Position numbers and translations under genes: made by a program. A stretch of DNA of 64,000 bases. Origin: Winogradskyella sp. Its GTDB lineage: Bacteria; Bacteroidota; Bacteroidia; Flavobacteriales; Flavobacteriaceae. The stretch spans positions 1 through 64,000 of the forward strand of contig PBLD01000007.1 in assembly GCA_002722255.1 (NCBI GenBank). Reading direction: 5' to 3'. Below, piece after piece: positions 1-64,000 of this stretch; the first letter of the stretch is position 1; every line of letters begins with the position of its first letter. Under the pieces are notes generated by a model, which saw nothing but the letters and a program-made list of their open reading frames with translations, searched no databases and was not told the DNA's origin.

Positions 1-1
1 T

Positions 2-712
2 CTAACGGTTGAGTGTGATGCAGTTCCTACTGCTGAAACCTTAACTGCTAATGACAACTGTGGTGATGCTACGGTATCTTTTGATGAAGCTACTACTGCT
101 GGTACTTGTGATAATGACTATACATTAACACGTACTTGGACAGCCTCTGATGCCTGTGGTAATGACACTGTACATACTCAGGTGATTACTGTTCAGGATA
201 CGACAGCACCAACATTTAATGAAGCGCTGCCTGCGGATGTAACTGTTGAATGTGATGCTGTGCCTACAGCTGAAACGTTAACTGCTAATGACAATTGTGG
301 TGATGCAACGGTAACTTTTGAAGAAACCACGACGGCTGGTACTTGTGATAATGAGTACACATTAACTAGAGTTTGGACAGCTACGGATGCTTGTGGTAAT
401 GAAACTGTTCATACGCAAACTATAACTGTTCAAGATACAACGGCACCAACCTTTAACGAAACACTGCCTACAGATCTAACGGTTGAGTGTGATGCAGTTC
501 CTACAGCTGATACCTTAACTGCCAATGACAACTGTGGTGATGCTACGGTAACTTTTGAAGAAGAAATTACAAATGGTGCTTGTATGGGAGACTATATAAT
601 AGAACGCACTTGGATTGCTACTGACGCTTGTGGTAATGACGCAATACATATTCAAATTATAACAGTACAGGATACCACGCCTCCAGATTTGGTTAATCCG
701 TTTGATGAAAAT
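2..712 (+). repeat. three tandem 237-bp in-frame repeats
   Basis: Units start at 2, 239 and 476, exactly 237 bp (79 codons) apart. The first ~75 bases of units 1 and 3 are almost identical, while unit 2 differs at many third positions. The array probably continues to the left of the window. Confidence 0.9.
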
Positions 713-1480
713 ATATTGACTTCATGTGACGATATCCCTGAGGTGCCTGAATTAGTTTTTGAAGATAGTTGCTCTAATAATATTAGTGTTTCATTTAATG
801 AAGCATCAACTCAAACAAATGACTTTGAAGATTATTCAATTATAAGAACTTGGACTGTAACAGATGATTGTGGTAATGTTGCAGAGTTCACGCAAAACAT
901 CACTGTAGAAATTAGCAACGTTATTAATGCCTTTGATGCTAATCGCTGTGTACTAGATTCAGAATTTGATTTATTCGATTTACTATCTGGAGATTTTAGT
1001 ATGGATGGTACGTGGAGTGTTGTGTCTGGTGACGCTACAATAGATGGAAGTTTATTCGATCCATCAACAGTAGAAGTTGGTATATATACCTTTATATATT
1101 CAATTACTGATGGACCTTGCCCTACCGAAGTAGAGGTTAATGTAACTATTGATGATGATTGTGTTGTTTTACCATGTGGTGCTGAAGATGTTGTTATATC
1201 AAAAACTGTAACAGCAAATGGTGATAGTTATAATGAATTCTTTACTATAACTGGTGTAGAAGATTGTGGATTTGTAATTGAATTACAGATATTCAATCGT
1301 TGGGGAGCTGAAATTTACAAGAATAATAATTATCAAAATGATTGGAATGGCGATGCTCATGGCTCGTCTGTAGGAAACTCTGGAAAAGTCCCAACCGGAA
1401 CTTACTACTATGTTATTAATTTAAAAAATAGTGGATTGAAACCTTTTGCAGGTCCTATCTACGTTGCAACTGATAAATAA
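2..1480 (+). CDS. C-terminal part of a type IX secreted repeat protein with type B sorting domain (5' end outside window)
   Basis: The reading frame is open from base 2, so this is the 3' end of a larger gene. Three 79-residue repeats (about residues 1-237 of the fragment), each with the core VECDAVPTA...NDNCGDATVTF...TDACGN, are followed by a more diverged fourth unit containing TVTDDCGN. These look like HYR/Ig-like extracellular repeats with paired Cys. The last ~90 residues, with FNRWGAEIYK, DWNGDAHG and GTYYYVINL, match the gliding-motility-associated C-terminal domain, a type B signal for export by the type IX system. Eleven bases separate the stop from a PorP/SprF gene, the usual partner. 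The passenger is probably a surface adhesin; its N-terminus and ligand are not visible. Confidence 0.9.
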   Translation, partial: LTVECDAVPTAETLTANDNCGDATVSFDEATTAGTCDNDYTLTRTWTASDACGNDTVHTQVITVQDTTAPTFNEALPADVTVECDAVPTAETLTANDNCGDATVTFEETTTAGTCDNEYTLTRVWTATDACGNETVHTQTITVQDTTAPTFNETLPTDLTVECDAVPTADTLTANDNCGDATVTFEEEITNGACMGDYIIERTWIATDACGNDAIHIQIITVQDTTPPDLVNPFDENILTSCDDIPEVPELVFEDSCSNNISVSFNEASTQTNDFEDYSIIRTWTVTDDCGNVAEFTQNITVEISNVINAFDANRCVLDSEFDLFDLLSGDFSMDGTWSVVSGDATIDGSLFDPSTVEVGIYTFIYSITDGPCPTEVEVNVTIDDDCVVLPCGAEDVVISKTVTANGDSYNEFFTITGVEDCGFVIELQIFNRWGAEIYKNNNYQNDWNGDAHGSSVGNSGKVPTGTYYYVINLKNSGLKPFAGPIYVATDK

Positions 1481-1491
1481 ACTTAACCGAG

Positions 1492-2427
1492 ATGAAGTTA
1501 TCTAAATCATTAAGTATTGTAATATTTATATTAGGTGTCTCTACTGCATTTGCACAGCAGTTACCTCAATTTACACAATACATGTTTAACACCATTTCTA
1601 TTAACCCTGCTTATGCTGGTAGTAGAGAAACATTTAGCGCTGTTGGCTTACATAGAAGTCAATGGGTTGGATTAGAAGGTGGGCCAGAAACCCAAACCTT
1701 ATCTATTCATACTCCGTTAAGGAATGAAAAGATTGGTTTAGGTTTATCATTCATAAATGATAAATTAGGTTATGAAAACTTTTCATACATCTATGGAGAT
1801 TTTTCATATACCATTCAAACTGGTGTAAATTCTAAATTAGCTTTTGGTATTAAAGGTGGTTTTACACATTACAATTTAGACGAGGAACTATTAAATGATC
1901 CTTCAGTCGTTAATGATCCTTTCTTTAATGAGATTTCTAATAGATGGAGCCCTAATGTTGGTGCTGGCTTATACTGGCACTCTCAACGTTGGTATGTTGG
2001 GCTTTCGGCACCTAGAATTTTAAATACAGACTATAATAATGGACGTCAAGGTCAATTAGACTATATCGCTTTAGAACGTGTAAGTTATTACATTACTGGT
2101 GGCTACGTGTTTGATTTAAGTGAGACAACAAAATTAAAACCTTCTGTTTTACTTAAAGCTACTAATGGAGCACCCTTATCATTTGATATTTCTGCCAACT
2201 TCCTATTCAATGAAACTTTTTGGATTGGTGGAGGTTACAGAATCAACGAAAATGCAGCTGCTATTGGTGGTATTGCAGATTTTCAGGTTTCAAAACAATT
2301 ACGAATTGGTTATGCCTATGAATACCCTATTTCTGACATAAGACCATATACAAGTGGAACACACGAAGTTTTATTGATGTTTGAAGTATTTAAAAGTAAA
2401 CGTATAAAATCTCCTAGATACTTCTAA
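1492..2427 (+). CDS. PorP/SprF family type IX secretion outer membrane protein
   Basis: A 311-residue protein with a signal peptide ending near AFAQ, followed by the family signature LPQFTQYMFNTISINPAYAG and a predicted beta-barrel. PorP/SprF proteins sit in the outer membrane. Members of the family are needed for export or surface attachment of particular cargo proteins with type B sorting domains; SprF with SprB in Flavobacterium is the known example. It lies 11 bases after such a cargo gene and 12 bases before a PorE-like gene, so the three probably form one operon. It is one of many paralogues expected in the genome, so I give no specific symbol. Confidence 0.9.
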   Translation: MKLSKSLSIVIFILGVSTAFAQQLPQFTQYMFNTISINPAYAGSRETFSAVGLHRSQWVGLEGGPETQTLSIHTPLRNEKIGLGLSFINDKLGYENFSYIYGDFSYTIQTGVNSKLAFGIKGGFTHYNLDEELLNDPSVVNDPFFNEISNRWSPNVGAGLYWHSQRWYVGLSAPRILNTDYNNGRQGQLDYIALERVSYYITGGYVFDLSETTKLKPSVLLKATNGAPLSFDISANFLFNETFWIGGGYRINENAAAIGGIADFQVSKQLRIGYAYEYPISDIRPYTSGTHEVLLMFEVFKSKRIKSPRYF

Positions 2428-2439
2428 AAGAATCGCATT

Positions 2440-4341
2440 ATGAAAACAAGAATATTAATTCTAGCACTTATTTTTAGCTGTTCGTTATCGTATGCACAAA
2501 CGAAGTTGGCTGATAAATTCTTTGATAATTACGGTTATATCAAGGCAATTGAGCTTTATGAAAAAGCTGTTGAAGATGGAGAAAACAGTGCACACGTACT
2601 AACACGTCTAGGTGATGCCTATTATAACAATTCTAATTCAGAAAAAGCAGCTTATTGGTATGGCGAAGCCTTAAAAGAACACAAAAAAATAGATGCCGAA
2701 TATTTATACAAATACATTCAGTCACTTAGAAGTATCGGTAACTATGAGGAAGCAGACAAATGGTTTAAAGAGCTTAGTGCTGCTCAACAAGGTGATAGTA
2801 GACTTAAAGGCTATAATCCTGATGAAGTAGATTTATATGCTAAATTAACGTCTAAAAATGATGTCGTTGTAAAAGTTGAAAACTTAGACTTTAATTCTGA
2901 AAACTCAGATTTTGGATCATATATTTCTAATGATAAACTCTATTTTGCCTCTTCAAGAGATGGTGATGGTAAAATATACAATTGGAATAAAGAGCCGTTT
3001 TTAGATTTATATGAAGTTGCTTTGTCTAATAACAATGGTGTTGTAACCTACGGATCTACAATTGAGCTTTCTGAAAATATTAATACAGAATATCATGAAG
3101 CATCTGTAGCTATAACTAATGATGGTAAAACGATGTATTTTACCAGAGATAATGTTAACAAACGTAATCGTATTAAATACGACAAGAAGGGAACTACACA
3201 TTTAAAACTTTATAAAGCTACCTTGTTAAATGATGAATGGACTAACGTAACTGAGTTACCTTTCAATGATGAAGTTTTTTCCACTGGTCACCCAGCATTG
3301 AGTCCAGATAACAAAACATTATATTTTGTATCTGATCGCGAAGGTGGTTTAGGCCAATCTGATATTTATTCCGTTTCAATAAATGAAGATGGCACTTATG
3401 GAACACCAGAAAATTTAGGAGAAAAAGTTAATACTGAAGGGCGAGAAATGTTTCCATATGTAGCTAAAGATAGTACGCTTTACTTTTCTTCTGATGGCCA
3501 CTTAAACCTAGGACTTTTAGATATTTTTAAATCAGATGTTTTAAAAGGTCTACGTAACGACCCAGAAAATATGGGATCGCCATACAACAGTGGTTACGAT
3601 GACTTTGCATTCTTTATAAATTCTGAAACAGAACAAGGTTACTTCTCTTCTAATCGACCAGGAGGTAAAGGAAGTGACGACATCTACAGCTTTAATGCTA
3701 AAGAGTGTAAAGAAGTAATTACTGGTATTGCCAGAGACAGTAAAACTAATATTATTCTATCTGGTGTTACCGTTCGTTTAATTGACGAAACAGGCAAGGT
3801 AGTAGAAGAAATCTTTACTAAAGATGGTAGCGAATATACATTTACTATAGATTGCAACAAAACATACACTATAGTTGGTAGTAAGCCAGATTATAAAGAC
3901 GATCAGAAAACTATAACTACAACTACAGAAGATGAAAAAGTCAATACTGTAGATTTAAGTTTAGAACCTTTAATTGTTGACAATCAAATTGTGATTAACC
4001 CAATATTCTTTGATTTTGATAAATGGAATATTAGAACAGACGCACAATATGAATTAGAGAATATTGTAGATGTAATGCGCAAGCATCCTACAATGATCAT
4101 AAAAATTGAATCTCATACAGATAGTCGTGGTGGTGACAGATATAACATGAAACTATCTGATAGACGTGCAAAAGCCACAAGAGATTATATAATCTCTAGA
4201 GGTATTGATGCCTCAAGAATTGAAAGTGCTATTGGCTACGGAGAGTCTCAACTGCTTAACAAATGCTCTAATGGTGTAAAATGTACAGAAGAAGAGCACC
4301 AATTAAATAGACGTTCTTACTTCTATATTGTAAACGAATAA
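2440..4341 (+). CDS. PorE-like protein: TPR, PD40 propeller, CRD and OmpA domains
   Basis: A 633-residue exported protein (signal peptide ending SYAQ). Domain order: TPR-like helices at about 25-115; PD40/WD40-like propeller repeats at about 150-410 (LYFASSRDGDG, LYFVSDREGG, GYFSSNRPGG); a carboxypeptidase-regulatory-like beta-sandwich at about 425-505; and an OmpA-type peptidoglycan-binding domain at about 520-633 (FFDFDKWNIR, SHTDSRG, NRRSYFYI). This order matches PorE of the type IX secretion system, which links the machinery to peptidoglycan. Flavobacteria carry several such proteins beside PorP/SprF genes, so this copy may serve only the cargo encoded upstream. A strong terminator follows. 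Confidence 0.87.
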   Translation: MKTRILILALIFSCSLSYAQTKLADKFFDNYGYIKAIELYEKAVEDGENSAHVLTRLGDAYYNNSNSEKAAYWYGEALKEHKKIDAEYLYKYIQSLRSIGNYEEADKWFKELSAAQQGDSRLKGYNPDEVDLYAKLTSKNDVVVKVENLDFNSENSDFGSYISNDKLYFASSRDGDGKIYNWNKEPFLDLYEVALSNNNGVVTYGSTIELSENINTEYHEASVAITNDGKTMYFTRDNVNKRNRIKYDKKGTTHLKLYKATLLNDEWTNVTELPFNDEVFSTGHPALSPDNKTLYFVSDREGGLGQSDIYSVSINEDGTYGTPENLGEKVNTEGREMFPYVAKDSTLYFSSDGHLNLGLLDIFKSDVLKGLRNDPENMGSPYNSGYDDFAFFINSETEQGYFSSNRPGGKGSDDIYSFNAKECKEVITGIARDSKTNIILSGVTVRLIDETGKVVEEIFTKDGSEYTFTIDCNKTYTIVGSKPDYKDDQKTITTTTEDEKVNTVDLSLEPLIVDNQIVINPIFFDFDKWNIRTDAQYELENIVDVMRKHPTMIIKIESHTDSRGGDRYNMKLSDRRAKATRDYIISRGIDASRIESAIGYGESQLLNKCSNGVKCTEEEHQLNRRSYFYIVNE

Positions 4342-4363
4342 TTTTACCCTCAAAATTATAACT

Positions 4364-4396
4364 AAAAAGCAAGCTCATTTGGGCTTGCTTTTTTTA
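4364..4396 (+). terminator. intrinsic terminator of the secretion operon
   Basis: The stem GCAAGC (4369-4374) pairs with GCTTGC (4383-4388), extended by an A-run on the left and a T-run of seven on the right. It lies 27 bases after the OmpA-domain gene. Confidence 0.85.
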
Positions 4397-4415
4397 TTTT
4401 AGTGCTAAAAGTAAG

Positions 4416-5018
4416 ATGAATATATCTGTTTTTAACAATAAGCTTTTTCAGCTATTATTTGTATTTACTGTATTATAAATTGCGAGTCTAACGCTCATAA
4501 GAACGATTCCTCGAAAAAGCCTGGTAAAAAAGTAACGATTGATACTCTTGATGCAATAAAAGAACAGGAGGTTATTCTACCTAAAGGAAATCAGATAATT
4601 GATAACAGTGAAAAACTTTATAATCTAAAATGGAAAAATGGGTATATACTCAATGCAATAAATATATCAGAATGTGATAACTCTAACACTGATGAAGACC
4701 TGTTTAAATTCGATAAAAATATAGCGAGTATTAACCTTCACTAATGATTCTTTTACAATTAATTTTAAAACTGTTGAAAATTGTTGTTCTGAATTTTTGT
4801 GTGAAGCTGAAATTATTAATAATGCTACATTAAACATAATCTATAATGCTTACGGATCTCATTGCTTTTGCAACTGCTTATTTGATATGAGTTTTAAATT
4901 CAGTTACAACAATAGATTAGATGACATCAAAGTTGAAAGAACTAATATTGAAAGTATCATATTAAATAACAATTTGAATTCTAAAATCAAATTTGAGAAC
5001 ATAGTGAAAGTAAAATAA
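4416..5018 (+). pseudogene. frameshifted small lipoprotein gene
   Basis: No intact gene spans this stretch, but three consecutive pieces read as one exported lipoprotein. The first starts at 4416 with a hydrophobic signal (QLLFVFTVL) and stops at 4476. A second frame, open from about 4466, supplies a lipobox-like IINC and continues to a stop at 4742. A third, in the first frame again, is open from 4725 to 5018. Joined, they give a protein of roughly 200 residues with several Cys (ENCCSEFLCEAE, HCFCNCLF). Two compensating single-base indels, near 4470-4480 and 4725-4740, explain the pattern. It could be a decaying gene or two sequencing errors. I do not recognise the family. Confidence 0.6.
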
Positions 5019-5046
5019 AAAAAGCCACAACTATTGTCATGGCTCT
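5016..5046 (-). terminator. intrinsic terminator for the CAP lipoprotein gene
   Basis: On the minus strand an AGCCA...TGGCT hairpin (5024-5045) with inner ACAA/TTGT pairing is followed by a run of seven T. It lies 32 bases past the CAP gene stop. Confidence 0.7.
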
Positions 5047-5076
5047 TAGGGGCTATTAATCAACTTTTATTGCGGT

Positions 5077-5574
5077 CTAACGCTTAATAAAGATATTAGT
5101 AAAGTACCATTTACCTTCATTGTTTTTTTCGGCAGAGATATCAAAATCTGTATAATTGCCTTCTATATTTTCTCTATGGCTTGGACTGTTTAACCAAGCG
5201 TTTACTACAGACTCAGCAGAACTAAATCCATAAGCAACATTTTCTGATACTATATTAGCATTCGCATTCAACTGTAAGCTTTGTTTTCTTTGAAAAAAGT
5301 TGTCATGCGAAACATTATCTACTTCAACCATGTAATCTGTATGCGTGTAAGCTACAGCTTTTACTGTACTATGGTCATTTAATGCATTTAAACCTTGGTT
5401 GATTCTATGAGCATTAATAAGCTCCATAATTTCAATTTCTATTTGCTTAGCCTGAGGTGCCTCAAGTACATCAATAGAACTAATTTGGTCCTCAGCAGCA
5501 TTATCTGTAGAACAAGATGTAAAGCCTAAGAGGGCAACGATAGCCAATAATGGCAATAGCTTTTTAGCTTTCAT
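5077..5574 (-). CDS. CAP-domain (SCP/PR1-like) lipoprotein
   Basis: A 165-residue protein with a lipoprotein signal (LLGFTSC, Cys about 21) followed by STDN. Residues ~45-165 form a CAP/YkwD-like domain. The conserved positions are present: INAHR at the start, His in VSHDNFF, Glu in SENVAYG and His in SPSHREN. Bacterial CAP proteins are secreted; their biochemical role is mostly unknown. The gene stands alone, is convergent with the broken lipoprotein gene, and has its own terminator. About 220 bases of AT-rich DNA separate it from pdxH, with no other gene visible there. Confidence 0.88.
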   Translation of the reverse strand: MKAKKLLPLLAIVALLGFTSCSTDNAAEDQISSIDVLEAPQAKQIEIEIMELINAHRINQGLNALNDHSTVKAVAYTHTDYMVEVDNVSHDNFFQRKQSLQLNANANIVSENVAYGFSSAESVVNAWLNSPSHRENIEGNYTDFDISAEKNNEGKWYFTNIFIKR

Positions 5575-5798
5575 AAGTAGGTTAGTTTAGGATTTAGATT
5601 TGGGATCTAAATTGTTTAACTTAAAACGATTAATTATAGTTTGGGGCAAATAATAAATCGCTATTTCAGTCGACAATTTACATTAAATATCGACAGGCAA
5701 CACTAAAAAGTATAATTTTTGGATGAAATGCATTTTTTTTGTAAGAAAAAGAATAATTATTGTCAGTAAAAATGTATTTCATCGATATTTAAAAACAT

Positions 5799-6446
5799 CT
5801 AAGGAGATAAGCGTTCAATTTTCCAATTATAATCTTCAAGAAGTTTGTAACGTATTCTATCATGTAATCTATTAGGTCTCCCTTGCCAGAATTCCATTTC
5901 AACAGGCCTTACGATATAACCTCCCCAATATTTTGGTCGTTCTATATCTTTTCCCTCATATGCCAATTCTAAAGCTTTTAATTCTTCTTCAAGAACAGCT
6001 CTGTTTTTAATCACTTCACTCTGGTTAGATACTATTGCTCCTAATTGACTTCCTCTTGGACGCGATTCAAAATAACCATCGCTCATATTTTCTGCTATTC
6101 TTTCGGCTTTTCCTTTAATTATTACTTGTCGCTCTGCTGCATGCCAAAAAAATGACAAACAAACATTTGGGTTAGCTTCAATAGCCTTTCCTTTTTCGCT
6201 ATTATAATTAGTATAGAATACAAACCCTTCAAACGTATATTTTTTTAATAGCACTACTCTACTCTTTGGATAGCCATCTAATCCAATAGTAGATATCGTC
6301 ATAGCATTTGCTTCATCTATATTAAAATGATTATCAACTTCTACAAACCAATCTCTAAATAATTCAATAGGATTATCCGAGACATTGCTTAGTAATAATT
6401 CGCCTTTTTCGTATGATTTTCTGTAATTGCTTAAGTCTTTTTCCAT
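5799..6446 (-). CDS. pdxH: pyridoxamine 5'-phosphate oxidase
   Basis: A 215-residue FMN-dependent enzyme that oxidises pyridoxamine- or pyridoxine-5'-phosphate to pyridoxal 5'-phosphate, the last step of vitamin B6 synthesis and salvage. Full family length. Visible signatures are SRVVLLKKY (FMN-binding strand), FYTNYNSEKGKAIE, ESRPRGSQLGA and the C-terminal PVEMEFWQGRPNRLHDR with its substrate-contacting Arg and His. It is a single gene divergent from the small protein at 6533. Cytosolic. The cofactor serves enzymes such as the aminotransferase and cysteine desulfurase later in the window. Confidence 0.96.
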   Translation of the reverse strand: MEKDLSNYRKSYEKGELLLSNVSDNPIELFRDWFVEVDNHFNIDEANAMTISTIGLDGYPKSRVVLLKKYTFEGFVFYTNYNSEKGKAIEANPNVCLSFFWHAAERQVIIKGKAERIAENMSDGYFESRPRGSQLGAIVSNQSEVIKNRAVLEEELKALELAYEGKDIERPKYWGGYIVRPVEMEFWQGRPNRLHDRIRYKLLEDYNWKIERLSP

Positions 6447-6470
6447 AGTTTCACGAAGTTAAATCAATAT

Positions 6471-6500
6471 TTTGTTTCTATCAAAAAAAGTGTAGTTTTG
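6471..6500 (+). promoter_or_regulatory. Bacteroidetes-type promoter
   Basis: TTTG (6471-6474), an 18-base spacer, then TAGTTTTG (6493-6500), a full match to the TAnnTTTG -7 element. Transcription should start near 6507, 26 bases before the small protein gene at 6533. Confidence 0.7.
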
Positions 6501-6532
6501 GATACCCTTAATTAAACAACAACCCTAACAGC

Positions 6533-6946
6533 ATGTATTTTGAAGATTCAAATTTTTCAAAACAACTGAAGTACAAAAAAGTTTCACTAGACTTTGGTAC
6601 TTATTATCTATTAGATGATTTTTTTATTATTGAAATGAATGAAGGTGAGCACTTTAACTGGGATAAATTAAACATTCTTCTAGACTCACTTAGAGATTAT
6701 TATGGAAAGCATAAAACACTTGCCTATATTGCTAACCGAGTAAATTCTTATTCTATAGACCCAGTGCTTTGGTCTTATTTTGATAAGGATGACAGCATAC
6801 TTGTAGCTGCTTCTATAGTTAGCTATAGAGATTCTACTTACCTAAACGCAAATATTGAAAAGCAAATGGCTAAAATCCCTTTAAAAAGGGCACATAGCTT
6901 AGGTGAAGCTATAAATTGGGCACAGAGACTTGAAGAGTTTAACTAA
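6533..6946 (+). CDS. conserved small protein of unknown function (paralogue of 8994-9488)
   Basis: A 137-residue soluble protein without signal or membrane segment. It shares with the protein at 8994 the core FGT-Y-L, E-NEG-H-N-KL, YG and IANRVNSYS followed by PV. The alternating strands and helices and the size suggest an SpoIIAA/STAS-like fold; this is inference, as no catalytic motif is visible. It ends shortly after the helix GEAINWAQRLEEF. It has a good promoter of its own and lies before the AraC regulator. Function unknown; a regulatory or anchoring role is possible. Confidence 0.75.
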   Translation: MYFEDSNFSKQLKYKKVSLDFGTYYLLDDFFIIEMNEGEHFNWDKLNILLDSLRDYYGKHKTLAYIANRVNSYSIDPVLWSYFDKDDSILVAASIVSYRDSTYLNANIEKQMAKIPLKRAHSLGEAINWAQRLEEFN

Positions 6947-7042
6947 ACGTTAAAATTTTCATTTCACTTGCTTTTTTGACTGAAAAATCTTATACTTATA
7001 ATAAATTTTCCCCTACTTAATGTCTTTTTAATCAACAGTATA

Positions 7043-7963
7043 ATGGATCATTTTAGAACCATAGAAGCATATTGTAAGGGGATTGGTATATCTAAACCTA
7101 AGCACTCTGAATTTGATATCAGGAGGTTTAAGGATAATATGAAAACCATTAACCTTAAACAACCTCCTTTTAGACATGAGTTTTATGGTATCGCCATAAA
7201 AGTAGCTGGTGGTGGTAAGGCTGTCTCTGGTCATCATACAGATTTCCCTAAAGGATATACCATATTCTTTAATTCTCCATTTCAGATACTTTATTGGGAT
7301 ATTTTACCAGATTGGGAAGGCTATTATATTCTCTTTAACCAAGATTTTATATCTAATTCGCCTGCTTTACACAATATTTTAGATCGATTTCCTTTTTTGA
7401 AAATCGAAAAAGATATTCCGTTAGAAATAGAACAAAACCAAGTTGACGAAGTAATGGGAATATATGACAATATTTATGAGGAATACCACAGTAATCATGA
7501 TGATAAATTTCAGATTATAGAATCTAATGTCTTGTTATTATTAAATTATATTAAACGGTACTTCAAAAAAGTAGATGAGTCATTAAACGTTTCAGAAGAG
7601 GTTAGAAAAACTGACTTGAAAATACTAGGAAGGTTTCAATCGTTAATTGAGACTTCCTTTTATATGGATAAAGAGTCTAGTTTTAATTCAAAATTACACT
7701 CTACATCATATTATGCAGATCGATTAAATATTCATCCTAATCATTTAAATAGAATTATAAAACAAATTACAGGACAGACTGCAAAACAATTAATACAAGT
7801 ACGGGTTCTTAATTTAGCAAAATCTAGATTAATAAACACCAATCTAAGTATAAAGGAAATAGCATATTCGCTTCATTATGAGTCTCCTAATAATTTTAGT
7901 GCGTTCTTTAAAAGATTAACAAAAAAAACACCAAACAATTATAGAAAAGAATATAATATTTGA
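7043..7963 (+). CDS. AraC-family transcriptional regulator
   Basis: A 306-residue protein. The N-terminal ~170 residues form a cupin-like sensing domain (PFRHEFYGIAI, PKGYTIFFNSPFQ). The C-terminal ~100 residues hold the paired helix-turn-helix DNA-binding domain of AraC/XylS proteins: YYADRLNIHPNHLNRIIKQ and LSIKEIAYSLHYESPNNFSA, ending in KKTPNNYRKEYN. It lies 75 bases upstream of a same-strand alpha/beta hydrolase, its most likely target. A weak promoter candidate precedes it (TTTG at 6975-6978, 23 bases, TAAATTTT at 7002-7009). The ligand cannot be read from sequence. Confidence 0.9.
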   Translation: MDHFRTIEAYCKGIGISKPKHSEFDIRRFKDNMKTINLKQPPFRHEFYGIAIKVAGGGKAVSGHHTDFPKGYTIFFNSPFQILYWDILPDWEGYYILFNQDFISNSPALHNILDRFPFLKIEKDIPLEIEQNQVDEVMGIYDNIYEEYHSNHDDKFQIIESNVLLLLNYIKRYFKKVDESLNVSEEVRKTDLKILGRFQSLIETSFYMDKESSFNSKLHSTSYYADRLNIHPNHLNRIIKQITGQTAKQLIQVRVLNLAKSRLINTNLSIKEIAYSLHYESPNNFSAFFKRLTKKTPNNYRKEYNI

Positions 7964-8038
7964 TTTCTATACTTTATTATTTGTTTTTACTTCTTTTAAA
8001 AGCTCTGATTAATAGAGCTTTACAAAAAAGAAAAAAAC

Positions 8039-8953
8039 ATGTATAAAAAAATTACTTTTAATAGTAATGGCCTTAAACTAAAAGGCAACCTTTTTTATCC
8101 CAAAGACTTCGATGCAACCAAAAAATACTCAGCTATCATTGTTTCTGGTAGCTGGACAACAGTAAAAGAGCAAATGGCAGGTCTCTATGCCTCTAAGCTT
8201 GCAGAAAAAGGATTCATTGCTTTGGCTTTTGACTTTAGGAATTTTGGTGAAAGCGAAGGAGAACCACGTTTTTTTGAAAGTCCCAAACTTAAAAAAGAAG
8301 ATATTAAGAGTGCGGTTAGTTATTTGTATAATCATAAATCTATCCATAAAGATAATATAAACCTACTAGGTGTATGTGCTGGTGCTATGTATACATTTTT
8401 GGCAGCAGCAGAAGATGAGAGAGTTTCAACTGTGGTATCGGTAGTTTCATGGCTACATGATAATGAAGCAATAAAATATTTTTATGGTGGAGATAATGGT
8501 GTAAAATCTAAAATAAAAGCTGCTAAAAAGGCTAAAATAAAGTATGCCAATACTGGAGAAACAGATTACATCCCAACAATATCAGAAACTGATAAAGATG
8601 CCGCCATGTATGGTTCTTATGACTATTACCTAAATCCTGATAGAGGGAATATTGAAGAATGGAGTAATGACAAATTTGCAGTAGCAAGCTGGGAAGACTG
8701 GTTATCTATCAATCCAATGAAGCATGTTCGCAAAGTAAACAAACCTACTTTAATGATTCATTCAGATGGAGCTGTTTTACCGGATAATGCCAAAGAGTTT
8801 TATAGCGCTCTACCAGTAAAAGATAAAGAACTTATATGGATAGATACAGATTTAGAAAGTCCACACCATCAATTTGATTTTTACGATCAGGAAACTGAAG
8901 TAAACTTAGTGGTAAAGTACGCATGGAAATGGTACCAAAAGAATAAGAGTTAA
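8039..8953 (+). CDS. alpha/beta hydrolase with a Cys nucleophile elbow
   Basis: A 304-residue soluble protein with an alpha/beta-hydrolase fold: an oxyanion-side strand (AIIVSGSW), LAFDFRNFGESEGEP, and the nucleophile elbow LLGVCAGA, with Cys113 in place of the common Ser. Asp243 in HSDGAVLPD and His276 or His277 in SPHHQFDFY would complete a Cys-Asp-His triad, as in dienelactone hydrolase-like enzymes. An insert of about 80 residues between elbow and acid forms a lid. A hairpin (AAAGCTCT 7999-8006 with AGAGCTTT 8014-8021) lies just before the start and may end the AraC transcript or shape this leader. Substrate unknown. Confidence 0.85.
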   Translation: MYKKITFNSNGLKLKGNLFYPKDFDATKKYSAIIVSGSWTTVKEQMAGLYASKLAEKGFIALAFDFRNFGESEGEPRFFESPKLKKEDIKSAVSYLYNHKSIHKDNINLLGVCAGAMYTFLAAAEDERVSTVVSVVSWLHDNEAIKYFYGGDNGVKSKIKAAKKAKIKYANTGETDYIPTISETDKDAAMYGSYDYYLNPDRGNIEEWSNDKFAVASWEDWLSINPMKHVRKVNKPTLMIHSDGAVLPDNAKEFYSALPVKDKELIWIDTDLESPHHQFDFYDQETEVNLVVKYAWKWYQKNKS

Positions 8954-8993
8954 GCCCCTTAAATGTTAGTTATTAATCTTAAAAAAAAGCAAT

Positions 8994-9488
8994 ATGAAAA
9001 TAGAATTAACCCGTTACTACAGAGAAAACAGTTCTCATAAGCTAAAATTATCTTTTGGAACTTTCTATTTATTCAAGAAGTTTTATGTAGCTGAAATTAA
9101 TGAAGGTGTACATTTAAATTATAATAAACTTAGAGTCATATTTCAAGAAATAACAAATTTCTACGGAAACACTGCCCAAATTGTTTGTGTTGCTAACAGA
9201 GTTAACTCATACTCTACAGAACCGGTAGTATTTAATATACTAGATGATGAATTTCCTATATTAAAAGCTTCTGCATTTGTTTCTTATAGTGCAAATAATC
9301 AAAGAGTTGCTACCGTAGAGCAAATTATTATTAAGAATAAAGTTATAAAGTTTACGTCCTTACCAGAAGCGCTTTTTTGGGCAACAAATTACACTAAAGA
9401 TGAAGAAGAAAAATCAAAAGATTTGCCGTCCTTAGCTAATAAAACATTGTCAAATTCCTCAGAAGCCTCGAGAAGAAACCCTTCATAG
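8994..9488 (+). CDS. conserved small protein of unknown function (paralogue of 6533-6946), 3' end overlaps rnz
   Basis: A 164-residue soluble protein related to the one at 6533: FGTFYL, AEINEGVHLN, NKLR, FYG and VANRVNSYS align directly. The paralogue ends just after the helix matching EALFWA, whereas this protein runs on for about 30 polar residues (TKDEEEKSKD...). The final 100 bases are antisense to the end of rnz. The most likely history is loss of the original stop and read-through into the opposite gene. The tail is probably not functional. No role can be assigned; the AraC and hydrolase genes lie between the two paralogues. Confidence 0.72.
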   Translation: MKIELTRYYRENSSHKLKLSFGTFYLFKKFYVAEINEGVHLNYNKLRVIFQEITNFYGNTAQIVCVANRVNSYSTEPVVFNILDDEFPILKASAFVSYSANNQRVATVEQIIIKNKVIKFTSLPEALFWATNYTKDEEEKSKDLPSLANKTLSNSSEASRRNPS

Positions 9489-10312
9489 CCATTATAGCGC
9501 GTAGAATAGTGTCCGAGTATTAAAGTTTCTACATTTGCTTTTTTTGCTATAATAGCCGCTTGCCTGGCTGTACTGTGCTTTGTTCGTTCACATAAATTCT
9601 CATTTTTATCTAAAAATGTAGATTCATGATACAATACCGACGCATTATTAATTATAGGAATAATATCTTCGTTATAAGCTGTGTCACTACAATAAGCATA
9701 ACTTTTGGGAGGAATTGGATCTTTTGTCACAGATATATTATCTATCAATACTCCATCTTCATTAACAACATCAGCTCCTTGTTTTAATTTTTGGTAATAA
9801 GCCCTATCAATGTTAGCATTTAAAACGGCACCAATATCTAGTTTTCGCTCATTCTCTTTCTCTCTAAACAAAAAACCATTAGTATAAATTCGATGTTTTA
9901 AAGGAATAGTGTAGACCCTAACCTTATCGTCTTCAAAGATTAATTCAGATTCTTTTGAAGTCAACTCATGAAATATTAATGGAAAGTTTGTCCAAGAGTC
10001 AGACAGTTTTAACTGAAGAGTTATAATCTCCTTTATACCTTTTGGTCCATAAATATGAAGTTCCGTCTCACGAGTTAATAGACGAAATGTACTTACCAGA
10101 CCTATTAACCCAAAATAATGATCGCCATGTAAGTGCGAAATAAAGATATGCTTTATCCTATTGAATTTTACTTTATTTCTTCGCAATTCTACTTGAGTCC
10201 CTTCACCACAATCTATAAGAAACATGTGGTTTTTAATTTCTAAAACCTGAGACGTAGGATTGGTGTTGGTACGTGGTGTAGCGCTATGACAGCCAAGAAT
10301 GGTGAGTTTCAT
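9389..10312 (-). CDS. rnz: ribonuclease Z (tRNA 3' endonuclease)
   Basis: A 307-residue metallo-beta-lactamase-fold nuclease that removes 3' trailers from tRNA precursors. Family motifs are complete: LGCHSATP at the start, DCGEGTQVELRR, the Zn motif HLHGDHYFG, the exosite-type region, SDTAY, HESTFL and GHYSTRY. It begins 1 base after the small STAS-like gene and closes the run pyrR-pyrB-STAS-like-rnz. The C-terminal 33 codons overlap the convergent gene at 8994. Cytosolic. Confidence 0.95.
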   Translation of the reverse strand: MKLTILGCHSATPRTNTNPTSQVLEIKNHMFLIDCGEGTQVELRRNKVKFNRIKHIFISHLHGDHYFGLIGLVSTFRLLTRETELHIYGPKGIKEIITLQLKLSDSWTNFPLIFHELTSKESELIFEDDKVRVYTIPLKHRIYTNGFLFREKENERKLDIGAVLNANIDRAYYQKLKQGADVVNEDGVLIDNISVTKDPIPPKSYAYCSDTAYNEDIIPIINNASVLYHESTFLDKNENLCERTKHSTARQAAIIAKKANVETLILGHYSTRYNGYEGFLLEASEEFDNVLLAKDGKSFDFSSSSLV

Positions 10313-10313
10313 A

Positions 10314-10646
10314 TTAAAACCCTAAATCACGTTCAATATCTTCCATTTCTATGATATCGTAGGCTTCATGAATGGTTGGTACAACTACAATTTCATCAGG
10401 CATTTGATCTAAATCGGCTTTGTCTGATACAATAACAAACGATTTTTTATCACCTCTGTGATTATTACTAAGTCTTAAGAACTCTATAATATCTTCTAAG
10501 CTAATTTTATCTAAACTTGATAAATTAACTATGATATGATAATTTTTGTACTTATCATAAGCTTGTTCAATATTATTTACCAAGGTTTTTACCGAAGCTT
10601 TTTCTTGCGTAATAATGGTAATATTTCCATCTCTATCTACAATCAT
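10314..10646 (-). CDS. small STAS-like protein in the pyrB-rnz operon
   Basis: A 110-residue soluble protein with strand-helix alternation (ITIITQEKASVKTL, YHIIVNLSSLDKISLEDI, KSFVIVSDKA, TIHEAYDIIEMEDIERDLGF) that resembles STAS/SpoIIAA folds. It lies between pyrB (3-base gap) and rnz (1-base gap), so the three are almost certainly cotranscribed. The position beside rnz suggests an accessory role, but nothing in the sequence shows a catalytic site or a phosphorylatable Ser in a typical anti-sigma-antagonist motif. Function unknown. Confidence 0.78.
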   Translation of the reverse strand: MIVDRDGNITIITQEKASVKTLVNNIEQAYDKYKNYHIIVNLSSLDKISLEDIIEFLRLSNNHRGDKKSFVIVSDKADLDQMPDEIVVVPTIHEAYDIIEMEDIERDLGF

Positions 10647-10649
10647 AAC

Positions 10650-11579
10650 CTACTGTTTTATTTTAGAAGCTAATAAATATATTACGGCCATTCTAACAGC
10701 TACACCATTCTCTACCTGATCTAATATTATGGCTTGCTTAGAATCTGCGACATCACTTGTAATCTCTACACCTCTGTTTATTGGTCCTGGGTGCATTATT
10801 ACAATTTCCTTCTTTAAACTATCTAAAAGTTCTTTATTAACTCCAAATTGCTGTGTATATTCTCTTGTTGTAGGAAAATAACTAATATCCATACGTTCGT
10901 TCTGTACTCTAAGCATATTAGCAACATCACACCATTCCAACGCTTTTCTTAGGTTAGTTTCAACTTTAACACCAAGATCTTTTATATACTTAGGTAATAA
11001 AGTTTTTGGTCCACAAACCATTACGTTAGCACCTTGTAATTGTAATGCATAAATATTAGAAAGTGCTACTCTACTGTGCAAGATATCTCCGACAATTACA
11101 ACATTTTTACCTTTTACAGAGCCTAATTTTTCCCTTATGGAATAAGAATCCAACAATGCTTGTGTAGGATGTTCATGCGCACCATCACCAGCATTAATGA
11201 TACTTGCATTAACATGTTTAGATAAAAATACGCCTGCGCCAGGATTAGGATGACGCATTACTACCATATCTACCTTCATAGATAGAATGTTGTTAACTGT
11301 ATCTATTAAAGTTTCACCTTTTTTTACCGAAGATTGTGATGCCGAAAAATTTATAACGTCTGCTGAAAGTCGTTTTTCTGCTAATTCAAAAGATAACTTG
11401 GTACGCGTAGAATTTTCGAAAAATAAGTTGGCAATAGTAATATCTCTAAGTGAAGGAACTTTTTTAATTGGTCTATTAATAACTTCCTTAAACTGATCTG
11501 CAGTTTCAAAAATTAAATCTATATCTTCTTTTGTAAGATATTTTATTCCTAATAAGTGTTTAACACTTAGTTCACTCAT
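10650..11579 (-). CDS. pyrB: aspartate carbamoyltransferase catalytic subunit
   Basis: A 309-residue enzyme that condenses carbamoyl phosphate with aspartate, the committed step of pyrimidine synthesis. Hallmarks are FFENSTRTKLSFE (carbamoyl-phosphate loop), GDGAHEHPTQALLD and MHPGPINRGVEI, with VRMAVIYLLA at the C-terminus. Length is that of free catalytic chains. It lies 14 bases downstream of pyrR in the same operon. No pyrI regulatory chain is present nearby, so allosteric control by CTP is not implied. Confidence 0.96.
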   Translation of the reverse strand: MSELSVKHLLGIKYLTKEDIDLIFETADQFKEVINRPIKKVPSLRDITIANLFFENSTRTKLSFELAEKRLSADVINFSASQSSVKKGETLIDTVNNILSMKVDMVVMRHPNPGAGVFLSKHVNASIINAGDGAHEHPTQALLDSYSIREKLGSVKGKNVVIVGDILHSRVALSNIYALQLQGANVMVCGPKTLLPKYIKDLGVKVETNLRKALEWCDVANMLRVQNERMDISYFPTTREYTQQFGVNKELLDSLKKEIVIMHPGPINRGVEITSDVADSKQAIILDQVENGVAVRMAVIYLLASKIKQ

Positions 11580-11593
11580 TGCTAGTTAATTTT

Positions 11594-12133
11594 CTATTTA
11601 TCAATTAAATACACTACATCTTCTCCTCCATTCTCAATCCAATTCACTTTTACTTTCTGGTTATCTATGGCATCTACTTGTCTACCTCTATAATTAGGCT
11701 GAATTGGTAAATGTCTACTAAACCTTCTATCTATTAAAGTGAGTAATTCTATGTTATTTGGTCTTCCAAAAGATTGTATTGCAGTAAGTGCAGATCTTAT
11801 GCTACGTCCTGTGTAAAGTACATCATCTATGAATACAACGTTTTTATCTTCTACAATAAAATCAATCTCTGTTGTATTTGCTTCAAGAGGTTTATCTCCT
11901 CTTCTAAAATCATCTCTAAAAAAAGTAATATCTAGATGTCCTATTTGAATATTCTTAATCTTATAGTCTTCTTTTAGCATTTGTGCTAAACGGTCTGCCA
12001 AAAACTTACCTCTTGGTTGAATGCCTATTAAGACAGTTTCCGAGAAATCATCATGATTTTCAATAAGTTGGCAAGCCAATCTATGTAGTATAATGTTGAC
12101 TTCCTTAGAATTGAGTAATACTTTTTGACTCAT
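11594..12133 (-). CDS. pyrR: PyrR bifunctional regulator / uracil phosphoribosyltransferase
   Basis: A 179-residue phosphoribosyltransferase of the PyrR family, with the PRPP loop VVFIDDVLYTGRSIRSA and LIDRRFSRHLPIQPNYRGR. In Firmicutes the protein binds pyrimidine mRNA leaders to control attenuation and also makes UMP from uracil. Here it heads the operon pyrR-pyrB-STAS-like-rnz. The predicted promoter leaves only about 19 bases of leader, so an RNA attenuator upstream of pyrR is not apparent. The enzymatic salvage role may be the main one. Confidence 0.92.
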   Translation of the reverse strand: MSQKVLLNSKEVNIILHRLACQLIENHDDFSETVLIGIQPRGKFLADRLAQMLKEDYKIKNIQIGHLDITFFRDDFRRGDKPLEANTTEIDFIVEDKNVVFIDDVLYTGRSIRSALTAIQSFGRPNNIELLTLIDRRFSRHLPIQPNYRGRQVDAIDNQKVKVNWIENGGEDVVYLIDK

Positions 12134-12158
12134 GTAGTATCCAAACGTTGTTGGTTAG

Positions 12159-12189
12159 CAAAGTTAAGCTAAATTATGAGAGTTTCAAA
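12159..12189 (-). promoter_or_regulatory. Bacteroidetes-type promoter for pyrR operon
   Basis: On the minus strand TTTG (12186-12189), a 19-base spacer, then TAACTTTG (12159-12166). Expected start near 12152, so the leader to the pyrR ATG at 12133 is about 19 bases. Confidence 0.75.
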
Positions 12190-12207
12190 CTAATCTTACA
12201 GCATAAA

Positions 12208-12233
12208 AAAGCCTCTCATTTCTGAGAGGCTTT
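12208..12233 (-). terminator. terminator of rpsA
   Basis: AAAGCCTCTCA (12208-12218) pairs with TGAGAGGCTTT (12223-12233) around a 4-base loop. The minus strand then reads a T-run. It lies 22 bases past the rpsA stop and just upstream of the pyrR promoter, so it insulates the two units. Confidence 0.88.
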
Positions 12234-12255
12234 AAAAAATATATTTAGGAACGAA

Positions 12256-14091
12256 TTACTTCTTTCCGTCCATTTTGTCTTTAAGTGCTTGTAAAGCATC
12301 GTTTGCATCACCTAAAGTTGGTTTAGCTTCTGCCGCTTGTGCTTCTGCTTTCTTAACAGCTTGCTTAACGATTTTAGCTTCTTCTTCTCTAAACACTGCT
12401 GTGTGAGAAGCTACAACTCTTTTGAACTCTTTATTGAACTCAATGATTTTGAATTCTGCTTCTTCACCTTTAGCAAGCTTAGAACCATCTTCTTTTTCTA
12501 AGTGACGTTGTGGTACAAAAGCAACGATATCTTCGTTAAACTCAATTGTAGCACCTTTATCTACGATCTCAGTAATTGCAGCTGTGTGCGATGTACCAAG
12601 TGCAAACTCAGTTTCGTACTTATCCCAAGGATTTTCTTCTGTTTGCTTGTGACCTAGAGATAATTTACGTCCTTCAACATCTAATTCTAATACTACAACG
12701 TCTAATTTATCTCCAACATTACAGAATTCTGATGGGTGCTTAATTTTCTTAGTCCAAGATAAATCAGAGATGTAAATTAATCCATCAATACCTTCTTCTA
12801 ACTCAACAAATACACCGAAGTTAGTAAAGTTACGTACAATACCTGTGTGTCTAGAACCTACAGGATACTTAGACGTAATATCAGTCCATGGATCTGGTGT
12901 TAATTGCTTAATACCAAGAGACATTTTTCTGTCTTCTCTATCTAAAGTTAATACCTGTGCTTCAATTTCATCACCTACAGAAACGAAGTCTTGTGCAGAA
13001 CGTAAGTGCGTAGACCAAGACATCTCACTAACGTGAACTAATCCTTCTACACCATCAGCAACTTCTACAAAAGCACCGTAATCAGCGATAACTACTACTT
13101 TACCTTTTACTTTGTCACCAACTTTAAGATCTTCACCTAAAGCTTCCCAAGGATGCTTAGATAATTGCTTAAGACCTAATTGAATTCTAGATTTGTTTTC
13201 ATCAAAATCAAGAATTACAACATTTAATTTTTGATCTAACTCAACAATCTCATTTGGATGGTTGATACGAGACCATGATAAGTCTGTAATGTGAATTAAA
13301 CCATCTACACCACCTAAATCGATAAACACACCGTAAGACGTAATGTTTTTAACAACACCTTCTAATACTTGTCCTTTTTCTAACTGGCCAATGATTTCTT
13401 TCTTTTGCTCCTCAATATCAGCCTCAATAAGTGCTTTGTGAGAAACTACTATGTTCTTAAATTCGTGGTTGATCTTAACAACTTTGAATTCCATAGTTTT
13501 ATTTACGTACTGGTCGTAATCTCTAATTGGCTTAACGTCAATTTGAGAACCTGGTAAGAATGCTTCGATTCCGAAAACGTCAACGATCATACCACCTTTA
13601 GTTCTACACTTAACGAAACCATTAACTATTTCACCAGTTTCGTGAGCTTTATTAACTCTATCCCATGCTTTGATAACACGAGCTTTTCTGTGAGATAATA
13701 CTAACTGACCTGTAGCATCTTCGCGTACATCAATTAATACTTCTACTTTATCACCAACTTTTAAATCTGGGTTGTAACGGAACTCATTAAGAGAAATTAC
13801 ACCTTCAGATTTAGCGTTAATGTCAATAATAGCATCTCTATCAGTGATGTGAATTACTTCACCTTCTACAACCTCGTCATCTAAAGTGTCAACGAAATTT
13901 TCAGATACTAATTTTTCAAATTCTGCAAGTTTCTTGTCCTCTACCTGCTCAATTCCTTCTTCGTAATTGTGCCAATCGAACTCTTTTAAGAATTTTTCTG
14001 GATTTGCCTGAGCTTCAGAAACTACTGGAGCTTCAACTGTTTTTGCTTCAGTTGCTTCAACCTCAGCTTGTTTTGTTTTGTTTTCAGCCAT
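12256..14091 (-). CDS. rpsA: 30S ribosomal protein S1
   Basis: A 611-residue protein of the S1 family, which brings mRNA to the 30S subunit. An acidic, Ala-rich N-terminal extension (~1-60) is followed by six S1 RNA-binding repeats. Several repeats carry the signature GVFIDLGGVDGLIHITDLSW or its variants (GAFVEVADGVEGLVHVSEMSW, GVFVELEEGIDGLIYISDLSW). The Lys-rich C-terminal tail (DALQALKDKMDGKK) is common in this phylum. It is transcribed alone from a strong promoter with a ~110-base leader containing an inverted repeat, and ends at a clear terminator. Confidence 0.96.
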   Translation of the reverse strand: MAENKTKQAEVEATEAKTVEAPVVSEAQANPEKFLKEFDWHNYEEGIEQVEDKKLAEFEKLVSENFVDTLDDEVVEGEVIHITDRDAIIDINAKSEGVISLNEFRYNPDLKVGDKVEVLIDVREDATGQLVLSHRKARVIKAWDRVNKAHETGEIVNGFVKCRTKGGMIVDVFGIEAFLPGSQIDVKPIRDYDQYVNKTMEFKVVKINHEFKNIVVSHKALIEADIEEQKKEIIGQLEKGQVLEGVVKNITSYGVFIDLGGVDGLIHITDLSWSRINHPNEIVELDQKLNVVILDFDENKSRIQLGLKQLSKHPWEALGEDLKVGDKVKGKVVVIADYGAFVEVADGVEGLVHVSEMSWSTHLRSAQDFVSVGDEIEAQVLTLDREDRKMSLGIKQLTPDPWTDITSKYPVGSRHTGIVRNFTNFGVFVELEEGIDGLIYISDLSWTKKIKHPSEFCNVGDKLDVVVLELDVEGRKLSLGHKQTEENPWDKYETEFALGTSHTAAITEIVDKGATIEFNEDIVAFVPQRHLEKEDGSKLAKGEEAEFKIIEFNKEFKRVVASHTAVFREEEAKIVKQAVKKAEAQAAEAKPTLGDANDALQALKDKMDGKK

Positions 14092-14131
14092 TGCTGATTA
14101 AAAATTTGTATTCTGCATTTTTTGAAAGCTA

Positions 14132-14200
14132 AGCGGAAAAATCTACAGAAGTTAATTAAAATTTGTTTTGTATAACCTTTTCTACTTTTCCAAGTCCGCT
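14132..14200 (-). promoter_or_regulatory. candidate structured leader of rpsA mRNA
   Basis: In the minus-strand leader AGCGGA (14195-14200) and TCCGCT (14132-14137) can pair and enclose ~57 bases that contain a further GGAAAA/TTTTCC complement. The element begins within a few bases of the predicted transcription start. S1 autoregulates its own mRNA in other bacteria; a similar role here is inference. Confidence 0.4.
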
Positions 14201-14211
14201 AAAAAGGAGCG

Positions 14212-14242
14212 CAAAATTAATCATTTTCAATTAATTAACAAA
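14212..14242 (-). promoter_or_regulatory. Bacteroidetes-type promoter for rpsA
   Basis: TTTG (14239-14242), 19-base spacer, TAATTTTG (14212-14219) on the minus strand, a full consensus match. Start near 14205. The rest of the 342-base gap to 14433 is AT-rich; it should also hold the promoter of the LysM gene, which I could not place with confidence. Confidence 0.75.
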
Positions 14243-14433
14243 CTAATATCAATATAAATAACCTCCTATAATCTAAATCACTTAAGGAATTTAAATTCTA
14301 TAAAAAATTTGTGACCCTTTTTAAATATCTGTGTCCTAAAATTGAATACAAATTTGATGCTTTAAAAATCAATATTTTGGCATTTAAATTGGTATATTTA
14401 CAATACTATTAATACTTAAAAATTAAAACAATC

Positions 14434-14811
14434 ATGGTTAAAGCAAAATACCAAGACGTTCTAGACTTAGGGGAACAATTAAACATTCAAGATGGTAAAG
14501 TTGAAGTAGAAAACGGTCAACTTAAAGTTTGGGGAACAGCAGCAACTCAATACGAGAAGAACTTACTTTGGGATAAGATAAAAGAAATCGGTGGCGATGA
14601 GCCTTCTGATATTATGGCAGACATTAAAGTTGCTGATGAATCAGTTTATGCTAGACATACTGTAAAATCTGGTGAAACTTTAGGTAAAATTGCGAAGCAC
14701 TATTATGGTGATGCAATGAAGTACAAAGAAATTTTTGAAGCGAATACTAATATTCTTAAAAATCCGGATTTAATTCATCCAGATCAAGAATTAGTAATTC
14801 CTAATCTATAA
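14434..14811 (+). CDS. Kbp-like BON/LysM protein
   Basis: A 125-residue soluble protein with no signal peptide. The first ~60 residues resemble a BON domain (EQLNIQDGKVEVENGQLKVWG) and the last ~50 a LysM domain (HTVKSGETLGKIAKHYYGDAMKYKEIFEAN...LIHPDQELVIPNL). This matches E. coli Kbp (YgaU), a cytoplasmic potassium-binding protein, in size and domain order. It stands alone on the plus strand and ends in a bidirectional terminator shared with cmk. Potassium binding here is inferred from the family only. Confidence 0.85.
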   Translation: MVKAKYQDVLDLGEQLNIQDGKVEVENGQLKVWGTAATQYEKNLLWDKIKEIGGDEPSDIMADIKVADESVYARHTVKSGETLGKIAKHYYGDAMKYKEIFEANTNILKNPDLIHPDQELVIPNL

Positions 14812-14827
14812 TCTAGATATATATAAT

Positions 14828-14857
14828 AAAAAAAGCGACCGATTGGTCGCTTTTTTT
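14828..14857. terminator. bidirectional terminator between Kbp-like gene and cmk
   Basis: A perfect stem: seven A plus GCGACC (to 14840), loop GATT, then GGTCGC plus seven T (14845-14857). It serves both convergent genes. The cmk stop codon (14856-14858) lies inside the T-run. Confidence 0.92.
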
Positions 14858-15539
14858 ATGCTTTAGATGCTGCTAATTCTAAAAGTGTTTTTAATTGCTC
14901 TTCTATAGTTAAATCTGAATTATCAATCTCAATAGCATCATCTGCTTTCACCAAAGGTGAGTCTTCTCTTGTAGAATCAATTCGATCTCTTGTAGTTACA
15001 TTTTCTAAAACCTCGTCATAACTAAGATTATGACCTCGTTCTAAAAGTTCTTTATAACGTCTTTGAGCTCTAGTTTCAGCAGAAGCTGTCATAAATATTT
15101 TTAATTCTGCGTCAGGAAATACTACTGTACCAATATCTCTACCGTCCATTACGATACCTTTGTCTTTACCCATTAACTGTTGTTGTTCTACCAGTTTTTG
15201 ACGTACTTCAGAAATTGTTGCTACGGGACTTACGTATTTTGAGACTTCTAGAGTTCTAATCTGCTTCTCAATGTTTTCACCATTTAAGTATACTTCGGCA
15301 AATCCTAACACTTCATTAAACTTAAAGGTTATATGTATTTCATTGAGTCGTTCAATTAGTTTTTCAGAGTGAAAGAAGTCTTTTCCTATCAATTCATTTT
15401 TCATAGCAAAAAAAGTCACTGCTCTGTACATAGCTCCAGTATCAACATAAATATAGTTGAGTTGTTTTGCTAATTGTTTTGCAATAGTACTCTTACCTGT
15501 TGAAGAAAATCCATCTATAGCTATGACTATTTTACTCAT
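14856..15539 (-). CDS. cmk: cytidylate kinase
   Basis: A 227-residue P-loop kinase that phosphorylates CMP and dCMP. The Walker A motif GFSSTGKST is at ~9-17, DTGAMYRAVTFFA follows, and MDGRDIGTVVFPDAELKIFM and the lid region ASAETRAQRRYKE are intact. It lies 10 bases after porQ on the same strand, so it is probably cotranscribed with it. Cytosolic. The stop codon overlaps the shared terminator. Confidence 0.95.
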   Translation of the reverse strand: MSKIVIAIDGFSSTGKSTIAKQLAKQLNYIYVDTGAMYRAVTFFAMKNELIGKDFFHSEKLIERLNEIHITFKFNEVLGFAEVYLNGENIEKQIRTLEVSKYVSPVATISEVRQKLVEQQQLMGKDKGIVMDGRDIGTVVFPDAELKIFMTASAETRAQRRYKELLERGHNLSYDEVLENVTTRDRIDSTREDSPLVKADDAIEIDNSDLTIEEQLKTLLELAASKA

Positions 15540-15549
15540 ATATGTTTTA

Positions 15550-16584
15550 TTATCGTCTTCGTCTTCCGTCTAAATCTATTTGAAGTCCGAAAAAACTAGT
15601 GTTAGACGCACTTGTGTATCTTGCATGTGTATAGCTAAATCGCATGGAATTTAATCGAATACCCACACCAACTGACAAACCTGAAAAATTTCTTTGATCT
15701 ACAATTCTTAATTCTTCTGAACGTCTAAAGTTATAACCAAATCTTAAATTGAATCCTCGTTCTGGCCATAACTCTGCTCCCAAAATTAAATGACGTAAAG
15801 CATTATTGAAAAATCCAACTTTTTCTTGGGTTTGATTACCATCTAAATCAGTCGTAGCTCTAGCAGGATTAGAAACACCTATTGGCCATTCTTGCAAATT
15901 TTCCATTGTTAGATGCCATCTAATAGGAACATTCTCTAGTGTTTGAGACATTCCAAAATTCACTTCAAATGGTAAAGGTTCATTTTGGCCAGCATACGTT
16001 GTAAACTGAGTGCCAAGATTTCTTACGGTTAATGCAGCATGAAAATCTAACTTTTCATTTATGTACATGATACCCAAATCTACTGCTCCTCCAACTGAAT
16101 TGTATTGTTCTAAAAGAGAAGTAATTACCTTTACATTGGCTCCTACATAAAAATCGGTAAAAGGGATGTTGTAGTTGTAACCTGCCGAAATAGCTGCTTC
16201 GTTTCCACTAAAAGTTCCTGTGGAATTTCCATTAACATCATATCCATCAAACGTTCCGTAATTGATATATGTTACACCAAAATGAAATGTTTGTACATGT
16301 CTGTCCCAAGTATATGCATATGCAGCCGAACCATATGTAATACCACCAAGATAACTAGATACATTGACGGCTAGTTGATTGTGCATTTGATAGTTTAATG
16401 ATGCAGGATTATACAAGGCTTCCGTAACATCATGATCAAAGTTGGTAATAATTTTACCGCCTAATGCAGCTTGTCTTGGTGATGATACAAGGTTGAGAAA
16501 TTGATAAGTAGATTCGCCACCCAATTGAGCAAACAATGGTAACGCTAAAAGCATAAAACAGAATTGGGCAACCCTCTTTATCAT
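15550..16584 (-). CDS. porQ: type IX secretion system protein PorQ
   Basis: A 344-residue outer membrane protein with signal peptide (LLALPLFAQ) and the PorQ start GGESTYQFLNLVSSPRQAALGG, then a barrel of the PorV/FadL type ending NTSFFGLQIDLDGRRRR. In Porphyromonas PorQ acts in the attachment complex at the outer membrane with PorU, PorV and PorZ. The gene sits between a LysM gene (73 bases) and cmk (10 bases). With the PorP/SprF and PorE-like genes at the window start it indicates a working type IX system. Confidence 0.9.
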   Translation of the reverse strand: MIKRVAQFCFMLLALPLFAQLGGESTYQFLNLVSSPRQAALGGKIITNFDHDVTEALYNPASLNYQMHNQLAVNVSSYLGGITYGSAAYAYTWDRHVQTFHFGVTYINYGTFDGYDVNGNSTGTFSGNEAAISAGYNYNIPFTDFYVGANVKVITSLLEQYNSVGGAVDLGIMYINEKLDFHAALTVRNLGTQFTTYAGQNEPLPFEVNFGMSQTLENVPIRWHLTMENLQEWPIGVSNPARATTDLDGNQTQEKVGFFNNALRHLILGAELWPERGFNLRFGYNFRRSEELRIVDQRNFSGLSVGVGIRLNSMRFSYTHARYTSASNTSFFGLQIDLDGRRRR

Positions 16585-16657
16585 AGATTGTGCAAAATAA
16601 ACAAATCTATCTTAAAACGATGATATGATTTTTTTATTTTTTCGAGGTGATTTATTT

Positions 16658-17431
16658 CTATTTTAACTTCAATTTTTGACCTATTATAATGAGATTATCT
16701 GAAAGATTATTAATTGATTTTAGCTCATCAACAGAAAGTCCATTTCTTTTAGCAATATTGTATAAAGTATCACCTTTAGATACCGTCCAAATCGAATTGT
16801 CTGATGATACTTTTTTGTAGTCGGAATGGGACACATTTAACTCTTGACCTACTTTTATTAAGTTTGAAGTTAAATCATTTTTGTTTTTTAATTCATCAAC
16901 AGTAAAACCATAACGCTTACTTAAACTGTAAAGTGTATCTCCATTTTCTACAATATGAACACCAGAATTGTTTTTGGAAGAAACGGTAACAACAGAATCT
17001 TCTAATTTTGCAATATTTTTAGTGGTTTCAGGTTGCGTTTCAAAATTACTAACTCTAAGTTTTTGACCAGGATCAACTAGAGTTGTTTCTAAACTATTAG
17101 CATCTTTTAAAGCTGTTAAAGTTGTTTTGTATTTATTAGCTATATCTAAAAGTGTCTCGTTTTCTTTTACAGTATGATATTCTGTTTCTATTTGAGTTAC
17201 TGAGTACTCTTTATTTTCGCCAATAGATTGATTTGTAATAGAATCGCTTTTAAAATTAACTATTTCTGAATCAGATTCTACTAAAGTAATTTCTCCAGTA
17301 ATCACATTAAGTCTTGCAGGTTTACCATCTAAGATTACATCTTTATATTGCCCTTCTTCTTGACTAAAACAATTTAGCCATGAGAAAAGGGCAATACTAA
17401 TTGCAAAAACTAACTTAGAGCTTTTTTGCAT
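16658..17431 (-). CDS. exported protein with three LysM domains
   Basis: A 257-residue protein with an N-terminal signal ([15 protein letters not shown]). Three LysM repeats follow: ~84-127 ([20 protein letters not shown]), ~157-200 ([20 protein letters not shown]) and ~213-257 ([20 protein letters not shown]). LysM domains bind peptidoglycan, so it is probably a periplasmic cell-wall-binding protein. No catalytic domain is present. Its start overlaps the end of lon by 17 bases, so translation is probably coupled. Role unknown; the protein may help place cell-wall or secretion components given porQ downstream. Confidence 0.85.
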
Positions 17432-19865
17432 TCTTTACTTTTTGATTTGTAATCGCAATATCTAAAACCTCGCTCATATCTTTCACATAATGAAAGGTTA
17501 AACCTTTAAGATATTCAGGTTTTATTTCGTCAATATCGCGTTTATTTTCTTCACACAAAAGAATCTCTTTAATTTTTGCGCGTTTAGCCGCTAAGATTTT
17601 TTCTTTAATTCCTCCAACAGGAAGTACTTTTCCGCGCAATGTAATCTCACCTGTCATCGCTATACTTTTCTTTACTTTACGTTGCGTAAATAAAGACACT
17701 AAAGACGTTAACATCGTAACACCTGCACTTGGTCCGTCCTTTGGTGTTGCACCTTCTGGAACATGAATATGTACATTGTACTTGTCAAAAACCTCTGGAT
17801 TTATTTCAAACTTATCTGCATTGGCCTTTATATATTCCATTGCGATAGTTGCTGACTCACGCATAACCTTTCCAAGATTTCCTGTAATGGTAAGACTACC
17901 TTTTCCTTTTGACAATATAGACTCAATAAACAGAATATCTCCTCCTACTCTAGTCCAAGCTAAACCTGTTACAACACCTGCTACATTGTTATTTTCATAT
18001 TTATCGCGTTCTAGTCTTGGTGCACCTAACACTTCTACAACATCATCGTTAGAGATTTTAACGTTATAATCTTCTTCCATTGCAATGTTTTTGGCTGCAT
18101 AACGTACCATTTTTGCAATTTGCTTTTCTAGGCCTCTAACGCCAGATTCGCGTGTGTAACCTTCAACAATTTTTTCTAATTGAGGTTTTGCAATTTTAAG
18201 CGCCTTATTATCCAAACCATGTTCCTTTAATTGTTTAGGTAGTAAATGACGTTTTGCAATTTCTACTTTTTCTTCAATGGTATAGCCTGTTACATTAATA
18301 ATCTCCATACGGTCTCTTAATGCAGGTTGAATGGTATTAAGGCTATTAGAGGTTGCTATAAACATTACCTTAGACAGGTCGTAACCCATTTCTAAGAAGT
18401 TATCGTAAAACTCATTGTTTTGTTCAGGATCTAAAACCTCTAACATTGCAGAAGAAGGGTCACCTTGATTACCAGTAGATAACTTGTCTATCTCATCTAA
18501 AACAAATACAGGATTTGATGTGCCTGCTTTCTTTAAACTCTGAATAATTCGTCCTGGCATTGCACCAATGTAGGTTTTTCTATGACCACGAATCTCAGCT
18601 TCGTCTCGTAAACCACCTAGTGAAATTCTTACATATTCTCTACCTAAAGCTTCTGCAATAGATTTTCCTAACGAGGTTTTACCAACACCTGGAGGTCCAT
18701 ATAAACACAGTATTGGCGACTTCATATCATTACGAAGTTTTAAAACTGCTAAGTACTCTATAATTCGTTTTTTAACATCATCCAATCCAAAATGATCACG
18801 ATCTAATATCTGTTTAGCTCGTTTTAAATCGAATTGATCTTCACTAAACTCATTCCATGGTAAGTCTAAGAACAAATCCAAATAATTACGCTGAATAGAG
18901 TACTCTGCTACTTGTGGATTCATGCGCTGCATTTTGGCTAATTCTTTATCAAAATGCTCTTTTACCTTGTCATCCCAATTCTTCTCTTTAGCACGAGCTC
19001 TCATGTCTTCAATTTCCTGTCCGGATGACACACCTCCAAGTTCTTCTTGAATCGTTTTCATCTGCTGGTGCAAGAAATACTCACGCTGTTGTTGACTCAT
19101 GTCACTCTGAACCTTGTTTTGAATATCATTCTTTAATTCAAGTTTTTGATATTCTAAGTTCATGTATTTTAAAGTCTGAAGCGCACGCTCTTTTAAATCG
19201 TTAATCTTTAAAAGTTCTTGTTTTTCTTCAACTTTAAGATTCATGTTTGAGGACACAAAATTCACTAAAAATGAGTTACTTTCTATGTTCTTAATAGCAA
19301 AAGTAGCCTCCGTAGGAATATTTGGGCTCTCTTTTATAATCTCTAAGGATAAGTCTTTTATAGAATCTATAATTGCAGTAAACTCTTCGTTACTTGCGTC
19401 TGGTTTGGTCTCAGCCAAATCAGAAATTGTAGCGGTTAAATACGGTTTTTCTGAAATAACTTCATTTACCATAAAACGCTTTTTACCTTGAATGATTACT
19501 GTAGTATTACCATCTGGCATTTTAAGCACCTTTAGAATACGCGCTACAGTACCTGTTTTGTATATGTCTTGGGCAGAAGGATTTTCTACAGATTCATCTT
19601 TCTGAGCTACAACACCTATAACTTTACCTCCTTTGTTAGCATCGTTGATAAGCTTAATAGATGTATCTCTACCTGCTGTTATTGGGATTACAACACCTGG
19701 AAACAACACAGTGTTTCGCAATGGTAAAATTGGTAGTGATTCTGGTAGCGATTCGTTATTAATTAATTCCTCATCCTCCGGAGTCATTAATGGAATTAAT
19801 TCTGAATTTTCGTCAAAATCCTGTAATGACAAACTGTCAAGACTTAAAAAATTTGATTTCTTCAT
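17415..19865 (-). CDS. lon: ATP-dependent Lon protease
   Basis: About 816 residues. An N-terminal LON substrate-binding domain ([19 protein letters not shown]), coiled region, AAA+ module with Walker [10 protein letters not shown] and Walker [10 protein letters not shown], and a C-terminal Ser-Lys protease domain ([11 protein letters not shown] with Ser713; Lys756 in GGIKEK). It degrades misfolded and regulatory proteins in the cytosol. I prefer the ATG at 19865 ([12 protein letters not shown]), preceded by an A-rich stretch, over the ATG 24 bases upstream. It heads the run lon-LysM-porQ-cmk. Confidence 0.95.
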
Positions 19866-20096
19866 ATTATTTTTAAGCCATTCTGTCACAAAAAATAACA
19901 GAATAGCATTTATTTAAAAGTATTAATAATTAACTTTATGCTGAATATCAACGCATTAGAAGATATTCAAAGTTATTCACACCTGTAATAATTCAATTGT
20001 TATGCCATTACCTTTAGGACATCTTAAAAGTTTTTTTTACTAAAAGTGTAACAATGTACAAACACCTCCATCTATAGAATAAAGCAATTGTTTTTT

Positions 20097-20648
20097 TTGA
20101 CATCAACCAATCAAAATATCGAGCAGTTATTAGTGCTTTGTAAATCTTGTAACCAACGTGCGCAGTTAGAAGTTTACAATAGATACAACAAAGCCATGTA
20201 TAACACAGCTTTGAGAATTGTAAAAGATTCTTATAAAGCTGAAGACATTATGCAAGAATCATTTTTAACGGCTTTTACAAAACTTGAAACTCTGGAGGAT
20301 ACCAAATTATTTGGTGCATGGTTAAAACGTATTGTGGTGAATAATAGTATTGCACATTACAACAAAACCGTAAAACAAAATGAAGTGCCTTTAGAAACAG
20401 TAATGTATAAAGTTGAAGATGATAAAGGCATTGAAGAGCATAGCCAAAACAATGATAAGGTGAAACAAATAATAAGTATGATGAAAACCTTAAAACCTAA
20501 TTATAGCTTAGGGTTAACACTTCATCTCATTGAAGGCTATGATTATGATGAAATCTGTAATATTATGGACATATCTTATGCTAATTGCAGAACCATGATA
20601 TCCAGAGCTAAAGAAAGTTTAAGAAAGAAATTAGAGCTAACAGCTTAA
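20097..20648 (+). CDS. ECF-type RNA polymerase sigma factor
   Basis: About 183 residues. Region 2 is seen in YNRYNKAMYNTALRIV and YKAEDIMQESFLTAF, region 4 in LTLHLIEGYDYDEICNIM and ISYANCRTMISRAKESLRKKL. No ATG exists at the N-terminus; TTG at 20097 giving (M)TSTNQNIEQLL is the most likely start, right after a run of eight T. A TTG at 20088 is an alternative. An anti-sigma-like membrane protein gene follows 11 bases later. Target promoters are unknown, but the operon probably controls itself. Confidence 0.9.
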   Translation: MTSTNQNIEQLLVLCKSCNQRAQLEVYNRYNKAMYNTALRIVKDSYKAEDIMQESFLTAFTKLETLEDTKLFGAWLKRIVVNNSIAHYNKTVKQNEVPLETVMYKVEDDKGIEEHSQNNDKVKQIISMMKTLKPNYSLGLTLHLIEGYDYDEICNIMDISYANCRTMISRAKESLRKKLELTA

Positions 20649-20659
20649 ATGATTGATGT

Positions 20660-21223
20660 ATGGAAAAAGATACTTTAGACAAATTATTTGATAATTTAAA
20701 AGGTGAATTTGATATCAACGAACCAAACACAGGTCATCAAGATCGTTTTTTAGATAAGCTTAATACTAATACAGTAGCTTCTACTGAGCCAAAGAAGTCT
20801 TCTGATTTTAATTGGAAACCATTTTTAGCCATAGCAGCTTCTTTAGTGATTTGCTTAGCTGTATTTACAACATCAAATGCACAACCAGAAGTTATGGACT
20901 TAGCAAGTGTTTCGCCTGAAATGTCCGAAACTCAAGATTTCTTTACAACCACAATCAATGCTGAATTAAAAAAGCTAAACAATGAGCGTTCACCATTAAC
21001 CGAGCAAGTTATTACAGACGCTTTAAACCGAATTGAACTGTTAGAAAAAGATTATCAAAAACTAAAAACAGATTTAACTGAAAGCAACAAAGACCAACGT
21101 GTTATTTATGCTATGATCAGCAACTTTCAAAACAGAATAGATGTTTTAAACACAGTTCTAGAACAAATTGAAATTATTAAAGAATTAAAAACCAACAGTG
21201 ATGAACCAAAAAATACATTTTAG
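20660..21223 (+). CDS. membrane anti-sigma-like protein
   Basis: A 187-residue protein with a ~50-residue cytosolic N-terminus (DKLFDNLKGEFDINEP, GHQDRFLDKL), one membrane helix (~residues 53-70, PFLAIAASLVICLAVF) and a periplasmic part with a coiled coil (ITDALNRIELLEKDYQKLKTDL). Its place directly after an ECF sigma gene and its topology fit an anti-sigma factor, although no zinc-binding His-Cys motif is present. Its 3' end overlaps the next gene by 23 bases. Confidence 0.78.
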   Translation: MEKDTLDKLFDNLKGEFDINEPNTGHQDRFLDKLNTNTVASTEPKKSSDFNWKPFLAIAASLVICLAVFTTSNAQPEVMDLASVSPEMSETQDFFTTTINAELKKLNNERSPLTEQVITDALNRIELLEKDYQKLKTDLTESNKDQRVIYAMISNFQNRIDVLNTVLEQIEIIKELKTNSDEPKNTF

Positions 21224-22289
21224 AATAGCAATTCTTCTATTGCTAATGCCATTTATAACGTTGGCAAACACAAACGCTGAAATTGCAAAAACCACGAAAG
21301 AGCGTAACATTAAAAAGTCCTTTAATGTGTCCTCTAATGCAACGCTAAAAATCAGTAATAGTTACGGTAACCTTGAAGTGATTACTTGGGACCAAAACAA
21401 AATAGATTTTGATATCACCATAAGAGTAACTGGTAACAATGAAGAGAAAGTTGTAGATCGCTTAGAAAATATTGATGTTGACTTTTCATCGAGCAACGAT
21501 TATGTGTCTGCCATTACCAAGATCGGAAAAAACAGTAAAAACTGGTGGAATTGGGGAAAAAAGATGAATCTTAAATTAGAGATTAACTATGTTGTAAAAA
21601 TGCCAATGTCTGGTAATGTTGACCTCAATAACGATTATGGCTCTATAAATCTAGATAGGCTTGAAGGTAACGCAAAAATAATTTGTGATTATGGCAAAAT
21701 AACCACAAAAGAACTACTATCCGACAATAATGAAATCCGTTTTGATTATACTAATAACAGTTACTTTGAGTACATTAAAGGCGGAAGAATTAATGCAGAT
21801 TACAGTGGCTATACTGTAGCAAAAGCCGAGAACTTAAAAATTAATGCAGACTATACAAAATCTGTTATTGAAGCTGCTGAAAACATAGAATATGTATGTG
21901 ATTACGGTTCTCTAAAAATTGACAACGTTAACAATCTTAGTGGCAATGGTGACTACTTATCGCTTAGGTTAGGTAACGTTTATAAAAATGTGAGAGTAAG
22001 AGCAAACTATGGGTCTTTAAAGATAGATCGCATCGCTTCTAAAGCAAATAATGTAGATATTGATTCTGAGTTTATGGGCATTACTATTGGTTATGATAGT
22101 AATTACAGTTTTGATTTTGATATCAATTTAGAATACGCCTCATTGAGAGATTCAGATGCATTTAATTTTACCAACAAGGAAGTCGATTCTTTTGAAAAAA
22201 AATACAATGGTTATCACGGCTCTAAAGGCTCTGGCAACTATGTAAAAATAAAGTCTCAGTACGGAAGCGTAAGCTTTAAACAGCAATAA
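21201..22289 (+). CDS. exported DUF4097-like beta-solenoid protein
   Basis: About 362 residues with a signal peptide (ILLLLMPFITLANT). The rest is rich in short repeated strands such as NDYGSINL, CDYGKITT, CDYGSLKI, ANYGSLKI and SQYGSVSF, typical of the adhesin-like DUF4097 right-handed beta structure. The ATG at 21201 is preferred to the GTG before it. It overlaps the anti-sigma gene by 23 bases, so it belongs to the sigma operon. Likely periplasmic or outer-membrane-facing; exact role unknown. Confidence 0.82.
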   Translation: MNQKIHFRIAILLLLMPFITLANTNAEIAKTTKERNIKKSFNVSSNATLKISNSYGNLEVITWDQNKIDFDITIRVTGNNEEKVVDRLENIDVDFSSSNDYVSAITKIGKNSKNWWNWGKKMNLKLEINYVVKMPMSGNVDLNNDYGSINLDRLEGNAKIICDYGKITTKELLSDNNEIRFDYTNNSYFEYIKGGRINADYSGYTVAKAENLKINADYTKSVIEAAENIEYVCDYGSLKIDNVNNLSGNGDYLSLRLGNVYKNVRVRANYGSLKIDRIASKANNVDIDSEFMGITIGYDSNYSFDFDINLEYASLRDSDAFNFTNKEVDSFEKKYNGYHGSKGSGNYVKIKSQYGSVSFKQQ

Positions 22290-22326
22290 TCAAAAAAAAC
22301 GAACAGTAACCAAACAATTCAAAAAC

Positions 22327-23052
22327 ATGAAATTATTAAAATCAATTATGCTAGTCGCTTTTCTCTTTAGTGTAACAACATCTTGTGCACAATGGGGAAA
22401 ATGGAAAAAAGTTAAAGGAGATGGAAACATCACTACAGAAAACAGATCTACTGGCGATTATGATGGCTTAAAATCTGCAGGACCAATGAACTTTAAATTG
22501 GTACAAGGCAAAGAAGGAAGCATTACGATTGAAGGCGATGCTAATCTTATGGAATACATTGTTACCAAAGTTGAAGATGGTAAACTTGTTGTAAAGGTTA
22601 AAGACGGAATTAATCTAAGACCAACAAAGACTATTATTGTAACAATTCCTTATGAATCTATCAACTCTGTATCCTTAGCTGGCTCTGGCGATATTGAAAA
22701 CTCAGGGACTATAAAATCAGACCATTTTGATGTGTCTATTGCAGGTTCTGGTGATATAGATTTAAAGATTAACTGTGATTCTGTTGAAAGCAGTATTTCT
22801 GGCTCAGGCGATATAGAGTTAAGTGGTTCTACCAAAGATTTGACAACAAAAGTAACTGGCTCTGGAGATTTTGATGGCAGCGATTTAGACAGTACTAATG
22901 TTACTGCAAAAATCACAGGTTCTGGTGGTGCTAACGTGGTTTGCAATGGTGAACTTAAAGTGAGAATTACAGGTTCTGGTGATGTAAAATATTCAGGTAA
23001 TCCAACCAACAAAGACACTAAAGTAACAGGTTCTGGTAGCGTTAGCAACTAG
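22327..23052 (+). CDS. head GIN domain-containing protein (DUF2807)
   Basis: A 241-residue exported protein: a signal peptide, with Cys near 20 in TTSCAQWGKW, then NFKLVQGKEGSITIEGD, which opens the DUF2807 auto-transporter-adhesin head domain. The C-terminal half holds seven [SAT]GSG turns (AGSGDIEN, AGSGDIDL, SGSGDIEL, TGSGDFDG, TGSGGANV, TGSGDVKY, TGSGSVSN), one per coil of a beta-solenoid. It lies 37 bases after the DUF4097-like gene and closes the sigma factor operon before a terminator. Ligand unknown. Confidence 0.88.
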   Translation: MKLLKSIMLVAFLFSVTTSCAQWGKWKKVKGDGNITTENRSTGDYDGLKSAGPMNFKLVQGKEGSITIEGDANLMEYIVTKVEDGKLVVKVKDGINLRPTKTIIVTIPYESINSVSLAGSGDIENSGTIKSDHFDVSIAGSGDIDLKINCDSVESSISGSGDIELSGSTKDLTTKVTGSGDFDGSDLDSTNVTAKITGSGGANVVCNGELKVRITGSGDVKYSGNPTNKDTKVTGSGSVSN

Positions 23053-23080
23053 TGCCCAATCAATCAACCAAAAAAGAAGA

Positions 23081-23107
23081 AAGGACAAGTGTTAGCTTGT
23101 CCTTTTT
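23081..23107 (+). terminator. terminator of the ECF sigma operon
   Basis: AAGGACAAG (23081-23089) pairs with CTTGTCCTT (23096-23104), followed by T residues. It is 28 bases after the GIN-domain gene. Confidence 0.85.
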
Positions 23108-23136
23108 TAATGTTTTCCTATTGAATCTATAACATA

Positions 23137-23742
23137 CTACTGAATAATATAATGGCCTTTTTTCATACTTATTAATCTAGATGGTGCAGGTTTTAAACAT
23201 GGCTTTTCCCAATCATTTATATTATTCATATTGTTTGCTAGACACTTGATATCTAAAGATTCAACTTTTAAGAATTTCTTTATTTTGGATTTTCTGATTT
23301 TTTTATTTCCCTTAGATAAGAATTGCCTGAATGTCATTCTAACAAAGATTTTAAAATCATTATTTAAAAAACCTTTAAGTCTATAAAATCTATTTGTTGA
23401 AGTATCATACGCTAAAACAAATTTCATATAAATATTTAACTTATTCTCAGGGTTATAATCATCAATCAAAAAGGTCATAAAATCATCTTCTGAAAAGGAT
23501 ACTTCAACGAACTTTATATTTAGTTTAAAACCTTCACTCTTTAGAAACTTACATTTAAAAATATCGGTTGAAAGTAGTGAATCAATCAAATGATATTTTG
23601 AAGAATCAATAACACCAAGAGAATTGTTTAACCTGATCACTTCACGTTTTGACAGTTCAAGTATTTTTTCGTTACTAACTTCGTTCTGGGCAATCAAAAA
23701 GTTTAAAGATATTGACAGTGATACAAAAACAAAATATTTCAT
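23137..23742 (-). CDS. exported protein of unknown function
   Basis: A 201-residue protein with a signal peptide (FVSLSISLNFLIAQ). The mature part is Lys-rich and contains two Cys in the last third (DIKCLANNMNN, WEKPCLKPAPSR) that could form a disulfide. I recognise no domain. It is convergent with the GIN operon and followed upstream by the aminopropyltransferase gene on the same strand, with 64 bases between. Its AT content and isolated nature suggest an accessory gene. Confidence 0.65.
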   Translation of the reverse strand: MKYFVFVSLSISLNFLIAQNEVSNEKILELSKREVIRLNNSLGVIDSSKYHLIDSLLSTDIFKCKFLKSEGFKLNIKFVEVSFSEDDFMTFLIDDYNPENKLNIYMKFVLAYDTSTNRFYRLKGFLNNDFKIFVRMTFRQFLSKGNKKIRKSKIKKFLKVESLDIKCLANNMNNINDWEKPCLKPAPSRLISMKKGHYIIQ

Positions 23743-23806
23743 AATTATTTTTTTTTAATTTCTCTTATCAACCCTAAGCTAAACTTAGCCATAGTAATTT
23801 AAAAAA

Positions 23807-25333
23807 TTACTTCGTCCCAGCTTCAAAATCTACTTTCCATTTTTCCCATTCGTCTAAGAAATAGTTAAGTATAATTGGGTTGTCTAAAGTATTCTGTTTT
23901 GTGTCTGCAATGGTAATGTCCTTAGGAAAAATAAAGGCTTGCTCTATTTGGTTTGGGTTAAGATATTTTAAATCTTCTGGCAAAGCTTTAGTATCTACTT
24001 TGCTGTCGTTTCCTTCATGTCTGGCAATAATAAATCCCCAATCTCCAAACGATGGTATATACGTGTGATATGGTTGTACGTCTTCAAAAGCTGATGCCAA
24101 GGTATTGTTGATGCAACTAAAGACTTTGTTTGAGAAATAAATTTCACCAGATTGTGTTACAAAAACACCATCCTTTTTAAGGTTTCGCTTTGCCATTAAA
24201 AAAAACTGCTTGCTGTACAATCTTGCCAATGCTTGATTTGTTGGGTCTGGCAAATCTGCAATAATGACATCGTACTTTTCTGTATTATTAAAAAGATAAG
24301 TAAACGCATCTTCTGGTATAAGGTTTACTTTTTCATTTTTTGCAGCATCAGCGTTAATGTCCTTTAGATATTTATTCTCTTTTGCCAAATAAAACATGGT
24401 ACTATCAATATCTACAACATCTACACGCTGCACAGAACTATGCTTTAGGACTTCTCTACTCGCTAAGTTTTCGCCACCACCAAGAATTAAAACACGCTTT
24501 GGATTGTAATTCATAGCTAAAGGAATATGCACCAAAGACTCATGATAACGATGCTCATCTGAAGATGAAAATTGTATAACTCTATTAAGATACAACCTAA
24601 CATCACCTTGTGTTTTGGTCATTACAATTTTTTGATATGGTGTTTGCTCATTCAATACAATAGGACGTTTGTATATTTTCTGATCCCAAACTTTTAAAAG
24701 TTTGCCTCCAAACAACACTAAAACGACCAAAGCAATAACAGCCAAAAAGCCAAAAATGCTGTTTCGTTTTTTGTCTTTGAGTAAGGTATAATTCAAAAGA
24801 ATACCTAAGACAATATTTACAATTCCGAAGATTAGCGACGAATAGTACAAGCCAACAAATGGCAGTATAATAAATGGGAAAATTAAGGTGGCAATAAGTC
24901 CGCCAATATAGTCTAAGGACAATACGTTAGAAAGGTTGTTTTTAATGTTACTCTCCTCTAAAGCAAAGGTTAGTAATGGCACTTCCATACCTGTAAGTAA
25001 GCCTATTACAAAAATGATAGCCAAACAACTAATTTGCAATATCATTGGAGACACGTACACAAATAGCATATAAAGCAGTGGCACAGAAATACCTCCAATA
25101 AAACCAAGCAGATACTCTACATTGATAAAAAATGTGAGTGGTTTGTCCTTAAAAAATTTAGACAAAAAGGCACCTATTCCCATAGAAAACAGATACACAC
25201 CAATAATAATAGAGAACTGTCTTACACCATCTCCCAAAAAATAAGTTGCAGTAGTACTAATTAATAATTCGTAGATGATTGAGCATAAACCTGCAATAAA
25301 TACAGCAAATGGAATTAGTGCTTTTTTATTCAT
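23807..25333 (-). CDS. membrane-bound spermidine synthase-like aminopropyltransferase
   Basis: About 508 residues in two parts. The N-terminal ~215 residues form seven or eight membrane helices (IPFAVFIAGLCSIIYELLIS, IIIGVYLFSMGIGAFLS, VIGLLTGMEVPLLTF). The C-terminal ~270 residues are a class I methyltransferase-fold aminopropyltransferase: YLNRVIQFSSSDEHRYHESL, the AdoMet loop LILGGGENLASREVL (GGGE where SpeE has GGGD), VDIDSTM, and the catalytic-type IIADLPDPT. The domain would use decarboxylated AdoMet from the speD product encoded 2.3 kb away. The start at 25333 leaves 39 bases to the divergent lipoprotein gene. Amine substrate unknown. Confidence 0.88.
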   Translation of the reverse strand: MNKKALIPFAVFIAGLCSIIYELLISTTATYFLGDGVRQFSIIIGVYLFSMGIGAFLSKFFKDKPLTFFINVEYLLGFIGGISVPLLYMLFVYVSPMILQISCLAIIFVIGLLTGMEVPLLTFALEESNIKNNLSNVLSLDYIGGLIATLIFPFIILPFVGLYYSSLIFGIVNIVLGILLNYTLLKDKKRNSIFGFLAVIALVVLVLFGGKLLKVWDQKIYKRPIVLNEQTPYQKIVMTKTQGDVRLYLNRVIQFSSSDEHRYHESLVHIPLAMNYNPKRVLILGGGENLASREVLKHSSVQRVDVVDIDSTMFYLAKENKYLKDINADAAKNEKVNLIPEDAFTYLFNNTEKYDVIIADLPDPTNQALARLYSKQFFLMAKRNLKKDGVFVTQSGEIYFSNKVFSCINNTLASAFEDVQPYHTYIPSFGDWGFIIARHEGNDSKVDTKALPEDLKYLNPNQIEQAFIFPKDITIADTKQNTLDNPIILNYFLDEWEKWKVDFEAGTK

Positions 25334-25344
25334 TAAAAATTGAT

Positions 25345-25352
25345 TATGTTTG
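25345..25352 (+). promoter_or_regulatory. -7 element for the polyamine-cluster lipoprotein gene
   Basis: TATGTTTG matches TAnnTTTG; the -33 element is only a T-run at 25322-25325. Transcription would begin near 25359, after an in-frame start candidate at 25340, which supports the ATG at 25373. Confidence 0.45.
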
Positions 25353-25372
25353 AGCAAATTAACCTGTCAAAG

Positions 25373-25933
25373 ATGAATAAAAAAATTATAACTGGTCTTG
25401 CTTTAACTAAAAAAATAACGTTGACTGCAGCTGTTGTTGCCTCGTTAACACTTCAAAGTTGTGGCGACGACGATCCAAGTCCACGCATTAAAGATGCACA
25501 GCAAGAAACAGTTTACGAATCTACACAAGGTGTTATCACTGAGGTTGAAGAAGTAGAACCAGGAAATGATTATAAAATCATCGACGAGCGTTTAATTGAC
25601 GATAAAGATAAATCTCTTGCTATTGTACACACATTAGAGGGAACAACAGATACATTATCTTTAAGAAAAATGAAAAATGACGAGTCATCTTACAGTCGTC
25701 ATTCGGGTTTAAGAAGCATTCTGTACTACTCGTTAGCAGCTTCTTATTTTAACAGAAGTTTACGTAACGTTACTCCAAACCAAAGTAACTACAAAAATGC
25801 TTCTGCTTATAATAAATCTACAGGATTAAAAAACGATTTAAGAAGCTCTGCAACATCTCGAAGAGTAAGTGTACCAGGAAAATCATCTAGAGGATATGGC
25901 AGCGGAAAGTCGTTTAGATCGTTTGGAGGATAG
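25373..25933 (+). CDS. YgiB-like lipoprotein with C-terminal Gly-Gly
   Basis: About 186 residues: signal peptide with lipobox TLQSC followed by GDDD, an acidic run resembling Bacteroidetes surface-export signals. The middle is acidic; the last ~60 residues are basic and rich in Ser, Arg and Gly, ending KSFRSFGG. E. coli YgiB, also encoded next to a glutathionylspermidine-synthetase-like ligase, ends in a similar Ser/Arg/Gly tail closing in GG. The ligase gene here overlaps this one by 38 bases. The protein may be the ligase's acceptor; that is inference. A -7 element fixes the ATG at 25373. Confidence 0.75.
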   Translation: MNKKIITGLALTKKITLTAAVVASLTLQSCGDDDPSPRIKDAQQETVYESTQGVITEVEEVEPGNDYKIIDERLIDDKDKSLAIVHTLEGTTDTLSLRKMKNDESSYSRHSGLRSILYYSLAASYFNRSLRNVTPNQSNYKNASAYNKSTGLKNDLRSSATSRRVSVPGKSSRGYGSGKSFRSFGG

Positions 25934-27077
25934 TCGTTTTAAAGAAATAAAACGTCTTAAAAAGAAACACGTTCCACATCGCTTACACTGGTATTTAGAA
26001 GAAGACTATTTTTCTGAAGAATTACTTGGCATATACCGTTCTGAGGTAGAGCAACTACGTCGTATTTCTGATGAAGCGTTTTATTTATTTCAACGTGCCA
26101 CTGACAAAATTATAGCCGAACATAAATTAGGAGAACTTGGTATTCCCCTATCGTTTCAAAAATGTATTGAACATAGCTGGAAAAGCAAGAATAAGCATCC
26201 ATTTCTTTATGGTCGTTTTGATATTAATGGAGGTTTAAAATCTGATTATGGTCGCATTATCGAGTTTAATGCAGACACATGCAGCACATTGCCTGAGACT
26301 TTATTGTGGCAACCACTTCAATTAGAACAACTAAAGGGAAATCCTCAAAGTTTTAATACACTTAAGTTTGATATAAAAGATGCTTTGTCTAACCTAAAAT
26401 CTTATTTAGGTAAAGACAAACCTGTTTTTCTGGGTACTTCTTTTGGTTATATTGAAGACAAAGAAAATGTTAACTGCATTATTGATATAGCTTACGAAGC
26501 TGGCTATAAACCATTTTATTCAGACTTGGAATATGTTATTTTTTCGGATGAAGGTGTGTTTCATCAAATTGGTGATGAATATGAAGATGTTGATGTGCTT
26601 TTTAAAATGATTCCCTGGGATTGGATGTTTAATGACGAGCCTGAATTGGCACACATCCTTTCAGACTTAATCTTAAACAATAAAGTTGTGGTTTTAAATC
26701 CACCTTATACAGCTATTTGGCAGAATAAAAAGTTTTTGGCTTATATCACACAGAACTTCCCGAATAACATTTTAGCTGAAACGTATTTGAGCAAAGAGCC
26801 TAGCTTATACAATTATGTACAAAAACCTGTTTATGGTCGTTTGGGTGAAAATATATCTATAGAAGCTATGGGTAATTCTGAAGCCACATCTAAAGGTGAT
26901 TTTGGACATCAGGATATGGTTTTTCAAAAATTCTATCCATTGAACAAGGATGAAGAAAATTATTTTTATCAATTAGGGATGTTCTACACATCAAGAGCGT
27001 CTGCTATAAACTTAAGAGCACAAGAATCAAAGATTATTACTGATGATTGTGAGTTTATGTCGCATTTTATAATTTAA
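25896..27077 (+). CDS. glutathionylspermidine synthetase-like ATP-grasp ligase (YgiC-like)
   Basis: About 393 residues. Family motifs: FLYGRFDING and IIEFNADTCSTLPETLLWQ (Mg/ATP-site region), FKMIPWDWMF, NPPYTAIWQNKKFL, FPNN, and KPVYGRLGENI (ATP-grasp Lys and glycine loop). The family joins a carboxylate, such as the Gly of glutathione, to a polyamine amine using ATP. No amidase domain is fused, as in YgiC/YjfC. Start chosen at the ATG 25896 because the upstream GTG lies deep inside the lipoprotein gene. The 38-base overlap with the lipoprotein gene suggests coupled translation. Confidence 0.87.
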   Translation: MAAESRLDRLEDSRFKEIKRLKKKHVPHRLHWYLEEDYFSEELLGIYRSEVEQLRRISDEAFYLFQRATDKIIAEHKLGELGIPLSFQKCIEHSWKSKNKHPFLYGRFDINGGLKSDYGRIIEFNADTCSTLPETLLWQPLQLEQLKGNPQSFNTLKFDIKDALSNLKSYLGKDKPVFLGTSFGYIEDKENVNCIIDIAYEAGYKPFYSDLEYVIFSDEGVFHQIGDEYEDVDVLFKMIPWDWMFNDEPELAHILSDLILNNKVVVLNPPYTAIWQNKKFLAYITQNFPNNILAETYLSKEPSLYNYVQKPVYGRLGENISIEAMGNSEATSKGDFGHQDMVFQKFYPLNKDEENYFYQLGMFYTSRASAINLRAQESKIITDDCEFMSHFII

Positions 27078-27100
27078 TTTATTTTCTCAAAATAATAGTG

Positions 27101-27706
27101 ATGAACTATTTAAGGTTCGTTTTAGCTTTTTTCCTAATCTTAACATCTTGTTCTAAAAAGAACAAGAATGAATTTATCATAAAACTACCTCATTATTCTA
27201 AACAGATAGAAATAAATGGCATCAAAGAATTTGACACCTTAGTAACATGGGATTGGTATAAAGATAATTTTGCTGATGACAGGAGATGTTACCGAATTCA
27301 GAATTCAGAATTAGGTGTTATTTTAGAAAATGGCATATTACCAAAATATACAAAAAGTTTTAAGCAGTTGACAATTAAAACTCCCATACCTCCTAATAAA
27401 TTTGGGAGCATTTCGATAAAAAAATGGCTTATTGATATAAAAACAAATTATTCAGAAGAACACCCCAACTATAAATTTACAGTAATTGATTCTATCATTA
27501 TTGCAAATAAAAAATTTGGTGTAGTTTCGATTCACAGAGATTGGATTGATGAATACACAATCAGAAATTTATTTATGACAACTATTAATGACGAAGAAAT
27601 AGTGTTTGATTTTTACACCAACCTACCGAATTCAGAAGATTTTTATTCGCAATCTTTGAATATGATGAAAACAATAAAAATAACTAAATTAAATCACGAG
27701 AAATAA
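27101..27706 (+). CDS. lipoprotein of unknown function
   Basis: About 201 residues with a lipoprotein signal (FFLILTSC, then SKKNKNE). The mature part mixes beta strands and contains no domain I recognise. It follows the ATP-grasp gene by 23 bases on the same strand, so it may belong to that operon. Its last 23 bases overlap the end of the convergent speD. The ATG at 27101 is preferred to the GTG just before it. Confidence 0.7.
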   Translation: MNYLRFVLAFFLILTSCSKKNKNEFIIKLPHYSKQIEINGIKEFDTLVTWDWYKDNFADDRRCYRIQNSELGVILENGILPKYTKSFKQLTIKTPIPPNKFGSISIKKWLIDIKTNYSEEHPNYKFTVIDSIIIANKKFGVVSIHRDWIDEYTIRNLFMTTINDEEIVFDFYTNLPNSEDFYSQSLNMMKTIKITKLNHEK

Positions 27707-28058
27707 TAGAGATAGCCTCTCCCCTTTCAATCTGCCTAATAACAACTTTATCTGAACTGAAAGACTTCATTAATAGCTCCTGAATCTTTTTCGCATCAAA
27801 AGGTTTACATGAAAAGATATCTACAGCAGCAAACTGATGTTCTGGCCAGGTGTGTATACTTACATGGCTTTCTTCTAAAAGAATGAAACCAGTAACACCA
27901 ATAGGCTCAAACTGTTTGTATGACTCATTAACCTTGGTAAGCTGTAATTCTTCAACTATAGCATTTAATACTGTTTTTATAGTAGGTATAAATGATAGTG
28001 TATCTGCATTACAGTTATACACATCCCAAGTAATATGTGTGCCCAGAGAGGTTTTCAA
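27684..28058 (-). CDS. speD: S-adenosylmethionine decarboxylase proenzyme
   Basis: A 124-residue class 1B AdoMetDC. It self-cleaves between Glu63 and Ser64 in LLEESHVSIHTWPE to make the pyruvoyl cofactor. His69 and Cys84 (IFSC) match the other catalytic residues of the Thermotoga enzyme. The product, decarboxylated AdoMet, is the aminopropyl donor for the membrane aminopropyltransferase at 23.8-25.3 kb. It lies 12 bases downstream of a lipoprotein gene on the same strand and overlaps the convergent lipoprotein gene by 23 bases. Confidence 0.95.
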   Translation of the reverse strand: MKTSLGTHITWDVYNCNADTLSFIPTIKTVLNAIVEELQLTKVNESYKQFEPIGVTGFILLEESHVSIHTWPEHQFAAVDIFSCKPFDAKKIQELLMKSFSSDKVVIRQIERGEAISIISRDLI

Positions 28059-28070
28059 AAATAGTAAGTT

Positions 28071-28622
28071 TTATTCTTCTTCAGAATATGAGTCGTAAGC
28101 ACTTTGCATCATGTCTATAAATTCGTAAGAATCGTAGACTTTAACAAGCGTCGTATAAGATTCATCTGCATCTACTTCTACCATTTCTGGTAGTGTTTCT
28201 CTTGGACCATAATCCCAAGTAACCTTATTAATTACGTTTTTTAAAACATCGTAGTTGCCTTCCATAGGCACACCTAAAAACGTTACTTCTTTACTTGGCA
28301 ATGTAGAAGCATAAGAATTTTGAAATGCTGGTGGCCCATAGTATTCGTCTGCTACTAAGTACTCAGATAACGAAGGGTTAATCATGTATACAGACTCTGT
28401 AAAGTTATATTTTATAATACTATCATTCTCTAAGGTTAATTGGTGCTCACCTGGTCCCATTTCTACCCAAACAACATCTTTTGGTGGTACTAAAACGCGT
28501 AGTGTATCTACTACAATTTCTACTGAATTATCAGTTGGGTTGTCAATAGCTAAATCGACCTTACTACTACAGGATGATAAAATAGTTAACGCAAAAACGG
28601 AAAGAATGAATAGTTTTTTCAT
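28071..28622 (-). CDS. lipoprotein upstream of speD
   Basis: About 183 residues with a lipoprotein signal (LTILSSC, then SSKVDLAI). The first ~70 mature residues resemble a beta-sandwich (IDNPTDNSVEIVVDT, GPGEHQLTLEN), as in small envelope proteins that display a loop domain; the C-terminus is acidic, ending SEEE. It is 12 bases upstream of speD and almost certainly cotranscribed, which ties it to polyamine chemistry. No family name can be given. The ATG at 28622 gives the better signal peptide. Confidence 0.75.
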   Translation of the reverse strand: MKKLFILSVFALTILSSCSSKVDLAIDNPTDNSVEIVVDTLRVLVPPKDVVWVEMGPGEHQLTLENDSIIKYNFTESVYMINPSLSEYLVADEYYGPPAFQNSYASTLPSKEVTFLGVPMEGNYDVLKNVINKVTWDYGPRETLPEMVEVDADESYTTLVKVYDSYEFIDMMQSAYDSYSEEE

Positions 28623-28700
28623 TAGAGATTGTTTAGTTACTGGCAATATAAGAATATTTATGAAGTATATATCCTAAATGAAAATAATAGTAATAAAAAT

Positions 28701-29609
28701 CTAAAGTTTATTGTAAACAAACGTAATACGCTCTGCAATAAAGGTATCGTCAACCGTACTTTGAGCATAAAAAGCATCGTCTATAGCTACAAATAACGAG
28801 TTACCATTTCTAAAATATTGAGTTGTAACACCGTTACTATCGGTTATAAAAACAGAATTACCTTCTTGATACCAAGTAAATGCTATATCTTCTATAATAG
28901 TATTACAGTCTATAAAAAAATCTTCTCCATCTTCATTGGGAGTAAAAGTAATGTCTGCATAAGATCTTAAAAACATGGTACCTGTTCCATCTGTATTAAA
29001 GGTTATAGTTTCATTATTATAACAGTCTATTTCATCTAAATAATTGTTGGTAACAACACCATCGTTATCAATATCTCTTAAACTATCAGTAACCCAACCG
29101 ACTAGAATCCAATCACCCGGTGTTTCAACAAATTCTTGTTGACAATCTCCTAATCCTAAAATTAATGATTCCAAAACTACACTTTCCCCACAAACCTCTT
29201 GTTGGTACTCTAAGGCAGACTTGTAGGCTTCGCATAACTGTTGGTAATTGTCGTCTTCAGTATAATTGTTATAATTGGCCTCAGCAATTTCTGAAGCTTC
29301 AATGGCTTCAGCGCACAAATCATCGTCATAGCAATCATCTAGACTATCAGACAACAATTGCAAACTACCATCCTCATCACCACAGATTTCTATTTGGTTT
29401 AATAGTGCTTCTTTGTAATCTGAACAAAATTCAAAGTAGTCTTCTTCGGAAGCATTTAAAAAGTTTCCGAGAGCCATAGATGTAGTCTCTATAGCCTCTA
29501 TACACGCAGTATCTTCAAAGATAATTTCACCTTCATAAGGTTCATTATCGCAATTTGCAGCCATAAACAGAATGGCAAATGCAAAAAGCATAAATATTTT
29601 CTTCACCAT
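28701..29609 (-). CDS. lipoprotein with duplicated four-Cys module and lipocalin-like domain
   Basis: A 302-residue protein with lipobox MAANC (Cys20) and DNEP after it. Two modules of about 60 residues follow with the same Cys spacing: Cys36, 62, 76, 93 and Cys99, 126, 140, 156, each reading C-EAIE...C-YK-AL---Q-E-CG. The rest (~160-302), from GDWILVGWVTD, looks like a lipocalin-like barrel (ETITFNTDGTGTMF). It is probably anchored at the cell surface. No enzyme motif is present. It is transcribed alone or with the speD pair 78 bases downstream. Confidence 0.75.
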   Translation of the reverse strand: MVKKIFMLFAFAILFMAANCDNEPYEGEIIFEDTACIEAIETTSMALGNFLNASEEDYFEFCSDYKEALLNQIEICGDEDGSLQLLSDSLDDCYDDDLCAEAIEASEIAEANYNNYTEDDNYQQLCEAYKSALEYQQEVCGESVVLESLILGLGDCQQEFVETPGDWILVGWVTDSLRDIDNDGVVTNNYLDEIDCYNNETITFNTDGTGTMFLRSYADITFTPNEDGEDFFIDCNTIIEDIAFTWYQEGNSVFITDSNGVTTQYFRNGNSLFVAIDDAFYAQSTVDDTFIAERITFVYNKL

Positions 29610-29652
29610 AGCATGCTAAAGTTAAGAAATTTTACAATACAAAATCTCTTAA

Positions 29653-30987
29653 TTAGCTTTCTGTAATTTTTTCATTTTTTATTGTGCTTAGAATTACAAG
29701 ACCTACAATAAAAAAAGTAATCAAGAATAAAATAGAATATCGCATGCTACCAGTAATCTGAGCTACAAAACCATAAAGGAATAAACCAATTGTTAAACCG
29801 ATCTTCTCTGCTACATCATAAAAACTAAAATAAGACGCAGTATCTTCTGAATCTGTTGGAATTAACTTACTATATGTTGATCTAGACAAAGCTTGTATGC
29901 CACCCATAACTAATCCAACAGACGCAGCAGTAATATAAAACTGTATTGGAGTGGTGATAAAATATGCAAAACCACAAATTAAAATCCAAATAAAGATTAC
30001 CCATATTAAGGTTTTTATATTACCTATTTTATCAGAAAGTTTTGCTGTATAATTTGCACCAATAATAGCTATTAGCTGAATAAGTAGAATACTAATTATT
30101 AATCCTGTAGTAGAGTCTTGAGTTCCCCAATCCAACTCTTCCACAGCAAAGTAAGTAGCAGCTAACATTATAGTTTGTACTGCCATGCTGTAGATAAAAA
30201 ATGCAGATAAATAGCGTTTTAAAATCTTATTAGATTTTAAAGCATTCCATATCTTTTTCAACTCATTGTAACCAGAGGCGAGTACTGTTTTAGTTACTTT
30301 GTGTCCTTCATTTGTTCCTGTTGGTAAATGCTTAAATGTATATTGCGCAAACAATATCCACCATACTCCAACCATAATAAAAGCTATCCTAGTCGGCTGA
30401 GCATCATTTTCAAAACCAAACCAGTCGTATTTAAGTATCATTACCAAATTAACTAAAAGTAATATTACACTGCCAACGTAGCCCAAGGAAAACCCTTTAG
30501 CACTGACTTTATCTTGTTGTTCTGGATAGGCAATATCTGGTAAATAAGAATTGTAGAACACCAAACTGCCCCAAAATCCTATTAAACCCAGAACATAACA
30601 CACCATACCAAAAACAATATTCTCAATGGAAAACCAATACAAACCAATACATGAAACCGCCCCTAAATAACAAAAGAACTTCATAAATGACTCTTTGTTA
30701 CCTACATAATCTGAAATACCAGATAATATTGGTGATAAAAACGAAACAATTAAGAAACTAAAGGCTGTAACGTAACTTATTAAAGAGTCGTTATTATATT
30801 CATAGCCTAAAAAGTTTACAGTATCACTCAATATTTTACCAGATTCTTCATCTTTAATAATTGTTAGTGCTCCATAAAAAATTGGAAAAACAGCAGATGA
30901 TATTACTAATGGGTATACAGAATTTGCCCAATCATAAAATGCCCAGGCATTTAGAAGTTTTTTACTTCCTTTTTTAAGTTCGCTCAT
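29653..30987 (-). CDS. MFS transporter of the UMF1/Atg22-like family
   Basis: A 444-residue inner membrane protein with about 12 helices. The start LLNAWAFYDWANSVYPLVIS is the UMF1 family signature (AWxxYDWANS). Further signs are LSPILSGISDYVGNKESFMK in the first loop and GGIQALSRSTYSKLIP in the second half, both typical of this group. Members in fungi export amino acids from the vacuole; substrates in bacteria are unknown. Preceded by a promoter that abuts the terminator of the M48 gene. Confidence 0.9.
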   Translation of the reverse strand: MSELKKGSKKLLNAWAFYDWANSVYPLVISSAVFPIFYGALTIIKDEESGKILSDTVNFLGYEYNNDSLISYVTAFSFLIVSFLSPILSGISDYVGNKESFMKFFCYLGAVSCIGLYWFSIENIVFGMVCYVLGLIGFWGSLVFYNSYLPDIAYPEQQDKVSAKGFSLGYVGSVILLLVNLVMILKYDWFGFENDAQPTRIAFIMVGVWWILFAQYTFKHLPTGTNEGHKVTKTVLASGYNELKKIWNALKSNKILKRYLSAFFIYSMAVQTIMLAATYFAVEELDWGTQDSTTGLIISILLIQLIAIIGANYTAKLSDKIGNIKTLIWVIFIWILICGFAYFITTPIQFYITAASVGLVMGGIQALSRSTYSKLIPTDSEDTASYFSFYDVAEKIGLTIGLFLYGFVAQITGSMRYSILFLITFFIVGLVILSTIKNEKITES

Positions 30988-30996
30988 AGATATAAA

Positions 30997-31024
30997 TTAA
31001 AAAAGCTGCTCAAATTGAGCAGCT
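30997..31024 (-). terminator. terminator of the M48 peptidase gene
   Basis: AGCTGCTC (31004-31011) pairs with GAGCAGCT (31017-31024), and the minus strand continues into a T-run. It is 32 bases past the M48 gene stop. Confidence 0.82.
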
Positions 31025-31025
31025 C

Positions 31026-31054
31026 CTAAAGTAAATAAATATTCTTTAACCAAA
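31026..31054 (-). promoter_or_regulatory. candidate promoter of the MFS gene, abutting the terminator
   Basis: TTTG (31051-31054), 17-base spacer, TACTTTAG (31026-31033; one mismatch to TAnnTTTG). The start would fall near 31019, inside the terminator stem, so the new transcript would lack one full arm of the hairpin. Confidence 0.4.
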
Positions 31055-31056
31055 TA

Positions 31057-31887
31057 TTAATTTATTGGTCTAAATGATGTAACATCAAATTTTTTCGCTT
31101 CTGCCTTCGCTTTTGGAGAGAGCGATTGTAAGTTTTTAATTCTAGAATCATTACTTGGATGTGTGCTTAAGAATTCTGGTGGTGCTTGTCCTCCACTATT
31201 CGCTTTCATACGTTTCCATAATTCTGCCGCTTCGTCTGGGTTATAACCTGCTATTGCCATTAAATATAAACCTATTTTATCAGCCTCTGTTTCATGTGCT
31301 CTACTAAATGGTAACATGCCTCCTACATTACTTGCTAATCCGTAAGCTTGCATCCATAATTGCTGTTTTTCCGGGCTCTCATTTCCTGTTGCAACTGCAA
31401 CTCCTATACCACCTAACTGCTGTAACATTCCAGAACTCATACGTTGCTGACCATGATTGGCTAAAGCATGGGCTACCTCGTGTCCCATAATTGCAGCTAC
31501 TCCTGTTTCATTTTGTGCAATTGGTAAAATTCCTGTGTAAAAAGCTATTTTACCTCCAGGCATACACCAAGCATTAACTTGCTCTGATTCGATTAGTTTA
31601 TATTCCCATTTGTAATCGTCTAAATAGCCTTGGTGACCATTAGCATTTAACCAGCGCTCTGCTGCTACAGCAATACGCTGTCCTACTCTGGTAATCATTT
31701 CTGCATCTTTAGTTCCAGTAATCACTTTACTTTCACTTAACACCTGATTATATTGAGCAAATGATGAAGGGAACAACTGATCATTAGATACAAATGCCAT
31801 TGTTTTTTTTCCTGTAAAAGGATTAGTAGCGCAAGACACAACAATTGCCACTATAGCTAATATTGAAAATGCTTTTTTAAAAGTCAT
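31057..31887 (-). CDS. M48 family metallopeptidase lipoprotein
   Basis: A 276-residue protein with a lipoprotein signal (VVSCATNP; Cys19). The zinc site is GHEVAHALANHG with the third ligand in HETEADKIGLYLM, as in HtpX/BepA/LoiP-type M48 peptidases. LSTHPSNDSRIKNL near the end is also conserved in this group. It likely acts in the periplasm on envelope proteins. Single gene between the GH31 and MFS genes, with its own terminator. Confidence 0.93.
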   Translation of the reverse strand: MTFKKAFSILAIVAIVVSCATNPFTGKKTMAFVSNDQLFPSSFAQYNQVLSESKVITGTKDAEMITRVGQRIAVAAERWLNANGHQGYLDDYKWEYKLIESEQVNAWCMPGGKIAFYTGILPIAQNETGVAAIMGHEVAHALANHGQQRMSSGMLQQLGGIGVAVATGNESPEKQQLWMQAYGLASNVGGMLPFSRAHETEADKIGLYLMAIAGYNPDEAAELWKRMKANSGGQAPPEFLSTHPSNDSRIKNLQSLSPKAKAEAKKFDVTSFRPIN

Positions 31888-31967
31888 AATTTATATTTTT
31901 TTAAAAATGTATTTACTAAAATACGAAAATCTATTCGTAACTATAAGACACTTCTTTTATGAGTTGG

Positions 31968-34388
31968 TCACTTAGATTTTACTTCTTTACCAATAATATG
32001 AAGTTCTGAGAAATTTTTATCTACCACAAAAGAATTTGTACCATTTGATTTTAAATGCTCTAGAGAAATAACCTGGTTGTCAATCTGAATTTCAGCAATA
32101 TCAAAAGGTAATCCATGAATAATAATTTTAAATGTTTCATATTCAGTGATAAACTTACCTTCTTTATACTGATTAATTATAAGTTCGCTAACTCTTCCTG
32201 TAAGACTAAAGTTTCTTAAGCTATAACGTCCTTTTGTATAATCGTAACCATCATTTGCATCACTAAACAATTCACTTACTTCTTTCCCTTTTTTATAATA
32301 AACATCTAGAGTAATCTCTTTTATTTCTTTTTCACCAACATATTGTTGAATTGGAAATTTTGGAATAATTGCTCCCTCCTTTATAAAAATTGGCATACTA
32401 TCTATGTCTGCATCTACCCACATTTCTTTACCTCCTTTTATAATTTCATCTGTCCAGAAATTATACCAACTTCCTCTAGGAATATACATACGTCGTCCTC
32501 TGGCATTTGCTTCTAACACGGGACAAGCCAAAATCTGCTCTCCAAATATAAATTCATCAGTTCTGTAATGCGTTTGAACATCATCTTGGTCAAACATTAC
32601 CAAAGATTTTAGTAATGGTGTTCCGTGGTCAGCATAATTCCAAAAAGCTGTGTACAAATAAGGTAAAAGTTGATACCTTAACTCAATAAACTTACGTACT
32701 ATATCTGTAACATCTTCATCAAAAGCCCATGGTTCTTGGTCTCCATGATCACCAGATGAATGAACTCTGAAGAAAGGGTGAAAAACACCAAGTTGTATCC
32801 AACGCGTAAAAAGTTCTCCTTGCGGCTGCTCTGCAAATCCACCTATATCACTTCCTGCAAATGAGAAACCAGACATTGCCAAGCGCTGCGCCTGAATGTT
32901 TGCTATCCATAAATGTTCCCAAGTCGCTACGTTATCACCTGTCCAGGTAGAAGTATAACGTTGCGTACCAGAATATGCCGCTCTTGTAATTACAAATGGT
33001 CGCTTTGGAAATGAATATTTCTTTAAGCCTTGGTATGTTGCTCGAGCCATTTGCATTCCATAAATATTGTGCGCTTTTCTGTGGCTGCAAGGATTTCCAT
33101 CATAATCATGTCTTACATCATCTGGAAATGTTTTGTTTGGCACTTCCATTACGGCTGGCTCATTCATATCATTCCAAACTCCTTTAATACCTATCTCTTC
33201 GATTAGTTCTTTAAAAAGTCCTGACCACCAATCTCTAACTTCCGGATTTGTAAAATCTGGAAAATAACACTCACCTGGCCAAACTTTTCCTTTCATATAA
33301 GGACCGTCTGCACGTTTACAGAAATAATCATTTTCTAAGGCTTCTTTAAATACAGAATACTCCTTATCTATCTTAATACCTGGATCTATAATTGCAACAG
33401 TTTTAAAACCTTGCTCCTTTAGCTCATCTACCATTCGCTTTGGATCTGGAAAATATTCCTTATTCCATGTAAAGCAACGAAAGCCATCCATATAATCGAT
33501 ATCTAAATAAATAGCATCACAAGGAATTTGAAGCTCTCTAAACTTTGATGTTATTTCTTTAACCTTGTTTTCAGGGTAATAACTCCACTTACATTGATGA
33601 AAGCCAAGAGCCCATAAAGGTGGTAAATGATGAGGCTTTCCTGTTAAATCTGTATAACTTTCTACAACATCATTCATTTTTGGACCGTAGAAAAAGTAAT
33701 AGTTCATCTCTCCTCCTTGCGCCCAAAAACTTGTAACGTTTCGTCTTTCTTGAGCAAAATCGAAAGAGCTTCTAAAAGAATTATCAAAGAAAATTCCATA
33801 GGCCTTACCATGATGAAGACCTGTGTAAAAAGGAATTGTTTTATAAATTGGGTCAGTATCTTTTCCGTAGGCATAAGAATCCGTTACCCAATTGGTGTAA
33901 CGCTTTCCTTTTAAATTTAAGTGATTTGGCTTATCTCCAAGTCCGTAGTAACTTTCTCCATCATTAGATATTTTACTCATCTTAACGATGTTCCCACCAA
34001 ACTCATAACTCTCTTCCCAATGAAACCCAATTTCATCCTGATTAATTAAAATACCATCCTTAATATCGTATAGAGAAACACGCAGACTTTCTTTAGAAAT
34101 TTCGCATCGCAATTTTGAAGTTATTACTACATAACAGTCCTCATTTTCTTCAATTTCTAGTTTATTATATCCAATACTAGCATACTTGGTTATAGCGTAA
34201 GAGAAATCGTTATCAAAAGTACCTACTGTTGTGTATCTAAATCTTAAAAGGCTATCGCGTACAACAGTTAACTGAAGAATAACATCGTTATCTGTTGAGA
34301 AATAAAGCTTATCTACATCTTTCTCAAAGCTTATTATTTTTGAAGGAAATTGGTTTCCTTTATTTTCTAATTCTGTGTTTGTAATCAT
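31968..34388 (-). CDS. GH31 alpha-glucosidase
   Basis: An 806-residue glycoside hydrolase of family 31. The catalytic nucleophile is the Asp in GVWNDMNEPAVME; the acid/base Asp lies in TSTWTGDNVATWEHL. Substrate loop elements LPPLWALGFHQCKWSYY, CDAIYLDIDYMDG and GSDIGGFAEQP are intact. There is no signal peptide, so it is cytosolic and probably splits maltose-type glucans or glycogen fragments. It starts 152 bases downstream of the glgB stop on the same strand. Confidence 0.94.
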   Translation of the reverse strand: MITNTELENKGNQFPSKIISFEKDVDKLYFSTDNDVILQLTVVRDSLLRFRYTTVGTFDNDFSYAITKYASIGYNKLEIEENEDCYVVITSKLRCEISKESLRVSLYDIKDGILINQDEIGFHWEESYEFGGNIVKMSKISNDGESYYGLGDKPNHLNLKGKRYTNWVTDSYAYGKDTDPIYKTIPFYTGLHHGKAYGIFFDNSFRSSFDFAQERRNVTSFWAQGGEMNYYFFYGPKMNDVVESYTDLTGKPHHLPPLWALGFHQCKWSYYPENKVKEITSKFRELQIPCDAIYLDIDYMDGFRCFTWNKEYFPDPKRMVDELKEQGFKTVAIIDPGIKIDKEYSVFKEALENDYFCKRADGPYMKGKVWPGECYFPDFTNPEVRDWWSGLFKELIEEIGIKGVWNDMNEPAVMEVPNKTFPDDVRHDYDGNPCSHRKAHNIYGMQMARATYQGLKKYSFPKRPFVITRAAYSGTQRYTSTWTGDNVATWEHLWIANIQAQRLAMSGFSFAGSDIGGFAEQPQGELFTRWIQLGVFHPFFRVHSSGDHGDQEPWAFDEDVTDIVRKFIELRYQLLPYLYTAFWNYADHGTPLLKSLVMFDQDDVQTHYRTDEFIFGEQILACPVLEANARGRRMYIPRGSWYNFWTDEIIKGGKEMWVDADIDSMPIFIKEGAIIPKFPIQQYVGEKEIKEITLDVYYKKGKEVSELFSDANDGYDYTKGRYSLRNFSLTGRVSELIINQYKEGKFITEYETFKIIIHGLPFDIAEIQIDNQVISLEHLKSNGTNSFVVDKNFSELHIIGKEVKSK

Positions 34389-34540
34389 AGCATGATTTAA
34401 TATAAAAGGGCATGTAAAAAAACGGAAAAATTAGAACTTAAGAAAGCGGTTAACATTGTAATTATATAGAATTGTGAACTATAACGTTTTCGGATACAAA
34501 ATTTGCTTAAATCGCAAATAATAATACGAATATCAAGACT

Positions 34541-36451
34541 TTATTCAGAATATTTAAAAGCAACCATACCTAAAGGAGGAACATTAATTTCTACGGAAAA
34601 ATCTCGGTAGTTCCAAGGTACCGCTTTGGTTGTATTTAATTTGTTTTTATACTTACCAGAACCATAATATTTTTTTAAATCACTATTAAAAACTTCTTTC
34701 AGTTTTCCTTTTCTTGGTACACCTACTTTATAGTTTTCTTTCGGAACTGGTGTCATATTAATTACAACTACAAGATCTTCAAAAGAATTATTCCCTTTTC
34801 TTAAATAACTTAAAACAGAATTTTCTGAATCATTATAATCTATCCATTCAAAACCTTCGTTAGAAAATTGCTTTTCGTAGAGTGCAGGCTGGTTTTTGTA
34901 AAATGTATTAAGATCTTTTATTAATTCTTGTACACCTTTGTGTGGCTTGTATTGTAATAAGTGCCAATCTAAACTATTTTGAAAATCCCATTCATCATTT
35001 TGCCCAAACTCAGCACCTTGAAACAAGATTTTTGTTCCTGGGTGCGTAAACATATAACTGTACAACAGTCTTAAGTTGGCAAAACGCTGCCACTCATCAC
35101 CTGGCATTCTTCCTAAGATGGAACGCTTGCCGTAAACCACTTCATCGTGACTTAGTGGCAACATAAAATTTTCTGTAAACGCATACGTCATAGAAAACGT
35201 AAGGTCGTTTTGGTGGTACTTTCTGTAAATTGGTTCTTTTGCGAAATACTGAAGTGTATCGTGCATCCATCCCATCATCCATTTCATTCCAAAGCCCAAA
35301 CCTCCAATAGATGTTGGCTTAGAAACCATAGGAAATGATGTTGACTCTTCTGCAATGGTTTGCACATCTGGAAACATTCCGTAAACTGCTTCGTTCATTT
35401 CTCGCATAAAGGATATCGCTTCTAGATTTTCTCTTCCTCCAAACATATTGGGCTCCCATTCGCCATCTTCCCTACTGTAATCTAAAAATAACATTGAAGC
35501 CACAGCATCTACTCGCAAACCATCTGCGTGGTACTGGTCTAACCAGAATATGGCATTGCTAATTAAGAATGATTTTACTTCATTTCTACCATAGTTAAAA
35601 ATTAAACTTTTCCAATCTGGATGATAGCCTTTTCTTCTATCTGGATGCTCATACAAATGCGAACCGTCAAAAAAGCCTAAACCGTGTGCATCTTCTGGGA
35701 AGTGAGATGGCACCCAATCTAATATAATACCTATATCGTTTTGATGTAGTTTATCGACTAGCAACTTGAATTCTTCGGGATAACCATAACGCGATGTTGG
35801 CGCAAAATAACCTGTTATTTGATAACCCCAAGATGGATCATACGGAAACTCCATAACTGGCATTAATTCTACGTGAGTAAAATTCATTTCCTTCACATAG
35901 GACACCAATTCATCAGCCATTTCATAATACGACAAGAAACGACCTTCTTCAACCTTTTTCTTCCAAGAACCAAGATGTACTTCGTACACAGAATATGGCG
36001 CATCTAAAGCATTTTTAGACTTTCTGGTAGTCATCCAATCCTTATCTTGCCAACTATAATCATCTTCCCAAACTATGGACGCTGTTTTTGGTGGATGCTC
36101 ATTTCTTCTAGCATAAGGGTCTGCTTTTTCTGTTACAATATCGCTATGGTGACTTTTAATTTTATACTTATATAGATTGCCTTTACCAACATTTGGTATA
36201 AACCCTTCCCAAATACCACTTTGGTCCCAACGCACATTGAGTTTATGCTCTCCTTCTTTCCAAAAATTAAAATCGCCAATTACTGAAACCTCTTTAGCGC
36301 TTGGCGCCCAAACAGCAAAATATGTTCCGTCAACACCTTCTACTGTAGTTATGTGAGACCCAAATTTTTCGTAAAGTTTGTAATGCTTACCAGACTTAAA
36401 TAAATTAATGTCGAATTCCGTAAATAAACTGTGTACAGATACTTCTGCCAT
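34541..36451 (-). CDS. glgB: 1,4-alpha-glucan branching enzyme
   Basis: About 636 residues. An N-terminal CBM48 domain (GTYFAVWAPSAKEVSVIGDF) precedes a GH13 barrel: YEVHLGSWKK, nucleophile Asp in ADGLRVDAVASMLFLDYSR, acid/base Glu in IAEESTSFP, and LPLSHDEVVYGK. It forms alpha-1,6 branches in glycogen. The ATG at 36451 is used; a TTG lies two codons upstream. It lies 103 bases after the GH15 gene on the same strand and probably shares a transcript with it. Confidence 0.96.
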   Translation of the reverse strand: MAEVSVHSLFTEFDINLFKSGKHYKLYEKFGSHITTVEGVDGTYFAVWAPSAKEVSVIGDFNFWKEGEHKLNVRWDQSGIWEGFIPNVGKGNLYKYKIKSHHSDIVTEKADPYARRNEHPPKTASIVWEDDYSWQDKDWMTTRKSKNALDAPYSVYEVHLGSWKKKVEEGRFLSYYEMADELVSYVKEMNFTHVELMPVMEFPYDPSWGYQITGYFAPTSRYGYPEEFKLLVDKLHQNDIGIILDWVPSHFPEDAHGLGFFDGSHLYEHPDRRKGYHPDWKSLIFNYGRNEVKSFLISNAIFWLDQYHADGLRVDAVASMLFLDYSREDGEWEPNMFGGRENLEAISFMREMNEAVYGMFPDVQTIAEESTSFPMVSKPTSIGGLGFGMKWMMGWMHDTLQYFAKEPIYRKYHQNDLTFSMTYAFTENFMLPLSHDEVVYGKRSILGRMPGDEWQRFANLRLLYSYMFTHPGTKILFQGAEFGQNDEWDFQNSLDWHLLQYKPHKGVQELIKDLNTFYKNQPALYEKQFSNEGFEWIDYNDSENSVLSYLRKGNNSFEDLVVVINMTPVPKENYKVGVPRKGKLKEVFNSDLKKYYGSGKYKNKLNTTKAVPWNYRDFSVEINVPPLGMVAFKYSE

Positions 36452-36554
36452 AACCAATTGTTGAGGTTTTAAGATGTTAAATAATATAGGGATAAAACAT
36501 CCTAAATTTTATTGCAAGGTAATTATAATTTAGCTTTTAATGGTTTTTCTTCGC

Positions 36555-38354
36555 TTAAAACAAAACATCCTTTACTTTTTCATCTTTTGTTGTCTTAGAT
36601 AAATTTATAGCGGTTTCAATTAAAGCTAAATGTGAATAAGCCTGTGGAAAATTACCTAACAATCGCTTAGTTTTAAAATCTAAATCTTCACTAAATAATC
36701 CTAAATGATTACTGTAAGATAATAACTTTTCAAAATGATCAACAGCTTTTTTCTCCTCGCCTATTTTGTACAAACTATTGATGTACCAAAACGTACAAAT
36801 TGTGAATGATGACGATGGCAAACCAAAATCATCTTGATTTTTATAACGATACAGCAATCCTTCATAAGATAACTCTCTTCCGACAGCTTTTACAGTACTA
36901 ACAAACTTAGGATGCTTTGCGTCTATAAATCCGTAAGATTCCATCAATAAAACCGAAGCGTCTAAATCGTCAGTGCCATAAGCTTGGGTAAAGGCTTGCG
37001 CACTATCACTCCATGCATTTTCCATTATATCTGCTTTAATAGCTTCTTCTAATAATTGCCAACGTGCTAATTTGGACGTCTTTCCTAATAACTTGGCAAC
37101 TTTAATAGCCTTATCGACAGCTGTCCAACACAAAACTTTTGAAAATGTAAAATGTTGATCTTCTGATCTAAACTCCCATATTCCTTTATCTGGTTCTTGC
37201 CAGTGTTTATCTACCGTCCATACAATTCCTTTAGTAATATTCCACAATGCCTCACCATTTTCAATGTCGTTATTGAAATTTACCAGTAATTGATGTATCA
37301 TATCCATAAGAATACCATAAATATCATTTTGCTTTTGCTTGTAGGCAGCATTTCCTATCCGAACAGGACTAGAATCCTTGTAACCTGATAAATGGTCTAA
37401 AAATGTTTCGGTCAACTTTTTCTCGCCATTGATACCGTACATTATCTGAAGTTTTTCATCCTTATCTGGAATTAAGTTAATGATAAAATTCAAGTATCGT
37501 TTCGCGATATTTTTATGTCCTAAGGTTGACATTACTTTAATAACCATAGAAGCGTCCCTAATCCAACAAAAACGGTAATCCCAATTTCTTACTTCACCAA
37601 TAGTTTCTGGTAAAGATGTGGTTATTGCTGCTAAGATTGCCCCTGTTTTATCATAACTCAGCAGTTTTAGTGTCATAGCACTTCTTGCTATTTCATTATT
37701 ATACTTTTTGTAAGAAGGTGTTCGTTCTAACCAGTTTAACCAATAAACTTTGGTGCGTTCGTGCTCTAAAAATGCCATTTTTAAGGTTGGAACAAACAAT
37801 TTTTCGTGATAACCTACTAAGAAAAAATGGTCTGATGTAACTTCGAGCTCCTCTCCTTTTATGACCTTTTCTTTATCAAAATCTGTATACATAAACAAGG
37901 TATCGTAAGCTTCATTATCTGTTAAGCTTACAACAAAATCATTTTTTACATACGTTTTGGTCTCTTCTTTCGCATATTCTAATTTTGGGTTATAAATAAC
38001 CTTTAGAACTGGCTTGCCTGAAACATATTTTATATATCTAATAAATTCTGGAGGAGCATTAAAAGAACCGTTGTTATTATGGTATCTTGGCATAAAATCT
38101 CTCACTTCAAATGTATCTAATCCATTACTGAATCTTGTAACCAAGATAACCGTATTTTCAATGTAGTATTGTTGTATTTGGTAACTATCATCTACTTCAA
38201 AACCAAAGGAACCTCCTATCTTTTCATCTAACAGTTTTCCGAATACTGATGGTGAATCAAACTGAGGCAGACAGCACCAATCCATTGAACCATTTTTTGA
38301 AACTAAAGCGGCACTTCTACAGTTACCAATAACACCATAATCTAAATTGTTCAT
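36555..38354 (-). CDS. GH15 family glucoamylase/trehalase-like hydrolase
   Basis: A 599-residue cytosolic protein of glycoside hydrolase family 15. It begins LDYGVIGNCRSAALVSKNGS, the N-terminal domain of bacterial GH15 enzymes, then has the (alpha/alpha)6 barrel with NWDYRFCWIRDASMVIKVM and GIWEFRSEDQHFTFSKVLCW holding the likely catalytic Glu. Members hydrolyse alpha-glucosides, and some are trehalases. Placed back-to-back with the trehalose phosphate synthase/phosphatase gene (81-base gap), trehalose is a fair substrate guess, but glucan is equally possible. Confidence 0.9.
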   Translation of the reverse strand: MNNLDYGVIGNCRSAALVSKNGSMDWCCLPQFDSPSVFGKLLDEKIGGSFGFEVDDSYQIQQYYIENTVILVTRFSNGLDTFEVRDFMPRYHNNNGSFNAPPEFIRYIKYVSGKPVLKVIYNPKLEYAKEETKTYVKNDFVVSLTDNEAYDTLFMYTDFDKEKVIKGEELEVTSDHFFLVGYHEKLFVPTLKMAFLEHERTKVYWLNWLERTPSYKKYNNEIARSAMTLKLLSYDKTGAILAAITTSLPETIGEVRNWDYRFCWIRDASMVIKVMSTLGHKNIAKRYLNFIINLIPDKDEKLQIMYGINGEKKLTETFLDHLSGYKDSSPVRIGNAAYKQKQNDIYGILMDMIHQLLVNFNNDIENGEALWNITKGIVWTVDKHWQEPDKGIWEFRSEDQHFTFSKVLCWTAVDKAIKVAKLLGKTSKLARWQLLEEAIKADIMENAWSDSAQAFTQAYGTDDLDASVLLMESYGFIDAKHPKFVSTVKAVGRELSYEGLLYRYKNQDDFGLPSSSFTICTFWYINSLYKIGEEKKAVDHFEKLLSYSNHLGLFSEDLDFKTKRLLGNFPQAYSHLALIETAINLSKTTKDEKVKDVLF

Positions 38355-38435
38355 TAAATCTTTGTTTTTTAAAATGTAAAACCTTTTATTTTCCTTAAAT
38401 TAACAAAAACCTTTCAACTAGCACAAATAATCTGT

Positions 38436-40625
38436 ATGAATAAAACCATAATTGTTTCTAATCGTTTACCACTTCAAGTATCAATTCAAAATAATTCCTT
38501 TAAAGTTGTACCAAGCGTTGGCGGTTTGGCAACAGGTATGAAATCTGTACACGCAGAGGGCAATGGTATATGGATTGGTTGGTCCGGAATTCCTGAAAAT
38601 GACCTAAACTCAAAACTATCTAATGAAATAGATTCTAAAATTAGAGATGCAAAATGTGTTTCTGTACCGCTTACGAATGAGGATATTGAGGAATATTATG
38701 AAGGTTTTAGTAACAGAGCTTTATGGCCTTTGTTCCATTATTTTATGGAATACTCAAACTTTGAGCAAAATGAATGGGAAGCTTATAAACGTGTGAATGA
38801 AAAATTTGCCGAAGTTGTTATTGACAATTTAGAGGATGGCGATACGGTTTGGGTTCACGATTATCAGTTATTATTATTACCACAACTTATAAAAGACAAA
38901 AAACCAAATACTACAATTGGGTTCTTTTTACATATACCTTTTCCGTCTTACGAGATTTTCAGAACATTTCCGTGGCGTGAAGAAATCTTAACCGGAATGT
39001 TAGGTGCAGATTTATTAGGCTTTCATACATATGATTATGAGCGTCATTTTTTAAGTTCTGTAAAACGTATAATGCGTTTGGAAGTTCAGTTTAATGAAAT
39101 AAGTTATCGTGATAGAATAATTAAGGTAGACTCATTCCCTATGGGAATTGATTATGATAAGTTTCATAATGCAGCACTAGAGCACGATAATGAATCTGAA
39201 GAAAAATCTGATTTAAGAAAACGATTAGAAGAACACATTTCTGATGATAAAAAGTTGATTTTATCAATTGATAGAATGGACTACACCAAAGGAATACCAA
39301 ACAGAATCAAGGCTTTTGAGTATTTTTTAGATAATTACCCAGAATACAAAGAAAAAGTAAGATTGGTAATGCTTGCTGTACCTTCACGTTCTAACGTGCC
39401 GCAATATCAAAAACTGAAACGTGAAACAGACGAGCTTGTTGGTAGAATAAACGGAAAGTTTGCAACTGTTAGCTGGACTCCAATTTGGTATTTCTATAGG
39501 TCCATGCCATTCAATAATTTAATTGATTTATACACCTCTTCTGATGTAGCTTTAATTACACCAATACGCGATGGTATGAACTTAGTAGCCAAAGAATACG
39601 TAGCCACCAGAACAAAAGGCAATGGGGTTTTAATACTTAGTGAAATGGCTGGTTCTTCTAAAGAAATGAATGAAGCGCTTTTAATAAACCCTAATAGTCA
39701 TGAAGATTTTGCTGTTAGCCTAAAGCGTGCATTAACAATGCCTTTAGAAGAACAACAAACACGAATGAAATTCTTGCAAAAACGTCTAAAACGTTATGAT
39801 GTTGAAAAATGGGCTGACGAGTTTTTAAAATCATTAGAAGATACCAAAAACTTAAAAAACCAAAATGTTACGAAAAAGCTTACTGAAGCTTATGAAACAG
39901 ATTTAATTTCAACATTTAAAGAAAAGAATAAAAGATTGCTGCTTTTAGATTATGATGGAACACTCGTAGGTTTTAAAGACAATCCACAAGATGCACAACC
40001 AGATGAAGCTTTATTTAATCTATTAGACAAACTACATGAAAAAACTACTCTAGTACTTATAAGCGGACGCGATAAAGATACTTTTCAACGTTGGTTTGGA
40101 CACAAATCTTATAATCTTGTTACCGATCATGGTGTCTGGTTGTACAAAAACAACGAATGGAAAGCTCTAGAGCGTTTAAAAACAGATTGGATGCAAAACA
40201 TAAGACCAATCTTAGAAACCTTTGTAGACAGAACTCCTGGAACATTCATAGAAACTAAAAACTATTCTTTAGCTTGGCATTATAGGAAAGCTGACCCAGA
40301 ATTGGCTAAAATTCGTACCATAGAACTAAATACAGTATTAACAAGTATGGTTGCTAACAATGGTTTATCAATTCTTAAAGGCAATAAAGTTATAGAAATA
40401 AAGAGCAGTAATGTTAATAAAGGACGTGTAGTAAGTCGTCTACTCACTCAAGATACCTATGATTTTGTTAGCATTTTTGGCGATGACTGGACAGACGAAT
40501 ATATGTTTGAAGAAGCACCTGAATCGGCTTATACCATAAAAGTTGGTTTTAATAAAACAAAAGCAAAGTACCAAATACAAGATACAGAGAAAGTTCGCGA
40601 GCTTTTAGAGAAACTTGCGAAATAA
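38436..40625 (+). CDS. fused trehalose-6-phosphate synthase / phosphatase
   Basis: A 729-residue cytosolic protein. Residues ~1-465 form an OtsA glycosyltransferase family 20 domain (IIVSNRLPL, VHDYQLLLLP, GADLLGFHTYDY, SIDRMDYTKGIPNR, RDGMNLVAKEYVA). Residues ~490-729 are an OtsB haloacid-dehalogenase phosphatase (LLLLDYDGTLVGF with the nucleophile Asp, LISGRDKDTF, FGDDWTDEYMF). Together they make trehalose from UDP-glucose and glucose-6-phosphate without releasing the intermediate. The only plus-strand gene within the glycogen block. Confidence 0.96.
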   Translation: MNKTIIVSNRLPLQVSIQNNSFKVVPSVGGLATGMKSVHAEGNGIWIGWSGIPENDLNSKLSNEIDSKIRDAKCVSVPLTNEDIEEYYEGFSNRALWPLFHYFMEYSNFEQNEWEAYKRVNEKFAEVVIDNLEDGDTVWVHDYQLLLLPQLIKDKKPNTTIGFFLHIPFPSYEIFRTFPWREEILTGMLGADLLGFHTYDYERHFLSSVKRIMRLEVQFNEISYRDRIIKVDSFPMGIDYDKFHNAALEHDNESEEKSDLRKRLEEHISDDKKLILSIDRMDYTKGIPNRIKAFEYFLDNYPEYKEKVRLVMLAVPSRSNVPQYQKLKRETDELVGRINGKFATVSWTPIWYFYRSMPFNNLIDLYTSSDVALITPIRDGMNLVAKEYVATRTKGNGVLILSEMAGSSKEMNEALLINPNSHEDFAVSLKRALTMPLEEQQTRMKFLQKRLKRYDVEKWADEFLKSLEDTKNLKNQNVTKKLTEAYETDLISTFKEKNKRLLLLDYDGTLVGFKDNPQDAQPDEALFNLLDKLHEKTTLVLISGRDKDTFQRWFGHKSYNLVTDHGVWLYKNNEWKALERLKTDWMQNIRPILETFVDRTPGTFIETKNYSLAWHYRKADPELAKIRTIELNTVLTSMVANNGLSILKGNKVIEIKSSNVNKGRVVSRLLTQDTYDFVSIFGDDWTDEYMFEEAPESAYTIKVGFNKTKAKYQIQDTEKVRELLEKLAK

Positions 40626-40669
40626 GTAAGATTAAAAGACAACAAAGGTGATTAAATTCTATTTAAACA

Positions 40670-41935
40670 CTATATAATAGTTCCGTGAGGTATTACAGCA
40701 TCCTTTTTCACGACAACAATACCATCCTTAATAACGTATTGGTCTGTTTCGGTATCTTCCAGATGCTTGCCACCGTTAATTCTAACGTCATCTCCTATTC
40801 TACAGTTCTTGTCTATAATAGTGTTTTTAATAAAGCAACGCTCACCTATTCCCATTAAGATATCAATCTTTTTAGACTCTATATCTTCTAAAGATTCGTA
40901 AGTATCACTACCCATCATATAAGTATTTATAACTGTAGTTTCTTTACCAATACGAGACCTAATACCAATTACGGATTTTTCAATGGTTGCGGCTTGTATT
41001 ATACAACCTTCTGCAATAACGGCTTTGTTTAATGTTGTACCAGACACTTTTGAAGTTGGTAAAATACGCGCATTAGTGTAAACTCTATTATCTAAATCAA
41101 ATAAATTGAATTGAGGTATATCATCCGTTAAACCTAAGTTAGCTTCAAAAAAGGAATCTATGTTACCAATATCTGTCCAATAGCCTTCAAATGGATAACT
41201 AATTACCTTATGTTTTTCTATACTCTGAGGAATAATTTCCTTACCAAAGTCTACCGTACTCTCATCATTCATCAATTCAACAAGAAGATCTTTATTAAAT
41301 ATATAAATACCTGTAGAACCTAAGTACTCTCTGCCTTGTTGCTTCATTTCATCACTAACCTCAGACTTCCAATCTACAATAACATCTGCTGATGGTTTTT
41401 CAGTAAAGGATGTAATTCTATTCTCATCGTCTGTTTTTAAAATTCCAAAAGACGTACCATCCTTAGCATTAACAGGATAAGTTCCTACAGAAATATCCGC
41501 ATTGGCTTCAATATGAGCATCTATCATTTTATTGTAATCCATTTGATACAACTGGTCTCCAGAAAGTATAAGAGCATATTCAAAATCGTGTTGAAGAAAA
41601 TGGTGCATACTTTGTCTTACTGCATCTGCTGTTCCTTGAAACCATTTATCACTCTTAATAGTCTGTTCTGCTGCTAGTACATCTACAAAGGCTGAACTAA
41701 AAAAACTAAAGTGATAGGTGTTCTTTATATGTCTATTTAATGATGCTGAATTAAATTGTGTTAATACATACATTCGTTTTATATCGGAATTGATACAATT
41801 AGAAATTGGAATATCAACCAATCGGTATTTACCAGCAATTGGCACAGCAGGTTTCGATCGTTGTTCTGTTAAAGGATATAACCTGGAGCCTTGTCCACCT
41901 CCAAGAATAATAGATAATACTTTACTATTAACCAT
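40670..41935 (-). CDS. glgC: glucose-1-phosphate adenylyltransferase
   Basis: A 421-residue enzyme that makes ADP-glucose for glycogen. It opens with the nucleotide-binding loop LGGGQGSRLYPLTEQRSKPA and PISNCINSD; GDQLYQMDY and the EKP motif FTEKPSADV follow, then a left-handed beta-helix C-terminal domain. It lies 4 bases after glgA, so the two form an operon. There is no obvious terminator before the convergent trehalose gene 44 bases further. Confidence 0.96.
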   Translation of the reverse strand: MVNSKVLSIILGGGQGSRLYPLTEQRSKPAVPIAGKYRLVDIPISNCINSDIKRMYVLTQFNSASLNRHIKNTYHFSFFSSAFVDVLAAEQTIKSDKWFQGTADAVRQSMHHFLQHDFEYALILSGDQLYQMDYNKMIDAHIEANADISVGTYPVNAKDGTSFGILKTDDENRITSFTEKPSADVIVDWKSEVSDEMKQQGREYLGSTGIYIFNKDLLVELMNDESTVDFGKEIIPQSIEKHKVISYPFEGYWTDIGNIDSFFEANLGLTDDIPQFNLFDLDNRVYTNARILPTSKVSGTTLNKAVIAEGCIIQAATIEKSVIGIRSRIGKETTVINTYMMGSDTYESLEDIESKKIDILMGIGERCFIKNTIIDKNCRIGDDVRINGGKHLEDTETDQYVIKDGIVVVKKDAVIPHGTII

Positions 41936-41939
41936 AATA

Positions 41940-43346
41940 TTATGTTATTGAATTGTATAAATTTATATATGCTTTTGCAGAAACTTCCCAAGAATTATCA
42001 ATACTCATTATTACCTTTCTATTATTCTTAAACTCAGTTTCTTGTTTGTAAAATTCTTTTGCCCTGTCGATAGCCTCTAAAATAGAGGTTTCTGACACAT
42101 CATTATGGCAAATACCATAACCTTCATTATCATTTATATCAACTACGGTATCTTTAAGACCGCCTATACTTCTTACTACAGGTACTGTTCCGTAACGCAA
42201 CGAGTACATTTGGTTTAATCCACACGGCTCTACACGAGATGGCATTAATAAAAAGTCTGAACCTGCATAAATGATATGCGATAATCTTTCATCATAACCA
42301 ATAAAGCAATTGTAATTACCAATATGTATGTTCTTTAAAGATAGTAATTCTGATTCAGTTTGAGACATTCCTGAGCCTAATAATAGAATAGAAATATCCT
42401 TTGATTGTAATGCTTTGTAAAAAATACTTGGTAATAACTCTGCTCCTTTCTCTCCTACCAACCTTCCGATGAAGGAAAATAAAGGCTTAGATTCATCGAG
42501 ATTAAATTCTTTACATAACCAACTTTTGTTGGCTTTCTTTCCAGAAAGAACAGAAGAAGTCTTATAGTTTTTAACAATATACTCATCTGTTTCCGGGTTC
42601 CACACATCAGTATCTATACCGTTTAAAATACCAATAGCCTTTTGTCTCTCAGCACTCAATAGCGCTTCTAATCCGTTAGCGCTTTGCATTAACTCTTCCA
42701 TATAACTCGGTGAAACAGTGGTAACTCGCCAAGCGCATTTAATTGCTGCTGCTAAAGGATTTATTGTACCATTCCAGTCCAAAAGCCCTATATGGTCTAA
42801 ATTAAATTCTGGTATTTTACTTAAATGCTCATAAGGCATCCATCCTTGATATTGAGCATTGTGTATGGTAGTAATTACTGGTATTTTGTTTAAAGATTCG
42901 TACTTAAATGATTCTTGCGCCATAAAAGGAATTAAACCTGTATGATGATCGTGGCAGTGGATAAAATCTGGCTTTTTGTCTAACGTTAATAGCCAATCCA
43001 TAGCAGCAATCTGAAACGCTAAAAATCGATCTGTATCATCTTCAGAATAGACATAATCTTTATATAACAAAGACTCAATATGAATAAAATAAACCGGAAA
43101 GTCTAAAATATTATCCTTCAAGACCAAAACCTCATAAGGATATTGATTTTCCCCTAACTTAACAGTAGACTCATAAAGCGCTTTAAAAGTGTTATTTTGA
43201 GTAAACTTATTATTGTAAAACGGCATTATTACTGCACTATCAACAACTAGTTTATTTTGATATTTTGGCAAAGCTCCAACTACATCTGCAAGACCACCAA
43301 TTTTAGCCACAGGATAACACTCTGCACTTATATGTATTACACGCAT
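41940..43346 (-). CDS. glgA: glycogen synthase (ADP-glucose type)
   Basis: A 468-residue GT5 glycosyltransferase. The N-terminal ADP-glucose loop reads HISAECYPVAKIGGLADVVG (KIGGL in place of the common KTGGL). The C-terminal half contains SFIGRLVGEKGAELL and the retaining-GT motif SRVEPCGLNQMYSLRYGTVPV. It extends alpha-1,4-glucan chains using the GlgC product. First gene of the glgA-glgC operon. A possible -7 element (TAACTTTA) lies ~20 bases upstream without a clear -33 box. Confidence 0.95.
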   Translation of the reverse strand: MRVIHISAECYPVAKIGGLADVVGALPKYQNKLVVDSAVIMPFYNNKFTQNNTFKALYESTVKLGENQYPYEVLVLKDNILDFPVYFIHIESLLYKDYVYSEDDTDRFLAFQIAAMDWLLTLDKKPDFIHCHDHHTGLIPFMAQESFKYESLNKIPVITTIHNAQYQGWMPYEHLSKIPEFNLDHIGLLDWNGTINPLAAAIKCAWRVTTVSPSYMEELMQSANGLEALLSAERQKAIGILNGIDTDVWNPETDEYIVKNYKTSSVLSGKKANKSWLCKEFNLDESKPLFSFIGRLVGEKGAELLPSIFYKALQSKDISILLLGSGMSQTESELLSLKNIHIGNYNCFIGYDERLSHIIYAGSDFLLMPSRVEPCGLNQMYSLRYGTVPVVRSIGGLKDTVVDINDNEGYGICHNDVSETSILEAIDRAKEFYKQETEFKNNRKVIMSIDNSWEVSAKAYINLYNSIT

Positions 43347-43488
43347 TTATATTAAATATTAATGCCTAAAGTTAACGAATAATAACCACTAAACATTAAT
43401 GCCAACGTAAAATAAATATTACATTTTGTGTAATTAAAGTTATCTTAACTCGACCCAAGACACGAATAAAATTCCTTAAATTTAAGCT

Positions 43489-43986
43489 ATGAAAAAGATA
43501 ACATTATTATTAGCCTTAGGTTTATTTATGAACTGTAACTCTTCGGCCCAAAAAAAAGAAAACAAACAAAAAGAGGATTTTCCTGTAACCAAAACTGACG
43601 CTGAATGGAAAGCCGAATTATCCGAAATGGAATATTATGTTCTTAGAGAAGCAGGTACAGAACGTGCATTCTCTAGTCCATTGAACAAAAATTACGAAAA
43701 AGGGGTTTACCATTGTGCAGCTTGTGACACACCTTTGTTTAAAAGCGAACATAAATTTGATTCTGGTACTGGCTGGCCAAGTTTTGATAAAGAAATTGAA
43801 GGTAACGTAGCCTTCTCAACAGATTATGAGATTGGATATGCACGTACCGAAGAACACTGCGCAACATGTGGTGGACACTTAGGTCACGTTTTTAATGATG
43901 GTCCAAAAGCTACAACAGGGAAGCGTCATTGTATTAATGGTGTAGCTCTAAATTTTGTTCCAGAGGAAAATAAAAAAGATGAATAG
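43489..43986 (+). CDS. msrB: peptide-methionine (R)-S-oxide reductase, exported
   Basis: A 165-residue protein. A hydrophobic signal with a lipoprotein-like Cys (LGLFMNCNSSAQKK) is followed by a MsrB domain at ~35-160: two zinc CxxC pairs (HCAACD and HCATCGG), FDSGTGWPSFDKEI, GHVFNDGP, and the catalytic Cys in KRHCINGVALNF. It repairs oxidised methionine, here probably in the envelope. It overlaps the next gene by 8 bases. Confidence 0.93.
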   Translation: MKKITLLLALGLFMNCNSSAQKKENKQKEDFPVTKTDAEWKAELSEMEYYVLREAGTERAFSSPLNKNYEKGVYHCAACDTPLFKSEHKFDSGTGWPSFDKEIEGNVAFSTDYEIGYARTEEHCATCGGHLGHVFNDGPKATTGKRHCINGVALNFVPEENKKDE

Positions 43987-44530
43987 TTATCTGGCAAGTA
44001 GCATAAAACAATTTGAATACTACAAAAGCCTTGGTGATAAAACGTTTAGCCAATTAACTTTTGAAGAATTAAAAAACGAGTTTGCAGAAGATTCTAATTC
44101 CATTTCTATTATTGTAAAACACATTGTTGGTAATATGCTCAGCCGCTGGACCAATTTTTTAACCGAAGATGGTGAGAAAGAATGGAGACAGCGTGATGAA
44201 GAATTTATAGATACGTTTCATTCTAAAGAAGAGTTAATAAATGCTTGGAATAAAGGTTGGGAATGCTTATTCACCGCAATTAAGTCCTTAAAAAATGAAG
44301 ATTTAGAACGTATTATTTATATCAGAAATCAAGGTCACACTGTGGTTGAAGCTATAAACAGGCAAATGATGCACTACGCTTACCACGTTGGTCAAATTGT
44401 TTTCTTAGGTAAACTTGTCAAAGGAAAAAATTGGCAATCCTTATCTATACCTAAAGGAAAATCAAAGGATTACAATCAAGAAAAATTTGCAAAAGACAAA
44501 GGCAAAAGACATTTTACCGAAGACCTTTAA
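43979..44530 (+). CDS. DUF1572 (DinB-like four-helix) protein
   Basis: A 183-residue soluble helical protein beginning MNSYLASSIKQFEYYKSLGD. The pattern of His residues (IVKHIVGNML, MMHYAYHVGQIV) fits the metal-binding four-helix bundle of the DinB/DUF1572 group. These are putative thiol-dependent transferases or hydrolases; no function is established for DUF1572. The ATG at 43979 overlaps msrB by 8 bases, consistent with coupled translation. Confidence 0.85.
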   Translation: MNSYLASSIKQFEYYKSLGDKTFSQLTFEELKNEFAEDSNSISIIVKHIVGNMLSRWTNFLTEDGEKEWRQRDEEFIDTFHSKEELINAWNKGWECLFTAIKSLKNEDLERIIYIRNQGHTVVEAINRQMMHYAYHVGQIVFLGKLVKGKNWQSLSIPKGKSKDYNQEKFAKDKGKRHFTEDL

Positions 44531-44586
44531 TATTACGTTTTGGTTTCGTAAATTCGTACTCTCAAAATTCAACTAAAAAATTACTC

Positions 44587-45963
44587 ATGAGTAAATACGA
44601 TATCATAGTATTAGGAAGTGGTCCTGGTGGCTACGTAGCAGCAATTAGAGCATCGCAATTAGGTTTTAAAACTGCCATTATAGAAAAAGAAAATCTTGGT
44701 GGTATATGTTTAAATTGGGGTTGTATCCCTACAAAGGCATTGTTAAAATCTGCTCAGGTTTTTGAATATTTAAAACATGCTGAAGATTACGGTTTAAAAG
44801 TTAAAGATGCAGAACACGATTTTGATGCGGTTGTAAAACGTAGTCGTGGTGTTGCCGAAGGTATGAGTAATGGTGTTAAGTTCTTAATGAAAAAGAACAA
44901 AATAGATGTTATTGATGGTTTTGGAAAACTTAAAACTGGTAAGAAAGTTGATGTAGATGGTAAAGAATATTCTGCAGATCATATTATAGTAGCTACTGGT
45001 GCTCGCTCTCGCGAATTACCAAGTTTACCACAAGATGGAAAAAAAGTAATAGGTTACAGACAAGCCATGAGTCTTGAAACGCAGCCTAAGAAAATGATTG
45101 TTGTAGGTTCTGGTGCTATTGGTGTTGAGTTTGCTTACTTCTACAACTCAATGGGTACAGAAGTTACAATAGTTGAGTACATGCCAAAAATTGTACCTGT
45201 AGAAGATGATGAAGTTTCTAAGCAGTTAGAGCGTAGCTTCAAAAAGAATGGTATTAAGGTAATGACATCTTCAGAAGTATTATCTGTAGATACATCTGGC
45301 GAAGGTGTAAAAGCTACTGTAAAAACTAAAAAAGGTGAAGAAATTTTAGAAGCTGACGTTGTATTATCTGCTGTAGGTATTAAATCTAATATCGAAAATA
45401 TTGGTTTAGAAGATGTAGGTATTGCTGTAGACAGAGATAAAATCTTAGTAAACGACTATTACCAAACTAACATACCAGGTTATTATGCTATTGGAGATGT
45501 TACTCCTGGTCAAGCTTTAGCTCACGTTGCTTCTGCTGAAGGTATCCTTTGTGTTGAAAAAATCGCAGGAATGCATGTAGAAGCTTTAGATTACGGTAAT
45601 ATTCCTGGTTGTACATATTGTACTCCCGAAGTAGCAAGTGTAGGTTTAACTGAAGCGCAAGCCAAAGAGCAAGGTTACGATATTAAAGTTGGTAAGTTTC
45701 CATTTTCTGCGTCTGGTAAAGCAAGTGCAGGTGGAAACAAAGATGGTTTTGTAAAAGTAATTTTTGACGCTAAGTATGGTGAGTGGTTAGGTTGCCACAT
45801 GATTGGTGCTGGTGTTACGGACATGATTGCAGAAGCTGTATTAGGTCGTAAATTAGAAACTACTGGTCACGAAGTATTAAAAGCAGTTCATCCTCACCCT
45901 ACAATGAGTGAAGCGGTTATGGAAGCTGTTGCAGATGCATATGATGAAGTGATTCATCTATAA
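44587..45963 (+). CDS. lpdA: dihydrolipoyl dehydrogenase
   Basis: A 458-residue flavoprotein disulfide reductase, the E3 component of 2-oxoacid dehydrogenase complexes. The FAD loop GSGPGGYVAAI, the redox disulfide Cys41/Cys46 in GGICLNWGCIPTKAL, the NAD loop VVGSGAIGVEFAYFY and the catalytic His-Glu pair HPHPTMSEAV are intact. It is alone on the plus strand, with a bidirectional terminator. A weak -7 candidate (TACGTTTT, 44534-44541) precedes it. Confidence 0.96.
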   Translation: MSKYDIIVLGSGPGGYVAAIRASQLGFKTAIIEKENLGGICLNWGCIPTKALLKSAQVFEYLKHAEDYGLKVKDAEHDFDAVVKRSRGVAEGMSNGVKFLMKKNKIDVIDGFGKLKTGKKVDVDGKEYSADHIIVATGARSRELPSLPQDGKKVIGYRQAMSLETQPKKMIVVGSGAIGVEFAYFYNSMGTEVTIVEYMPKIVPVEDDEVSKQLERSFKKNGIKVMTSSEVLSVDTSGEGVKATVKTKKGEEILEADVVLSAVGIKSNIENIGLEDVGIAVDRDKILVNDYYQTNIPGYYAIGDVTPGQALAHVASAEGILCVEKIAGMHVEALDYGNIPGCTYCTPEVASVGLTEAQAKEQGYDIKVGKFPFSASGKASAGGNKDGFVKVIFDAKYGEWLGCHMIGAGVTDMIAEAVLGRKLETTGHEVLKAVHPHPTMSEAVMEAVADAYDEVIHL

Positions 45964-45983
45964 TAATACAATCCATAATAAAT

Positions 45984-46015
45984 AAAAAAGCGATTCGTAA
46001 AGAATCGCTTTTTTT
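45984..46015. terminator. bidirectional terminator between lpdA and the beta-barrel gene
   Basis: Left arm AAAAAAGCGATTC (45984-45996) pairs with GAATCGCTTTTTT (46002-46014). The minus-strand beta-barrel stop codon (46014-46016) overlaps the T-run. Confidence 0.9.
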
Positions 46016-46487
46016 ATAATCTATATCCTAGTCCAAGGAAAAGTACATTGGGAGATAATTCTTCTAATCCTATAGTGTATTTCATATGCATACTTAAGTC
46101 TGAAGAAAAATCATAATCTAAACTCAAATCTGCACGTACTTTAAATTTATTAGAGAAAAAATCAAAGAAGTAATTTAAACTTGGTCCTACCAAAATATGA
46201 ACCGAATCATAAATATCATATTTTAAATAAATAGGAGCATTTAAAAATCTAAAATCACCAATTCCTTTATAAAGTAGCTCTGGTTGAATATGAAAACCAC
46301 TATCTATAGGAAAATCTACTGTAATACCACCATAATAACCAATCTCAGTATCTGGATTTGTACCAAAATTGCCTTCTGTAATTTTAAAAAAGGTAAAATT
46401 TAATCCACCTTTAACACCAAATTCTGTTTGTGCAGAAAGTATAGTGCAAAAACAAACTGCCAATAAAGTGAAAGCTACCTTTTTCAT
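46014..46487 (-). CDS. outer membrane beta-barrel protein
   Basis: A 157-residue protein with signal peptide (LAVCFCTILSAQ) and an eight-stranded OmpX/OmpA-like barrel: EFGVKGGLNFTFFK opens the barrel and VLFLGLGYRL closes it. It belongs to the PorT/OMP_b-brl families common in Bacteroidetes. The small barrel is likely structural or adhesive. It lies 2 bases from aroQ on the same strand, so the two are cotranscribed; no functional link is obvious. Confidence 0.85.
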   Translation of the reverse strand: MKKVAFTLLAVCFCTILSAQTEFGVKGGLNFTFFKITEGNFGTNPDTEIGYYGGITVDFPIDSGFHIQPELLYKGIGDFRFLNAPIYLKYDIYDSVHILVGPSLNYFFDFFSNKFKVRADLSLDYDFSSDLSMHMKYTIGLEELSPNVLFLGLGYRL

Positions 46488-46489
46488 TC

Positions 46490-46909
46490 TTAAAAGATAA
46501 AACTTTCTATTGCTAAATCATAGCTTTTAAGACCAAAACCAAGAATAACGCCTTTAGCATTAGGCGAAATATAAGATTGATGCCTAAACTCTTCTCGTGA
46601 AAAAGTGTTGGATATATGTACTTCTACAACTGGTGTTTGTATCGCTTTTACAGCATCACCAATACCAACAGAAGTATGTGTATATGCTGCCGCGTTTAGA
46701 ATAATACCATCATAATTAAAACCAACTTCTTGTAGCTTATCAATAAGTTCTCCTTCGATATTAGACTGAAAATAGTCTAAATTTACAGTACTGTATTTAG
46801 ATTTTAGTACTTCTAAGTAGTCTTCAAACGTTTGACTACCATATATTTCTGGTTCTCTTTTACCTAAAAGATTCAAATTTGGTCCATTAATTATAATCAG
46901 CTGCTTCAT
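46490..46909 (-). CDS. aroQ: type II 3-dehydroquinate dehydratase
   Basis: About 139 residues; catalyses the third step of the shikimate pathway. Signatures are IINGPNLNLLGKREPEIYG with the catalytic Tyr, AAAYTHTSVGIGDA with the substrate-binding Asn/His region, and VEVHISNTFSREEFRHQSYI with catalytic His and Arg. The ATG at 46909 gives the normal family start; an in-frame upstream extension of nine codons is not family-like. Confidence 0.95.
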   Translation of the reverse strand: MKQLIIINGPNLNLLGKREPEIYGSQTFEDYLEVLKSKYSTVNLDYFQSNIEGELIDKLQEVGFNYDGIILNAAAYTHTSVGIGDAVKAIQTPVVEVHISNTFSREEFRHQSYISPNAKGVILGFGLKSYDLAIESFIF

Positions 46910-46936
46910 AAAGTAAATATAGAAAAATAAGCGCAT

Positions 46937-46966
46937 AAAAAAACCGAAGCAAAAGCTTCGGTTTTT
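46937..46966 (-). terminator. terminator of the beta-barrel gene at 46988
   Basis: AAAACCGAAGC pairs with GCTTCGGTTTT around loop AAAA, with a T-run on the minus strand. It lies 21 bases past the stop of the gene at 46988. Confidence 0.9.
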
Positions 46967-46987
46967 ATTTATTTGTTTTTAGACTTC

Positions 46988-47530
46988 TTAAAAGTGTAAA
47001 GCAAAACCAATGTTGAACTCTAATACACCTTCATCAGTAAAATCTTCATTTAATGATAAGTTGTAACGTAAACCTGGCTCAATTGAAATGTTGTCAGCAA
47101 CAAACCAAGCATAACCACCTTGTAAACCTAACCATAATGGGCTTTCATCACCAAATACATCATCACCTGATGCACCAGTAACGTCTACCTGTACAGGAAA
47201 CTGACTAGCTACATAATATTTAGCACCTACTTTGTATGAAAAAGAAGAAGCTCCATCAAAATCATTATAACCTAGACCTACCTTTACAGCTAAATCATCC
47301 ATTACAAAATAACCTGCTTCACCACCAATAGACCAAATAGTTGTTCCATCTATAGAAGTTAAACCAAAAGAAGTTGTTGATCTGTGAGCAGCACCTGTAG
47401 CACCACCACCAAAACCAGTGTTAGCTTCAACTAACCAAGATCCTTTACTTAGAGCACTAGACTCATCTTCTTGTGCATTAACACTTACAAAAGCAAAAAC
47501 TGCTAAAGCAGTAAAAAGTAATTTTTTCAT
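46988..47530 (-). CDS. outer membrane beta-barrel protein (tandem copy 2)
   Basis: About 180 residues; signal peptide (MKKLLFTALAVFAFVSVNAQ) and an eight-strand barrel that ends EFNIGFALHF, a terminal Phe typical of outer membrane proteins. It closely resembles the neighbour at 47768: the stretch EAGYFVMDDLAVKVGLGY and most strands align. A promoter covers 47564-47592, so the longer in-frame start at 47566 is excluded and the ATG at 47530 is used. Role unknown. Confidence 0.88.
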   Translation of the reverse strand: MKKLLFTALAVFAFVSVNAQEDESSALSKGSWLVEANTGFGGGATGAAHRSTTSFGLTSIDGTTIWSIGGEAGYFVMDDLAVKVGLGYNDFDGASSFSYKVGAKYYVASQFPVQVDVTGASGDDVFGDESPLWLGLQGGYAWFVADNISIEPGLRYNLSLNEDFTDEGVLEFNIGFALHF

Positions 47531-47563
47531 AATTATTTTAAGTTTTAAAATTAATTTGGTCGG

Positions 47564-47592
47564 CAAATGTAAGTTATAGGCTACATATAAAA
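47564..47592 (-). promoter_or_regulatory. Bacteroidetes-type promoter for the barrel gene
   Basis: TTTT (47589-47592), 17-base spacer, TACATTTG (47564-47571), a full -7 match. Start near 47557. Confidence 0.6.
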
Positions 47593-47707
47593 CTTAAAAA
47601 ATTGTTAACAAAAGAGGTATTTTATCGATATTGAAAAAAGCAAAAAAATAGTCTAAAACTATATATGTTTGAGACTATTTAGGGTAATTCTAAATCAAGA
47701 ATATATT

Positions 47708-47739
47708 AAAAAAAGAGAGGCATCTTTGCCTCTCTTTTT
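47708..47739 (-). terminator. terminator of the barrel gene at 47768
   Basis: GAGAGGCA pairs with TGCCTCTC around loop TCTT, flanked by A and T runs; it lies 28 bases past the stop. Confidence 0.9.
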
Positions 47740-47767
47740 ATCTTATTTAAGAATTGTGATTAGATTA

Positions 47768-48304
47768 TCAAAAGTGCAGAGCAAATCCGATTCTAAATTC
47801 AACAATTCCTTCATCTGTATAATCTTCATTCATTGATAAGTTATATCTCAAACCTGGTTCAATAGAAATATTATCAGCTACAAACCATGCATAACCTCCT
47901 TGAAACCCTAGCCAAAGAGGAGTTTCATCACCAAAAACATCATCACCTGAAGCTCCTGTTAAGTCCACCTGTACAGGAAATTGGCTATCAATATAGTATT
48001 TTGCACCTAATTTGTAACTAAAAGAAGAAGCTCCATCAAAATCATTGTAACCTAACCCAAGTTTGACTGCTAAATCATCCATTACAAAATAACCTGCTTC
48101 ACCTCCAACAGACCAAACAGTCATACCATCAATGGAATATAATCCAATACCTGTATTAGCAGTATGTCCCCATTGACCTGCGCCAAAACCGGTATTAGCT
48201 TCAACGACCCAACTTCCTTCAGATAAAGCACTAGATTCACCATCCTGTGCATTTACACTTGCAAAAGCAAATACTGCGAAAGCAGCTAAAAATAATTTTT
48301 TCAT
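47768..48304 (-). CDS. outer membrane beta-barrel protein (tandem copy 1)
   Basis: A 178-residue protein with signal peptide (MKKLFLAAFAVFAFASVNAQ) and a barrel ending EFRIGFALHF. It is a recent duplicate of the gene at 46988: about four of five residues match by eye, and the loops around VEANTGFGAGQWGHTANTG differ most. Each copy has its own terminator and probably its own promoter. Function unknown. Confidence 0.88.
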   Translation of the reverse strand: MKKLFLAAFAVFAFASVNAQDGESSALSEGSWVVEANTGFGAGQWGHTANTGIGLYSIDGMTVWSVGGEAGYFVMDDLAVKLGLGYNDFDGASSFSYKLGAKYYIDSQFPVQVDLTGASGDDVFGDETPLWLGFQGGYAWFVADNISIEPGLRYNLSMNEDYTDEGIVEFRIGFALHF

Positions 48305-48527
48305 AATCTTTTAAGTTTTAAAATTGATTAATACTTTCAAATTAAAGTGTTTTTTTTATAATATTAAAATTTTGAACTAGAGTTATTAACAATATTGTGA
48401 ACAATTTAACATAGTTTACTGATAATCAGTTGTTTAATTTTTACGTTATTAACAAATTTTATAAAAAATACGATGAATTACGTATGATTTTCACTACTTT
48501 TTAGTCCTTAAATCTCTTTTTTACAAC

Positions 48528-49436
48528 ATGAAATGGCCTCAAGCAGTTAAAGATTATAGACATTATTTACAAATTGAACGTGGTTTATCTCTAAACTCCA
48601 TTGAGAATTACAACTATGATATTAAGAAACTTATAAGCTATTTAGAAGACAACCAAATAGATATATCTCCAGATAAGATTAACAATGATCTTATAAAACA
48701 GTTTATTTATACAATATCTAAAACTATTAATCCAAGATCTCAAGGACGGTTAATCTCTGGTTTAAGAAACTTTTTTGATTATCTGGTTTTTGAAAATTAC
48801 AGAGATTCTAATCCTATGGACTTAATTGAATCTCCTAAAATAGGCAGAAAGCTGCCAGATACGTTATCTATTGATGACATTGACTTATTAATAGACACTA
48901 TTGATCTAAGTTACCAGTACCAAGGTGTTAATCTTGGTGAGCGCAATAGAGCGATTATAGAAACCTTGTACAGTTGTGGGCTTCGTGTTAGCGAACTTAT
49001 AGAATTAAAAATTTCTGATTTGTTTTTTGATGAAGGTTTTATAAAAGTAACAGGAAAAGGTGATAAACAACGTTTTGTTCCTATTGGTGAGTCTACACAA
49101 AAATATATTGAAATATGGAAAGGTATTAGAAACCATATTGATGTAAATCCAGAATCTAAAGATATTCTATTCCTTAATTATAAAGGTAACAAACTAACAC
49201 GTGCCATGATTTTTACTATTATTAAAAATCTGGTTAAGAAGTCTGGTTTAAAGAAAACTGTCTCTCCGCATACCTTTAGACATTCCTTTGCTACACATTT
49301 GCTTGAAAATGGTGCAGACCTAAGAGCTATACAAATGATGCTGGGTCACGAAAGTATTACAACAACAGAAGTTTATATGCACGTAGATCGTTCGCACTTA
49401 AGTGATGTTTTAAACAAGTTTCATCCCAGAAAATAA
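48528..49436 (+). CDS. xerD: site-specific tyrosine recombinase XerD
   Basis: A 302-residue recombinase. The N-terminal SAM-like domain reads VKDYRHYLQIERGLSLNSIENY. The catalytic residues are Arg in SCGLRVSELIEL, Lys in TGKGDKQRFV, His-x-x-Arg in HTFRHSFATHLL, His in MLGHESITTT and Tyr in TEVYMHVD. It resolves chromosome dimers at dif, usually with XerC. Divergent from the barrel genes; the 223-base gap before it shows no gene. Which of the Xer pair it is rests on overall similarity. Confidence 0.92.
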   Translation: MKWPQAVKDYRHYLQIERGLSLNSIENYNYDIKKLISYLEDNQIDISPDKINNDLIKQFIYTISKTINPRSQGRLISGLRNFFDYLVFENYRDSNPMDLIESPKIGRKLPDTLSIDDIDLLIDTIDLSYQYQGVNLGERNRAIIETLYSCGLRVSELIELKISDLFFDEGFIKVTGKGDKQRFVPIGESTQKYIEIWKGIRNHIDVNPESKDILFLNYKGNKLTRAMIFTIIKNLVKKSGLKKTVSPHTFRHSFATHLLENGADLRAIQMMLGHESITTTEVYMHVDRSHLSDVLNKFHPRK

Positions 49437-49469
49437 AAAGGCGCTCTAAACTAATAGAACACCCTTTTA
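49436..49469. terminator. imperfect bidirectional terminator between xerD and rny
   Basis: AAAAGG pairs with CCTTTT and CTCTA with TAGA across a short loop, with mismatches between. It sits in the convergent 55-base gap. Confidence 0.45.
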
Positions 49470-49491
49470 CATTACTTGAGTTAGTTATTCT

Positions 49492-51069
49492 TTATTTAGC
49501 AATATTTACTGCTCTTGTTTCTCTTATCACTGTAACTTTAACTTGTCCTGGATACGTCATATCGGTTTGAATTTTTTGAGAAATTTCAAAAGATAAGCTT
49601 GCTGCTTTATCGTCCGATACTTTTTCGCTCTCTACAATAACGCGCAATTCTCTACCTGCTTGTATTGCATAAGCTTTTTTAACACCTGTAAAACCAAAGG
49701 CTACATCTTCTAAATCTTTAAGACGTTGTATGTAGGAATCTAAAACTTGACGTCTTGCTCCTGGTCTAGCACCAGAGATGGCATCACAAACTTGAATTAT
49801 TGGAGATAACAACGTTGTCATTTCAATTTCATCATGGTGAGCACCAATAGCATTACAAACTTCTGGTTTTTCACCATGTTTTTCTGCCCATTGCATACCT
49901 AAGATAGCGTGTGGAGTTTCTACATCTGTTTCAGAAGATGGTACTTTACCTATATCATGTAATAATCCTGCTCGTTTTGCAAGCTTAGGATTTAAACCTA
50001 ATTCGGCAGCCATTACACCACAAAGCTTGGCAACTTCTCTAGAGTGTTGTAGTAAGTTTTGACCGTAAGATGAACGATACTTCATACGACCCACCATCTT
50101 TATCAATTCTGGGTGTAATCCGTGAATACCTAAATCTATTACAGTTCGCTTACCAACTTCTATAATTTCTTGTTCAATTTGTTTTTGCGTTTTCTTTACT
50201 ACTTCTTCAATTCTTGCAGGATGTATTCTACCATCTGTTACCAATTTATGAAGCGATAAACGTGCTACTTCACGTCTTACAGAATCAAAACAAGATAAAA
50301 TAATAGCTTCTGGAGTATCATCTACAATAATCTCTACACCAGTTGCTGCTTCAATAGCTCTAATATTTCGACCTTCTCTACCAATAATTCTACCTTTAAC
50401 ATCATCAGATTCTATGTTAAAGACAGACACACAATTATCAACAGCTTCTTCCGTACCTATACGCTGAATCGTGTTAATGATAATCTTTTTAGCCTCTTGC
50501 TGTGCCGTTAATTTAGCCTCTTCTAATCGATCTTGTACATAAGCCATAGCATCTGTTTTGGCTTCTTCCTTAAGTGACTCTACTAGTTGCTCCTTAGCTT
50601 CATCTGCAGAAAGCTGCGAAATAACTTCAAGCTGCTTAATCTGGCTTTTATGCGCCTTTTCTATTTCATCTTTCTTTTTATCTAAAAAATCGAGTCTAAA
50701 GTTATAATCCTTTATCTTATCATCTAAAGATTGATTAGACTTTTTAGCTTTTGAAAGCTCATTAGAAACTTGAGATTCCTTATCTCTAATGCGCTTTTCG
50801 GCTTCTGCCATTTTCTTATCTCTAGATAATATAACCTTTTCGTGCTCAGCTTTGAGTTCAATAAATTTCTCTTTAGCCTGAAGTATTTTATCCTTTTTTA
50901 AAGCTTCTGCATCTGCTTTAGCTTTTTTTAAAATTGATTTGGATTCGCTCTCTGCATTAGCAATTAACTTAGATGCTTTGCCCTTCTCTAAAGATTTAGC
51001 AATTACGTAGCCTATTATTAATCCTAATACCACTCCTCCAACTATAAATAGTATCGTGTTAGTGTCCAT
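49492..51069 (-). CDS. rny: ribonuclease Y
   Basis: A 525-residue membrane-anchored endoribonuclease that starts mRNA decay. Order: N-terminal membrane helix ([19 protein letters not shown]), a long charged coiled coil (~30-210), a KH RNA-binding domain ([20 protein letters not shown]) and an HD domain ([21 protein letters not shown]). Full family length. It lies downstream of the 6S-type RNA and zapA on the same strand. Confidence 0.96.
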
Positions 51070-51091
51070 GATTTGTGTTTAGTTTAGTATA

Positions 51092-51280
51092 TAAAAAAAG
51101 CCTACATCAGTTTTGGATTTTGTATAAACTCCTTAAAAACAAGTTTAGGGCTAACAAACTGATCAAGGATCTGCCCAAATACATAATGTATTAGCAGCAT
51201 GCTTTTACAATTTAAACTCACCCTTTTTAAAGAATTAACGTTGAGTTTATCAAAAAATATAACTAATGTAGGCAGTAACC
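51092..51280 (-). ncRNA. ssrS: 6S-type RNA (SsrS, 6S-Flavo-like)
   Basis: The 238-base gap between zapA and rny holds a long hairpin RNA on the minus strand. Its ends pair over 13 positions: GCCTACATTAGTT (51273-51261) with AACTGATGTAGGC (51112-51100), with one G-U pair, directly followed by a T-run terminator (51099-51092). Size (~180-190 bases), closing stem, and location next to zapA match 6S RNA, which binds RNA polymerase during slow growth. The central open bubble was judged by eye only, and the 5' end is approximate. Confidence 0.82.
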
Positions 51281-51307
51281 TTTTTTGTATTTTAAAGAAC
51301 GTACGAG

Positions 51308-51595
51308 TTAAATATGCTGATTCAACAGGTCATTTAAAGCTTCTAACTTTTCTTGCACCTCTTCGTTTACATATTCTTTATCTATCGATTTTTGCTCTAC
51401 CTGAGCTGCAAACTGCAAGGCACACATTGCCAATACATCTTGCTTATCTCTTACAGAGTAATTTTGCTCAAACTGACCAATCATTGCCTCTATCTTTTTT
51501 GTGGCCTTACGTAAACCTTCTTCCTGCTTAGGATTAATTGTCAACGGATATACTCTATTGGCAATAGAAAGCTTAATTTTTAATTGATCTGACAT
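51308..51595 (-). CDS. zapA: cell division protein ZapA
   Basis: A 95-residue protein of the ZapA family, which binds FtsZ and bundles the Z-ring. It starts KIKLSIANRVYPLTINPKQEEGL, has the globular head, then a C-terminal coiled coil (EYVNEEVQEKLEALNDLL). Length matches the short bacterial form. It lies 19 bases after a coiled-coil gene and before the 6S RNA, an order seen in many bacteria. Confidence 0.92.
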   Translation of the reverse strand: MSDQLKIKLSIANRVYPLTINPKQEEGLRKATKKIEAMIGQFEQNYSVRDKQDVLAMCALQFAAQVEQKSIDKEYVNEEVQEKLEALNDLLNQHI

Positions 51596-51614
51596 CTAGT
51601 CTAAATTTACAACT

Positions 51615-51905
51615 TTATTCTGAGAGTTGACCTATACAATGATCAATTTCTCTTATAAGTGCATTTATTTTGAGCTTTGTTTCTCGTTTATTATCGTCAC
51701 TACCAAGCATTGAATTTGCTATTTTGAGTGTTTCATACTTATCTGCCCAAGAAGCAATTTCTTCTTGTTGCTCCAGAAGCCTTTGTTGCTGTTCTTCAAG
51801 CTGTTGAGACAATCTTGCGTTGGTTTGCTTTAAGACTTCTTGCTTATGTAAAACCTTGCTGATTTTATTCTCTAAAGCATCAACAATTTCTTCTATTTTA
51901 CTCAT
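51615..51905 (-). CDS. small coiled-coil protein upstream of zapA
   Basis: A 96-residue protein, mostly one coiled coil rich in Gln and Glu (ARLSQQLEEQQQRLLEQQEE), with a C-terminal segment INALIREIDHCIGQL. It lies directly upstream of zapA with a 19-base gap. Short coiled-coil proteins encoded beside zapA are usual in Bacteroidetes; a ZapB-like division role is plausible but rests on position and shape only. Confidence 0.8.
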   Translation of the reverse strand: MSKIEEIVDALENKISKVLHKQEVLKQTNARLSQQLEEQQQRLLEQQEEIASWADKYETLKIANSMLGSDDNKRETKLKINALIREIDHCIGQLSE

Positions 51906-52035
51906 TTAAGTAATTCAATACTGTTGAAACAAATTTAACATACCTATTTAAAAAACACAATTCTTTTACAATTATTTTTAATTGAGATAACAACTTAAAA
52001 ATTAAAACGTTCAGAAAAATAATACAGTTTTCTGG

Positions 52036-52066
52036 TTTGCAATTCTTGTTCAATTTGATATTTTAG
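52036..52066 (+). promoter_or_regulatory. Bacteroidetes-type promoter for the M23 peptidase operon
   Basis: TTTG (52036-52039), 19-base spacer, TATTTTAG (52059-52066; one mismatch to TAnnTTTG). Start near 52073, so the ATG at 52084 is used rather than the GTG at 52075. Confidence 0.6.
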
Positions 52067-52083
52067 CTGTAATAGTGCTCTTT

Positions 52084-53769
52084 ATGAAAAAAATTTTGCT
52101 TTTACTTTTGGTTTCGAGTTCATTGTTTTCACAATCAGAATATCCTCAAGACTATTTTAGAAATCCATTAGACATCACTTTGGTACTTTCTGGAACTTTT
52201 GCAGAATTGAGATCTGCCCATTTTCATTCTGGATTAGATATTAAAACGCAACGTAAAGTAGGCTTAAAGGTTTATGCTGCCGCAGAAGGCTATGTGAGCA
52301 GAATAAAAATCTCACATTATGGTTATGGCAAAGCACTTTATGTTACGCATCCTAATGGATATACAACTGTGTATGCACATCTTCAGAAATTTTCTGATCG
52401 TATAGAAAAGTATATAAAGGAATGCCAATACGAAAAGGAAAGCTATGAGGTTGAAGTTTTTCCTAGTACAGAAGAATTATTAGTTGCTCCAAATGAAGTT
52501 ATTGCATATTCTGGCAATACTGGTGGTTCTGGCGGACCACATTTGCACTTTGAGATTAGAGACAATCAAGAACGACCTATAAACCCTATGATGTTTGGCA
52601 TTGATATAAAGGACTCTAAACGTCCGTTTGTATCTGCTGTGTATGCTTATCCTAAAGATGAAAATGCTGTAATTAATGGCAAAAATGAGCGTGTTCCTCT
52701 ACGTCTAATTCCTCAACAAAATGGAGACTACGAGGTTGAAAAAATTACAGCATATGGTAATATTGGATTTGGTGTTACCTCATATGACAAGCAAGATTTA
52801 GCACCCAATAATAATGGTGTTAGTAACATACAAACCTTTTTTAACGGTAATAAAAGTCTCGAAATAGACTTTAAGCGTTTTAGCTTCGATGAAACAAAAC
52901 ATATAAAACGTCTTATCGATTACGAATACTTTAAAACTAAAAAGTCTCGTATTCAGAAATTATTCATTGAAGAAAATAATCCATTAAGCCTCTATAAAGA
53001 TGCTTATGATAATGGTTACATTAACGTTGAAGACAGTACATCATCTGTATACAAAGCAAGAATAAGAGATTATAAAGGCAATGAAACTTGGGTAAACATT
53101 CCTATTAGAGGCAAATACGAAACACTAAAACCATTAGAAAATGACTTTTCTAATAAAACCACCATTTATTCTGACCAAGCGACAGAATTAAAATCTGGTC
53201 TCATTACAGTTAACTTTTATAAAAACACTGTTTATGAAGATGTAGATATAGATTTTAGTGTAAGTTCTGATACGCTTCACCTCCATGAAGACAAGATTCC
53301 TTTACAAAAGAATTTTTATATCAATTATGATTTAAGCAATTACAAAACAGAACACCTCGACAAAATCTTTATTGCCAAGTTATATGGTTATTACAAAAGA
53401 CCAAGCTATGTTAGCACAAAAAGAAAAGGTAATGTTCTCAGTGCAGGTAGCAAAAATTTCGGCACCTATACCTTAGCAATGGATACTGTAGCACCTACAA
53501 TTTCACCTGTAAATTTTAAAGACAAAAAATGGTTAAGTAAATACCGCTACCTAAAAGTAAAAATAGACGATGATTTATCTGGAATAAGCAAGTACAGAGC
53601 AACAGTTAACGGCAAATGGATTTTAATGGAGTATGATTATAAAACTAAAATGTTGGTACACGATTTTAATGATAATATCGTTAAAGACACTAAGAATGAT
53701 TTAAAGATAATTGTTACCGATAATGTTGGAAATAGTTCTACATTTGAAGCAACCTTTTTTAGAAAATAA
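52084..53769 (+). CDS. M23 family metallopeptidase
   Basis: About 561 residues with a signal peptide (LLLLLVSSSLFSQ). A LytM/M23 zinc domain occupies ~35-195: HFHSGLDIKT (ligands His and Asp), TTVYAHLQK and GGPHLHFEIRDN (His-x-His). The remaining ~360 residues are beta-rich and contain no named domain that I can see. M23 enzymes cut peptide bonds in peptidoglycan or in other proteins. The zinc residues are complete, so activity is likely. Followed 11 bases later by a TonB-dependent receptor gene. Confidence 0.9.
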   Translation: MKKILLLLLVSSSLFSQSEYPQDYFRNPLDITLVLSGTFAELRSAHFHSGLDIKTQRKVGLKVYAAAEGYVSRIKISHYGYGKALYVTHPNGYTTVYAHLQKFSDRIEKYIKECQYEKESYEVEVFPSTEELLVAPNEVIAYSGNTGGSGGPHLHFEIRDNQERPINPMMFGIDIKDSKRPFVSAVYAYPKDENAVINGKNERVPLRLIPQQNGDYEVEKITAYGNIGFGVTSYDKQDLAPNNNGVSNIQTFFNGNKSLEIDFKRFSFDETKHIKRLIDYEYFKTKKSRIQKLFIEENNPLSLYKDAYDNGYINVEDSTSSVYKARIRDYKGNETWVNIPIRGKYETLKPLENDFSNKTTIYSDQATELKSGLITVNFYKNTVYEDVDIDFSVSSDTLHLHEDKIPLQKNFYINYDLSNYKTEHLDKIFIAKLYGYYKRPSYVSTKRKGNVLSAGSKNFGTYTLAMDTVAPTISPVNFKDKKWLSKYRYLKVKIDDDLSGISKYRATVNGKWILMEYDYKTKMLVHDFNDNIVKDTKNDLKIIVTDNVGNSSTFEATFFRK

Positions 53770-53780
53770 AACTAAACTAA

Positions 53781-56246
53781 TTGAAACGCTTACAACTCAC
53801 ACTGCTCCTTGGCTTACTTTTTAGTGCACTTTCTTTTTCACAATCCTCTATAATTAGAGGTGTTATTCTTGACGAAACCAATGAGCCTATTGAAGGTGTA
53901 AATATAAAAGCCTCTTCTGGAGATGGTGCAGCAACTAATCAAAATGGTTTTTATGAGCTTAGAATACCTTCTGATGTTGAAGTAACCATAGAATTCACTC
54001 ATTTAGGTCATAGTAGAATCGTACAAAAGTTTCAATTAAAAAATGGGCAGGAAATAGAGTTTAATCCTGTTATGAAAATTGAAGCAGAACAAATTGCTGA
54101 AGTTGTCATTTCGACCAACACAAGACAAAATGACGATGGTGTTGTAAATATTGATCCAAAAACACTACGAACCATAAAAGGTGCTCAACCTGGTATAGAA
54201 AATATTCTAAAAACCTTGCCTGGAGTTAATATATCAAACGAATTAAGCACACAATATTCTGTAAGAGGTGGAAATTTTGATGAAAACCTTGTTTATGTTA
54301 ACGAAATTGAAGTTTACAGACCGTTCTTAATACGCTCCGGAAACCAAGAAGGACTTAGTTTTGTAAATACAGATCTAGTGTCTAATGTCGATTTTTCTGC
54401 TGGTGGTTTTCAAGCTAAATATGGGGATAAGTTATCATCTGTACTCGATATTACGTATCGCAATCCAGTAGCTTTTGGAATGCGAGCAGATTTAAGCCTA
54501 CTAGGTGGTAGTGTTGCTGCTGAAGCCGTATCTAAAGATGGTAAATTCTCAGGCATTGCTGGTGTTCGTTACAGAGATAACAGTTTAATTCTCAACAGTC
54601 TTGAGACCGAAGGTAATGTAGAGCCTGTTTTTGCAGATGCTCAGACTTATTTAACCTATCGTTTTTCTGACAAGTTTCATTTAAATTTTCTTGGAAACAT
54701 TTCTCTTAATCAATATAATTTTCAACCAGAAAACAGACAAACCAATTTCGGTACACTACAAGAGCCTGTTGCTTTACTAGTCTTTTATGACGGTAATGAA
54801 GAAGACCAATACCAAACTTATTTTGGTGCTTTAAAGGCCAATTATTTTGTAAACGACAACCTTACATTAAAATTTATTGGTTCTGCGTATCATACACTAG
54901 AGCAAGAGTACTTCGATATTTTTGCGCAATACCGACTTGGTGAAGTTAACACCAATATTGGAGATGAAAATTTAGGTGAAGTAGAATTTAGCGAAGGTAT
55001 TGGGTCACAGTTAACGCACGCTCGTAATGACTTGGATGCCTTTATTGTCAATGCAGAGCACAGAGGAGACTATAAAATTGATGAAGAATCTACTGTAGAA
55101 TGGTCTGTAAAATACACACACGAAGATATTAGAGACCGTTTGGTAGAATACGAAATTATTGATTCTGCAGGCTTCTCTATTCGTCCTCCAAATTTTAGTA
55201 TTCCAAACCTTCAGCCTTATCAGCCTTACGAAGGTCCATTAACTGCTTTTGAAGATATTAGAGCACTAAACAGAGTAAAAATAGACAGAGTGCAAGCCTT
55301 TGCTCAATATAGCAAACGTACAGAATGGGGAAATAACGAAGTGTTTTACAATGCTGGTGTAAGATTACACAACTGGACTGTTGGCGGAGAAAACCTTGAG
55401 AGCAATACACAAACTGTTGTTAGTCCTAGAGCTCAATTTGCTATAAAACCAGATTGGGATAAGGATATGCTTTTTAGAGTTGCAGGCGGACTGTACTATC
55501 AACCTCCTTTTTATCGAGAATTAAGAGATTCTTCTGGAGTTGTACAACCAAATGTAAAGGCTCAAAAATCATTTCATGTTGTTTTGGGTAATGAGTATAG
55601 CTTCAAAATTTGGGACAGACCATTTAAGCTCGTTACCGAAGCATATTACAAAGGTTTATCTAACGTTAACACATACACATTAGAAAACGTAAGGATTAGG
55701 TATAGTGCAGATAATAATGCCAAAGCTTATGCCTACGGATTAGATATGAGATTGAATGGTGAGTTTGTTCCTGGTACCGAATCGTGGTTTAGTTTTGGGT
55801 ATTTAAAAACAGAAGAAAATATTGATAATCGAGGCTATATAGCAAGACCTACAGATCAACGATTAAAGTTTGGTGCTTTATTTCAGGATTATGTACCTAA
55901 CATGCCAGATTTAAAGATGTATCTTAATTTAGTTTACAACACAGGTGTTCCTGGTGGCTCACCAAGCTATGCAGATCCTTACGATTTTCAGGTGAGACTT
56001 AGAGATTATAGACGCGCTGACTTAGGTATTTCTTTAGAACTTGTAAATCCTACAAAAACTTACAATGCAAGGTGGAAAAAGAAGTTTAGAGAGCTCTCTC
56101 TTGGTTTTGAGATTTATAACATGTTTAACAATCAAAACTCTATAACCAATACCTGGGTTAGAGATGTATATACTAAACGTCAATTTGCAATCCCTAACTA
56201 TTTAACTCCTCGTGTATTTAATCTGAGATTGTCGGCTAAATTTTGA
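53781..56246 (+). CDS. TonB-dependent outer membrane receptor
   Basis: An 821-residue outer membrane receptor. Signal peptide (LLGLLFSALSFSQ), a carboxypeptidase-D-like beta-sandwich at ~22-105 (IIRGVILDETNEPIEGVNI), a plug domain (ILKTLPGVNISNELSTQYSV, RGGNFDENLVYVNEIEVYR), and a beta-barrel ending VFNLRLSAKF. It moves a nutrient or signal across the outer membrane with TonB. Translation starts at a TTG (53781); no ATG lies near the signal peptide. No SusD gene is present, so it is not part of a glycan-uptake pair. Substrate unknown. Confidence 0.93.
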   Translation: MKRLQLTLLLGLLFSALSFSQSSIIRGVILDETNEPIEGVNIKASSGDGAATNQNGFYELRIPSDVEVTIEFTHLGHSRIVQKFQLKNGQEIEFNPVMKIEAEQIAEVVISTNTRQNDDGVVNIDPKTLRTIKGAQPGIENILKTLPGVNISNELSTQYSVRGGNFDENLVYVNEIEVYRPFLIRSGNQEGLSFVNTDLVSNVDFSAGGFQAKYGDKLSSVLDITYRNPVAFGMRADLSLLGGSVAAEAVSKDGKFSGIAGVRYRDNSLILNSLETEGNVEPVFADAQTYLTYRFSDKFHLNFLGNISLNQYNFQPENRQTNFGTLQEPVALLVFYDGNEEDQYQTYFGALKANYFVNDNLTLKFIGSAYHTLEQEYFDIFAQYRLGEVNTNIGDENLGEVEFSEGIGSQLTHARNDLDAFIVNAEHRGDYKIDEESTVEWSVKYTHEDIRDRLVEYEIIDSAGFSIRPPNFSIPNLQPYQPYEGPLTAFEDIRALNRVKIDRVQAFAQYSKRTEWGNNEVFYNAGVRLHNWTVGGENLESNTQTVVSPRAQFAIKPDWDKDMLFRVAGGLYYQPPFYRELRDSSGVVQPNVKAQKSFHVVLGNEYSFKIWDRPFKLVTEAYYKGLSNVNTYTLENVRIRYSADNNAKAYAYGLDMRLNGEFVPGTESWFSFGYLKTEENIDNRGYIARPTDQRLKFGALFQDYVPNMPDLKMYLNLVYNTGVPGGSPSYADPYDFQVRLRDYRRADLGISLELVNPTKTYNARWKKKFRELSLGFEIYNMFNNQNSITNTWVRDVYTKRQFAIPNYLTPRVFNLRLSAKF

Positions 56247-56273
56247 TATTTTTTCAATCGAAAAACTTATCAA

Positions 56274-57419
56274 TTAAGCATTAACAATATCTTGTAGAAC
56301 ATTAACTACATAGTCTATTTCTTCTTTTGTTGTAAAGACGCTAAAGGAAAATCTTACCGAAGGATGCTTCAATTTTTCCTCATCCAGAATTTCTGTGAGC
56401 ACATGAGATTGTTGACTACTACCACTTTGGCAAGCACTGCCTCTTGAACAAGCAATGCCTTTAAGATCGAGTTGAAATTGAAGCATAGGCGCTTTAGATG
56501 GATCTAATGGCAAGCAAATATTAACCAAAGTATAGGTGCTTTTTGAATTATCTTCACTCGCTCCATTAAAACCTACTGTTGGTAAAATCTTTTTTACTTG
56601 ATCTATAAAATATGCTTTTATTGAAGATATTTTTTCACGCTCTACTTCAATATTTGCGTAGGCTATTTTTAACGCTTCATCCATACCAACTATATTATGG
56701 ATAGCTTCTGTACCTGCTCTATGACCTCTCTCCTGCTCACCACCAAAAATCAGAGGTTTTAATCCAGATTCTTTTCTAACAAAACAGAATCCTACACCTT
56801 TAGGTCCATGAAATTTATGTGCACTTGCTGCAAAAAAGTCTATTGGTATTTGTTGTAAATCTAGCTTAAAATGGCCAACAGATTGCACACAGTCTGAATG
56901 AAACAAAGCATTATTTTCTTTACACAACTTAGCCACATGTTCAATTTCTAAGATATTTCCTATTTCATTATTTACATGCATTAGGCTTACGATGGCTTTT
57001 TCTGAATCCTTTAATAAGCGCTCTAAATGTGTATAATTTACAGTTCCTAGTTCATCAAACTCAACAAAGCTAAGCTTCACATTGTACTCTTTTTGTAATT
57101 GCTCTACTGTATGCAGAACTGCATGATGTTCTATTTTTGAAGTAATGATTTCGGTAACACCCAAATCTCTAACAGCACTTCGCAGAGCCAAGTTATCTGC
57201 TTCGGTACCACCTGAAGTAAATACAATCTCAGAAGCCGAAACATTAAAATACCCAGCAATGTTTTTACGACATTGCTCTAATAATGCTTTAGATGAACGT
57301 CCAAAACTATGCGTAGAAGAGGCATTACCATAACTATTGGTAAGCACTTCTGTCATACGGTTTATGACTTCTGGTCGTAAGGCTGTTGTAGCCGCATTAT
57401 CTAAATATACTTGCTTCAT
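56274..57419 (-). CDS. cysteine desulfurase
   Basis: About 381 residues of class V aminotransferase fold. PLP Lys is in ASAHKFHGPKGVGF; the catalytic Cys loop is GIACSRGSACQSGSS, in a NifS/IscS-like context. It starts VYLDNAATTALRPEV. The enzyme removes sulfur from cysteine for Fe-S clusters and thiolation. The ATG at 57419 is preferred to one six codons upstream. A -7-like TATTTTTG (57424-57431) sits only 4 bases before this ATG, so a near-leaderless transcript is possible. Confidence 0.93.
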   Translation of the reverse strand: MKQVYLDNAATTALRPEVINRMTEVLTNSYGNASSTHSFGRSSKALLEQCRKNIAGYFNVSASEIVFTSGGTEADNLALRSAVRDLGVTEIITSKIEHHAVLHTVEQLQKEYNVKLSFVEFDELGTVNYTHLERLLKDSEKAIVSLMHVNNEIGNILEIEHVAKLCKENNALFHSDCVQSVGHFKLDLQQIPIDFFAASAHKFHGPKGVGFCFVRKESGLKPLIFGGEQERGHRAGTEAIHNIVGMDEALKIAYANIEVEREKISSIKAYFIDQVKKILPTVGFNGASEDNSKSTYTLVNICLPLDPSKAPMLQFQLDLKGIACSRGSACQSGSSQQSHVLTEILDEEKLKHPSVRFSFSVFTTKEEIDYVVNVLQDIVNA

Positions 57420-57482
57420 GGTGCAAAAATATCGCAAATAAAATTATTTAGATAATGCAACGTTATAATTTTACAAATCCAT

Positions 57483-57490
57483 TATTTTTG
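57483..57490 (+). promoter_or_regulatory. -7 element for the lipoprotein gene at 57507
   Basis: TATTTTTG matches TAnnTTTG; the -33 element is unclear. Start near 57497, ten bases before the ATG. Confidence 0.4.
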
Positions 57491-57506
57491 TTCAAAATGT
57501 AAGTTT

Positions 57507-58442
57507 ATGACGCGTTTCTTTTATATAGTTTTTGCCCTTCTACTTTTAACTGCCTGTGACGATGGAGATATTTTTACTGTAGACCTTGTATTTGACAAGG
57601 AACTAGATATATGTACCAATAACACAGAGTCTTTTCAAATCTACGATACTAGAGAAGATCCTAGTGAATCGCTATCTTTAATAATACCTCGTAGTAGCGG
57701 TGAAGAATATCCGTTTACAGAGCCTACACCTATTGATGAACCGATACCTTTTACTATTAACGGATCATCTATTCGATTTTTATATAGAACCTATAACAGA
57801 ACTCTAACTACTGATGAGTTATGTGATGCTATACCAGCATCTGATTTAACAATTACCAATGATTATGAGGCTCCCTCTGGAACTGCTTTTGCAACAGTAA
57901 CTATTGAGGATGATGATAACGATGGTATCCCTTCAGATTTAGAGGGCAGAGGTGAGATGGATGAAAATGGTGATTTTCCAAATGCTCAAGATTGGGATTT
58001 AGATGGCACTCCGGATTATTTAGACCAAGATGATGATAACGACAATGTACCAACTATAAACGAGATAAATACTGACGATATTGATGGTGATGGAGATCCA
58101 ACTAACAACTTAGATACAGATGGAGATGGTAATCCTGATTATTTAGATGAAGATGACGATGGTGATGGTGTAAATACTATTTTAGAAGATGAAGACCAAG
58201 ATATGAACCCTCGAAACGACCTTAATGTTGGTCCTGATGGTGTTACAATAATACCTCATTATTTGAACACACTAGAAACGACAGACCATGGTAATCCTGG
58301 CTTAACAGATACTAATATTTACACAAGAACAGTAACTATAAATTTCTTAATTATAGACTTTAATCTTGAAATATTGTCTTCTGATGCTATAGATTTTGGC
58401 ACTTTAACCTACTCGTTTAATTTGCCAGACGATGAAGACTAA
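57507..58442 (+). CDS. lipoprotein with calcium-binding type Asp repeats
   Basis: A 311-residue protein with lipobox LLTAC (Cys17) and DDGD after it, as in surface lipoproteins. The middle (~140-240) contains repeated acidic loops of the EF-hand/thrombospondin type 3 kind: DDDNDGIPSDLEG, DWDLDGTPDYLD, DIDGDGDP, DTDGDGNPDYLDEDDDGDGV. The flanks are beta-rich. Calcium binding is likely; ligand or partner is unknown. The stop codon shares bases with that of the convergent Smr gene (CTAA at 58439-58442). Confidence 0.85.
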   Translation: MTRFFYIVFALLLLTACDDGDIFTVDLVFDKELDICTNNTESFQIYDTREDPSESLSLIIPRSSGEEYPFTEPTPIDEPIPFTINGSSIRFLYRTYNRTLTTDELCDAIPASDLTITNDYEAPSGTAFATVTIEDDDNDGIPSDLEGRGEMDENGDFPNAQDWDLDGTPDYLDQDDDNDNVPTINEINTDDIDGDGDPTNNLDTDGDGNPDYLDEDDDGDGVNTILEDEDQDMNPRNDLNVGPDGVTIIPHYLNTLETTDHGNPGLTDTNIYTRTVTINFLIIDFNLEILSSDAIDFGTLTYSFNLPDDED

Positions 58443-58990
58443 GGTTCTATATTCTGAAAAATTCTGACTTCTGTAGCACCTATACCATAGGTTTTATAGT
58501 CTGCATCATAAAACTGAATATTGTTGTAGCGCCCTAAAAGTGTTTCTAGCTCTTGTCTCAGTACTCCTTCTCCAACTCCATGGATAAAAACCATTTTAGG
58601 GATACGCTTACGAATAGCAAATTCTAGTTGTCTTCTGGCTGTGTCTAACTGCAAGTTCATCATATCAAAATTAGTCATGCCTTTTGTAGAATCTGTAAGT
58701 TGATGTATGTGTAGATCGACTTCAAATTTAGGTGCATGACGCTCCTTTGGCTTAATTGAGGGTGATATTTTACGCTTAGGAATTTCCTTTTCTCTTTTTA
58801 CCGATTCAATATCAGCATCATATATAGCATTATCTAATTTTTGATTAGATGACACTACCATTAATTCGTTTTTTTCAAAGTGAAACTCAAAACCATTAGT
58901 ATCTTCAATCGTTATGGTAGTCCCAGAAACTTTAGTAACAGCACCTCTTATTGCATCATCAATAGTTTCAACAATATCACCTTTTTTCAT
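58439..58990 (-). CDS. Smr domain-containing protein
   Basis: A 183-residue protein: an N-terminal KOW/Tudor-like beta domain (GDIVETIDDAIRGAVTKVSG), a basic linker, and a C-terminal Smr domain with FEVDLHIHQLT and VFIHGVGEGVLRQELE. Smr domains cut or bind branched nucleic acids or RNA. It does not include a MutS ATPase part. It overlaps the small membrane protein gene at 58977 by 14 bases. The nuclease residues (DLHIH, HGVGEG) are intact. Confidence 0.9.
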   Translation of the reverse strand: MKKGDIVETIDDAIRGAVTKVSGTTITIEDTNGFEFHFEKNELMVVSSNQKLDNAIYDADIESVKREKEIPKRKISPSIKPKERHAPKFEVDLHIHQLTDSTKGMTNFDMMNLQLDTARRQLEFAIRKRIPKMVFIHGVGEGVLRQELETLLGRYNNIQFYDADYKTYGIGATEVRIFQNIEP

Positions 58991-59204
58991 CGTCCTCTAT
59001 TGGTTCTGATTTTACAAAAGAATCTTCCTCCTGGTTTTCAAACTTGCTCGGTATATTTCTTGATGTTCTGTAGATTCCAAGCATTAAGCATACAATACCT
59101 GCTATTAACAAATAGGTATTTTGATTTCCTCCTGCTTGAGCATAGACTGCTATAACTCCACCTCCAATGATAAAAATAAGATTGATTAGCCTAGAAATAT
59201 TCAT
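58977..59204 (-). CDS. small two-helix membrane protein
   Basis: A 75-residue protein with two membrane helices (INLIFIIGGGVIAVYA and LLIAGIVCLMLGIYRTS) and an acidic cytosolic tail (FVKSEPIEDDEKR). It lies directly upstream of the Smr gene and overlaps it by 14 bases, so the two are probably translated together. No family name recognised. Confidence 0.75.
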   Translation of the reverse strand: MNISRLINLIFIIGGGVIAVYAQAGGNQNTYLLIAGIVCLMLGIYRTSRNIPSKFENQEEDSFVKSEPIEDDEKR

Positions 59205-59225
59205 ATTTTACGAAATAATTATATA

Positions 59226-59233
59226 CAAAAGTA
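59226..59233 (-). promoter_or_regulatory. -7 element for the small membrane protein / Smr operon
   Basis: Minus strand TACTTTTG, a full TAnnTTTG match, 21 bases before the ATG at 59204. No clear -33 box. Confidence 0.4.
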
Positions 59234-59293
59234 AGGCAAACAATAGTTATTTTTATATTATCTGGTATAAATGTAAATGGTTAATTTAGCTTT

Positions 59294-59593
59294 ATGTTTC
59301 CACTTATAAAAAGTCTAGAAGATTACATGCTACCTTGTGTTATAAAAGAACACTATGGTTTTGACTGTATTGGTTGCGGTTTACAACGTTCAGCATTATT
59401 TTTTATAAAAGGTCAGTTCATGGATGCATTTTTAATGTATCCTGCACTTTATCCTATGCTACTGTTTTTTGTTTTTCTTATTTTTGATATGTTCAAAAAA
59501 ATAGAGAATAGTGAAAAAATGAAGCTAGGCTTAGCAAGTTTAATACTCATCGCTGCGGTTACTAACTATATTTTAAAACTATTTTTTAACTAA
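59294..59593 (+). CDS. DUF2752 membrane protein
   Basis: A 99-residue protein with the family motif CIGCGLQRSALFFIKGQF, a conserved Cys-x2-Cys-Gly-x2-Arg block, and two membrane helices (LYPMLLFFVFLIFDMF and LASLILIAAVTNYIL). Function of DUF2752 is unknown. It lies 12 bases upstream of another small membrane protein gene. Confidence 0.88.
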   Translation: MFPLIKSLEDYMLPCVIKEHYGFDCIGCGLQRSALFFIKGQFMDAFLMYPALYPMLLFFVFLIFDMFKKIENSEKMKLGLASLILIAAVTNYILKLFFN

Positions 59594-59605
59594 TTAATTT
59601 AATTC

Positions 59606-59968
59606 ATGCAAAAACTCAACACAACATTAGTTTATATTTTATCTGTAGTAGGAATAGTATGTTGTTGCATCTATGGTTTGGGTACAATTTCGGCAATTGT
59701 GGCTATTATAATTGCTACTCAAGAACTTAAAAAATATAATGCCAACCCAGAAGAATACAGTAATGGCGTTGCGATGAAAAATGCCAGAATATTTGGTATT
59801 GTATCACTTTTTATCTCTTTTATTGGACTTGGCTTTACTATATGGGTTTTACTTAATCCATGTGAATTCTTTGATTGGTATATAGGGCTATTTGAAAACA
59901 ACCCTAACATTCCTAAAGAAAGTCTTGAGCAAATCTATGAAGCGGCAGAAAGAGCTGGTTGTAGATAA
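59606..59968 (+). CDS. CCC-motif membrane protein
   Basis: A 120-residue membrane protein with a triple Cys in the first helix (VVGIVCCCIYGLGTISAIVA) and a second helix (IFGIVSLFISFIGLGFTIWV). The central loop and C-terminal tail are soluble. The family is common in Flavobacteriia and has no known function. It is cotranscribed with the DUF2752 gene. A bidirectional terminator follows. Confidence 0.85.
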   Translation: MQKLNTTLVYILSVVGIVCCCIYGLGTISAIVAIIIATQELKKYNANPEEYSNGVAMKNARIFGIVSLFISFIGLGFTIWVLLNPCEFFDWYIGLFENNPNIPKESLEQIYEAAERAGCR

Positions 59969-59980
59969 AAAACAAAAGCT

Positions 59981-60014
59981 AAAAAAACCACGATATTAAA
60001 TCGTGGTTTTTTTT
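59981..60014. terminator. bidirectional terminator between CCC-motif gene and rocD
   Basis: AAAAAAACCACGAT pairs with ATCGTGGTTTTTTTT around loop ATTAA. It serves both convergent genes. Confidence 0.92.
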
Positions 60015-60028
60015 AATCACTATAATTA

Positions 60029-61306
60029 TTATTCAAACTCTTGAAGCGTTTTTGTAATTATTGCTACACATTCTAATAATTGATCTTCAGTCATTACTAA
60101 AGGTGGTGCAAATCTTATAATGTTACCATGTGTTGGTTTTGCTAATAAACCGTTGTCTCTGAGTTTTAAACAAATATTCCAAGCTGTATCGCTATCTTCA
60201 TCATCATTAATAACAATAGCGTTCAACAAACCTCTACCTCTAACTGAATTTACAATAGTACTTTCCTTAATGTACTTATTCATTTCTTCTCTAAAAATCT
60301 TCCCTAACAAATCTGCATTTTCAGCCAAATTTTCTTCTTTTACAACCTCAAGAGCTGCAATAGCAACTGCTGCCGCAATTGGATTACCACCAAAAGTACT
60401 TCCATGATTTCCAGGCTGAATAACATTCATAATTTCATTATTTGCCATTACTGCAGACACTGGATACAAGCCACCACTTAAAGCTTTTCCAAGAACCAAA
60501 ATATCTGGTTTTACATCTGGTGTACCAGAACAATCTTTCTTTTCACAAGTACAATTACCGCAAGTTGCAAGTAATCTACCTGTACGTGCTATTCCTGTTT
60601 GCACTTCATCTGCTATAAAAAGAACATTATATTTTTCACAAAGTGCTTTTGCTTCTTTTAAGTAGTTTTCACTTGGCACGTATACACCAGCTTCACCTTG
60701 TATTGGCTCTACCAAGAAACCTGCTACATTAGGATTGCTGCTAAGCACATCTTCTAATGCTTTTAAATTATCGTACTCAATCTTAATAAAACCATCTGTG
60801 TAAGGTCCAAAGTTTTTACGAGCTACTGGATCATTAGAAAATGATATAATAGTAGTTGTTCTTCCGTGGAAGTTATTTTTACAAACAACAATTTCTGCTT
60901 TGTTTAAGTCTATTCCTTTTACTTCATAAGCCCATTTTCTACAAAGCTTTAAAGCTGTTTCTACAGCTTCTGCTCCAGAATTCATCGGCAACATTTTATC
61001 GAACTTAAAATACTCTGTTGCATATTTTTCATAACGACCTAGCATATCGTTATAAAACGCTCGGGAAGTTAACGTTAATCGTTGTGCTTGTTCTGTCATG
61101 GCATTTACAATCTTTGGATGACAATGCCCTTGATTTAATGAGGAATAAGCCGATAAAAAGTCGTAATACTTTTTACCCTCTACATCCCAAACGAAAACTC
61201 CTTCTCCTTTACTAAGTACTACTGGTAAGGGATGATAATTTTGTGCACCATACTTATTTTCTAGTGCCATCGCTTCTTGCGACGAAATGTGGTCTAAAAC
61301 AGCCAT
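60029..61306 (-). CDS. rocD: ornithine--oxo-acid aminotransferase
   Basis: A 425-residue class III PLP aminotransferase that converts ornithine to glutamate semialdehyde. It reads [20 protein letters not shown] at the N-terminus; PLP Lys lies in [35 protein letters not shown] and [13 protein letters not shown] follow. Between ARTGRLLAT and [10 protein letters not shown] is an insertion with four Cys ([11 protein letters not shown]), not found in standard forms of the enzyme that I know. The 280-base gap upstream shows no gene but contains hairpins. Confidence 0.94.
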
Positions 61307-61319
61307 TTTAAAAAATCTT

Positions 61320-61535
61320 TAAAAAATTAAACGTAATACCAAGCCAAGATTTAATAATTACAAATCTCGCTTAGCGATTTCCTACTCTACCTTTATTCTT
61401 TCAAAGACTTACGCATCCACGTGTAGAAGTTATGGTGAAGTCTCGAAAAAGCAGCGTGGGAGAGAAATCATCCCTAGATGTGTGCAAATTAATAAATATT
61501 TGTGAAATTTCTATCTCAAAGTTGATATCAAATTC
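61320..61535. other. gene-free stretch with several inverted repeats
   Basis: Between rocD and rlmD. Self-complementary segments: AAATCTCGC/GCGATTT (61362-61380) and AGACTT (61405-61410) with AAGTCT (61438-61443). Local GC is higher than in other gaps here. It could be the rocD leader, a small RNA or remnant sequence; I match it to no known RNA. Confidence 0.35.
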
Positions 61536-61568
61536 TTTGAAGCTATTACTAAAATGCAACTATATTTG
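61536..61568 (+). promoter_or_regulatory. Bacteroidetes-type promoter for rlmD
   Basis: TTTG (61536-61539), 21-base spacer, TATATTTG (61561-61568). Start near 61575, 12 bases before the ATG. Confidence 0.75.
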
Positions 61569-61586
61569 CAGACTAATTCACAATAA

Positions 61587-63038
61587 ATGCCAAGACGAGA
61601 ACGAAACAAGTTTGTTAAACGCGGAGAGACTATTGAAATCTTAATTGAAGATTATGCCTTTGGTGGTAAAGGCATTGGCCGTATAAGAAATGAACATGGC
61701 GAATTTGTAGTTTTTGTTCCCAATACATTACCAGGACAATTGGTAAAGGCTCAGGTCAAAAAATCGAGTAAAAAATATGCTGAATGTAAACTACTTGATG
61801 TTTTAAAACCTTCGGAGAATGAAGTAGAAATGCCTTACCAAGATATTCCTGGCGCGCCTTATATTCAGTTGCCAATTAATAAACAGCACGACTACAAAAA
61901 GCAAAGTACCTTAGAGCTTTTTAAGCGTATTGGTAAAGTGAAAGATATTGAAACCAAATTTGATGAATTTGTAAGTTCCCCAAACACGTTTCATTATCGC
62001 AATAAAATGGAATATGGTTTTTCTGCTATTGGATACGATCGTGAAGCCAAAACAGATGTAGACGAGTTTACTTTAGGCTTTAAACGTCGTGGTCTTTGGT
62101 GGTGTGGCGATAACCTAAATAGTGATTCGGGCTTATTTGATACAGAGCTAGAAAACCACCTTAAAACTATAAGAGTTTATTGTGAAAATACAGGATTAGA
62201 ACCGTGGCATGCTCCAAAAAAGGAAGGTTTCTTTCGCTATTTTGTGGTTAGAAAATCTTACAAAACCAATCAACTACTTTTCAATTTAGTAACCTCATCT
62301 TATAATTTAGATAAGTTTGATTTAGATGCATTTGCTAAGTATTTAGTTGAATTATTTGGAGATAGAGTTGCTGGATTATTACACACCATTAATGATGAAA
62401 TTGGAGATAGAACTATTGCTACTACAGGAAGCATCCGTTTAATCTACGGTGAAGATAAAATCGTTGAAGAACTATTAGGTCTTAATTTTGAAATTAGCAT
62501 GAAAAGCTTCTTTCAAACCAATCCAAAATGTGCCGAAAAATTATATTCTAAAGTAGTGGACTACGCTTTAGAAAACAAAGATGCTATAGACAACACAATT
62601 GTTCTCGATTTATTTTGCGGTACCGGAACTATTGGACAAATTGTTGCGAGCAAATCTAATAACGCAAAAATTGTTGGTGTGGATATTGTGGCTTCAGCAA
62701 TTGAGGATGCAAAAGAAAATGCCAAACGAAACCATATAGAAGGTTTAGAATTTTATGCTGCAGATGTAGGTAAGTTCTTAACAGAGCATCCAGAATTCAA
62801 AACTAAAATTAGAACTATTATTTTAGACCCAGCAAGAGCTGGTATTGCGCCAAAAACCTTAAAAAAAATAATAAACCTAGATGCAGAACGTTTGGTTTAT
62901 GTATCTTGTAACCCAGCCACACAAGCCAGAGATACAGAGCAATTAATGCAAGCTGGCTATGAGATAAAAAAGCTAAGTCTTGTGGATCAATTTCCACATA
63001 CAGCGCATATTGAAACTGTGGTTTTGTTTGAAAAATAA
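61587..63038 (+). CDS. rlmD: 23S rRNA (uracil-C5)-methyltransferase, RlmD/RumA type
   Basis: A 483-residue class I methyltransferase that puts a methyl on C5 of a 23S rRNA uridine. An N-terminal TRAM domain (IEILIEDYAFGGKGIGRI) precedes the AdoMet domain with VLDLFCGTGTIGQIV, the Asp motif LDPARAGIAPK and the catalytic Cys in VYVSCNPATQARD. The Fe-S Cys cluster of E. coli RlmD is not evident. It heads an operon with two small exported proteins. Confidence 0.93.
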   Translation: MPRRERNKFVKRGETIEILIEDYAFGGKGIGRIRNEHGEFVVFVPNTLPGQLVKAQVKKSSKKYAECKLLDVLKPSENEVEMPYQDIPGAPYIQLPINKQHDYKKQSTLELFKRIGKVKDIETKFDEFVSSPNTFHYRNKMEYGFSAIGYDREAKTDVDEFTLGFKRRGLWWCGDNLNSDSGLFDTELENHLKTIRVYCENTGLEPWHAPKKEGFFRYFVVRKSYKTNQLLFNLVTSSYNLDKFDLDAFAKYLVELFGDRVAGLLHTINDEIGDRTIATTGSIRLIYGEDKIVEELLGLNFEISMKSFFQTNPKCAEKLYSKVVDYALENKDAIDNTIVLDLFCGTGTIGQIVASKSNNAKIVGVDIVASAIEDAKENAKRNHIEGLEFYAADVGKFLTEHPEFKTKIRTIILDPARAGIAPKTLKKIINLDAERLVYVSCNPATQARDTEQLMQAGYEIKKLSLVDQFPHTAHIETVVLFEK

Positions 63039-63041
63039 TTG

Positions 63042-63593
63042 ATGAAAAAGTTAAAATTTATAATCCTATTTCTTTTAGTGGTGCTTATAAGTTGCGAACG
63101 CGACGATATTTGTGCCGAAACCACACCAACAACACCTCGCCTTTTGGTAGAGTTTTATGATGTTAACGAGCAGGAAGATCTTAAACCTGTAACGCGTCTA
63201 ACAGCCTATGGTGAAGGCCTAGCTGATAATCCCACAAATGATAATACTGAGGGCACACTTATTTACAATACCAATTCAACATCATTAGAATTACCACTAA
63301 TTATTGGAAATGAAGGTGAAATAACTACATCGCGTTTTATTTTAGAAAAAGATACTAACCTTAGACTTGATGAAAATGTAAACACAAATTCAAACATAGA
63401 TGTTGTTGAAATTGCTTATGAAACAGAGTTTGTTTACGTATCTAGAGCTTGCGGTTATAAGAGTATATTTAAAAACATACAATTAAGCTTTGATACTTCA
63501 GATGATGGAGCTTGGATTAGTGGAATTGAACTTATTGACACAGTCGAAATAGTAGAAAATGAAAACACAGTACATGTACGCATCTTGCATTAA
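63042..63593 (+). CDS. DUF6452 family lipoprotein
   Basis: About 183 residues, lipobox VVLISC (then ERDDICAETTPTTPRLLV). The start of the mature part, with Cys in DDIC and TPRLLVEFYD, and the late motif RACGYKSIF are typical of DUF6452 lipoproteins found next to rlmD in Flavobacteriia. No function known. It lies 3 bases after rlmD; the ATG at 63042 is chosen over the overlapping TTG. The next gene starts inside its end. Confidence 0.85.
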   Translation: MKKLKFIILFLLVVLISCERDDICAETTPTTPRLLVEFYDVNEQEDLKPVTRLTAYGEGLADNPTNDNTEGTLIYNTNSTSLELPLIIGNEGEITTSRFILEKDTNLRLDENVNTNSNIDVVEIAYETEFVYVSRACGYKSIFKNIQLSFDTSDDGAWISGIELIDTVEIVENENTVHVRILH

Positions 63594-64000
63594 GAGTATT
63601 ATTATACTCCTATTGTTTTCTACAATAGTTATAGCTCAAGACAAAAAGAAAACCGTAAAGGACACTCTAATATACAAACAAAAATATGGTCTTCGTTTGG
63701 GTGCAGACATTAGTAAACTAGCACGTACCTTTTTTGATGATGACTATACAGGAGTTGAAATTATGGGAGACTATCGTCTTACCAAACGCATTTATTTAGC
63801 TGGTGAGCTAGGAAATGAAGAATACACCTTAGAAAACGAAGTTTTAAGTAATACTACAAAAGGAAGTTATTTTAAAGGTGGAATTGATCTTAATTTCTAC
63901 AAAAACTGGCTAGATATGGAAAATATGATCTATGTTGGCTTTAGAGGTGGCGCCAGTACATTTATTCAAACTTTAAATAATTATAGCATATATAATGTCT
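63574..64000 (+). CDS. DUF6048 family outer membrane protein (3' end outside window)
   Basis: Open from the ATG at 63574 to the window end (142 residues seen). It has a signal peptide (IIILLLFSTIVIAQ) and then KYGLRLGADISKLARTFFDD, YTGVEIMGDYRLTKRIYLAG and LNFYKNWLDMENMIYVGFRG, a small beta-barrel. It overlaps the DUF6452 gene by 20 bases. The pair is conserved after rlmD in Flavobacteriia, pointing to a shared envelope role. Confidence 0.82.
   Translation, partial: MYASCIKSIIILLLFSTIVIAQDKKKTVKDTLIYKQKYGLRLGADISKLARTFFDDDYTGVEIMGDYRLTKRIYLAGELGNEEYTLENEVLSNTTKGSYFKGGIDLNFYKNWLDMENMIYVGFRGGASTFIQTLNNYSIYNV

Follow-up and report, generated by a model that had tools for sequence, protein, structure and literature searches.

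A lipoprotein with a conserved tiny C-terminal residue as candidate protein substrate of a YgiC-like polyamine ligase in Winogradskyella

The window, by which we mean the whole stretch of 64,000 nucleotides of Winogradskyella sp. DNA that was analysed, contains a lipoprotein gene running into the gene of an ATP-grasp ligase, with polyamine synthesis genes on either side of the pair. The features of this region are:

23807..25333, reverse strand: spermidine synthase (aminopropyltransferase) with an N-terminal membrane part (NF002956, E 1e-165; PF01564, E 1.3e-43)
25373..25933, forward strand: lipoprotein of 186 aa, the proposed substrate (lipobox LQSC, with Cys30 at 25460-25462)
25493..25876, forward strand: predicted folded domain of the lipoprotein, residues 41-168 (AlphaFold2)
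25880..25930, forward strand: lipoprotein tail, residues 170-186, predicted to be flexible
25889..25900, forward strand: RGYG motif of the tail, residues 173-176, a variant of the RGGFG of the family
25925..25930, forward strand: C-terminal Gly-Gly, the proposed amidation site (from sequence and tail statistics)
25896..27077, forward strand: GspS/YgiC-like ATP-grasp ligase, 393 aa from ATG (PF03738, E 1.6e-67)
27684..28058, reverse strand: S-adenosylmethionine (AdoMet) decarboxylase (TIGR03330, E 1.7e-32; PF02675, E 2.5e-33)

The preliminary description of this DNA had pointed to a lipoprotein that ends in FRSFGG and whose gene overlaps that of the ligase, and both observations hold: the C-terminal sequence is ...SSRGYGSGKSFRSFGG, with FRSFGG as its final letters, and the overlap measures 38 nt when the ATG at 25896 is taken as the ligase start. 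This ATG is the probable start (GATATGGCA from 25893), with a GTG at 25869 as a possible alternative; the residue numbers of the ligase used below are counted from 25893, that is, they are one above the ATG-based numbering. The spermidine synthase gene, whose profile scores were computed on 23807-25330, is transcribed divergently from the lipoprotein-ligase pair. Directly 3' of the ligase there is a lipoprotein-like ORF (27098-27706) with no Pfam or NCBIfam match, and further upstream in the window the stretch 20088-23052 holds a sigma-factor-like gene and, after it, the genes of two exported proteins (21198-22289 and 22327-23052), which by eye we take to resemble DUF4097/DUF2807 proteins and the second of which carries repeated GSGD-type motifs.

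The AlphaFold2 model of the lipoprotein has a mean pLDDT of 79.4 over its whole length, but this average conceals two distinct parts: in residues 41-168 the means of ten-residue blocks lie between 84 and 98, with one block at 77, and in residues 171-186 they fall to 53 and 56. Such a combination of a folded part and a low-confidence tail fits the expectation for a flexible substrate tail. The last 17 residues of the protein include no Asp or Glu and 3 Lys/Arg, and the RGYG motif stops 10 residues short of the C-terminus. A Pfam search of the lipoprotein matched 0 families, DUF1190 (PF06693) included, and membership in DUF1190 was rejected on this count. The confidently predicted domain of residues 41-168 has no counterpart in the PDB at E<=0.001 in a fold search with the model (best E 0.55), a result that does not in itself exclude any fold. 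When the lipoprotein alignment was used as a profile against the PDB, the matches listed were weak (best E 0.0065) and to prion protein chains throughout, and we judged them to be due to chance.

The ligase scores 228.7 bits against the GSP_synth profile (PF03738; curated cut-off 29.3), its sole Pfam match, which spans residues 33-393 of 394 and covers the synthetase domain only; no amidase domain was found in it with Pfam or NCBIfam. A bifunctional glutathionylspermidine synthetase/amidase was considered and rejected, the score being 79.1 versus 882 bits for the NCBIfam equivalog and the N-terminal amidase domain being absent. By sequence, the closest PDB entries are YgiC (3e-28) and YjfC (3e-23), then trypanothione synthetase and GspSA, and a Foldseek search with the ligase model (mean pLDDT 94.7) returned YjfC (7uk6, 6.9e-29), GspSA (2io8, 2.2e-26) and YgiC (7uk8, 1.2e-24) as its top PDB entries. 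We take R316, D318, E330, N332, K498, K533 and R598 of GspSA to be its ATP/Mg2+-binding and acyl-phosphate/catalytic residues. These letters were confirmed at the seven positions of the GspSA sequence, and they align with the identical R108, D110, E124, N126, K279, K311 and R375 of the window ligase; across 68 ligase sequences R375 is almost never replaced and the other six do not vary. The ligase also has two adjacent acidic residues, E188-D189, in the vicinity of E391/E392 of GspSA, presumably the spermidine-binding residues, but the register of the alignment is off by one residue and the pair was discarded as evidence. The closest named relatives of the ligase, among the matches listed, are Winogradskyella records with 81-96% identity. 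Of 199 genomes sampled within the family of the window, 2 have PF03738 above its cut-off, one of them being the genome of the window itself (at E<=0.001 it is found in 4); the domain is likewise above its cut-off in 32 of 395 Bacteroidota genomes, own genome counted, and in 107 of 121 Campylobacterota genomes.

For a wider comparison of ligase partners, loci were drawn from: 1) the best 80 of 531 GTDB ligase loci from named genomes; 2) viral contigs, in sets of 80 and 30 loci that stem mostly from the same contigs; 3) genomes of the same family and phylum, which contributed 33 ligase loci; and 4) 19 hand-chosen regions (2 from E. coli, 10 from plasmids and 7 from phages). A ligase was present in 237 of 241 loci, and dropping 26 repeats of the same record left 211. 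A selection rule that used a signal sequence (or a start lost at a contig end), a loose motif and composition, and that was blind to the last four residues, picked a partner in 176 of these; an earlier, stricter rule had missed the clade of the window itself. Removal of tails more than 70% alike left 135 non-redundant pairs, which were curated to 130 by leaving out five pairs and replacing three picks, edits that were made with the tails known and hence not blind. Those left out are L062 and L066, which look frame-disrupted, L090 and L096, where the ORF is not a partner of this kind, and L027, the partner of a remote ligase, which ends in Leu; the replaced picks (L113, L137 and L146) were moved to a tail-bearing neighbour. 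The rule found no partner in 35 of the 211 loci, 15 of which hold a tail-bearing ORF on inspection (L012, L024, L026, which is cut off, L028, L067, L075, L088, L089, L099, L135, L140, L141, L147, L197 and L212), and the partner of L015 was found elsewhere in its genome; neither these 15 nor L015 are counted in the 130. Among the other unpicked loci, several are truncated where the contig stops, and some have no tail-bearing ORF. In Campylobacterota, 80 tails were hand-picked from 109 lipoprotein places located with the family model, which includes the tail, and were then examined with a profile that does not include it.

The ends of these partners are far from random: 81 of the 130 curated partners have a GG end and 126 a last residue that is Gly, Ser or Ala, against 8.6 +- 2.8 (maximum 18) and 77.2 +- 5.4 (maximum 96), respectively, when the last 25 residues of each partner are shuffled 2000 times, an expectation that overstates significance in that the pairs are related by descent. 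Re-adding L027 gives 126 of 131 for the latter count. The last residue is Gly in 86, Ser in 31, Ala in 9 and Glu in 4 of the 130, and the 80 Campylobacterota lipoproteins show a similar range, with 44 Gly, 32 Ser and 4 Ala. The uncurated set gives nearly the same picture, with 78 GG and 125 G/S/A ends among the 135 (Gly 61%, Ser 24% and Ala 7% at the last position), and GG occupies the C-terminus in 58% of these 135 tails and any other of the last 25 positions in at most 13%. Ends in GG are found in 9 of 16 pairs from the same family and phylum, 34 of 47 from GTDB and 9 of 11 from E. coli and plasmids, and are the minority form in phages and viral contigs (26 of 61 non-redundant pairs). In background proteins they are rare: 0 of 57 non-overlapping window ORFs of at least 100 aa (an overlap rule that leaves out the window lipoprotein itself), 5 of 985 background ORFs of related loci, one of the five being the partner in L113, and 0 of 134 lipobox-like background ORFs of related loci end in this way. 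The preliminary description had proposed conservation of GG in homologues as a check on its idea; the very end is indeed strongly conserved, but Gly-Gly is not obligatory, and a strict Gly-Gly rule was discarded in view of the frequent Ser and Ala ends in both the 130 partners and the 80 Campylobacterota tails. The rule is instead a tiny C-terminal residue, with GG as its commonest form, on an acid-poor tail: in the 130 partners, Asp and Glu account for 0.4% of the final 20 residues versus 9.2% of the body. Of the 130, 57 carry a strict [RK]GG[FYWLM]G motif, which in 54 of these ends 7-14 residues before the C-terminus; in Campylobacterota the motif is looser and its distance from the end more variable. 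The exceptions to the tiny end are the four viral-contig partners in Glu (L145, L166, L181 and L182; three GGE and one VGE), which could be substrates, decoys or processed proteins, and the Leu-ending partner of the remote ligase in L027. As judged from the sequences, the tail rule spans exported proteins that are otherwise barely alignable.

A ligase phylogeny built with FastTree implies at least 26 changes between Gly and not-Gly at the end of the partner, but only four between tiny and other residues. Independent pairs were used for 863 column/residue tests, and no ligase column clearly tracked the last residue; among so many tests a mean difference of 5.5 of about 19 pairs, the highest seen, is not taken as a signal. 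Together, the Gly/not-Gly switches and the lack of a tracking column mean that a specific Gly pocket is not seen.

The two genes also travel together. Among 121 Campylobacterota genomes searched at E<=0.001, 107 have both, 13 have neither and one (G666) has a lipoprotein match only, which is weak and partial; 100 of the 108 lipoprotein matches exceed the curated cut-off, and the family model used for this count includes the tail, unlike the profile behind the 80 tails above. In at least nine Campylobacterota genomes (G592, G597, G600, G603, G621, G626, G651, G652 and G682) the two genes are separated by some 7 kb or more, or sit on separate contigs, and the tails in these nine end in GG (4), GS (4) or GA (1). 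In Bacteroidota, the window-type lipoprotein occurs in 10 of 395 genomes, all 10 of which have the ligase; in one (G437) more than 1 Mb separates the two genes on a single contig, and the tail ends in RSFSG. Of the 32 Bacteroidota genomes with PF03738, 22 are without the window-type lipoprotein, and in eight of these 22 (L005-L012) a different small exported protein, whose tail is similar, is encoded next to a YgiC-like ligase. The ligase-lipoprotein linkage thus exceeds mere neighbourhood. Two further arrangements were encountered. In one Campylobacterota genome (G692) two tandem lipoprotein genes (C1:167214-167828 and C1:167913-168515) stand just before a single ligase gene. The remote ligases of L024 (2474-3862, reverse complement), L025, L028 and L029 each precede a long protein of a different type that also has a Gly/Ser/Arg tail, e.g. 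SGGFSGG, and in three of these four loci a DUF350-like membrane protein is encoded upstream.

Genes of polyamine synthesis flank the pair in the window and in its nine nearest relatives among the matches listed (L034-L042). The spermidine synthase of the window is probably the source of the amine for the ligase, and the AdoMet decarboxylase probably supplies the aminopropyl donor. Within the flanks examined of the best 80 of 531 GTDB loci, relatives of these two genes occur in 23 and 19 loci, respectively, so that polyamine synthesis genes adjoin only a minority of the ligases. An AdoMet decarboxylase is also found near the ligase in 6 of 80 viral loci, five of the six being nearly identical, and a homospermidine synthase adjoins the pair in phage Motura (L126, with its duplicate L165) and in the viral locus L149. 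The neighbouring genes hence point to a polyamine as the amine, and to spermidine in the window, although most loci are without such genes nearby.

The lipoprotein-ligase pair is present in large phages and viral contigs (L126, 1803-4628, which is phage Motura; L127, L128, L130, L132 and L133-L212), and DUF350 accompanies it in 22 of 80 viral loci. Those viral ligases that were compared with PHROGs fall in the class of moron/auxiliary genes, and the matching lipoproteins in the class unknown. Of six phage partners compared with DUF1190, two score over the cut-off, one just under it and three have no match. Bacillus phage FADO (L131, 2910-5219) and a Bacillus plasmid (L125, 2910-5225) have in common a short lipoprotein ending in KSSGFGG together with a remote ligase, and the gene adjoining this ligase is annotated in L125 as poly-gamma-glutamate hydrolase family.

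As an account of the pattern observed in the tails and the strict conservation of their last residues, the pairing and co-occurrence of the genes, the intact catalytic residues and the polyamine linkage in part of the loci, we consider it reasonably probable that the ligase amidates the C-terminus of the lipoprotein with spermidine or a relative, recognising the tail and acting in the cytoplasm before export. In the reaction that we infer for the window lipoprotein, its C-terminal carboxylate would be activated by phosphorylation with ATP and then form an amide linkage with an amine of the polyamine, which in this organism would most likely be spermidine, synthesised by the products of the flanking AdoMet decarboxylase and aminopropyltransferase genes. 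The ligase would recognise a flexible, acid-poor tail, with an RGGFG/SGYG-type motif that often lies about 10 residues before the tiny last residue (Gly, Ser or Ala), and such a residue would fit the narrow site that holds the glutathione Gly in GspSA. Amidation is placed in the cytoplasm, ahead of export, because by eye the ligase has no signal peptide and it belongs to a family that uses ATP; in the window, translation of the lipoprotein end would overlap that of the ligase start. Once the lipoprotein had been exported, its tail would be strongly cationic and would lie across the membrane from the ligase, where it could bind anionic envelope polymers.

One alternative is that the ligase makes a free small peptide-polyamine of the glutathionylspermidine kind, which the lipoprotein binds or senses, with the Gly/Ser-rich tail serving as a spacer. 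The fold and the catalytic residues are those of glutathionylspermidine synthetase, Gly/Ser-rich tails are generally common and some ligase loci are without a tail-bearing ORF, all of which would suit such a product; nevertheless we regard it as unlikely, in that what is constrained is the final one or two residues and not the Gly content, and a spacer needs no such constraint. Further, YgiC is reported to be without GspS activity in the accessible part of PMC12506659, which cites Sui 2012. Conversely, the C-terminus might be modified with an amine other than a polyamine, such as an amino lipid, a cell-wall diamino acid or a protein in a ubiquitin-like conjugate. GG ends are typical of ubiquitin-like conjugation, and 57 to 61 of the best 80 of 531 GTDB loci show no relatives of the window polyamine genes within the flanks examined. 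Against this stand the use of polyamines by the precedents in the ligase family and the recurrence of AdoMet decarboxylase and of spermidine or homospermidine synthase beside the pair, phage and viral contigs included, and we hold another amine to be quite improbable. The beta-grasp fold of ubiquitin-like proteins was also considered for the lipoprotein, whose model had E 0.55 as its best PDB match, a missing match that excludes no fold.

A last possibility is that the tail end is kept for other reasons, such as escape from C-terminal proteases or PDZ-like binding, and that the pairing reflects translational coupling only. The genes do overlap in the window and in its nearest relatives. However, 83 of the 135 pairs are without any gene overlap, and of these 43 end in GG, 34 more in another of the G/S/A ends and 6 otherwise; with 77 of 83 retaining the tiny end, reading-frame overlap was rejected as its cause. 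The same ends persist where the genes are far apart, and presence and absence of the two genes agree in 120 of the 121 Campylobacterota genomes, so that we regard this explanation as very improbable.

Beyond the window, it is quite possible, although we advance this tentatively, that bacteria and their phages have a portable polyamine tag for protein C-termini. ATP-grasp ligases would recognise one kind of short tail, poor in acidic residues and with an RGGFG-type motif often some ten residues ahead of a tiny last residue, on several exported proteins of little mutual similarity, and would amidate it with a polyamine; large lytic phages would carry the kit and re-dress the envelope of the infected cell. 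One phage has its own homospermidine synthase, and some viral contigs have an AdoMet decarboxylase. The proposal offers an explicit protein substrate and a recognition rule for the widespread YgiC/YjfC ligase family. If it is true, a dedicated bacterial enzyme would amidate the C-terminus of a protein with a polyamine, polyamines would have a direct covalent role in the envelope, and YgiB, YjfM, the PRK04081 group and the phage lipoproteins would share a common function.

Among known systems, the YgiB-YgiC and YjfM-YjfC pairs of E. coli resemble the window pair in the family and fold of the ligase, which RefSeq names peptide--spermidine ligase for both YgiC and YjfC, and in having the partner gene directly upstream. 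YgiB ends in SSRSMGG, bearing out the earlier remark that this neighbour of the ygiC gene has a GG end, and YjfM in RGHWGG; both tails have RGG[FY]G and a terminal GG. In contrast to the E. coli partners, the lipoprotein of the window matches no Pfam family, DUF1190 included, and where E. coli has yjfIJKL or ygiD it is flanked by the genes of spermidine synthase and AdoMet decarboxylase. In the group of the window lipoprotein, 7 of 54 aligned members match DUF1190 (PF06693) at E<=0.05 (best 9.4e-4), so that the likeness to DUF1190 is faint. A possible common layout of lipobox, GYxxGR-like segment, RGGFG-type motif and GG end was considered; a profile comparison gave a probability of 96% over only 21 aligned columns, at the GYxxGR segment, and a lipobox and a tail were noted by alignment. 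PRK04081/NF003146 of Campylobacterota shares the tail pattern and the ligase partner with the window, and is matched by 42 of the same 54 members at E<=0.05; the window lipoprotein itself reaches 17.8 bits (E 0.0017), below the cut-off of 194. On sequence grounds it is a divergent relative of PRK04081/UPF0323 and is not assigned as a member. We take the PRK04081/NF003146 family to be UPF0323, including Cj0371 of Campylobacter jejuni. Cj0371 is described as polar and as affecting chemotaxis (PMC4944492, PMC6104132), and by term counts the words spermidine and lipoprotein are absent from the main text of these two papers.

In the accessible part of PMC11237479, a PSP-associated operon comprises an ATP-grasp ligase, DUF350 and DUF1190, and the ligase-lipoprotein association is noted as operon context; that part presents DUF1190 as a metal-chelating lipoprotein, mentions neither a substrate role nor a tail, and places some relatives in a PSP-type envelope stress context. 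In the open-access literature searched, as far as its text was available, YgiB, YjfM or PRK04081 proteins were not found as ligase substrates, and no statement of a natural substrate for the YgiC/YjfC family was encountered. GspSA and trypanothione synthetase share the ATP-grasp fold and the catalytic residues with the window ligase. Those enzymes form an amide bond between a C-terminal Gly and spermidine; the window ligase differs from GspSA in lacking the amidase domain and in that its proposed substrate is a protein and not glutathione. C-terminal polyamine chemistry of this kind is not wholly new, and the preliminary description went too far in calling such a protein modification undescribed: a 2023 paper reportedly, to judge by its title, concerns peptide-spermidine ligase activity of YgiC and YjfC. 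A further precedent, of 2025, is the attachment of spermidine to the C-terminal Gly-Gly carboxylate of SUMO (+127.15 Da), with a ubiquitin-spermidine conjugate made in vitro, according to the accessible part of PMC12270671. The SUMO and ubiquitin conjugates described there depend on E1 and E2 enzymes, belong to eukaryotes and involve unrelated proteins, and their likeness to the product proposed here lies in the spermidine on a Gly-Gly end (PMC12270671).
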